Assembly: GCA_947453465.1 (NCBI GenBank)
Contig: CANGGL010000013.1
Span: 1 to 36,149, forward strand
Length of the DNA stretch: 36,149 nt
Direction of reading: 5' to 3'
Origin: Microbacteriaceae bacterium
Lineage (GTDB): Bacteria > Actinomycetota > Actinomycetes > Actinomycetales > Microbacteriaceae
A program made the position numbers and the translations under genes. Below are positions 1 through 36,149 of this stretch, one piece after another (within the stretch, counting starts at the first letter, position 1; each line of letters opens with the position of its first letter). Below the pieces are notes generated by a model that was not told the DNA's origin, did no database searches, and saw only the letters and a list, made by a program, of their open reading frames with translations.

Positions 1-1
1 C

Positions 2-322
2 GTCATCGTCGGTGGAATTTCACCGGGCCTTCAGATTGGCTCGCCGGGCCCCTGGGGTGTGGTTGGGCTTGCCTTCTTTGGTGTGATGACGGCGATTCCG
101 CTGATTATGTTTGGCACCGCGGCCAAGTATCTGCCGCTGAGTTATGTTGGCCTCCTGCAGTACATGACGCCAACCATTCAGTTCATTCTTGCCCTAGCTG
201 TGTTTCACGAGCCGATGCCGCTTGCCCGTTGGGCCGGTTTCATCATCGTTTGGATAGCGCTCGGTTTCTTGACCGCAGACATGCTTCGGCAGGCCCGCGC
301 ACGTCATATTTTGTCCAAATAG
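2..322 (+). CDS. rarD: RarD/EamA-family transporter, C-terminal fragment
   Basis: This is the 3' end of a gene that starts before the window; the frame is open from base 2 and ends at TAG 320-322. About 106 residues are visible. They are hydrophobic with at least three membrane segments and include the LLQYMTPTIQFILA stretch followed by FHEPM and a last helix, the typical end of RarD proteins of the drug/metabolite (EamA) superfamily. Members are inner-membrane exporters of unproven substrate; RarD was named from a chloramphenicol-sensitivity phenotype. A GTG at 59 is an internal codon, not the start. The gene is unrelated in function to the downstream livK as far as the sequence shows. Confidence 0.8.
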   Translation, partial: VIVGGISPGLQIGSPGPWGVVGLAFFGVMTAIPLIMFGTAAKYLPLSYVGLLQYMTPTIQFILALAVFHEPMPLARWAGFIIVWIALGFLTADMLRQARARHILSK

Positions 323-399
323 TTCCGCTGGTGGCGGAAAAGACCCCGTAGCAAAAAACGAAACATAATCTTTACATTCGAAGTCCAGGTGCCCTTAGG

Positions 400-478
400 C
401 AACGAATATCGTTGTAGAGATGCCATTTGGTTGCGCTATTCGTTGTTTGGTGCAAATCGATGACGTATTTCGATGACG
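400..478 (+). promoter_or_regulatory. Repeat-rich region upstream of livK promoter
   Basis: The 293-base gap before livK holds several short repeats. CAACGA at 400-405 and TCGTTG at 409-414 form a 6-bp inverted repeat with a 3-base spacer. CAACGAAT at 400-407 is also repeated inverted as ATTCGTTG at 438-445. TCGATGACG occurs twice, at 457-465 and 470-478, a 13-base period. They lie 50-150 bases upstream of the proposed promoter, a suitable place for an activator or repressor. The factor is unknown. Confidence 0.4.
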
Positions 479-525
479 AATTCTTACCGATTGCTACTCA
501 AGGTTGCTTGGCACTAGAAATCCTT

Positions 526-555
526 TTTACATTGAGGATTTGTTCTAACTAAACT
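526..555 (+). promoter_or_regulatory. Candidate promoter of livK
   Basis: A -35-like TTTACA at 526-531 and a -10-like TAAACT at 550-555 are separated by 18 bases, a close match to a housekeeping sigma-70 promoter. Transcription would start near 562, leaving a leader of about 54 bases that contains the stem-loop at 565-593 and the ribosome binding site. Start site not proven. Confidence 0.55.
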
Positions 556-564
556 GGTCTCAGA

Positions 565-593
565 CAGCCGAACGGGATCCGCCGTTTCGGCTG
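565..593 (+). other. 5' leader stem-loop of livK mRNA
   Basis: CAGCCGAACGG at 565-575 pairs with CCGTTTCGGCTG at 582-593 with one bulged base and a 6-base loop. It sits directly after the proposed transcription start and before the ribosome binding site AGGAG (605-609). There is no T-run, so it is not a classic terminator. A stabilising 5' hairpin for an abundant mRNA is the simplest reading; an attenuator is possible. Confidence 0.5.
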
Positions 594-615
594 CTTATCT
601 AACTAGGAGAACTAC

Positions 616-1875
616 ATGAGCTTATTTGCTTCGAAGCGCAAGGCAGTTACCGCTGCTGTTGCAGCCGTTGCTGCTGTAGCACTAACCACCGGAACCACCC
701 TTCCGGCAAACGCAGCTGACAACCAGCTAACCGTTGGCGCAATCGTGCCACTAACCGGCGCACTTTCATTCCTTGTTCCACCTGAGATCGCAGGTATCCA
801 CCTAGCTCTTGACGAGATCAACGCAGCAGGCGGCGTTCTTGGCAAGCAGGTTAAGCTTGCTGGCATCCTTGACGAGGCCGACGGCGACAGCCCAGCTGTT
901 TCACAGGACTCAGCAACCAAGCTACTTGCAGCCAAGGCAGACCTAATCATCGGTGCAGCTTCATCAGCTCGTACCCGTTTGGTCATCAACAAGATCACCG
1001 GCGCGAAGGTTGTCCAGATCTCTGGCTCAAACACCGCTCCTGACTTGACCAACTGGAAGGACAACGGTTTCTACTTCCGTACCGCTCCTTCAGACCTTCT
1101 ACAGGGTCGCGTTCTTGCTAACCAGGTTCTTCAGGATGGCGCTTCAAACGTTGCGATCCTGTACCAGGACACCTCATACGGTGTCGGTCTAAACACCCAG
1201 GCAAAGGCAGTTCTTGTAAAGGGTAAGGCAACCGTTAACTCAATCTCATTCCCTGAGACCGAGACCAACTTTGCTTCATACATCGACAAGGCTCTAGCTG
1301 GTAAGCCAGACGCGATCATCATCATCTCGTACAACGAGTCAAAGAAGATCATCCCGGCTCTACAGGCAAAGGGCTTCTCAGGCGGAAACCTCTACCTAGT
1401 TGACGGTAACGCGGTTGACTACTCAGCAGAAACCTATGCTTCATACCTAAACGGTGCAAAGGCTTCGATCCCTGGTAAGGCTCTTGACGCAGCATTCAAG
1501 GCTCGCCTTGTTGCTTCATACAAGAAGTACACCGGCAAGGTCCTAACCGACTTCACCTACGGTGAGTCACTATACGACGCAGTCATCATCGGTGCACTTG
1601 CTGCACAGGCTGCTAAGGACGCAACCGGCACCGGCATCAAGTCACAGATCACCGAGATCTCAAAGGCTGGCGCTGGCAAGGTTACCGTTACTAGCTACGC
1701 AGCTGGTCTAAAGGCTCTAAAGGCCGGCAAGAAGATCAACTACGATGGCAAGACTGGTGCGATCGAGTTCGACAAGAACGGCGACCCAACCGGTGCATTC
1801 ATCGGTATCCACCGTTACAGCGCTGACGGCAAGTTCAAGTTGGTTAAGACCGTACTTGGTAGCTCAGTTAAGTAA
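616..1875 (+). CDS. livK: Branched-chain amino acid/amide ABC transporter substrate-binding protein (LivK type)
   Basis: A 419-residue exported solute-binding protein of the type I periplasmic binding fold (Leu/Ile/Val or amide/urea cluster). Residues 1-33 are a Sec signal peptide: KRK at 7-9, an Ala/Val-rich core, and an ANA|A cleavage site. The mature part begins with LTVGAIVPLTG, the usual first strand of this family. ATG 616 has an AGGAG ribosome binding site. There is no cysteine anywhere, so no lipid anchor is possible, which is unusual for a binding protein of a monoderm bacterium. Codon use is strongly biased (Leu CTA/CTT, Ser TCA), suggesting high expression. It presumably feeds the convergent livHMGF operon; the ligand cannot be told from sequence. 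Confidence 0.88.
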   Translation: MSLFASKRKAVTAAVAAVAAVALTTGTTLPANAADNQLTVGAIVPLTGALSFLVPPEIAGIHLALDEINAAGGVLGKQVKLAGILDEADGDSPAVSQDSATKLLAAKADLIIGAASSARTRLVINKITGAKVVQISGSNTAPDLTNWKDNGFYFRTAPSDLLQGRVLANQVLQDGASNVAILYQDTSYGVGLNTQAKAVLVKGKATVNSISFPETETNFASYIDKALAGKPDAIIIISYNESKKIIPALQAKGFSGGNLYLVDGNAVDYSAETYASYLNGAKASIPGKALDAAFKARLVASYKKYTGKVLTDFTYGESLYDAVIIGALAAQAAKDATGTGIKSQITEISKAGAGKVTVTSYAAGLKALKAGKKINYDGKTGAIEFDKNGDPTGAFIGIHRYSADGKFKLVKTVLGSSVK

Positions 1876-1905
1876 TCCACTTCTAGCCAACCTCGGTTGG
1901 TAAGA

Positions 1906-1936
1906 CAAAACCCCCGGTCATTGACCGGGGGTTTTG
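1906..1936 (+). terminator. Rho-independent terminator of livK
   Basis: A perfect stem pairs 1907-1920 with 1922-1935 (effective loop of 3-5 bases around CATTG); it has a GC-rich core CCCCCGGTCA / TGACCGGGGG flanked by A and T runs. It starts 31 bases after the livK stop. The flanking A/T runs make it potentially active in both directions. Confidence 0.88.
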
Positions 1937-1993
1937 CTTTGCCCGCAGACCCCCAATGAATGGGGAACCCAAACAGGGAAGCCCTATCCGCCT

Positions 1994-2033
1994 AAGAAGA
2001 AGCCCCACAGAATACTCTGCGGGGCTTCTTCTT
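1994..2033 (-). terminator. Rho-independent terminator of the livHMGF operon
   Basis: A 17-bp stem pairs 1994-2010 with 2017-2033 around the 6-base loop 2011-2016. The one irregular pair is A.C on the + strand but G.U on the minus strand, so the fold is better in minus-strand RNA and should end the livF transcript 14 bases after its stop codon. Together with the livK terminator it insulates the two convergent units. Confidence 0.8.
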
Positions 2034-2047
2034 GCTTGAGGTGGCTG

Positions 2048-2779
2048 TTATAGCTCGGCTAGGTTTCCTAGGTAGAGCTCAACCATCTTCGGGTCGTTCA
2101 GTAGTTCGCGACCAGTGCCGGTGTGGGCATCGGTGCCGTGGTCTAGGACGTAGGCACGATCACAGATCTGTAGGCAGCGACGTGCGTTCTGTTCAACCAT
2201 GATGACGGTTACGCCAGCGTGGTTGACTTCACGCACGCGTAGGAAGGCTTCATCTTGGCGAACCGGTGAGAGGCCAGCAGATGGCTCGTCGAGCAGCAAC
2301 ACCGATGGGTCAACCATCAATGCGCGACCCATGGCAACCATCTGGCGCTCTCCACCTGAAAGCGAACCGGCCTTCTGCGCACGGCGAGTGCCAAGGTCAG
2401 GGAAGATGCTGGTGACGAAATCGAATCGCTCCTGGAAACGCTTTGGGGTCTGGAAGACACCCATCTCAAGGTTCTCTTCGATGGTCAGGCTAGGGAAGAC
2501 GTTGTTGGTCTGAGGCACGAAAGCCACACCTTTTTCAACCAACTTATTGGCCTTGAGGCCGGTGATGTCTTCACCGTTGAGCTTGATCTTGCCCTCGCGA
2601 ACGTTGACCTGGCCAAAGATTGCCTTCAGCAGGGTTGACTTGCCGGCGCCGTTAGGGCCGATGATGCCGATCAATTCGCCTTTGTTGGCCACCAATGAAC
2701 AACCGTTAAGGATGTTGATGCCCGGAAGGTAACCGGCATGCAGGTCTAGCGCTTCAACTACTGGAGTCGTGTTGGTCAT
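2048..2779 (-). CDS. livF: Branched-chain amino acid-type ABC transporter ATP-binding protein LivF
   Basis: A 243-residue ATPase subunit. Visible motifs are Walker A GPNGAGKS (41-48), Q-loop Gln90, signature LSGGE (140-144) and Walker B LLLDEP with Asp164-Glu165, all intact. Length and the LSGGE form of the signature fit LivF rather than LivG. The start ATG overlaps the livG stop by one base (TAATG), indicating translational coupling. It is the last gene of the livH-M-G-F operon and is followed by a terminator. The UrtE branch (urea) has the same domain plan, so the substrate class stays open. Confidence 0.9.
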   Translation of the reverse strand: MTNTTPVVEALDLHAGYLPGINILNGCSLVANKGELIGIIGPNGAGKSTLLKAIFGQVNVREGKIKLNGEDITGLKANKLVEKGVAFVPQTNNVFPSLTIEENLEMGVFQTPKRFQERFDFVTSIFPDLGTRRAQKAGSLSGGERQMVAMGRALMVDPSVLLLDEPSAGLSPVRQDEAFLRVREVNHAGVTVIMVEQNARRCLQICDRAYVLDHGTDAHTGTGRELLNDPKMVELYLGNLAEL

Positions 2780-3636
2780 TAGATGCCTGCCTTAATCGAC
2801 TTGATTTCAACGGTGCCTAGATCGGTGTCAGCGTGTGCGCCAAGGTAGGCGTCAATGACGGCCTGGTCCTTCATGACATCTGCCGGTGGGCCTTCGGCCA
2901 CAACCTTGCCCTCTGCCATCACAATCACCCAGTCGGAGATGTGGCGAACCATGTGCATGTCATGTTCGACGAAGAGCACGGTGGTGCCATTCGACTTTAG
3001 GTCTTTGATGTGCTCGAGCAGGCTCTGGGTTAGCGCAGGGTTCACGCCAGCCATTGGCTCGTCAAGCATGACCAACTTTGGCTTGCCCATCAGTGCGCGA
3101 GCCATTTCAAGAAGCTTGCGCTGGCCACCAGAAAGTGAGCCGGCGTAGTCTTCGCGCTTAGCGTCGAGCTTGAAGCGGGTTAGCAGCGTGTCGGCGCTAG
3201 CGGTGATCTGGTTCTCCTGTGCCTTCCAGAGCGGGCGAACGAAAGATGCAAAGAAACCCTCGCCAACCTGGTTCTGAGCGCCCAGGCGCATGTTGTCAAT
3301 CACGGTGAGCAGGCTTAGGGCCTTGGTCAACTGGAAGGTGCGAATCATGCCGCGGCGAGCAACCTTATAAGGTGCAACACCGGCTAGGTTCTTGCCGTCA
3401 AAGGTCCAGGTGCCAGAGTTTGGCTTGTCGAAACCGGTGAGCAGGTTGAAGAACGTGGTCTTGCCGGCACCGTTCGGGCCGATCAAGGCGGTGATCTTTC
3501 CGCGAGGAATTTCAACGTGGTCGACGCTAACGGCAGTTAAGCCACCAAACTGACGAACTACCTTGTCGGCAATCAGAATAGGGTCAACTTTTTTACAGCC
3601 GGGTGCGGCTGCGCCAATTGAGATTTCGTTAGCCAT
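2779..3636 (-). CDS. livG: Branched-chain amino acid-type ABC transporter ATP-binding protein LivG
   Basis: A 285-residue ATPase subunit, partner of LivF in the heterodimeric motor. Walker A GPNGAGKT (53-60), signature LSGGQ (168-172) and Walker B LVMLDEP with Asp192-Glu193 are intact. The MIRTFQ stretch near residues 97-102 is typical of LivG. About 20 extra N-terminal residues precede the core domain. The start overlaps the end of livM by 8 bases, and the stop overlaps livF by one, so the three genes are coupled. Cytoplasmic face of the membrane. Confidence 0.9.
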   Translation of the reverse strand: MANEISIGAAAPGCKKVDPILIADKVVRQFGGLTAVSVDHVEIPRGKITALIGPNGAGKTTFFNLLTGFDKPNSGTWTFDGKNLAGVAPYKVARRGMIRTFQLTKALSLLTVIDNMRLGAQNQVGEGFFASFVRPLWKAQENQITASADTLLTRFKLDAKREDYAGSLSGGQRKLLEMARALMGKPKLVMLDEPMAGVNPALTQSLLEHIKDLKSNGTTVLFVEHDMHMVRHISDWVIVMAEGKVVAEGPPADVMKDQAVIDAYLGAHADTDLGTVEIKSIKAGI

Positions 3637-4615
3637 TGAACTGAATCTCCTTCTTGTTTCCGAGGAAACCTTGAGGTCGGAAGATAACTAGCAACATCAG
3701 GATCAGACCGACCAGTAGGAAGCGAATCTGCGCTACCTGCTCGACCTGAAGGAACGGAAGCAGGCCGGCATCAACCAAGATGCCAAGTGCGCTTTCGATC
3801 AGGGTCATCAGGGCGAAGAAGATCATGCCGCCAAGGACTGGGCCAAGCAGGGTAGCAGCGCCACCGAGCAACAGGATGGTCCAGGTGATGAAGGTGAAGT
3901 TGGTGCCCCAGTTGCTTGGCTGGTTGGTCTGTGATGACATCACGAAGATCATGCCGCCGAGGCTGGCGATGCTTCCACCGATAACCAATGCTTGCAATTT
4001 ATAAGAAAATACGTTCTTACCGAGTGCACGAACTGCGTCTTCATCCTCGCGAATTCCCTTGAGAACACGACCCCATGGGCTGCGGGTCAAGGCGTAGAGG
4101 AAGAAAACGGCGATGCCGACAACAACCCAAGCCACGATGCGCATCCAGACCTCGCTCGAGGTTAGGGTCACGGTGCCGAGGTTGAAGGTTAGGTCAGCAG
4201 GCAGTGGGTTCAGGTTGTAGAACTCTTCACCGAACTGGCTAACGCCGGCTGAACCACCGGTGATTGGTTCAGCGGTTGACGAGCCGACGTAAAAACGTAG
4301 AGCCTGAGCCGCTGCGATGGTCACGATGGCCAGGTAGTCGGCACGCAGGCGAAGCGTTGGAATACCCAGGATGGCCGCGAAGCCCATCGAACAAATCAGA
4401 CCGAACAGAATCGAGCCCCAGATGTTCCAATGGAAATCAAGGGTTGCGATAGCAAAGCCGTAACCACCGAGGGCGGCGAATGCTGCCTGACCGAAGTTGA
4501 GCAGACCGGTGTAGCCGAAGTGCAGGGCCAAGCCGATTCCGCAGAGGATGTAGCCCACGGTCATCGGTGAGATGAGCGCGTTGCCGGCTAGTGAAAAGAT
4601 GCCAATAAGATCCAT
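3629..4615 (-). CDS. livM: Branched-chain amino acid-type ABC transporter permease LivM
   Basis: A 328-residue polytopic permease with about eight to ten hydrophobic segments. Family landmarks are GLLNFGQAAFAALGGYG near residues 37-53, the LRLRADYLAIVTIAAAQALR block near 88-107, the cytoplasmic coupling segment SPWGRVLKGIREDEDAVRALG near 188-208, and the terminal IFRPQGFLG. It pairs with LivH to form the channel. It lies 9 bases downstream of livH and overlaps livG by 8 bases. No defect is visible. Confidence 0.9.
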   Translation of the reverse strand: MDLIGIFSLAGNALISPMTVGYILCGIGLALHFGYTGLLNFGQAAFAALGGYGFAIATLDFHWNIWGSILFGLICSMGFAAILGIPTLRLRADYLAIVTIAAAQALRFYVGSSTAEPITGGSAGVSQFGEEFYNLNPLPADLTFNLGTVTLTSSEVWMRIVAWVVVGIAVFFLYALTRSPWGRVLKGIREDEDAVRALGKNVFSYKLQALVIGGSIASLGGMIFVMSSQTNQPSNWGTNFTFITWTILLLGGAATLLGPVLGGMIFFALMTLIESALGILVDAGLLPFLQVEQVAQIRFLLVGLILMLLVIFRPQGFLGNKKEIQFNG

Positions 4616-4624
4616 GATTTATAC

Positions 4625-5929
4625 CTAGCCGATTCTCTGCTTCTTGCCCAGCACACCCTGCGGGCGCACCACCAAGATGACGATCAAAATCAAAAGCGCC
4701 GAAACATACTTGAGCTCCGAAGGCATCCAGATGGTTGAAACCTCAACCACCATTCCGATGATGAGAGCACCAACAGCGGCACCCAGTGCGGTGCCGAGAC
4801 CACCGAGGGTAACTGCAGCGAACAACAAGAGCAGAAGGTCGAAACCGACGCTCCAGTTGGCCTGGAACTGAAGGCCGTAGAGCACACCGGCAAGACCGGT
4901 AAGCGCTGCCGCAACCAACCAGACGATGCGGATGATCTTCTCAACGTCGATACCGGTTGAGGCGGCAAGTGAAGCGTTGTCGCTCACTGCGCGAGTTGCC
5001 TTACCGATGCGGGTGCGGGTCAGGAACAAAGCCACACCGATAAGTGCTACCACGCTGATTGCCATGCTGATCAGTGTGGTGTTGCTAGTGAAGATTGGAC
5101 CCAAGGTGATGATGGTCTGACCACCAGACATGTCCTTGGTGTCGCCGCCGAAGAACAACAGCAGCACGTAACGAGAGACGATGCCGAAACCGATCGAGAC
5201 GATCATCATTTGGTTTAGACCAAGACGACGCTTGCGCAATGGGCGCCAGATGGCCGCATCTTGGAACCAGCCAAATGCCATCGCGGCCAGAACTGCCAGC
5301 AGGCCAGCAACCACGATGTTGAGGTGCAAGAAGCTATAGCCGAGCCACATGATCATGGCGCCGAGGGTAACCATCTCGCCGTGGGCGAAGTTGTTGAGGC
5401 CGGTGGTGCCATAAATAAGGGTGATGCCGATGGCTGCAATCGCCAGCATTAGGCCGAAGTTAAAGCCGGCGAAAACACGGATGACCAGTTGTTCCCATAT
5501 GCTCTGAGCTTGCACCGGAGCCGCAGAACCAAACTTGAAAAGGACTGCTGCGAAGTCGGTCTGGGTTAGGTCGGCCTCGCCAATGGCGCCGTCCTTGGTA
5601 GCCAAGTGGAATTCTTTCGGAATGGTGGTGGTGTCTAGAGTCACCTTCCAGTGACCGTCGGTCGGAACCATGATGGTCCACTCGCCGAACTCGTCCGACT
5701 TGGTCTGGAACGACTTTGCATCCTGCGAAGCGGTAATGGTCACGCCCGGGATTGGGACGTCTTTTTCCTGCAGGGTTCCCGCGATTGTGAACGCATATGT
5801 CGATGGGTCATCGGCTGTGTGCGCCTGTGCCATCGCCGGAGAGGCGCCTAAAAGTATGGAGAACAGGATGGCGATTGCGCCCAGTAGGGCACCCGCTCGG
5901 GTCCTCGATTTTGCTGCTAGCTGGCTCAA
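4625..5929 (-). CDS. livH: LivH-type ABC permease fused to an exported N-terminal beta-domain
   Basis: A 434-residue protein, about 130-140 residues longer than ordinary LivH. Residues 1-36 form a signal peptide or first membrane anchor ending in PAMAQA. Residues about 43-135 read as a carboxypeptidase-regulatory-like or transthyretin-like beta-sandwich (IAGTLQ..., IPGVTITAS, then GEWTIMVP and GHWKVTLDT strands). The rest, from about 148, is a standard LivH permease with GTTGLNNFAHGEMVTLGA and a final VVRPQGVLG. It starts with TTG 5929, chosen because GGAGG lies 5 bases upstream and the signal peptide begins there. First gene of the operon. The extra domain would face outside, near the binding protein. 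UrtB permeases of urea systems also have N-terminal extensions, so a urea/amide role is an alternative. Confidence 0.85.
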   Translation of the reverse strand: MSQLAAKSRTRAGALLGAIAILFSILLGASPAMAQAHTADDPSTYAFTIAGTLQEKDVPIPGVTITASQDAKSFQTKSDEFGEWTIMVPTDGHWKVTLDTTTIPKEFHLATKDGAIGEADLTQTDFAAVLFKFGSAAPVQAQSIWEQLVIRVFAGFNFGLMLAIAAIGITLIYGTTGLNNFAHGEMVTLGAMIMWLGYSFLHLNIVVAGLLAVLAAMAFGWFQDAAIWRPLRKRRLGLNQMMIVSIGFGIVSRYVLLLFFGGDTKDMSGGQTIITLGPIFTSNTTLISMAISVVALIGVALFLTRTRIGKATRAVSDNASLAASTGIDVEKIIRIVWLVAAALTGLAGVLYGLQFQANWSVGFDLLLLLFAAVTLGGLGTALGAAVGALIIGMVVEVSTIWMPSELKYVSALLILIVILVVRPQGVLGKKQRIG

Positions 5930-5951
5930 ACCAACCTCCGTTTTATCGCGT

Positions 5952-5968
5952 GGTGCGAACCTCGCACC
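5952..5968 (-). promoter_or_regulatory. Inverted repeat upstream of livH
   Basis: GGTGCGA (5952-5958) and TCGCACC (5962-5968) are perfect 7-bp arms with a 3-base spacer. The site lies just upstream of the livH ribosome binding site, 22 bases before the start codon. It could be an operator or a short leader hairpin. The 216-base gap between livH and guaB holds no other clear feature apart from the guaB -10 box. Confidence 0.45.
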
Positions 5969-6133
5969 TTTGCAGTTCCGATAGACGAGATTACTCCAGT
6001 TTTAATGATGAAACTAATCAAAAGTTCTACAGGATTCTGCTTTCTGTTCACACTAGCGGCGTTCTGTTTCGGTTGGGTTTCCATCGATGAGATTGCGCGA
6101 ATTCAGGCATCTATCTATGTCGGCCCAAAAGGG

Positions 6134-7651
<1,518 letters not shown>

Positions 7652-7674
7652 GCCGCGGGTAGGGGACTATACAT

Positions 7675-8793
7675 ATGAGTGAAATCGAAATCGGTCGCGG
7701 AAAGCGCGGCAACCGTGCCTGGGCATTTGATGACATCGCCATCGTGCCAAGCCGTCGCACCCGTGACCCAAAGGACGTCTCTACCGCTTGGAAGATTGAC
7801 GCCTACAACTTTGAGCTGCCAGTTCTGGGCGCGCCAATGGACTCTGTTGTCTCACCAGACACCGCCGTCCAGATTGGCAAGCTTGGCGGTCTAGGTGTTC
7901 TAGACCTAGAAGGCCTATGGACTCGCTATGAGGACCCGACCGCTCAGCTAGCCGAGATTGCCAAGTTGGCACCGGCCGAGGCAACTCGCCGCATGCAGGA
8001 GATCTACTCGGCTCCGATCAAGGCAGAGCTCATCCGTGACCGCATCGCACAGATTCGTGCCGCCGGGGTTACCGTAGCAGGTGCCCTTTCACCTCAGCGT
8101 GCCGCCGAGTTCAGCGACACCGTAATCAAGGCCGGCGTTGACTTATTTGTGATTCGCGGAACCACTGTTTCTGCCGAGCACGTGTCGAAGAGCCACGAGC
8201 CACTGAACCTCAAAGAGTTCATCTACAAGCTTGATGTTCCAGTGATCGTTGGTGGCGCAGCCACTTACACCGCAGCACTTCACCTAATGCGCACCGGTGC
8301 CGCCGGCGTTTTGGTTGGCTTCGGTGGCGGCGCTGCTTCAACCACCCGCAAGGTCGTCGGAATCCATGCACCGATGGCAACCGCGGTTGCTGATGTGGCC
8401 GGCGCTCGCCGTGACTACATGGATGAATCTGGTGGCCGCTACGTCCACGTCATCGCCGATGGCGGTTTGGGCACCTCGGGCGACATCGTCAAGGCCATTT
8501 CTTGTGGCGCAGATGCAGTCATGCTTGGCTCGGTTTTGGCTCGGGCCACCGATGCCCCGGGTCACGGTTCACACTGGGGTCAAGAGGCGTTCCACGCCGA
8601 GCTGCCTCGTGGTCACAAGGTTGAGGTTGGCACCTCGGGCACCCTCGAGCAGATCTTGCTCGGCCCTTCGTCTTCAGCCGACGGCACCACCAACTTGATG
8701 GGCGCTCTGCGTCGTGCAATGGCAACCACAGGTTACTCAGACGTCAAGGAGTTCCAGCGCGTTGACGTTGTCGTGGCTCCGTACCACGCCTAG
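7675..8793 (+). CDS. guaB3: GuaB3-type IMP dehydrogenase family protein
   Basis: A 372-residue single-barrel paralogue of IMP dehydrogenase without CBS domains, of the actinobacterial/cyanobacterial GuaB3 type. It begins EIEIGRGKRGNRAWAFDDIAIVPSRRTRDPKDV and keeps the C-terminal barrel motif VIADGGLGTSGDIVKAI. In the loop that carries the catalytic cysteine in GuaB, the sequence is GGGAASTTR, so Ser222 stands where the nucleophile should be. Loss of this cysteine is also a feature of some mycobacterial GuaB3 proteins as I recall them, so this is not a sign of decay. Activity is therefore uncertain: IMP dehydrogenase, regulator or another nucleotide function. A GGGG run about 10 bases upstream serves as the ribosome binding site. 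Confidence 0.9.
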   Translation: MSEIEIGRGKRGNRAWAFDDIAIVPSRRTRDPKDVSTAWKIDAYNFELPVLGAPMDSVVSPDTAVQIGKLGGLGVLDLEGLWTRYEDPTAQLAEIAKLAPAEATRRMQEIYSAPIKAELIRDRIAQIRAAGVTVAGALSPQRAAEFSDTVIKAGVDLFVIRGTTVSAEHVSKSHEPLNLKEFIYKLDVPVIVGGAATYTAALHLMRTGAAGVLVGFGGGAASTTRKVVGIHAPMATAVADVAGARRDYMDESGGRYVHVIADGGLGTSGDIVKAISCGADAVMLGSVLARATDAPGHGSHWGQEAFHAELPRGHKVEVGTSGTLEQILLGPSSSADGTTNLMGALRRAMATTGYSDVKEFQRVDVVVAPYHA

Positions 8794-8794
8794 G

Positions 8795-8800
8795 TAATCT
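8795..8800 (+). promoter_or_regulatory. Possible -10 box before the SURF1 gene
   Basis: TAATCT lies two bases after the guaB3 stop codon and eight bases before ATG 8809. No ribosome binding site is visible between them, so a leaderless or near-leaderless transcript is possible. Weaker than the guaB, DUF3817 and purN cases. Confidence 0.3.
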
Positions 8801-8808
8801 CAGACCAA

Positions 8809-9570
8809 ATGCCAAATTCAGCTGGCAAGGCCCCGACCTTCTTCAGGGTGGCAACCCGCCCGAAGTGGATTGGGGCTTTGTTGCTTTCGCTTACGGTTGC
8901 AGCGGTATTTGCGGCCCTGGGCCAGTGGCAGCTTGACCGCACCTTCACCAAAGACTCCCCGAAGACCAATATCTCCGGTACTTCGATTCCATTGGTTTCA
9001 AAGAAATTAATGCTCGACACCAAGCACGTTTACATCGTCGACAACCGGCTTCAAAATGACACCAGGGGTTTCTGGTTGGTTGCCAATGCCACCGATGAAA
9101 AACTCACCAGCACCACCCTCGCCCTCGGTTGGGTCGAGAAGTTGGAAAGCGCTGAGCACCTGAGAACCGAACTAATGAAATCGATGCAGGCCCAGGCTTT
9201 CTTGCCGGTCTCGGGTTATCCGCTGCCAGCCGAGGCGCCAGAGCGGGCCGATGCGGGGCGCCCATACCTGCTGCACACCGTCTCTCTGGCTCAACTGGTC
9301 AACCTATACGCGCCCGACCGCCAGTTGGTTTCTGCGCCGGAATACTTGGCTCTAGCTGCCAAACCGGGGCAAACGAAATTTGGTGTGGCTAGCGCCGAGC
9401 TGAAACCAATCGAGGTCACCTATCGCGAACCGGAGAAGGTCAACTGGCTTAGTGCGTTCTACTTTTTAGAGTGGACGCTGTTTGCCGGCTTCGCCATTTT
9501 CTTGTGGTGGCGCCTGGTCAAGGATGAGTTGCTGCTACTGGCCAGCGAGGCCGATTCGGGCAAGGCCTAG
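8809..9570 (+). CDS. SURF1-family cytochrome c oxidase assembly protein
   Basis: A 253-residue membrane protein with the SURF1 plan: an N-terminal membrane helix at about 24-42 ending in the conserved GQWQLDR, a large extracytoplasmic loop, and a second helix near the C-terminus (about 216-238). Partners are haem-copper oxidase subunits, whose haem a insertion SURF1 assists in other organisms. It sits 15 bases after guaB3 and 17 bases before a DUF3817 gene, with no functional tie to GMP synthesis, though this neighbourhood is common in actinobacteria (from memory). Identification by the GQWQLDR motif and topology is good. Confidence 0.85.
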   Translation: MPNSAGKAPTFFRVATRPKWIGALLLSLTVAAVFAALGQWQLDRTFTKDSPKTNISGTSIPLVSKKLMLDTKHVYIVDNRLQNDTRGFWLVANATDEKLTSTTLALGWVEKLESAEHLRTELMKSMQAQAFLPVSGYPLPAEAPERADAGRPYLLHTVSLAQLVNLYAPDRQLVSAPEYLALAAKPGQTKFGVASAELKPIEVTYREPEKVNWLSAFYFLEWTLFAGFAIFLWWRLVKDELLLLASEADSGKA

Positions 9571-9575
9571 AACGG

Positions 9576-9581
9576 TAAACT
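9576..9581 (+). promoter_or_regulatory. -10 box of the DUF3817 gene; probable leaderless transcript
   Basis: TAAACT is followed by six bases and ATG 9588. The stretch GGTAAACTAGAGACATG (9574-9590) is repeated with one base change in front of purN (18293-18309). Confidence 0.55.
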
Positions 9582-9587
9582 AGAGAC

Positions 9588-10040
9588 ATGACTACCCCAA
9601 AAAACTCTGCCGTGCCTCACGTTTCGCAGGTTGAGACCATCCGTGGAGTTTTGAAGTACTTCAAGGTCACCTCTTATGTCACCGGCATCTTCTTGCTTTT
9701 GATCATGGTTCTTTGGGGTATTCGCCTGAGCGTTCACGCCGACCTATGGTTGGCCGGCCCCGACGCCTTCTTGCAGTTGGCCTACTACTCGGTAGATTCC
9801 AGCGGAACCAAGGTGGGGCTTCCTGAAACCGGCCTAGACCTAACCTCCGCATCACTAATCGTTCACGGTTGGCTTTACGTTGCCTACCTATTCGGCGACT
9901 TCCGTCTCTGGACCCTAATGCGCTGGAGCTTCGCACGATTCTTGGTAATCGCGCTAGGTGGCGTTGTGCCACTGCTTTCGTTCTTCACTGAAAACCACTT
10001 CGCCAAGGTTGCCGAAGCCGATCTGAAAAAGGTTGTCTAA
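9588..10040 (+). CDS. DUF3817 domain-containing membrane protein
   Basis: A 150-residue integral membrane protein with three evident hydrophobic segments: residues about 25-45 ([17 protein letters not shown]), about 85-105 ([20 protein letters not shown]) and about 112-130 ([18 protein letters not shown]). The [10 protein letters not shown] segment and the overall plan match the DUF3817 family, often found beside guaA or guaB in actinobacteria. Function is unknown. The stop TAA overlaps the guaA ATG by one base, so translation of guaA is probably coupled to it. A leaderless promoter directly precedes it, so this gene may head a DUF3817-guaA unit. Confidence 0.8.
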
Positions 10041-11611
10041 TGACCCAATCAACAAACGCCCGCCCGGTTCTAGTCGTTGACTTCGGCGCTCAGTATGCTC
10101 AGCTGATTGCTCGCCGCGTTCGCGAGGCATCGGTTTACTCCGAGATCGTGCACCACAACGTGACCGCAGCCGAGGTTGCCGCCAAGAACCCATTGGCGAT
10201 CATTCTTTCGGGTGGCCCTTCGTCGGTTTACGATGCCGGCTCACCTCAGCTTGACCCAGCCATCCTTGAGCTAGGCGTGCCGGTTCTCGGCATTTGCTAT
10301 GGTTTCCAGACTCTGGCAAACGCACTCGGCGGCACCGTCGAGCCAACCGGCATCCGTGAGTATGGCGCCACCGCGTTGACCGTAAAGGCCGGCGGCGAGA
10401 TTCTCGAGGGTCAGCCAGAATCGCAGATTTGCTGGATGAGCCACGGTGACCAGGTCACCAAGGCACCGGCTGGCTTCGAGGTTCTAGCCACCACCGAAAT
10501 CACTCCGGTTGCCGCTTTCGCAAACCACGAGAAGAAGATTTATGGCGTGCAGTGGCACCCTGAGGTAAAGCACTCTGAGTTTGGCCAAAACGTTTTGACC
10601 AACTTCTTGCACAATGCTGCTGGGATCCCTGCAGATTGGAACTCAGGCAACGTTATTGCTGAGCAAGTCGAAAAGATTCGCGCCCAGGTTGGCGATGCAC
10701 GTGTCATCTGTGGTCTTTCTGGTGGTGTTGACTCTGCTGTTGCTGCCGCTCTGGTGCACAAGGCCGTCGGCGACCAGCTGGTTTGCGTGTTTGTGAACCA
10801 CGGTTTGCTTCGCCAGGATGAAGCCGAGCAGGTTGAGCGTGACTACGTTGCTGCCACCGGCATTCGCCTCGTGACCGTAAACGTTGAAGACAAGTTCTTG
10901 AACGCATTGGCCGGGGTCAGCGACCCGGAGACTAAGCGCAAGATCATTGGCCGCGAGTTCATTCGTACCTTCGAAGAGGCGCAGGCTGCGCTTTACGAAG
11001 AGTCGAAGGCCGACAACCGCCCAATCAAGTTCTTGGTTCAGGGCACGCTTTACCCAGACGTAGTTGAGTCTGGCGGAGGCGCCACCGCAGGCATCAAGAG
11101 CCACCACAACGTTGGCGGCTTGCCTGACGACATTGAGTTTGAACTGGTTGAGCCGCTGCGCACCCTGTTCAAGGATGAAGTTCGCGCCATCGGTGCCGAA
11201 CTTGGTCTGCCGGCCGAGATTGTTCAACGACAGCCATTTCCTGGCCCAGGCCTCGGCATTCGCATCGTTGGAGAAATCACCAAGGACCGCCTTGACCTGC
11301 TTCGCAAAGCCGATGCAATTGTTCGTGCCGAGCTAACCGCTGCCGGCCTAGACGCTGAAATTTGGCAGTGCCCGGTTGTGCTTCTGGCCGATGTTCGTTC
11401 GGTTGGCGTGCAGGGCGATGGCCGCACCTATGGTCACCCGATTGTGTTGCGCCCGGTTTCATCTGAGGACGCCATGACCGCAGACTGGACCCGCGTGCCT
11501 TACGACGTGCTGGCCAAGATTTCGAACCGAATCACCAACGAGGTAGAGGGCGTCAACCGAGTTGTGCTCGACGTCACCTCAAAGCCGCCTGGCACGATCG
11601 AGTGGGAGTAG
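10040..11611 (+). CDS. guaA: GMP synthase (glutamine-hydrolysing)
   Basis: A 523-residue GMP synthase, which amidates XMP to GMP with glutamine and ATP in the cytosol. The class I glutamine amidotransferase domain spans about residues 9-195 with the triad Cys86 (GICYGFQ), His173 and Glu175 (QWHPEV). The ATP-pyrophosphatase P-loop SGGVDS is at 227-232, and the C-terminal dimerisation domain ends in the typical KPPGTIEWE. Length is normal. ATG 10040 overlaps the upstream stop. The stop codon TAG 11609-11611 lies inside the stem of a terminator hairpin. Confidence 0.97.
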
Positions 11612-11632
11612 TTCCTAACCGAACTACTTTTT
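11607..11632 (+). terminator. Rho-independent terminator overlapping the guaA stop codon
   Basis: AGTAGTTC (11607-11614) pairs perfectly with GAACTACT (11621-11628) around a 6-base loop, and a run of five T ends at 11632. The guaA stop codon is in the left arm, and the next gene starts three bases after the run. Confidence 0.7.
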
Positions 11633-11634
11633 GA

Positions 11635-12531
11635 ATGGATGTCGGAACTTTGGTTGAGGGACCTGCGAAGCGCGTTCTAGTTTTCGGGCACCGCGGAGCT
11701 TCGGGTTATCGACCTGAAAACACCCTCGAGGCCTTCGAGCTTGCTTTTGCCCAGGGCGCCGATGCCATCGAGTGTGATTTGGTGCCAACCAAGGATGGCG
11801 AACTCATCATTCGTCATGACAACTATTTGTCTACCACCACGGATGTTGCCGGTCACCCGGAGTTTGCCCACCTGAAAAGGGTTGGGCCGGTTGGCTGGCA
11901 GGAAGAACGCGAGGACTGGTTCTGCGAAGATTTCACCCTTGCCGAATTGAAAACCCTTCGAGCCACCGAGCGACTACCTGAGCTTCGCCCGGGCAGCGCA
12001 AAGTTTGACGGGCAGTTCGCGCTACCAACCGTAGATGACTTGCTCAGAGCAGACTTTGCCGTCGGGAAACATTTGATTCTCGAGGTCAAGCACGGAGGTT
12101 ACTTCGCTGCCAAGGGCATGCCGGTAGCAGCCATCCTGGCCAGAAAATTGAACGAGATTGATTGGCGAGCCAGGGGCATCAGTCTGACCATCGAGGCCTT
12201 TGAATTCAAGGTGCTCGAACAGCTTCAGCGGGTTTGTGGCCCGGTTGGTGACTATGTCTATTTGGTGGACACCTGGAGTGACCCGATGTTGAACGCCAAG
12301 GCCGCCGAGATTTTTGAGGGCATCAGTTTCAACTGTGAGCTGGTTTGGGAAACAGACCTGATTGAACTGGCTCAGGCCCGCGGTCAGAAGGTTTTCATCT
12401 GGACAGCCCGCGCCGAAGAAGCCGAGAACACCATCGAGGAGTACTACGCGAGATTCATCTTGAGCGGTGCCGACGGAATTTTTGCCGACCAGCCAGACTT
12501 GCTTGCGGCCTGTGTCCGCGACATGTCCTAG
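11635..12531 (+). CDS. Glycerophosphodiester phosphodiesterase family protein
   Basis: A 298-residue GDPD-family TIM-barrel protein that would hydrolyse glycerophosphodiesters to glycerol 3-phosphate and an alcohol. Landmarks are FGHRGASGYRPENT (His19, Arg20, Glu28), ECDLVPTKDG (Glu46, Asp48) and IIRHDN (His61), which supply the metal site and the catalytic histidine pair, plus EVKHG and VFIWTAR further on. There is no signal peptide, so it is cytoplasmic. ATG 11635 has no clear ribosome binding site and lies next to the guaA terminator, so expression depends on an unseen promoter or on readthrough. A TTG a few codons in is an alternative start. Confidence 0.85.
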   Translation: MDVGTLVEGPAKRVLVFGHRGASGYRPENTLEAFELAFAQGADAIECDLVPTKDGELIIRHDNYLSTTTDVAGHPEFAHLKRVGPVGWQEEREDWFCEDFTLAELKTLRATERLPELRPGSAKFDGQFALPTVDDLLRADFAVGKHLILEVKHGGYFAAKGMPVAAILARKLNEIDWRARGISLTIEAFEFKVLEQLQRVCGPVGDYVYLVDTWSDPMLNAKAAEIFEGISFNCELVWETDLIELAQARGQKVFIWTARAEEAENTIEEYYARFILSGADGIFADQPDLLAACVRDMS

Positions 12532-12539
12532 GCCTAACC

Positions 12540-12549
12540 TAGGATTACT
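12540..12549 (+). promoter_or_regulatory. Possible -10 box before pcrA
   Basis: TAGGAT (12540-12545) lies ten bases before ATG 12556, and a poorer ATTACT (12544-12549) lies six bases before it. No ribosome binding site is visible, so a very short or absent leader is likely. Confidence 0.3.
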
Positions 12550-12555
12550 CAAGTT

Positions 12556-14859
12556 ATGTCAGAACTAGACCTTTTTGCCCAGCTGCCCGCCGACTCACTT
12601 CTAGAGGGGCTGAACCCGCAGCAGCGCGCCGCCGTTGAGTATCGCGGCAAGGCCCTGCTCATCGTTGCAGGTGCCGGTTCTGGCAAAACCAGGGTACTGA
12701 CCCACCGCATCGCCCACCTCTTGGCCAAAAAAGAAGCCTGGCCATCACAGATTCTGGCTATCACCTTCACCAATAAGGCCGCCGCCGAAATGCGTGAGCG
12801 CGTGCGTCACCTGCTTGGTGAGAGTGCCGATGGAATGTGGATCAAGACCTTCCACTCGGCCTGTGTGGCCATTCTTCGCCGCGAGAGCGAGCGCCTCGGG
12901 CACAACTCAAACTTCACCATCTATGACTCGGGCGACAGCCGCGCCATTCTGAAGCGTCTGATCAAAGACCTCGGTGCCGACATTCACAAGCTGACTCCGG
13001 CCGGGGTTGGCGCCGCGATTTCGAATGCCAAGAATGAGCTCGCCGATGCCGAGTCTTATGCTCGCAATGTTGACCAGGCCGACCCGGTGGCTCGCATGAT
13101 TGCCGAGCTTTTCTCTCGCTACCAGGCCGAGCTGCGCCGCAACAACGCCTTCGACTTCGATGACCTGATCGGTGAAACCGTTCACCTTTTCCGCGCCTTC
13201 CCAGATGTTCTGGCGCAGTATCAGCACAAGTTCAAGCACATTCTGGTCGATGAGTACCAAGACACCAACCACGCTCAGTACGCGCTGGTTCGCGAGTTGG
13301 CTCAGACCGCATCGCTCACCGTGGTTGGTGACTCAGACCAGTCGATTTATGCATTCCGTGGTGCCGACATCCGCAACATCAGTGAGTTCGAGAAGGACTT
13401 CATCGGGGCCAAGACCATCCTGCTCGAACAGAACTATCGTTCCTCGCAAAACATCCTGTCGGCGGCTAACGCGGTCATCTCAAACAACTTTGATCGACCA
13501 AACAAAAACCTCTGGACAGACTCTGGCAACGGTGACGCCATCGTCGGTTTCACCGGTTATTCGGCGCACGATGAGGCGCAGTTTATTGCCGACGAAATCA
13601 ACAAGCTGCACCACGATGGCACCAACTACCGCGACATCGCGGTCATGTATCGCACCAACTCACAGACCCGTGCCTTGGAAGAAATTTTCATTAGAGCGGG
13701 TCTGCCTTACCGCGTTGTCGGTGGCACCAAGTTCTACGAGCGCGCCGAAATCAAGGATGCCTTTGGCTATCTGGTTGCCGTGAATAATGAGCTCGACGAC
13801 CTTGCTACCCGCCGCATTCTGAACGTTCCGAAGCGCGGCATCGGCGATGCCTCTGAAACCCAATTGGCCAACTATGCCGAGCGCAACCAGCTTTCGATGC
13901 GCCAGGTTCTGGCTCACGTTGGCGACCTAGGTTTTGGCCCGAAGATTACAGGAGCAATTCAGCAGCTCAGTGACCTGCTGATTGAACTGGTAGCGATGGC
14001 TAGGGCCGAGCCGGTTGACGTTGTTCTTCGAGCAGTGCTCGAGCGCACCGGTTTGATCGAGAGCCTTCGGGCCAGCCGCGACCCGCAGGATGAAGCCCGC
14101 GTTGAGAACCTCGAGGAACTTGTTTCGGTGGCTCGAGAATTCCAGCGCAACAACCCTGAGGGCCGACTGCCCGACTTCTTGAACGAAGTTGCCCTGGTTG
14201 CCGCCGCCGATGAAATCGATGACGAATCTGGAACCGTCTCGCTGATGACCCTGCACACCGCAAAGGGTCTTGAGTATGACGCGGTCTTCTTGACTGGCCT
14301 GGAAGAGTCACTTTTGCCTCACCGAATGTCTTTCATCACCCCTGGCGGGCTCAATGAAGAACGCCGTTTGTTCTACGTGGGCATCACCCGCGCCCGAAAG
14401 AAGTTGCACCTGAGCCTGGCCATGACCCGCACCACCTATGGTGAGTCAGACGCTTCGACCCCGAGCCGTTTCTTGAGCGAGATTCCGACCGACTTGATCG
14501 ATTGGCGTGAGTCTGGTGCCACGCGTGCGATGGCCACCTCGAGATACCGCAGTTCAATCGCCGACACCCAGGGTTATGGCCGCGCCTCATCCGACCATGA
14601 AACCGGCAGCTCGAGCTATGGCGGCACGCCATCGGCCAAGCCAAAGACCGAGTGGAAGGGCGCCATTTCATCGGTGCGCAACAACGAGGGGCTTCAGCTT
14701 GCAGTTGGTCAGATGGTTTCACACTCTGACTTTGGCAAGGGCAAGGTCATCGCGGTAGCCGGTGAAGGCAACCGTCAGACTGCCGAGATTCACTTTGGCA
14801 GCATCGGCGTCAAGAAGTTGCTGGTCAAAGTTGCTCCGGTCACAGTGATCGAAGAATAG
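12556..14859 (+). CDS. pcrA: ATP-dependent DNA helicase PcrA/UvrD
   Basis: A 767-residue superfamily 1A helicase acting in nucleotide excision repair and removal of stalled complexes. Motifs include the Q-motif LNPQQRAAVEY, Walker A AGAGSGKT (38-45), TFTNKAAAEM, motif II DEYQDTN (from 232), GDSDQSIYAFRGA, QNYRSSQNIL, and VSLMTLHTAKGLEYDAVFL with the downstream ERRLFYVGITRA. After a low-complexity linker at about 660-710 the C-terminus (VGQMVSHSDFGKGKVIAVAG...) is the PcrA-type Tudor-like domain that contacts RNA polymerase in relatives. All helicase motifs are intact. Placement before sucCD matches mycobacterial uvrD1. Confidence 0.95.
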   Translation: MSELDLFAQLPADSLLEGLNPQQRAAVEYRGKALLIVAGAGSGKTRVLTHRIAHLLAKKEAWPSQILAITFTNKAAAEMRERVRHLLGESADGMWIKTFHSACVAILRRESERLGHNSNFTIYDSGDSRAILKRLIKDLGADIHKLTPAGVGAAISNAKNELADAESYARNVDQADPVARMIAELFSRYQAELRRNNAFDFDDLIGETVHLFRAFPDVLAQYQHKFKHILVDEYQDTNHAQYALVRELAQTASLTVVGDSDQSIYAFRGADIRNISEFEKDFIGAKTILLEQNYRSSQNILSAANAVISNNFDRPNKNLWTDSGNGDAIVGFTGYSAHDEAQFIADEINKLHHDGTNYRDIAVMYRTNSQTRALEEIFIRAGLPYRVVGGTKFYERAEIKDAFGYLVAVNNELDDLATRRILNVPKRGIGDASETQLANYAERNQLSMRQVLAHVGDLGFGPKITGAIQQLSDLLIELVAMARAEPVDVVLRAVLERTGLIESLRASRDPQDEARVENLEELVSVAREFQRNNPEGRLPDFLNEVALVAAADEIDDESGTVSLMTLHTAKGLEYDAVFLTGLEESLLPHRMSFITPGGLNEERRLFYVGITRARKKLHLSLAMTRTTYGESDASTPSRFLSEIPTDLIDWRESGATRAMATSRYRSSIADTQGYGRASSDHETGSSSYGGTPSAKPKTEWKGAISSVRNNEGLQLAVGQMVSHSDFGKGKVIAVAGEGNRQTAEIHFGSIGVKKLLVKVAPVTVIEE

Positions 14860-14874
14860 GCAAAAAACCGGCTC

Positions 14875-14907
14875 AAAAGCCCGCTAACTGAGCAAATAAG
14901 CGCTTTT
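14875..14907 (+). terminator. Weak hairpin after pcrA
   Basis: AAAAGC (14875-14880) pairs with GCTTTT (14902-14907), with a small inner stem GCT/AGC at 14883-14885 and 14891-14893. The T-run is part of the stem. A weak terminator is plausible but not compelling. Confidence 0.35.
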
Positions 14908-14915
14908 ACTAGGCG

Positions 14916-14921
14916 TAGACT
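14916..14921 (+). promoter_or_regulatory. Possible -10 box of sucCD
   Basis: TAGACT lies 38 bases before the sucC GTG start in a 99-base gap. No good -35 element is visible at the expected distance, so this is tentative. Confidence 0.3.
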
Positions 14922-14958
14922 TAACCGGTTGCCCATTCCAATCTGAACGGAAATCACA

Positions 14959-16116
14959 GTGGATTTATTTGAATACCAAGCGCGCGACATGTTCGAAGCG
15001 CATGGAGTTCCAGTACTACAGGGACTAATCGCAGACACCCCAGCCGAAGTTGAAGCTGCAGCCGCCAAGATTGGTGGAGTTGTAGTCGTTAAGGCTCAGG
15101 TCAAGGCCGGCGGCCGCGGCAAGGCCGGCGGTGTGAAGGTGGCGAAGACCCCAGCCGAAGCAAAGGAGCTTTCGGAGAAGATCTTCGGTCTAAACATCAA
15201 GGACCACATCGTCAAGCGCGTGATGGTTGCACAGGGTGCATCAATCGCCAAGGAGTTCTACTTCTCGGTTCTGCTTGACCGCTCAAACCGTACCTTCCTC
15301 TCGCTCTGCAGCGTTGAGGGTGGCATGGAGATCGAGCAGCTTGCCGAAGAGCGTCCAGAGGCTTTGGCCAAGGTTGCCGTTTCAGCAACCAAGGGCATCG
15401 ACCTAGCCGAGGCATTGAGCATTGCTAAGCAGGGAGGTTTCGACGACGAGACCGCTGCAAAGGTTGCTCCAGTTTTCGTGAAGCTATACGACGTCTTCGT
15501 AAAGGAAGACGCGACCCTGGTTGAGGTTAACCCTCTAGTTCTAACCACCGACGGCGAAGTAATCGCACTCGATGGCAAGGTTTCGCTTGACGACAACGCA
15601 GAGTTCCGTCACGAGCGCGAGACCATGGAGCGTGACCAGCTTGACCCACTAGAGGCCAAGGCGAAGGCAATGGATCTTAACTACGTGAAGCTAGACGGCG
15701 AGGTCGGAATCATCGGTAACGGTGCCGGTCTAGTTATGTCGACCCTTGACGTGGTTGCCTACGCTGGCGAGAAGCACGGCGGCGTCAAGCCAGCCAACTT
15801 CCTCGACATCGGTGGAGGCGCTTCGGCTGAGGTCATGGCTGCCGGTCTTGACGTTATTTTGAATGACCCACAGGTCAAGAGCGTTTTCGTAAACGTCTTC
15901 GGTGGAATCACCGCCTGTGACGCAGTTGCCAACGGCATCGTTGGAGCGTTGAAGACCCTTGGTGATTCAGCAACCAAGCCTTTGGTTGTTCGCCTAGATG
16001 GCAACAACGTTCTCGAAGGCCGTTACATCCTTGAGCAGGCTGCTCACCCGCTAGTCACCGTTGTCGACACCATGGATGAAGCTGCTGACAAGGCAGCCGA
16101 GCTAGCTAACCGCTAA
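14959..16116 (+). CDS. sucC: Succinyl-CoA synthetase (ADP-forming) beta subunit
   Basis: A 385-residue ATP-grasp subunit of succinate-CoA ligase, the TCA-cycle enzyme that makes ATP from succinyl-CoA. It begins [19 protein letters not shown], the standard N-terminus, read from a GTG codon at 14959. [16 protein letters not shown] is the nucleotide-binding stretch, and [16 protein letters not shown] the C-terminal subunit-interface segment. Length is normal. sucD follows after 18 bases. Leu codons are largely CTA/CTT, as in the highly expressed livK. Confidence 0.96.
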
Positions 16117-16134
16117 GCCGAGAAGGAATAAGAA

Positions 16135-17022
16135 ATGGCTATTTTTCTAGACGAGAACTCTCGCATCATCGTTCAGGGCATGACCGGCGCTGAGGGTATG
16201 AAGCACACCCGTCGCATGCTACTTGGCGGTTCAAACATCGTTGGTGGAGTAAACCCACGCAAGGCTGGCGAAGTGGTTGACGTTGAGGGCAAGCAGTTGC
16301 CTGTCTTCGGCACCGTTGCCGAGGCGATGGCTGCTACCGGCGCCAACGTATCAGTAATCTTCGTGCCACCGGCCTTCGCAAAGGCTGCCATGATCGAGGC
16401 TATCGACGCCGAGATTCCATTGGCTGTGGCAATCACCGAGGGCATCCCGGTTCACGACTCTGCAGTCGCTTGGGCCTACAACGTTGAGAAGGGTCTAAAG
16501 ACTCGCCTCATCGGCCCTAACTGCCCGGGCATCATCAGCCCAGGAAAGTCGAACGCAGGCATCACCCCTTCAGACATCTGTGGAATCGGCCCAATCGGCT
16601 TGGTTTCAAAGTCAGGAACCCTGACCTACCAGATGATGTTTGAGCTTCGCGACATCGGTATGTCAACCGCAATCGGTATCGGTGGCGACCCTGTCATCGG
16701 CACCACTCACATCGATGCACTTGCGGCATTCGAGGCAGACCCTGAGACCAAGGCAATCGTTCTAATCGGTGAGATCGGTGGTGACTCTGAAGAGAAGGCT
16801 GCCGCCTACATCAAGGCGCACGTAACCAAGCCGGTTGTTGCTTATGTAGCTGGTTTCACCGCTCCAGAGGGCAAGACCATGGGTCACGCGGGTGCAATCG
16901 TTTCTGGTTCAGCGGGCACCGCCCAGGCCAAGAAGGAAGCATTTGAAGCCGCTGGTGTGAAGGTTGGTAAGACTCCTAGCGAGACTGCCGCCTTGATGCG
17001 CGAAGTTTACAAAAACCTCTAA
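16135..17022 (+). CDS. sucD: Succinyl-CoA synthetase alpha subunit
   Basis: A 295-residue alpha subunit that binds CoA and carries the phosphohistidine intermediate. Visible are the Rossmann CoA-binding segment near the N-terminus ([18 protein letters not shown]), [11 protein letters not shown], and the active-site GHAGAIVSG with His251. AAGG-type ribosome binding bases (GAAGGAA) precede ATG 16135. The operon partner is sucC. Its stop lies inside the hairpin at 17011-17045. Confidence 0.96.
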
Positions 17023-17045
17023 ACAGGGTTTCGTAACAGGTTTTT
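17011..17045 (+). terminator. Possible weak terminator after sucD
   Basis: AAAAACCT (17011-17018) pairs with AGGTTTTT (17038-17045), with a 19-base loop that can fold further. The T-run is the right arm. It overlaps the sucD stop codon and the possible start of the DUF6350 gene, so it may lower rather than stop transcription. Confidence 0.4.
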
Positions 17046-18297
17046 GGGGGACAACCTCGTTTTGAATCGCCGTCAAACATTTCTAATGTCAGCCTTCGAG
17101 GCTGTCATGGTTGCCGCCATCGGAGTGGGCATTTTGCTCGCTCCGATGACGGTGATCTGGCTGGTCGAAAACGACCCAACCATTGATTGGTTCGTAGCTT
17201 TCCGCACTTCCGCCGACATTTGGATGTTGGCGCAGGGCGCACACCTGATGGTTGCCGCCGGCGCGCTGGGTAGCGCACAAATTCCGGCCTTTACGGTCAC
17301 CATCCTCCCGCTTGGCTTATCGGCTCTTTTGGCATATCTGAGTTTTAGACTCGGCCGTCGAATGTCTTCGGCTCCAGAACTTTGGCCAGGTTGGCTCGGG
17401 GCTGTGGCCACCTATGGTTGCATCTCGCTCGGCTTAAGCACCGCGGCCTATGACCCAGCTGCCTATCCGGTCACTTGGCAGGGCACGTTTTTGCCACCGC
17501 TCTTCTTCTTCCTCTTCCTGGCCATCGGCTCATTGACCGGCCCACTGCAGCGCGATGTTGAGTCTCGTGAGCGTGCCTGGGTTGTGGTGTGGCTCGAGAA
17601 CCGATGGAACAACCTCGGTTGGGCAATTCGTGCGGTTGCACTGCCGGCCTTACGCGGTGGCACTGCAGTGGTGGCCATGTTAGTTGCGCTATCGGCGGTT
17701 TCTTTCTCAGTACTTTTGGCAGCCAACTGGATTACGGTGACTCGGCTTTACGAGGCGCTCCACGTTAGTTTTCTTGGCGGCACGACATTAACCATCGGTG
17801 AGTTGGCGCTGCTGCCGAATCTGATTATTTACGGAGCCGCTTGGTTCACCGGCCTTGGTTTCTCGATCGGCACCGGCAGCTCAATTAGCCCTCTCGGTTC
17901 CGCCGTTGGCCCAATGCCAGGGATCCCCTTCCTGGGCGCAATCCCGGCGGGACAGGTTGGCCTCGGCTTTGCCGCCATCGCCGTGCCGCTGATCGCCGCC
18001 TTCATCGCCACCATCGCCATCAAAAAGCACGCCGATGAAATTCGGTTTGAGTTTGCTTCGGCCTGGTCGGCAGCCATCAGCTTAGGGTTGGCCGTTGGTT
18101 TCGTTGCCGCCATCGAAATGGGTGGGCTCGCGGCATTGGCCTCTGGTGCGGTTGGCCCCGGCCGTCTTGAAACGGTGGGTGTGAATCCCTTCATGCTTGC
18201 TGCCGTGGTCTTCGTTGAAACCTCGGTGATCGCGATTCTGGCCGCATTCTTCAGCGCCCGCCCGGATGCCGCTGATCACCCATTGCTTCGCGGGTAA
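17044..18297 (+). CDS. DUF6350 (PerM-like) membrane protein
   Basis: A polytopic membrane protein of up to 417 residues with about nine to ten hydrophobic segments and no recognised catalytic motif. The position between sucD and purN is that of mycobacterial perM (Rv0955), a cell-division-linked membrane protein, and the family is DUF6350; the assignment leans on synteny and topology. The start is uncertain: TTG 17044 would lie in the sucD hairpin, TTG 17062 has a GGGGG run 11 bases upstream and is my preference, and ATG 17086 is also in frame. The 3' end is followed after nine bases by purN, whose -10 box overlaps this gene's end. Confidence 0.75.
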   Translation: MGDNLVLNRRQTFLMSAFEAVMVAAIGVGILLAPMTVIWLVENDPTIDWFVAFRTSADIWMLAQGAHLMVAAGALGSAQIPAFTVTILPLGLSALLAYLSFRLGRRMSSAPELWPGWLGAVATYGCISLGLSTAAYDPAAYPVTWQGTFLPPLFFFLFLAIGSLTGPLQRDVESRERAWVVVWLENRWNNLGWAIRAVALPALRGGTAVVAMLVALSAVSFSVLLAANWITVTRLYEALHVSFLGGTTLTIGELALLPNLIIYGAAWFTGLGFSIGTGSSISPLGSAVGPMPGIPFLGAIPAGQVGLGFAAIAVPLIAAFIATIAIKKHADEIRFEFASAWSAAISLGLAVGFVAAIEMGGLAALASGAVGPGRLETVGVNPFMLAAVVFVETSVIAILAAFFSARPDAADHPLLRG

Positions 18298-18300
18298 ACT
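18295..18300 (+). promoter_or_regulatory. -10 box of purN; probable leaderless transcript
   Basis: TAAACT, overlapping the stop codon of the upstream gene (TAA 18295-18297), is followed by six bases and ATG 18307. GGTAAACTAGAGGCATG (18293-18309) matches the DUF3817 start region in 16 of 17 positions. Confidence 0.55.
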
Positions 18301-18306
18301 AGAGGC

Positions 18307-18885
18307 ATGTTCTCAGTCGTTGCCCTCATCTCAGGTTCAGGCTCGAACCTTCGCGCCCTGCTTGAGGCGGCAAATAACCCGCTAAACGGTTTCAAGATCG
18401 TTGCGGTCGGTTCAGATAATGCCGCCGATGGTTTGGCTCACGCCGAGCTCTTCGGTGTGCCAACTTTTGTGGTGACCCCGGGTGCTTTCGAGAACCGAGA
18501 CAAGTGGGCCGACGTGCTCTATGACAACGTCATGCACTTCAATCCAGACCTAGTTGTCCTTGCCGGCTTCATGAAGATTCTTCCGGCCAGCTTTGTTGGC
18601 GCTCTCAGCCCAAACCTGATCAACACCCACCCATCATTGCTGCCAGCTTTCCCTGGCGCTCACGCGGTTCGCGACGCACTTGCTGCCGGCGCAAAAACCA
18701 CCGGCGTGACCATCCACGTTGTCGACGAAGGTGTCGACACCGGGCCTCACATCGCTCAGCGCGAGGTTGAGGTCTTGATCGACGATAACGAGTTTGACCT
18801 GCACGAGCGCATCAAGGCTGTTGAGCGCGACCTGTTGGTTGACACCGTAAAGAAGATCGCCGCAAAGACCATTTCACTGGCCTAG
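18307..18885 (+). CDS. purN: Phosphoribosylglycinamide formyltransferase
   Basis: A 192-residue GAR transformylase, which uses 10-formyl-THF to formylate glycinamide ribonucleotide, the third step of purine synthesis. The N-terminus [15 protein letters not shown] is the phosphate-binding loop. Asn106, His108 ([13 protein letters not shown]) and Asp144 (VDEGVDTGP) fall at the same numbers as the E. coli catalytic residues. No defect. purH follows after 52 bases with its own AAAGG ribosome binding site. A leaderless promoter appears to precede it. Confidence 0.96.
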
Positions 18886-18937
18886 GCCACCCGCCGGCGT
18901 TCGCGCCGCCCGAGTCACACCTTCGAAAGGCACCACC

Positions 18938-20590
18938 ATGGCAGCTCACAACGACCACAAGCCAGCCGATTACCGTCACCGCGACCGCGTTATTGTTCGC
19001 CGCGCGTTGATCTCGGTTTCAGATAAGGCCGGCGTAGTCGACTTCGCTCGCGAGCTAGCCGCCGAAGGTGTCGACATTATTTCAACCGGTGGCACCTTTG
19101 CCGCCCTAAAAGCCGCTGGAATCCCGGTGACCGAGGTTTCTGAAATCACCGGCTTCCCTGAGACCCTCGATGGCCGCGTGAAGACTCTGCACCCAACCGT
19201 CCATGCCGGTCTGTTGGCCGACATGCGTTTGATTGCGCACGAGGGCCAGCTTGATGCACTCGGCGTTCTTCCTTTCGAGCTCGTTGTGGTCAACCTTTAC
19301 CCATTCGTGCAGACCGTTCAGTCTGGCGCCAAGGGTGACGCCGTGGTTGAGCAGATTGACATCGGTGGCCCAGCTATGGTTCGCGCCTCGGCTAAGAACC
19401 ACGCCAACGTTGCCATCGTTGTTGACCCGGGCAAGTATGGGGAGGTCATCGCGGCTGTGAAGCAGGGTGGAACAACTTTGGCTCAGCGCCGCGAGCTTGC
19501 CTATGCCGCTTTTTCACACACCGCGCGTTATGACGCTGCCGTTTCGGCTTGGTTTGCCGCCGAGCTCGAGGGTGACTGGAAGAAGGCCGCCGGCGTAAAG
19601 GGCGAGACCGAGAACTCAAACCCGGGCTTCGCACCGACCGTCGAGATCAAGGCTCAGTTGGGCAACGTCCTTCGCTATGGCGAGAACTCTCACCAGGCTG
19701 CCGCGATTTATCGCACCACCGGCGAGGGCGCAGTTGCCGGCATCGCTCAGGCTCGCCAGTATGGCGGCAAAGAGATGTCATACAACAACTATGTTGACGC
19801 CGATGCTGCGCTTCGTGCTGCCTTCGACTTCACCGAGCCGGCCGTTGCAATCATTAAGCACGCCAACCCGTGCGGAATCGCGGTGGGTTCACCTGACGCA
19901 CCAGACGTGATCGCCGATGCACACGCCAAGGCCCACATGTGTGACTCGATTTCGGCATTCGGTGGCGTCATCGCTTCGAACCGCATCGTCACAGTGACCA
20001 TGGCCAAGCAGGTTGCCAGCATTTTCACCGAGGTCATAATTGCCCCGGGATATGAAATTGAGGCGCTGGGTATTCTGCTCGAAAAGAAGAACCTGCGCGT
20101 CCTTGAGTTGCCGGCCAACTACTCGCGCGAGGCTCTAGAGGTTCGTCAAATCTCGGGCGGCATTCTGGTTCAGCAGCCTGACGAGTTCAGCCAATTCAAT
20201 TCACAGGGATGGAAGTTGGTCACCGGCAAAAAGGCCGATGCCGCAACCATGGCCGACCTTGAGTTTGCTTGGCGTGCCTGCCGTGCTGTGAAGTCAAACG
20301 GAATCCTGCTGGCTCGCGAAGGCGCCTCGGTTGGCGTTGGAATGGGTCAGGTCAACCGCGTTGACTCTTGCAAGCTTGCGGTGTCTCGCGCAGAGTCACG
20401 TGCCAAGGGGTCGGTTGCTGCCTCAGACGCATTCTTCCCGTTTGCCGATGGTCTGCAGATTCTCATCGATGGCGGCGTCAAGGCCGTGGTTCAGCCTGGT
20501 GGTTCGGTTCGTGACGAAGAAGTTATCGCCGCGGCCGAAGCCGCAGGTATCACCATGTACTTCACGGGCGAGAGACACTTTTTTCACTAA
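18938..20590 (+). CDS. purH: Bifunctional AICAR formyltransferase / IMP cyclohydrolase
   Basis: A 550-residue enzyme that performs the last two steps of IMP synthesis, using 10-formyl-THF. The N-terminal MGS-like cyclohydrolase domain ([42 protein letters not shown]) covers about residues 20-160. The formyltransferase domain follows, with [38 protein letters not shown] and the terminal FTGERHFFH. An extra 20 or so polar residues precede the core. It completes the IMP pool used by guaB upstream in the window. Confidence 0.96.
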
Positions 20591-20629
20591 AACGGAATAA
20601 GTTTCTAGCGCGCGGGATTGGGTTTAAAG

Positions 20630-22393
20630 ATGAGCGAGCAAGGGACAATAGCAACTCTGTTGCGCATTTTCCCATACGCAAAAAAGGCGCTTCCCCGAGT
20701 TGCTCTAGGCACCGTGGCAGCCGTTGGGGCGCACATGTTTGCCCTTGCCATCCCTCAATTTTTACGCGATTTAGTCAACTCTTTGAAGGAAGACGGAAGC
20801 GCGGCAACCCTCATCCCTGCTGTTTTGGCAGTGCTTGGTTTGGGTTTGCTCGAGGGTATTTCGGTGCTGCTGCGCCGTTGGCTGGTCTTGACCCCAGGCA
20901 CCCATGTTGAAGCTGGGCTCCGTGCCAAAATCTATTCAAAACTTCAAGACCTACCGGTTGCCTTCCACGACAAGTGGCCAAGTGGTCAGCTGCTGAGCCG
21001 AGCTACCGGAGACCTAAGTCTCATTCGTCGCTGGCTCTCGTTCGGTTTGGTGTTGTTTGTCGCCAACACGCTCACCATCATCGTCGGGCTCGGTGTGCTC
21101 TTCACCTTCCACTGGATCCTCGGGCTCATTTTCTTTGTCTGCTCGATTCCTATCTGGCTCAAGGGCTTCAAGTTTGAACGTGAGTACCACTCGGTTGCCA
21201 GGCTCAGCCAAGACCAGGCCGGCGACCTTGCCACCTCGGTTGAAGAGTCGGTACACGGCATCCGTGTGCTTAAGGCATTTGGCCGTGGTGACCACATCGC
21301 CGGCAAGTTTGCCAGCGAGGCCGACACCCTTCGCCGCACCGAAGTGAAGAAGGCCGGCCTGATTGCGGGCATCTGGATTTATCTGATTCTGGTTCCTGAA
21401 TTTGCCGTCGGGCTTTCGATGCTGGCCGGCGTTTGGTTGGTTTCTCAGGGTCAGCTAACCGTGGGTGGCTTGGTGGCATTCTTCGCGACCGCAACCGTTC
21501 TGCGATGGCCAACCGAGTCGGTCGGCTTCTTGCTCTCGATGACCCTCGATGCCAAGACCGCCATCCAACGCTTCTTCGAAGTTATCGATGCGCCGGTGGA
21601 CATCAGTGACCCTGAACACCCAAAGACCATTGCCGAACCCCATGGCCGTCTCGAATTCAAGGATGTGCACTTTCGCTACCCTGATGCCCCAGCCGACCAA
21701 CCAGATCTGCTCTCGGGAGTTGACCTAGTTCTCGAGCCGGGTGAATCGGTGGCGCTCATCGGCGTGACCGGCTGTGGCAAGACCAGTCTCACCGCTTTGA
21801 CCACCCGCCTCTATGACGTGACCGCCGGTCAGGTTTTGCTCGACGGCGTGGATGTTCGCGATCTGACTCGCGAGGAGCTGCGCACGCACATCTCGATGGC
21901 GTTCGAGGATGCCACCCTGTTCTCGGCTAGTGTTCGTGACAATGTTTTGCTCGGCCGCCCGGATGCATCCGAGGCAGACCTCATGCAGGCCCTCGAAATT
22001 GCTCAGGCCCAGTTTGTCTTTGATTTGCCGGAAGGCCTAGACACCAAGATTGGCGAAGAAGGCATGAGCCTGTCGGGTGGGCAGCGTCAGCGTTTAGCTC
22101 TCGCCCGCGCAGTCGCCGCCAAGCCCGCCATCTTGGTTTTAGATGACCCGCTTTCGGCACTTGACGTTGACACCGAGGCGATGGTTGAGGATGCGCTTCG
22201 CAGTATTCTGACCACCACCACCGCGCTGATTGTGGCTCACCGCCCATCGACGGTGCAGTTAGCTGACCGGGTTGCTTTGATGCAAGACGGCCGAATCACC
22301 GCCGTCGGAAAACACAGTGAATTGCTAGCGACCAACGAGCACTATCGCCACGTGATTTCGAGTCTCGATGCAGCGGGGGAGATGATCGAATGA
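20630..22393 (+). CDS. ABC exporter half-transporter with degenerate ATP site (heterodimer subunit 1)
   Basis: A 587-residue type IV half-ABC exporter: six membrane helices in residues about 15-300 and a nucleotide-binding domain in the rest. Walker A is GVTGCGKT (378-385) and the signature [14 protein letters not shown] (from 481) is canonical. The Walker B segment is LVLDDP (502-507), so the catalytic Glu is Asp506, and the Q-loop reads AFEDATLF with Glu for the usual Gln. The H-loop AHRPSTV is present. This is the 'degenerate site' pattern of heterodimeric exporters such as BmrCD or TM287/288. ATG 20630 is preferred to TTG 20618. The stop overlaps the next ATG (ATGA). Substrate unknown. 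Confidence 0.85.
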
Positions 22394-24195
22394 GCATGCA
22401 GGGTGTTACCGATGAAGACCGCATCGAACTAAATAAAGAAGAGTCTCAGGCCGTCAAGCTGCGTTCGCGACGTCTGCTGCTTTCGCTGATTCGCCCCATC
22501 CGCGGCCGGCTCTTGCTCAGCTTCACGATTGTGCTGTTCAGCCAGGCGTTTCGTGCCGTTGGCCCGGCCCTGATTGCCTTCGGCATCGACAAGGCGCTGC
22601 CCGAGGCAATTCACAGCAACCTCACGCCGCTATTTTTAGTGGTCGGCGGCTACCTATTTGCTGCGCTGGCAACGGCCTCGCTCACCTATAGTTTCTTGAA
22701 ATTTGCCGCCCGCACCAACCAGAACGTGTTGTTCGACCTGCGTCAGCGTCTGTTTGTTCATGCTCAGCGCCTGAGCCTTGAGTTTCACGAAACCTACACC
22801 TCGGGCCGAGTCATCGCACGCCAAACCAGCGACTTGGATGCCATCAAGGAGCTGCTCGACACCGGCGGCAGCGAGATGATTGCCGGCGCGCTCTACATGA
22901 TTTTCACCGGTGCCGCCCTGGTTATTCTCGACCCTGGCAGTTTCGGAATTCTGCTCTGCAGCTTTGTGCCGCTGTGGTTCTTGACCCGTTGGTTCCAGAA
23001 GAACACCAAGCTTCGCTACCGCCAGACTCGCGTTGCCTCGGCCCGCCTAATCGTCAAGTTTGTCGAGACCATGACCGGCATTCGTGCCGTGAAGGCGTTC
23101 CGCAAGGAGCGCTCGAATGAAGTTGAATATGCCGGACTAACCGAGGACTACCGATCGGTGAACGCTAAGGTCATCCAGCTATTCGGCATCTATGACCCGG
23201 GTCTAACCATGATCGGCACGGTCACGGTTTCGTTCATTCTCTTGCTTGGCGGCTTCCGAGTCATCGATGGTTCACTGGGCATAGGCATCTTGACCGCAGC
23301 AATTCTTTATGCTCGCCGGTTCTTTGACCCGATGGAGGGCATGGCGATGTTCTACAACGCCTACCAGTCGGCCAACTCGGCGCTTGAAAAGATCTCTGGA
23401 GTTCTCGAAGAGGCAGAGTCGGTGGCCGAACCTGCCCATCCTGAGCACATCGCCGACCCACAAGGTCACCTGAACTTCAAGGATGTTGAGTTCCACTACT
23501 CAAATGGCAAAACAGTTCTGCCGGGCTTCAACCTCGACATCCCTGCCGGCCAGACCATTGCCCTGGTTGGTACCACCGGCGCAGGCAAGTCAACCCTGGC
23601 CAAGCTGGTCTCGCGCCTCTATGACCCAAGCGCCGGGCAGCTCACTCTCGATGGCGTCGACCTGCGCAACCTTGCCAACCTTGAACTCCGCAAGGCCATC
23701 GTCATGGTGACCCAAGAGGCATACCTGTTCTCAGGCACCGTGGCCGACAATATTGCCCTGGGCAAGCCAGATGCCACCCCGGATGAGATTGTGGCTGCCG
23801 CCCAGGCTGTTGGTGTGCACGAGTTCATCATGAGCATGCCCGAGGGTTACGACACCGATGTGAATAAGCGCGGTGGCCGCGTTTCGGCTGGTCAACGTCA
23901 GCTGATTTCATTCGCCAGAGCCTTCATCGCCGACCCTGCTGTTCTGATTCTCGATGAGGCCACCGCATCACTCGACATTCCTAGCGAGCGCCTAGTTCAG
24001 CACGGCCTTCAGACCCTACTCAAGGGTAGAACCTCAATCATCATCGCGCACCGTTTATCAACGGTTTCAATCGCCGACCGCGTTCTGGTTATGGAGCACG
24101 GTGAAATCATCGAGGATGACACCCCAGCCGCACTCATTGCCGGCACCGGAAAGTTCTCGAGGATGCACGCAGCCTGGCGCGCATCGCTGGTCTAA
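22390..24195 (+). CDS. ABC exporter half-transporter (heterodimer subunit 2)
   Basis: A 601-residue half-ABC exporter with a six-helix domain and a C-terminal ATPase domain. Walker A GTTGAGKS (394-401), Q-loop [10 protein letters not shown] and Walker B LILDEA with catalytic Glu523 are intact, but the signature is VSAGQ (498-502), not LSGGQ. It is thus complementary to subunit 1: its Walker motifs meet the good signature of subunit 1, and its poor signature meets the Asp-type Walker B of subunit 1. Overlap by ATGA indicates coupling. It ends 4 bases before the convergent amylase gene with no obvious terminator. Lipid, peptide or drug export are all possible. Confidence 0.86.
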
Positions 24196-24199
24196 ACCG

Positions 24200-25672
24200 C
24201 TACTTCAGTTTGCTTGCCGAGCTGATCGCCACGGCAGACCAAGCGGCCAGGTTCAACTTCGTGCTTCCACCCTTGGCAACCACAACCCTCGCGCTGACTG
24301 CGCAACTTGGTTTTGCCTGTGCGCCGGTGAGAGCCTGATTGCAATAGGTGCCGGCCGCCAGAGTGGTCTTCACCGTCTTGGCGAACTTTGCCGGCCCGGT
24401 GTTGAAAAGCACGAAACCCTTGGTGCCTCGGCTGAAACCGTAGGCGTTGCCCTTGTTATAGACGGCCTGGACCTTTGCATCACCAACGGTTTTGTGCCAC
24501 TGAACCATACCCGTGATGCCTGGCCATCGGTGTTCGCAGATGAACCGTCCATCGGCAGGTGCATTTGCGGTTGATGAAGTTTTGGTCGGGCAAACTGCAT
24601 CGGCCGTCTTGCCAGTAATGTCCATCGCAGGCCCCGCATCGTGATCGCTGAACGCGTAGCCAGAGTAAACCATCGGCTTGCCATAAGGGATAGCCAGCAT
24701 AAACATGTTGGCCAATTCAAACTTTTTGCCGCTGAGATAGTTGAGCGTTGAGTCATCGCGCTCTGTGTCATGATTCGTGATCATGGTGATGGTCGACTCG
24801 CTTGGGTCGTAGGTGGACAAAACCGCAGCCGAAGCCTGGCCGCCGAGCATGCCGGGCACGTTGAACATCTGAGGTGTCGATTTTGCCCAGTTGAAACCGA
24901 ATGTATTGCCGAAAGCTCGATAAAGGGCAGGGTCTGCTGGGCCGTCATAAACCTCGAACAACCAGGATGTGTCACTCGGTAGAGCCGAGGTGATCTGCTT
25001 CAGGTCTTCGACCGCGATGTGCTTCGCGGCGTCAACACGGAATCCCTTTACGCCTAGGGACCGAAGGTCCTTCAAGTAGGCAACAATTTTGTCGCGCACA
25101 GTTTGACTACCGGTGTTTAGGTCAGACAGGCCGAGCAGTTCACACTGCTGAACCTGGGTGAGGTCATTCCAGTCTTCGATTCCACCCGAAGGGCTCTTGC
25201 AGTGGTGGAAGTCGGCGCTGCTATAGAGGCCCGGGTAGTCATACTTTCCGTGTTTGGTGCCGGCCCAGCCAACCGTGTCGCTGGCTGCCATGTGGTTGAT
25301 TACTGCGTCGGCGATGATTGAAACGCCTACCTTGCCGCAGGTGTCAACCATGTTGGCAAACTCGGTGCGAGTGCCAAGATTTGATTCGAGCTTGTAGCTC
25401 ACCGGCTGATAGTGAGTCCACCACTGATCACCAATGATGTGTTCTTGCGGTGGGCTGATTTCAACCCAGCCATACCCGGCCGGGCCGAGGTTGCTGGTGC
25501 ACTCGCGTGCCACCGAGTTCCAATTCCATTCGAACATCTGCACTCCAACACTTTGGTTGGTAACAACTTGTTCGGCTCCTGCTCCGGTTGCACAACCCGC
25601 TGGCAATATGGCGGCAAGGGCTGCGAATGCGATGAGTTTGAGCTTGAAATGGCCGGACAATTTATCGTTCAT
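24200..25672 (-). CDS. Secreted alpha-amylase lipoprotein (GH13, Streptomyces type)
   Basis: A 490-residue extracellular endo-acting alpha-1,4-glucan hydrolase. The start ATG 25672 gives a lipoprotein-like signal peptide ending ILPAGC with Cys27; upstream in-frame codons give no signal sequence. The catalytic barrel starts VGVQMFEWNWNSVARECTSNLGPAGYGWVEISPPQEHI, close to Streptomyces amylases (likely subfamily GH13_32). Conserved regions are DAVINH (122-127), GFRVDAAKH with nucleophile Asp214, LFEVYDG with acid/base Glu240, and TNHDTERDD with NHD at 300-302. A small beta domain ends the protein; no starch-binding module is visible. All catalytic residues are present. It is divergent from the surface protein and convergent with the ABC pair. 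Confidence 0.92.
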   Translation of the reverse strand: MNDKLSGHFKLKLIAFAALAAILPAGCATGAGAEQVVTNQSVGVQMFEWNWNSVARECTSNLGPAGYGWVEISPPQEHIIGDQWWTHYQPVSYKLESNLGTRTEFANMVDTCGKVGVSIIADAVINHMAASDTVGWAGTKHGKYDYPGLYSSADFHHCKSPSGGIEDWNDLTQVQQCELLGLSDLNTGSQTVRDKIVAYLKDLRSLGVKGFRVDAAKHIAVEDLKQITSALPSDTSWLFEVYDGPADPALYRAFGNTFGFNWAKSTPQMFNVPGMLGGQASAAVLSTYDPSESTITMITNHDTERDDSTLNYLSGKKFELANMFMLAIPYGKPMVYSGYAFSDHDAGPAMDITGKTADAVCPTKTSSTANAPADGRFICEHRWPGITGMVQWHKTVGDAKVQAVYNKGNAYGFSRGTKGFVLFNTGPAKFAKTVKTTLAAGTYCNQALTGAQAKPSCAVSARVVVAKGGSTKLNLAAWSAVAISSASKLK

Positions 25673-25678
25673 CCTCGA

Positions 25679-25684
25679 ACTATA
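25679..25684 (-). promoter_or_regulatory. -10 box of the amylase gene; probable leaderless transcript
   Basis: On the minus strand TATAGT is followed by TCGAGG (six bases) and ATG 25672. This is the same -10/six-base/start arrangement as guaB, DUF3817 and purN. The GAGG abuts the ATG and is too close to act as a ribosome binding site. Confidence 0.5.
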
Positions 25685-25744
25685 ACCGAGGCAAATAACG
25701 GATAGGTCTCGAAGGCTGTTCAAAACCGCGGGACAGTTCATGCC

Positions 25745-25753
25745 TGTGGATAA
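25745..25753 (-). promoter_or_regulatory. Perfect DnaA box in the amylase/surface-protein intergenic region
   Basis: TGTGGATAA on the + strand is the exact complement of the consensus DnaA box TTATCCACA. It lies between two divergent genes for exported proteins, 72 bases from the amylase start and 40 bases from the surface-protein start. I see no second box nearby, so it is not an origin. Confidence 0.45.
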
Positions 25754-25792
25754 CTCCGGCAAGAAACTCCCCGCAGTTATTTGCTTTGTGTC

Positions 25793-28255
25793 ATGCACAG
25801 AAAAAACACACACAGATGGTCGAAGCTTTTCTCGGCCGCAAGCATAGTTGCTGTGCTGTTCGGGGGATTGGTTTCGCAATCGGTTCGAGCAGTCAGCACC
25901 AACCCAGCGCCGGTGTGCGTTGGAGCAACCTGCTCGGTGACTTTTGAGTACACCGGCGACTACTATTTCTGGACCCCACCGACCGGTGCGAAGAACCTAA
26001 CCTTTGACCTGATGGGTGGCCAGGGTGGCCGCGTCGGCGGTTTGGGTGGCCGAGTTCAGGGCAGTATCCCAACCATGCCGGCATCGCTATACATCTATGT
26101 TGCCGGTGCCGGTTCGCAGGGCAACTCGGTTGCCGGCGGTTTCAATGGCGGTGGCGCTGCCGGTTCGGGCCGAGCCGATGAAGGTTCTGGTGGTGGAGCA
26201 ACAGATATTCGCATCACCACCGCGCTCGCCGATCGACTCGTGGTTGCTGCCGGAGGCGGTGGTTCGGGTGGTTTCAGCGGTGGTGTCGGCGGTAACGGCG
26301 GTGGTCTAAACGGCAATGCCGGAGTTACCGGCCAGGGCCAGGGTGGTTCGGGTGCAAGCCAGACTGCCGGCGGCAGCGGCGGTTATCCCAATGGCGGCAG
26401 CTGGGGAGCCAATGGCCAACTTGCCAACGGTGGCGCCGGTGGATCCAGCACTGTCTCTGGTGGAGGCGGTGGAGGCGGCGGTCTCTACGGTGGTGGTGGC
26501 GGTGGAGCCGACATCGATTCTTGCTGCACCAACGGTGGTGGTGGCGGTGGTGGTTCAAGTTTCGCCAATGCCACGGTTACCAGTTCGGTGACGCACACCG
26601 CGGGTTATCGCTCGGGCAACGGTGTCGCGATTTTGACCTATGTCATGCCGCCGCAGGTGACCACCTTTGCACCGGCGCTCAACCTAACCAACACCGAGCC
26701 GGTCAACTACAACCTGGTCTTCAATCAGGCGGTCACCGGGCTTACCAATACCGATTTTGTGACCACCGACTCAACCGATACCTGCTCGACCATTGCCGTC
26801 AGCGGTTCGGGCACCACATACTCGGTTGCGGTTTCGGGTTGCACTGATGGGGTGCTCAAGTTGACACTCATCGCCGATGCAGTTTTGGGCACGCTGACCG
26901 GCCCGGCGTTGGCTGCCGCGGCGGCCCCAGTCACGATCGATCGGGTGGCGCCGACGGTCACGGTGGCACCGGCTGCCACAACAACAAACGCCGCAACGGT
27001 TCAGTTCAACCTGGTGGCAAATGAGCTCATCACCGACCTGACCGCCCTCGACCTCACCATCACCGGTCTGGGTTGTGGCTTTGGTTCGGTGAGTGGCTCG
27101 GGCACGGCCTATGTGGTGAATGTCACCGGTTGCGCCGATGGGGCTAGTGCTGCGGTCAACCTCGCGGCAAATTCAATCAAGGATGCCGCCGGCAACCTCG
27201 GCCCGGTGGCTGCCAGAGCCTCGGCGGTCAGCACGATCGATCGCACACCTCCGGTGTTCTCAATCGCTAACCCGGCCAGCCCAACCGTTGCTCTGAGCAT
27301 GAGCTATGTGTTCACTGCGAATAAGTCAGTCACCGACCTAGCGGTAAACGATTTCACAATCACTGGCTCGGGTTGCTCGGTGAGTGCTGTCTCGGGTTCA
27401 GGTAGCGACTACCTGGTCACGGTTACCGGTTGCGCCGACAGTGTCTCGGTCTGGTTGACCATGAAGGCAAACTCGGTTCAAGATATCGCTGGCAACTGGG
27501 GCCCCGCTGCCGCAACGGCAACTGCCGGGGCGGTGATCATCGGTGTTCGGCCGGTGGTTGCTCCGACACCGACTGCATCGGCAAGCGCATCTCCGTCAGC
27601 TTCACCGTCAGTGTCACCCTCCGTTTCTCCGTCGGCCGCACCTTCGGCTAGCCCAACGGTAACGGCGAGCCCAACGGTAACGGCAAGCCCGGCACCCGTC
27701 GCGCCAACGGCACAACCGGCACCTCAAGACACCGGATCTTCAGCCCCGGTGGCGCCGGTTGCTTCACCGTCGCCAGTCGCTTCACCTAAGCCAGAGCCGA
27801 CTAAGGACGCCACCGATCCATCCACAGACGTGATTGATCTTGGAGCTTTGCCAATCGTTCCGGTGGTGTCTGGGCGAGTTCCGCCAAGTAGTGGTTCAAC
27901 CGGTGGGCTCGCTGCGGTCGGTTCGGCGACGAAAAGCTACCGATCGGCAATCAAAGTAACCGCGGCTGATTTGGAGGCCGATGCCGAGGTTGCTGGTTCG
28001 GCCGATGATGGGCTGTTCGAAGAGGGCAACTCCGCGCTAACCGTCCAGGCTGAAGGGGCTCAAATCGGTTTGAGTGACTCGCCAACGCTTAGGGCGGGCA
28101 AACCCGGCATCGATTGGGTGGCCTGGCGGCCGCTGATGATCGGCGCGGCAGGAATCGCCCTGGTTTTGGTCGCGGCGGCGCTAGCCATCCGTGTGGTCAA
28201 AACGCGCAGAAGGCTCAGCCCAAAGGTTAGAAGGTTGGTGCCGCTAACTGACTAG
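25793..28255 (+). CDS. Glycine-rich, Ig-like repeat surface protein anchored by a C-terminal helix
   Basis: An 820-residue exported protein with four parts. A signal peptide (about 1-33, cleavage near VRA) is followed by a Gly_rich (PF12810-like) region at about 35-280, with GGG runs, GGGATDIR and a VVAAGGGGSGG core. Three Big_12-like Ig repeats of about 100 residues (283-585) each carry a Cys...VSGSG..Y.V.V.GC.D pattern, suggesting one disulfide per repeat. Then comes a Pro/Ser/Ala/Thr-rich stalk (585-680) and finally a transmembrane helix (about 777-803) with a basic tail. There is no LPXTG sorting motif. It is likely an adhesin or other cell-surface fibre; no enzyme domain is seen. ATG 25793 is chosen for the signal peptide. 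The stop shares CTAG with the convergent purU stop. Confidence 0.8.
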   Translation: MHRKNTHRWSKLFSAASIVAVLFGGLVSQSVRAVSTNPAPVCVGATCSVTFEYTGDYYFWTPPTGAKNLTFDLMGGQGGRVGGLGGRVQGSIPTMPASLYIYVAGAGSQGNSVAGGFNGGGAAGSGRADEGSGGGATDIRITTALADRLVVAAGGGGSGGFSGGVGGNGGGLNGNAGVTGQGQGGSGASQTAGGSGGYPNGGSWGANGQLANGGAGGSSTVSGGGGGGGGLYGGGGGGADIDSCCTNGGGGGGGSSFANATVTSSVTHTAGYRSGNGVAILTYVMPPQVTTFAPALNLTNTEPVNYNLVFNQAVTGLTNTDFVTTDSTDTCSTIAVSGSGTTYSVAVSGCTDGVLKLTLIADAVLGTLTGPALAAAAAPVTIDRVAPTVTVAPAATTTNAATVQFNLVANELITDLTALDLTITGLGCGFGSVSGSGTAYVVNVTGCADGASAAVNLAANSIKDAAGNLGPVAARASAVSTIDRTPPVFSIANPASPTVALSMSYVFTANKSVTDLAVNDFTITGSGCSVSAVSGSGSDYLVTVTGCADSVSVWLTMKANSVQDIAGNWGPAAATATAGAVIIGVRPVVAPTPTASASASPSASPSVSPSVSPSAAPSASPTVTASPTVTASPAPVAPTAQPAPQDTGSSAPVAPVASPSPVASPKPEPTKDATDPSTDVIDLGALPIVPVVSGRVPPSSGSTGGLAAVGSATKSYRSAIKVTAADLEADAEVAGSADDGLFEEGNSALTVQAEGAQIGLSDSPTLRAGKPGIDWVAWRPLMIGAAGIALVLVAAALAIRVVKTRRRLSPKVRRLVPLTD
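27651..27686 (+). repeat. 18-bp tandem repeat in the stalk of the surface protein
   Basis: Two copies of an 18-base unit beginning GCCCAACGGTAACGGC (27651-27668 and 27669-27686) differ at one base, encoding a repeated Ser-Pro-Thr-Val-Thr-Ala unit. It is the clearest DNA-level repeat in the low-complexity stalk and a likely site of length variation. Confidence 0.7.
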
Positions 28256-29112
28256 CTGAAAATGACGGTACGGTCGCCATCGAGAAGAACTCGGTGCTCG
28301 GCAAACCAACGCATCGCCTGGGTGAGGGTCTTCGACTCAACGTCTTGACCAATCGAGACCAAACGCTTCTTCGAATCAGAGTGCTGAACTCGAACAACGT
28401 TTTGCTCGATGATCGGGCCCTCATCCAGGTCAGCGGTCACAAAGTGGGCGGTTGCACCAATCAGCTTGACGCCGCGAGAGTGGGCCTGCGCATAAGGGTT
28501 TGCGCCCTTGAAGCCCGGTAAGAACGAGTGGTGGATGTTGATGATTCGGCCTTCAAACTCCTTGCAGAATTCTTCAGACAAGACCTGCATGTAACGCGCC
28601 AGGATGATCATCTCGACGCCGGCAGAGTGAATGAAAGTGCGCAACATCGATTCGAAAGCGCGCTTGTCGGCTTCACCTGTGATGGCGTGCTCTTCGAAAG
28701 GAATCGAGTAGAACTCTGCTAGTGGCGCTAGGTCTGAGTGGTTGCCGAAAACCGCAGGGATTTCGACCGGCAACTGGCCACTGCGCTGACGGAACAGGAT
28801 GTCGTTCAAGCAGTGGGCGCTCTTCGAGACCAAGACCAGGGTCTTCATCGGGCGCCCGACGACGTCGAGCACCGAATCCATGTCATAGCGAGCGATGACC
28901 GGGGCCAGTTGAGCCTCAAACATTTCACGTGGCACGGCTGACTCAATCTGCAGGCGCATGAAGAAGCGGCCGGTGTCTAGAGAGGTGTACTGGTGCGACT
29001 CGGTGATGTTGCCGTTGGCAGCCACAATCGCGCCCGAGATGGCGTGAACGATGCCGGGCTTGTCTTCGCAAACAAAGGTTAAAACCCAGTGGGTTGTGGC
29101 TGATGAGGTCAT
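28252..29112 (-). CDS. purU: Formyltetrahydrofolate deformylase
   Basis: A 286-residue enzyme that hydrolyses 10-formyl-THF to THF and formate, balancing the one-carbon pool against glycine synthesis. An N-terminal ACT domain (about 10-85; FVCEDKPGIVHAISGAIVAANGNI) is followed by a formyltransferase-like domain with NIHHSFLPGFKGANPY (Asn192, His194) and Asp230 (DLDEGP). Length is normal. It is divergent from glyA with overlapping promoters, which fits joint control of THF and glycine. Its TAG shares bases with the convergent surface-protein TAG. Confidence 0.94.
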   Translation of the reverse strand: MTSSATTHWVLTFVCEDKPGIVHAISGAIVAANGNITESHQYTSLDTGRFFMRLQIESAVPREMFEAQLAPVIARYDMDSVLDVVGRPMKTLVLVSKSAHCLNDILFRQRSGQLPVEIPAVFGNHSDLAPLAEFYSIPFEEHAITGEADKRAFESMLRTFIHSAGVEMIILARYMQVLSEEFCKEFEGRIINIHHSFLPGFKGANPYAQAHSRGVKLIGATAHFVTADLDEGPIIEQNVVRVQHSDSKKRLVSIGQDVESKTLTQAMRWFAEHRVLLDGDRTVIFS

Positions 29113-29119
29113 AATTGCC

Positions 29120-29125
29120 AGTTTA
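29120..29125 (-). promoter_or_regulatory. -10 box of purU; probable leaderless transcript
   Basis: On the minus strand TAAACT is followed by seven bases and ATG 29112, with no ribosome binding site in between. It lies 8 bases from the glyA -10 box on the other strand, so the two promoters must interfere. Confidence 0.45.
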
Positions 29126-29130
29126 TCGGA

Positions 29131-29139
29131 TGGTAGAAT
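29131..29139 (+). promoter_or_regulatory. Extended -10 promoter of glyA
   Basis: TGGTAGAAT is a TGN-extended -10 element. Transcription would begin near 29146 and leave a leader of about 30 bases with AGGAG (29163-29167) seven bases before ATG 29175. This is a conventional leadered start, unlike its divergent neighbour purU. Confidence 0.5.
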
Positions 29140-29174
29140 TACGTCACCGCATTCGGCCTAATAGGAGCCCATTA

Positions 29175-30446
29175 ATGTCTTCTTCATTCAACTTGCCACT
29201 CAGCGAAACTGATCCAGAAATCGCTGCCGTATTGACCGCTGAGCTAAACCGCCAGCGCAACATGCTTGAGATGATCGCCAGCGAGAACTTTGTGTCACGC
29301 GGTGTCCTTGAAGCTCAGGGCTCAGTGCTTACCAACAAGTATGCCGAGGGTTACCCGGGCAAGCGCTACTACGGTGGCTGCGAGGCAGTTGACGTGGCTG
29401 AGAACCTAGCCCGCGACCGCGCTAAAGAACTTTTCGGTGCCGAGCACGCCAACGTTCAGCCGCACTCAGGTGCTTCGGCTAACGCGGCCGTGCTGATGGC
29501 CTTGGCTAACCCTGGCGACCGCATCCTTGGTCTTGAACTTGCCCACGGTGGTCACCTAACCCACGGCATGCGCTTGAACTTCTCGGGCAAGATGTACGAA
29601 GCGCACGCTTACGAACTAAACGCCGAAACCAACCTGATCGACATGGACATCGTTCGCGCCCGTGCGCACGAGGTCAAGCCTCAGGTTTTGATTGCCGGTT
29701 GGTCTGCTTACTCACAGCACCTTGACTTCGCTGAGTTCCGCAAGATCGCTGATGAGGTTGGCGCCAAGCTTTGGGTCGACATGGCTCACTTCGCCGGTCT
29801 AGTTGCCGCTGGTTTGCACCCGAACCCGGTTCCGTTTGCCGACGTGGTTTCAACCACCGTTCACAAGACTCTTGCCGGCCCGCGCTCAGGTCTAATCCTG
29901 TGCAAGGCAGAGTATGCCAAGAAGATTGACTCAGCGGTGTTCCCTGGCCAGCAGGGTGGACCGCTCATGCACGTCATCGCTGCCAAGGCAGTTGCATTCA
30001 AGGCTGCGATGGGTGAAGAGTTTAAGGACCGCCAGAAGCGCACCATCGAGGGTGCTGACATCATCGCCAAGCGTTTGATGCAGGCCGATGTTGTGGCCAA
30101 CGGTGTTCAGGTTTTGACCGGTAGCACCAAGGTTCACCTGGTTTTGGTTGACCTTCGCAATGCTCCGATCAACGGCCAAGAGACCGAAGACCTATTGCAC
30201 GAGGTCGGCATCACCGTAAACCGCAACTCGGTTCCTAACGACCCACGTCCAGCTATGGTCACCTCTGGTGTTCGCATCGGAACCCCAGCCCTTGCCACCC
30301 GTGGCTTCGGTGCAGCCGAGTTTGCCGAGGTCGCCGAGATCATCGCCGGTGTATTGGTGCCAAACCCAGACATCGCGTCACTTCGTGCACGCACCGCCAA
30401 GCTAACCGAGGCCTTCCCGCTATACAGCGGACTAGAGAACTGGTAA
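29175..30446 (+). CDS. glyA: Serine hydroxymethyltransferase
   Basis: A 423-residue PLP enzyme that converts serine and THF to glycine and 5,10-methylene-THF, the main C1 entry. Landmarks are [44 protein letters not shown], the PLP-lysine region [14 protein letters not shown] with Lys231, and the C-terminal [15 protein letters not shown]. The start is ATG 29175, with AGGAG at the right distance, not the upstream in-frame codon at 29115, which would add 20 unrelated residues. folD follows after 10 bases, so the two form a unit. Confidence 0.96.
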
Positions 30447-30456
30447 TTCGGGTTCG

Positions 30457-31332
30457 ATGACTGCAATCAAGCTAGACGGCCTTGCCACCGCAAAAGCGAT
30501 CAAGGCTGAACTTGCCGAACGCGTCATCCACCTGAAGCAAAAGGGAATCACGCCAGGCCTTGGCACTCTGTTGGTTGGTGACGACCCTGGTTCGCACTCG
30601 TATGTGGCTGGCAAGCACCGCGATTGTGCCGAGGTTGGCATTCACTCGATCCGAATTGACCTACCTGAGTCTGCCTCTGCAGCCGACGTTCGTTCGGCTA
30701 TTCGTGATTTGAACTCAGCCAGTGACGTCACCGGTTACATCGTGCAGTTGCCGTTGCCGTTTGGCCTAGATACCAACGCGATGCTTGAACTCATCGACCC
30801 GGATAAAGATGCCGATGGCCTACACCCGATCAACCTCGGGCGTCTGGTTCTCGGTGTCTCGGGCGAACTAACCTCACCGCTGCCTTGCACCCCGGCCGGC
30901 ATCGTTGAGTTGCTATCCCGTTATGAAGTGCCACTCAAGGGCGCCGAGGTTGCCATTATTGGCCGTGGCGTAACCGTTGGGCGACCACTTGGGCTTCTGA
31001 TGACCCGCAAGGGCATCGATTCGACAGTCACCCTTTTGCACTCGGCGTCTCGCAATCTCGAAGAGGCCGTCAAGTGCGCTGACATCGTCATCGGAGCCCT
31101 CGGCGTTGCTCACTTTGTTCAGCCCGAATGGATCAAACCTGGTGCGGCTGTTTTGGATGTTGGTATCACCCGCATCGAAGGCGAAGGCGAAGGCGGCAAG
31201 GCGACCCTGGTCGGCGATGTGGACCCGCGAGTTGCTGAAATCGCCGGTTGGTTGTCACCAAACCCTGGTGGCGTTGGCCCAATGACCCGCGCAATGCTGG
31301 TCAAGAACGTTGTCGACGCCGCTTCTCGCTAA
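30457..31332 (+). CDS. folD: Bifunctional methylene-THF dehydrogenase / methenyl-THF cyclohydrolase
   Basis: A 291-residue FolD that oxidises 5,10-methylene-THF to methenyl-THF with NADP and hydrolyses it to 10-formyl-THF. Visible are the catalytic-lysine segment [15 protein letters not shown] (Lys53), [17 protein letters not shown] and the dinucleotide-binding [15 protein letters not shown], the Gly variant common in actinobacteria. The C-terminus has [15 protein letters not shown]. It follows glyA directly, so serine carbon flows to 10-formyl-THF for purN and purH. The stop TAA overlaps the convergent amidase stop (CTAA). Confidence 0.96.
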
Positions 31333-32342
31333 TCGTGGGAGATTTTGTATTCTTCAGCCAGCGCGCGTAGCTTTTTGTGAACTCCGCCATAGGCCTGCGC
31401 CTCATTTAGCGTCCACTTAGGCAACTTGGCAACCATCGTGTAGTTCGGGTCGCAAACGTTCGCCGCAGGTGAAAGGCCCATCTGGCTGACCAGTTGCATG
31501 GCGTCTAGCGCATCCAACCCGGTCAGGTCGCTGGTCCAGTTAATCAATTCTTTTTGACTGATGCGGTAGGCATCTTCGAGTGGGCGAACCGAGCCGGTGG
31601 CCATGATGAATTCATCGTTCTCGAGCCGTGGCCATGAGGGCGCTGCACCCTTGATTAGGTCAACGGCGATGACCGAGTTCATAGCCGACTCAATGCCGGT
31701 GCCGCAGACTTCGCCCTCGCCCTGACGAGCGTGGCCGTCACCGATTGAAAGCATTGCTCCGGCCACGTTTACCGGCAAATAAAGTGTGGTGCCAACGCGT
31801 GCCTCAGGGGTGTCCATGTTGCCGCCATAGCTGTTTGGGGTGACCACCAGGCGCACCTCGCCGCTGGCTGGGGCAACACCGATGGTGCCGTGCATTGGGT
31901 CGAGCGGCATACGCACTCGATAATCAGATCTTCCGGCCTTGAAGCCGGCGGTCCATGATTCTAGGTCGATGTCATAGAACCAGACGCGCTCTTCTAGGTC
32001 GTCATGCAACATCGCGGTTTCGTGAGTTGCAGTGAGAGCTCCAAAGGAGGGGAAGGTGCAGGAGATTCCATAGTCCCGTGCCGGCACAATCGAGACAAAG
32101 TGCACAGCCAGCAAATCACCAGGCTCCGCTCCTTGAACCTCGATTGGGCCAGACACCGGATTTAGCTCGGCGAAGTCGATTACTTTACTGGGGATGTCAA
32201 GCGGCGACTTCACGCGACCACCGAAACAGTCTTCGGTGGAGACTTCAATGAGATCCCCGGGCTTGACCGACAGGAGGGGATTCCTGCCACCGAAGGTGTA
32301 CGAATACTCGCTTGGTGATGGACGAAGCTCGTGGATGCTCAT
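31329..32342 (-). CDS. Acetamidase/formamidase family protein
   Basis: A 337-residue FmdA/AmdA-family amidase, a cytoplasmic zinc-type hydrolase class that splits formamide or acetamide to the acid and ammonia. Typical segments are [47 protein letters not shown] and [24 protein letters not shown]. The start ATG 32342 gives the family-like MSIHELRPS beginning with a purine-rich AAAGAAAGAG upstream; longer starts would run into the permease gene. It lies 16 bases after the permease gene and is last in the amide cluster. Formamide versus acetamide cannot be decided by eye. Confidence 0.88.
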
Positions 32343-32358
32343 TGAAGTTACTCTTTCT

Positions 32359-33765
32359 TTACTCGACCGAGATGGTCTTGATTTCGCGACCGCGGGCTTT
32401 GAGGACCACGGCAACGATGATTCCGATTGCTAGCCACGCGAGGCCAAGAACCTGTGCAGCGGCGCGTGCGTTGTAAAGCACGAATGCCAGCACAATCAAG
32501 CCCATGGCTGGGTAGATCAGGTGAATGAACCAGCGCTTTGACTTCTGCTTCACAATGAACCACCAAATAACCGAGGCGTTCAGAAGCATGAAGGCAAGGA
32601 TGGCGCCAAAGTTGACCAGAGCCGAGATAGCCACCAAACCGTCTGGAAGGGTGGTTAGGAAAACGCCTAGGGCTACTGAGATAGCAACCACGAGAAGAGT
32701 TGCGTTCCATGGAACCTGACGCTTGCTGCTTACCTTGGCCAAGAACTTAGGTAGCTGACCGTCGCGAGCCATCGCAAAGATCAAACGTGCTGTGGCGGCC
32801 TGGGCAACGAGTGCGTTAGCAAAGCCCCAGGCAACAGCGGTTGAGACAGCGGTCAGAATAAACATGAAGTGACCGCCGGCAGTCTCAGAGGCAGCATAGA
32901 AAGCAACACCGGTTGGGTCACCATTCTTGATTAGAGCCGCTGGGTCTTCAACCAACATCGATGCAACCCAGGTCTGAGCGATGAAGAGCACGCCAACTGC
33001 TAGCAATGAGTAAATCATTGAGCGGCCGAGTGACTTGCTGGTGCCAGAGTTCTCTTCTGCAAGAGTGGCGATTGCGTCGAAGCCTAGGAATGATAGAACG
33101 GCAATCGAAGCTGCGCCGAAAACTAGTGGCCATGAGAAGGTATCTGCGTTGAAGAAGGCGTTGAAGCTGAAGCCGTCGCCCTTGCCCTGGGTCAGAGCGA
33201 CGATGCCCACGACCAAGAAGATGGAAAGTGCAACCAGCTCGGCGACGAGCATGATCTTGTTTACCAGAGCGGTCAACGAAATGCCGAGGTAGTTGACCAC
33301 GGTGTTCAGCGAGATGAACGCAAGCAACCAAACCCAAACCGGAATGCTTGGGATGATTCCGTTCATTGCCAAGCCGGCAACAAAGTAAAGGAGTGCTGGG
33401 ATAAGGATGTAGTCGAGAAGAATCATCCAACCGGCGATAAAGCCAACCGGCTTGCCAATTCCGCGGCCGGCATAGGTGTAAACCGAACCTGACATTGGGA
33501 AGGCCTGGGCCATCTGTGAATAAGAGTTGGCTGAGAACATCATGCCAACCATCGCGATGATGTAGGCAAGGGCAATCATGCCGCCAGACGCCTGGAAGAC
33601 GCCACCGAAAATACCAAACGGTGCAATCGGCACCATGAAGATTAGTCCGTAGGTCAGGAGGTCGCTGAACTTCAGTGTTCGCTTAAGCTCCTGCTTGTAA
33701 CCAAACTGTTCGATGCCTGGGTCATCTCCAGCACCTGAACCCGGAAGGGTTGAATGTGTGCTCAC
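32359..33765 (-). CDS. APC-family amino acid/amine permease
   Basis: A 468-residue permease with about twelve membrane segments, beginning in the first helix with SDLLTYGLIFMVPIAPFGIFGGV. The unwound helix-1 region and the LSFLGFDAIATLAEENSG segment are characteristic of the amino acid-polyamine-organocation superfamily. It begins with GTG 33765 and no strong ribosome binding site. It lies between the AmiC-like gene and the amidase on the same strand, so it probably imports the amidase substrate or a related amine or amide. A perfect palindrome sits 24 bases upstream. Confidence 0.87.
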   Translation of the reverse strand: MSTHSTLPGSGAGDDPGIEQFGYKQELKRTLKFSDLLTYGLIFMVPIAPFGIFGGVFQASGGMIALAYIIAMVGMMFSANSYSQMAQAFPMSGSVYTYAGRGIGKPVGFIAGWMILLDYILIPALLYFVAGLAMNGIIPSIPVWVWLLAFISLNTVVNYLGISLTALVNKIMLVAELVALSIFLVVGIVALTQGKGDGFSFNAFFNADTFSWPLVFGAASIAVLSFLGFDAIATLAEENSGTSKSLGRSMIYSLLAVGVLFIAQTWVASMLVEDPAALIKNGDPTGVAFYAASETAGGHFMFILTAVSTAVAWGFANALVAQAATARLIFAMARDGQLPKFLAKVSSKRQVPWNATLLVVAISVALGVFLTTLPDGLVAISALVNFGAILAFMLLNASVIWWFIVKQKSKRWFIHLIYPAMGLIVLAFVLYNARAAAQVLGLAWLAIGIIVAVVLKARGREIKTISVE

Positions 33766-33789
33766 GTTCTATCCAATCTGCAGCTAGTC

Positions 33790-33811
33790 AATATTTCCAA
33801 ATGGAAATATT
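33790..33811. promoter_or_regulatory. Perfect 10+10-bp palindrome upstream of the APC permease
   Basis: AATATTTCCA (33790-33799) and TGGAAATATT (33802-33811) are perfect inverted arms around AA. It lies 7 bases after the AmiC-like stop and 24 bases before the permease start, just downstream of a TATAGG that could be a -10 box. No T-run follows on the minus strand. Size and symmetry fit an operator for a dimeric regulator such as the nearby MarR protein. Confidence 0.6.
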
Positions 33812-33818
33812 CAGTAGC

Positions 33819-34859
33819 CTATACCCTGCTGAAGGTCTCAGTTGGTTCTAAATCGGCGCCGATTGCAATTGCAATTTTGGCCGTCTTGCGCTCGGACAGT
33901 GTTTTATTAGGAATTGAGAACCCGGCAACGGCGAGGCTGGCCAATAAATTTACGCCATCGTAACAACCCTCGGCATAGGTGCCGGGCAGTGGAGCCTGAT
34001 AACCGAACCGGGCTGAATAGGCTTCCATCAGTTTTAGGTGCCGATCATCGTCTTGCCTTATGAAGCTCGGCATCGCCGAATAAAGGTTTCCACTGTCATC
34101 TCCACCGGCAGCCACGAGGCAGTTTTCATCGAGAGCACTGCACAGCCTCACAAAGTGATTCGCTGCACCAATCTCAACAATGGTTCGGTTGAACTCGATG
34201 CTGTCGCGGCCAATAAGCGAAACCAAGATTCCCTCGGCGCCTGATTTCAAAGCGGTATGAGCAAGCTCCTCAACGTCAACCTGGCCGGTTGGGATGAGTC
34301 TGTCCATGACCACCGTCTGCCCCAGGTCGTGCAGCGCTCGACGTGCGGCGCGGTGAACCTGACGCGGCCAAACATAGTCGTTGCCAATTAGGGCCCAAGT
34401 TGAAATCTTGCGGTGCGCCGAAAGCCAGGCGATTGGCTGGCGGAGTTGTTCGCTCGGGCTGGTGCCAAGAAAGACAGAGCCCGGCTTTGCGGCTGCGCCT
34501 TCGTGCGGCGGAGTAAAGATGTATGGGACGCGGCCGTTGAGCATCAACTCAACTGCGGCTCTCACATTTGATGGGTGTGTTCCAACGAGGCCGTGCACCA
34601 GGTGTGAAGAAACCAAAAGGTCAACCTCGGCGGCAACCTCTTCGGGCCTCTGGCCGCCATCCACGATGACCAGCTCGATCTGGCGCCCGGTGGCCAGCGC
34701 CACCTCTTCTGTTGCCAGAAGGGCGCAGTTCATAATGGCTGGGCCAGCCTGCCCCATGATTCCCGAGAGCGGAACGATTAGTCCGATTGAGAGCGTGGTT
34801 GACTCAGGTCCGCGCAACAAGGCGTCGCTTGTCATGATTTGTTGGACGACTGAGCTCAC
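33819..34859 (-). CDS. AmiC-like amide-binding protein without signal peptide (putative cytoplasmic sensor)
   Basis: A 346-residue type I periplasmic-binding-fold protein of the AmiC/FmdC/UrtA group. LSIGLIVPLSGIMGQAGPAIMNCALLATEEV is the first strand and helix, and WALIGNDYVWPRQVHRAARRALHDLGQTVV is the group's hallmark. The N-terminus (MSSVVQQIMTSDALLRGPEST) has no signal peptide or lipobox, so it should stay in the cytosol, like Pseudomonas AmiC, which senses amides and restrains the antiterminator AmiR. No AmiR/ANTAR gene is in the window; a divergent marR is next door. GTG 34859 lies six bases after CATACT (leaderless type); ATG 34835 is an alternative. It heads the amide cluster with the permease and amidase. 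Confidence 0.78.
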   Translation of the reverse strand: MSSVVQQIMTSDALLRGPESTTLSIGLIVPLSGIMGQAGPAIMNCALLATEEVALATGRQIELVIVDGGQRPEEVAAEVDLLVSSHLVHGLVGTHPSNVRAAVELMLNGRVPYIFTPPHEGAAAKPGSVFLGTSPSEQLRQPIAWLSAHRKISTWALIGNDYVWPRQVHRAARRALHDLGQTVVMDRLIPTGQVDVEELAHTALKSGAEGILVSLIGRDSIEFNRTIVEIGAANHFVRLCSALDENCLVAAGGDDSGNLYSAMPSFIRQDDDRHLKLMEAYSARFGYQAPLPGTYAEGCYDGVNLLASLAVAGFSIPNKTLSERKTAKIAIAIGADLEPTETFSRV

Positions 34860-34861
34860 TC

Positions 34862-34885
34862 GATAAGTATGGCCTACTATTTATC
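34862..34885. promoter_or_regulatory. Imperfect inverted repeat between AmiC-like gene and marR
   Basis: GATAAGT (34862-34868) and ATTTATC (34879-34885) form 7-bp arms with one mismatch, with AGTA/TACT nested inside. The site covers the presumed -10 box of the AmiC-like gene (CATACT on the minus strand, 34866-34871), a good position for MarR repression of both divergent genes. Confidence 0.35.
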
Positions 34886-34911
34886 TACGTAGCTCTAGAG
34901 GGGAGTTGGCA

Positions 34912-35370
34912 ATGACCGGTGCCGCAAGCACGTCAAGCAGCTTCCTGCGCACCAAGGGCATGGCTCAGGCGCTCTGGGATTTGAAGTCGATTCAAAGCGC
35001 ATTGACCTCTGGCTTAGAAGTTGCGCTTAGTGAAGTTGGCTTCACCGCCGATCAGTTCCAAGTCCTATTCAGTATTTCGAAACTTGGCTCACCAACCATG
35101 GGTGAGATTCTCGGGGACGTAAACATGGCAAATGCTAGCCTCAGCCGCATTGTTGATTCTCTCGAAGACCGAGCCCTAGCCTTCCGGTTACCCAACCCAT
35201 CTGATCGTCGGCGAATCACGGTCAACCTCTCAGACATGGGAGTTGCCAAACTTGACCAGGTTCTGAGCTCCCTATCTGCCTGGGCCTCGGCTTCAGATGG
35301 TGTTATCGACGTTGAAATGGCCGAAAAACTGAGGGCACTGGCTCAGAAAATCGGCAAGTCTGACCTCTAG
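34912..35370 (+). CDS. MarR-family transcriptional regulator
   Basis: A 152-residue winged-helix regulator. The DNA-binding part covers about residues 42-105: FTADQFQVLFSISKLGSPTMGEILGDVNMANASLSRIVDSLEDRALAFRLPNPSDRRRITVNLSDMG, including the DRR wing typical of MarR proteins. ATG 34912 has GGGGAG six bases upstream and is preferred to TTG 34906. It is divergent from the AmiC-like gene, the usual arrangement for a MarR protein controlling its neighbour. It probably represses the amide cluster and itself; whether it senses a small molecule or the AmiC-like protein is open. Confidence 0.88.
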   Translation: MTGAASTSSSFLRTKGMAQALWDLKSIQSALTSGLEVALSEVGFTADQFQVLFSISKLGSPTMGEILGDVNMANASLSRIVDSLEDRALAFRLPNPSDRRRITVNLSDMGVAKLDQVLSSLSAWASASDGVIDVEMAEKLRALAQKIGKSDL

Positions 35371-35435
35371 GCGTCTAGAAACCCAACGCCTCTCTGTTCG
35401 CTCCCTAACACCACCAAAAAATCCGAGTATTTTTC

Positions 35436-35455
35436 ACCCAATTTGGGTCTTTTTT
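35436..35455 (+). terminator. Rho-independent terminator after marR
   Basis: ACCCA (35436-35440) pairs with TGGGT (35444-35448) around ATT, followed by C and six T. The stem is short, but the T-run is good, 65 bases after the marR stop. Confidence 0.55.
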
Positions 35456-35496
35456 GTGCGCCACGCGGTGGTTTCCTGATGAATTCAAGGGAAATA

Positions 35497-35516
35497 AAAG
35501 ATTTATAAAAATCTTT
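35497..35516. promoter_or_regulatory. Perfect 8+8-bp palindrome in the nrdH upstream region
   Basis: AAAGATTT (35497-35504) and AAATCTTT (35509-35516) are perfect arms around ATAA, and TATAAA at 35504-35509 inside it could be a -10 box. An operator over a promoter is the likely reading. The 339-base gap between marR and nrdH holds this site, the NrdR-like box and the terminator, with no gene visible. Confidence 0.45.
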
Positions 35517-35544
35517 GCGCGACACGCCATAACTTATTTGCGAA

Positions 35545-35560
35545 GCACTACATCTAGGGC
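35545..35560. promoter_or_regulatory. Candidate NrdR box upstream of nrdHI
   Basis: GCACTACATCTAGGGC resembles the 16-bp NrdR palindrome (ACACWATATATWGTGT) at about 11 positions. A much weaker partner is centred 31 bases downstream (35576-35591), the spacing expected for paired boxes. A separate inverted repeat AAATAA-GCCA-TTATTT lies at 35581-35596. NrdR represses ribonucleotide reductase operons in most bacteria. Confidence 0.4.
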
Positions 35561-35709
35561 TTAGTCTTGGGGAACTAACTAAATAAGCCATTATTTGGGG
35601 GAAACCGCTTCATCGAGAGATGTACGGAATTCGCGATAAATCACCAGAAATCAGCGAATTACCAGAGTTTATGGCCGAAACAAAGATTTTTACTCAGAGG
35701 AGAACCATC

Positions 35710-35937
35710 ATGACCGTTACCGTTTACACGCTTCCTTCATGCGTCCAGTGTGACAGCACCAAAAAGTTCCTAGACCGCAACGATGTTGAGTACAACGTGG
35801 TCGACATGAGCCAGGACGAGACCGCTCTTGAGCTAGTTAAGGCTCTTGGCTACCAGGCTGCTCCAGTTGTTATCGCCGGCGATGACCACTGGTCAGGTTT
35901 CCGTCCAGACATGATCGCCAAGCTAGCTGCAGCCTAA
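35710..35937 (+). CDS. nrdH: Glutaredoxin-like protein NrdH
   Basis: A 75-residue redoxin that supplies electrons to the class Ib ribonucleotide reductase NrdEF, reduced by thioredoxin reductase. [15 protein letters not shown] gives the redox pair Cys11 and Cys14, with AAPVV as the cis-proline loop and WSGFRPDMI as the NrdH signature. ATG 35710 has AGAGGAG upstream and gives the normal length; the in-frame ATG at 35620 would add 30 residues unlike the family. nrdI begins 22 bases downstream, so this is the head of an nrdHI(EF) operon. Confidence 0.93.
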
Positions 35938-35959
35938 ACAGAAGCACCAAGACACCAGG

Positions 35960-36149
35960 ATGTTCGAACTCGCTTACTTTTCGAATGTCTCGGAGAACAC
36001 CAAACGCTTTGTCGACAAACTAGGCGTCAAGCACAACAGAATCCCGGTAAAGGCATCTGATGCTCCTCTGATGATGTCCGAGCCTTATGTTCTAATCGTT
36101 CCAACCTACGGGGGAGGCGACGATGCAACCAGTGTTCCAAAGCAAGTCA
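35960..36149 (+). CDS. nrdI: NrdI flavodoxin-like protein, N-terminal fragment
   Basis: The first 63 codons of a gene that runs off the window, starting at ATG 35960 after a weak AGG. The product begins [22 protein letters not shown] and contains [10 protein letters not shown], the NrdI flavin-loop motif. NrdI activates the dimanganese cofactor of the NrdF radical subunit. Position directly after nrdH confirms the call. The rest of the operon (nrdE, nrdF) is expected downstream. Confidence 0.88.

Follow-up and report, generated by a model that had tools for sequence, protein, structure and literature searches.

The question raised by this locus is how a binding protein of the AmiC type, encoded without a signal peptide and next to a divergent marR gene, may be connected to the transcription of an amidase operon. 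The window, the whole stretch of 36,149 nucleotides that was analysed, belongs to an actinobacterium of freshwater type. The cluster probably serves the use of amides, and its switch probably consists of a binding protein located in the cell interior and a MarR-type repressor.

Layout of the locus and nature of the receptor

A single minus-strand operon encodes an amidase (PF03069), a permease of the APC type and a receptor (Peripla_BP_6), with the linked amide enzyme (FmdA_AmdA by Pfam) inside the receptor operon, and marR is divergent to the receptor gene, with 52 bp between them. This arrangement, proposed in the initial annotation, was confirmed by Pfam and by the coordinates of the features, which are the following:

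31329..32342, minus strand: amidase of the acetamidase/formamidase family (PF03069), 337 aa, ATG start (Pfam FmdA_AmdA, 9.9e-31)
32359..33765, minus strand: APC-superfamily permease, 468 aa (Pfam AA_permease_2, 1.9e-39)
33819..34859, minus strand: receptor with AmiC/UrtA fold, predicted to be cytosolic, 346 aa, probably leaderless GTG start (Peripla_BP_6, 2e-48)
34862..34885, no strand: candidate MarR operator, an imperfect inverted repeat whose core AGTATGGCCTACT (34866-34878) spans both putative -10 boxes
34866..34871, minus strand: probable -10 box CATACT of the receptor-permease-amidase operon, 6 nt before the GTG, a spacing shared with relatives
34875..34880, plus strand: possible -10 box TACTAT of marR, from direct reading
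34912..35370, plus strand: regulator of the MarR family, 152 aa when read from the ATG at 34912 (Pfam MarR, 8.7e-10 to 9e-10)

The best solved relative of the amidase was 5UBU (1.5e-70), and the matches of the permease to NCBIfam models, such as BcaP, were all far under the cut-off. The marR ATG is preceded by GGGGAG, and an alternative TTG start at 34906 would give a protein of 154 aa. Nothing but this MarR matched PF01047 strongly in the genome of the window (40 bits); of the five other matches, one scored at the 24.6-bit cut-off and the remaining four lower. All of the 38 MarR rows scanned matched both PF01047 and PF12802, and the MarR model (pLDDT 92.3) displayed the helix and wing pattern typical of this family. 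Elsewhere in the window, by ORF reading only, ABC-type genes were recognised at 2048-5929 and, at 616-1875, another binding protein.

The receptor ORF opens at the GTG at 34859, which is the earliest start codon following a stop, and no start was found upstream. This GTG was not preceded by any Shine-Dalgarno-like string; the CATACT located 6 nt before it is -10-like, with 4 of the 6 consensus letters. A -10-like box 6-7 nt before the receptor start was found in 12/12 of the closest loci (the window, L001-L010 and L083), ten of them having been scored and L003 and L007 read by eye, with L008 and L083 identical in this region. The AlphaFold model of the receptor, obtained from a 41-row alignment, had a mean pLDDT of 92.9, with residues 6-16 forming a strand and a helix. 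Its nearest folds were a urea-binding protein, AmiC and UrtA, the ligands of these closest folds being urea or acetamide, and superposition on Pseudomonas aeruginosa AmiC (1PEA) gave a TM of 0.82 with 20% identity, so that the AmiC fold is present. A misread start concealing a signal peptide was ruled out by the lack of an upstream start, the shared start context and the ordered N terminus. The earlier description of a binding protein without signal peptide was upheld, and a corrected start yielding one was not found. With neither a signal peptide nor ABC genes in the operon, the receptor did not conform to the binding protein of an ABC importer (UrtA/FmdD type). Sequence and model support a cytosolic, AmiC-like receptor. 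Of the former label 'AmiC/FmdC-like' the first half is appropriate and the second is loose, considering that in Methylophilus FmdC is a porin and FmdD the binding protein.

Conservation of the receptor/MarR pairing

The conservation of the marR pairing, which the initial annotation had proposed to check in related genomes, was borne out by 69 of 80 relatives, distributed in two phyla, in which a MarR gene is located at 1 kb or less from the receptor. The remaining 11 comprised seven loci without MarR and four unreadable upstream, L021 being counted as unreadable because its first 812 bases mismatch its near twin L013. Five of the seven relatives without MarR bear Tat-type signals and lie beside importer or amidase genes. 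The pairing rule was anchored on the domain start, with MarR within 1.5 kb, and was rechecked by the gap between the MarR match and the receptor domain, which was up to 300 bp in 58 loci, 300-500 bp in nine and longer in two. MarR was divergent in 58 of the paired loci and codirectional in 11; therefore, nearness itself has been kept, and not only a shared promoter. Five further MarR matches were found elsewhere in the 80 loci, among about 944 crude ORF calls. The distances of MarR and receptor were correlated (r 0.68 for the 69 pairs, at most 0.11 in 500 permutations), and receptor and neighbouring MarR share descent. Because the genome has no second strong PF01047 match and the neighbourhood recurs among the relatives at this frequency, the locus is more than a chance arrangement.

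Receptors that lack export tend to be those paired with MarR (table 67/2/2/6, Fisher p 3e-6; L009, L033 and L035, cut upstream, were left out and L021 was kept as a locus without MarR). The signal-peptide script was a rough tool: the hits that it gave in L023 and L024 corresponded on reading to over-extended starts, the hit in L037 was unconvincing and L045 was ambiguous. L037 is a signal-less relative without MarR. The sister clade of the receptor is exported and accompanied by ABC-importer genes, exported paralogues having been thinned to one in three in the receptor tree. The neighbouring genes of many relatives are amide-related (FmdA_AmdA, amidase PF01425, AmiS or nitrile hydratase), and no amide enzyme was found in the part examined of several loci, e.g. 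those of Dactylosporangium and Nocardia. An ORF of L016 that clustered with amidases was discarded in the absence of a Pfam match, and both L016 and L017 are given as loci without amidase.

The AGTATGGCCTACT core occurs once in the window and is found at the same position in L001 and L083/L008. The top inverted-repeat score of this region belonged to a different repeat and was itself not significant, being matched in 233/2000 shuffled sequences; the repeat with the core was dropped as an established operator and stays as a candidate. A 24-nt intergenic block was 93% conserved in 11 Roseobacter-type loci, versus a mean of 65%. This block is not cleanly palindromic (12/22 letters), and its TTGAC could have been conserved as a -35 box.

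Proposed regulation and alternative explanations

A substrate-inducible amide-use operon, in which the amide-loaded cytosolic receptor relieves MarR repression, is the explanation that we favour with moderate confidence. A MarR dimer bound to the 52-bp gap would repress the receptor-permease-amidase operon and probably also marR. The amide would enter the cell through the APC permease and would then be bound by the cytosolic AmiC-fold receptor, which, once loaded, would lift the repression; the simplest route would be for it to bind MarR and remove it from the DNA. Afterwards, the amidase would free ammonia and a carboxylate. In favour of this view are the pairing kept in either orientation, its link with the lack of export, the correlated distances, the conserved Roseobacter-type block, the ligands of the nearest folds and the many amide-related neighbours; L037, the loci in which no amide enzyme was found, the non-significant repeat and the imperfect palindrome with its TTGAC speak against it.

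The absence of an ANTAR or amiR-like gene, a check named in the initial annotation, was sustained by the search with PF03861, which gave 0 matches in the window's 85%-complete assembly; as a control, the same search produced matches in 10/12 other genomes and none in 2/12 receptor-holder genomes. With a local ANTAR profile the 80 loci yielded a single weak hit, in L023 (E 0.0085) at some 3 kb from the receptor, and an ANTAR partner located elsewhere was not found in these searches. They argue against a receptor that reaches transcription otherwise, as a co-activator or through an undetected antiterminator, with MarR answering something else. This alternative is in line with the established action of AmiC via the antiterminator AmiR (PMC13209695), but it is considered quite improbable. 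Even less credit is given to an uptake helper, that is, a solute-binding protein with unusual export or a misread start; the exported sister clade with its importer genes points in this direction, but it is opposed by the start evidence and ordered N terminus described above, and by the 43 other binding-protein ORFs in the 80 loci, those listed having mostly Tat-like or lipoprotein-like N termini. Chance neighbours, or a mere shared neighbourhood, are hardly conceivable: nothing was found in favour, and chance adjacency was ruled out by the recurrent pairing and the correlated divergence.

The strongest competitor, although still unlikely, is a MarR protein that itself senses the amide or its product, with the receptor serving some different purpose, for instance as a modulator of the amidase or the permease. 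It is well established that ordinary MarR proteins bind small ligands, and neither a receptor-MarR fusion (no ORF was present in both sets of 149 receptor and 92 MarR matches) nor a contact surface was found, the latter because only two positions separated MarR-paired receptors from rows without MarR (82 vs 8 rows). Against direct sensing, the pairing extends over two phyla with varied enzymes and transporters, and in the matching M. smegmatis ami operon AmiA is a negative and AmiC a positive regulator according to a review (PMC12719403), which fits a receptor antagonising a repressor. A description of MarR contact with an AmiC-like receptor was not found in the literature searched, several primary Mycobacterium and Rhodococcus regulator papers being outside its reach. 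If the receptor/MarR pairs form one widespread family, as suggested below, direct gating of MarR by a binding-fold receptor becomes testable across many small systems.

Comparison with known systems

Pseudomonas aeruginosa AmiC is likewise a cytosolic receptor of the same fold, but it is a negative regulator with an ANTAR antiterminator as partner, whereas the receptor of the window is paired with MarR. In a rapidly built tree AmiC grouped with UrtA; it was the single ANTAR-linked row there, and its branch was long. In NasS-NasT a receptor also controls a regulator in response to the nitrogen source (PMC3795266), but the ligand is nitrate/nitrite and the partner binds RNA. Tentatively, and with somewhat more doubt than confidence, the cytosol may have acquired receptors of the binding-protein fold on two or more occasions, as antiterminator-holding receptors (AmiC-AmiR) and, separately, as MarR-holding or MarR-stripping receptors in Actinomycetota and Pseudomonadota, which would gate a MarR not itself binding the ligand.

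The AmiC-like/MarR-like pairs NhhC/NhhD and NhlC/NhlD reportedly regulate the amide-induced nitrile hydratase clusters of Rhodococcus rhodochrous J1 (work attributed to Komeda et al. 1996); they resemble the window in both regulators and differ in the enzyme, nitrile hydratase, and in gene order. Among the relatives, L130, L135 and L152 have a receptor adjoining MarR next to nitrile hydratase, and in the nitrile hydratase locus L149 the receptor gene is split by an insertion sequence, with MarR adjoining. This suggests that the pair of the mycobacterial acetamide-inducible promoter and the nitrile hydratase pair form one receptor/MarR family, present in two phyla with several amide enzymes and transporters, and signal-less receptors of the MarR-paired type should not be annotated as transporter components.

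A close counterpart among known systems is the acetamidase operon of Mycolicibacterium smegmatis (amiC, amiA, amiD, amiS, amiE), with a divergent signal-less receptor and MarR and an FmdA_AmdA amidase; the gene list amiC, amiA, amiD, amiS is given in a figure legend of PMC11005228. The divergent pair heads AmiS-acetamidase operons in 6/6 of the Mycolicibacterium-type loci whose acetamidases are at least 93% alike. Hence the wiring of an amide sensor to transcription, previously proposed as new, is not so, as these operons have the same pair and the M. smegmatis regulators have been studied genetically (PMC12719403). The M. smegmatis-type operon contains an AmiS channel and a 415-aa acetamidase, with the enzyme genes after MarR, whereas the window has an APC permease and a 337-aa enzyme encoded after the receptor. 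The replacement of AmiS by an APC permease, also pointed out earlier, is a genuine difference, shared by L001-L010 and four Actinomadura loci. In gene content and in the pairing of its regulators, the cluster of the window is a member of the known M. smegmatis AmiA/AmiC-type module, with the APC permease as a variation.

The amidase cluster and its cytosolic receptor

The genes of the cluster, assigned by reading of open reading frames (ORFs) and Pfam searches, are the following:

31329-32342, minus strand: amidase (FmdA_AmdA, PF03069)
32359-33765, minus strand: APC superfamily permease
33819-34859, minus strand: AmiC/UrtA-fold receptor
from ATG 34912, plus strand: marR, divergent from the receptor gene

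The minus-strand genes are separated by 53 bp (receptor-permease) and 16 bp (permease-amidase). An ORF reading as folD-like is convergent with the amidase gene and ends on its side, and a gene for an nrdH-type glutaredoxin lies downstream of marR. Apart from the cluster, ORFs at 616-5929 look, by reading, like genes for an ABC importer of the branched-chain type together with a separate binding protein that bears a signal. The product of 25781-28255 was judged by eye to be a large surface protein, rich in glycine, in which a stalk rich in Pro, Ala and Ser is combined with a membrane segment at the C terminus. When 79 genomes were searched, 48 of them from the genus of the window (window counted), the receptor was matched at 59% identity or more in three of these 48 (G000, the window's own genome, G001 and G045). 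The cluster is therefore patchy in its genus, with the caveat that many of the assemblies are incomplete.

The receptor had been described as lacking a signal peptide, and this reading was upheld by the GTG at 34859 being the earliest possible start, by the kept spacing of a -10-like hexamer located 6-7 nt ahead of the start codon in the window and its closest relatives (L001-L010 and L083), and by the folding of residues 6-16 in the structure model (pLDDT 92.9, alignment of 41 rows). In the ten loci scored, the hexamer agreed with the -10 consensus in 4-5 of six letters and no Shine-Dalgarno-like string was found before the start; the contexts of L003 and L007 were judged by eye, and L008 and L083 are identical in that region. 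This start context resembles that of leaderless transcripts. The top Foldseek ranks for the receptor model were the urea-binding protein 8TG1, AmiC (1PEA and 1QNL, with acetamide or butyramide as ligands) and UrtA, at 17-20% identity.

Conservation of the receptor/MarR pair

The 80 relatives read, the best of 227, were chosen by receptor peptides only, so that their choice was not biased toward MarR. The pairing suggested by the initial annotation recurred in 69 of them, with a MarR match within 1.5 kb of the receptor (58 divergent, 11 codirectional) and a gap between both domains of up to 300 bp in 58, 300-500 bp in nine, 601 bp in L018 and 997 bp in L031. All 38 MarR rows submitted to Pfam (one from the window, 33 from the paired relatives and four from other fetched loci) matched MarR models, and the MarR structure model reached a pLDDT of 92.3 (38 rows). 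The upstream region was unreadable in four relatives (L009, L021, L033, L035), and seven were without MarR. Five of these (L022, L029, L056, L061, L065) have Tat-type N termini, with a BPD_transp_2 ABC permease gene downstream of all these receptors except L061 and amidase genes upstream of those of L022 and L061; L045, whose N terminus is ambiguous, sits among ORFs of the same clusters, and L037 is the exception, a signal-less receptor without MarR. Lack of an export signal and MarR pairing were associated (table 67/2/2/6, Fisher p 3e-6) according to a crude signal-peptide script, with L009, L033 and L035 dropped and L021 kept as no-MarR though unreadable. Divergence of MarR and receptor was correlated (r 0.68 for 69 pairs, 0.90 for 26 from Actinomycetota, 0.60 for 42 from Pseudomonadota), which shows shared descent and not contact.

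No match to the ANTAR model PF03861 was found in the window's genome (1.43 Mb in 74 contigs, 85% complete). The model works, since 10 of 12 genomes holding relatives gave matches (two did not). When the 80 loci were searched with a local ANTAR profile, derived from an AmiR-like query plus the four sequences it had matched, a single weak match came up (L023, E 0.0085). In a quick tree of 117 rows, with SH-aLRT support only and midpoint root, the 82 MarR-labelled receptors required seven label changes versus 30 in shuffles, and the receptors with their no-MarR sisters were separated from other binding proteins (support 97). Seven of eight no-MarR rows formed one group (support 95), L037 being placed elsewhere. 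The lone ANTAR-linked AmiC, an Agrobacterium plasmid gene upstream of an ANTAR gene and urt genes, clustered with UrtA (support 95) on a long branch; from this single row, separate origins of the AmiC-ANTAR and receptor-MarR wirings are suggested.

Candidate operators and variable partners

The best inverted repeat in the window's intergenic region was not significant (matched by 233 of 2000 shuffles). Between the divergent genes of 11 Roseobacter-type loci, a block of 24 nt reaches 93% conservation. The mean is 65% (sd 17) for the whole aligned stretch, into which the ends of coding regions also fall and to which some nearly identical loci contribute. The block is no clean palindrome (12/22) and contains a possible -35 box. 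The string AGTAnGnCnTACT covers putative -10 boxes in the window, L001 and L083/L008, and half of it would stay conserved as promoter anyway. Both are candidate operators only.

Permease and PF03069-type amidase matches lie downstream of the receptor in L001-L010 (the L007 amidase being cut by the contig end) and in Actinomadura L013 and L021; in L016 and L017 the permease is present and no amidase match was found. The window's amidase was matched in 18 of the 80 loci. In the loci examined for an enzyme, the pair is kept while enzymes and transporters change. In four of four Pseudomonadota genomes searched (L051, L055, L060, L071) an amidase-signature match starts, by contig coordinates, no more than 60 bases from where the fetched locus stops, and lies in an open frame of 803-841 aa; the last importer ATPase appears to be fused to an amidase (PF01425) in these clusters and, if so, uptake and hydrolysis could be coupled. 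At L055:13723-14907 an ABC_tran ORF continues past the locus end. A flotillin-like protein (cluster c6), an unusual partner for an amide importer, is encoded in 29 of the 80 loci, often immediately downstream of the receptor, and its member at L055:8193-9809 is Flot/Band_7 in Pfam.

Proposed regulation and known systems

In the mechanism that we consider most likely, with moderate confidence, MarR would repress the divergent operon and the amide-loaded receptor would lift this repression. Among its parts, MarR is very probably a repressor, the receptor fairly probably works through MarR, and direct contact between both proteins has an even chance. Pseudomonas AmiC silences its own partner until amide is bound, and its sign is thus opposite to that of the proposed receptor action.

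In the genus of Mycolicibacterium hodleri, AmiS_UreI matches were found in 14 of 118 genomes, and a divergent receptor/MarR pair was present in six of the eight stretches fetched around such matches. One of the loci, L167, has the order receptor (minus strand), MarR (plus strand), AmiS and FmdA_AmdA (415 aa). An acetamidase search was positive in 137 of 396 genomes, and nine further loci were fetched; this order was kept in all five with at least 93% identity (six of six with L167), and among the four more distant loci the pair was present in one and absent in three. The layout is that of the M. smegmatis ami operon, in which a review (PMC12719403) gives AmiA as a negative and AmiC as a positive regulator. 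From layout and names, we take AmiA and AmiC to be the MarR and the receptor, respectively.

Nitrile hydratase alpha matches were found in 82 of 298 genomes, and the receptor adjoins MarR in two of 20 selected stretches (L130, L135). The pair also lies beside nitrile hydratase in two plasmid records selected from the match list, L149 (Rhodococcus sp. M8-35, from nitrile-contaminated soil) and L152 (Agrobacterium vitis). At L149:9016-11580 the AmiC-like gene by MarR and nthBA is interrupted by an IS481 transposase gene. The Rhodococcus regulators NhhC/NhhD and NhlC/NhlD were reportedly described by Komeda et al. in 1996. Binding-protein-fold proteins with about 120 extra N-terminal residues, SRPBCC-like by eye and with no evident signal peptide, also occur around nitrile hydratase genes of Mycobacteriales (L131:2426-3844; L132:10895-12319; L133; L139; L148), and no Pfam match for this extension was obtained in the three scanned of the five.

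The receptor-MarR arrangement, proposed in the initial annotation as a new wiring, is not new, given the same divergent pair in the close acetamidase loci and a receptor adjoining MarR beside nitrile hydratase. The APC permease, noted there as a further difference, stands as a variation within this known kind. The window's cluster thus joins already known receptor/MarR systems, with evidence that the kind is broader than its studied examples.
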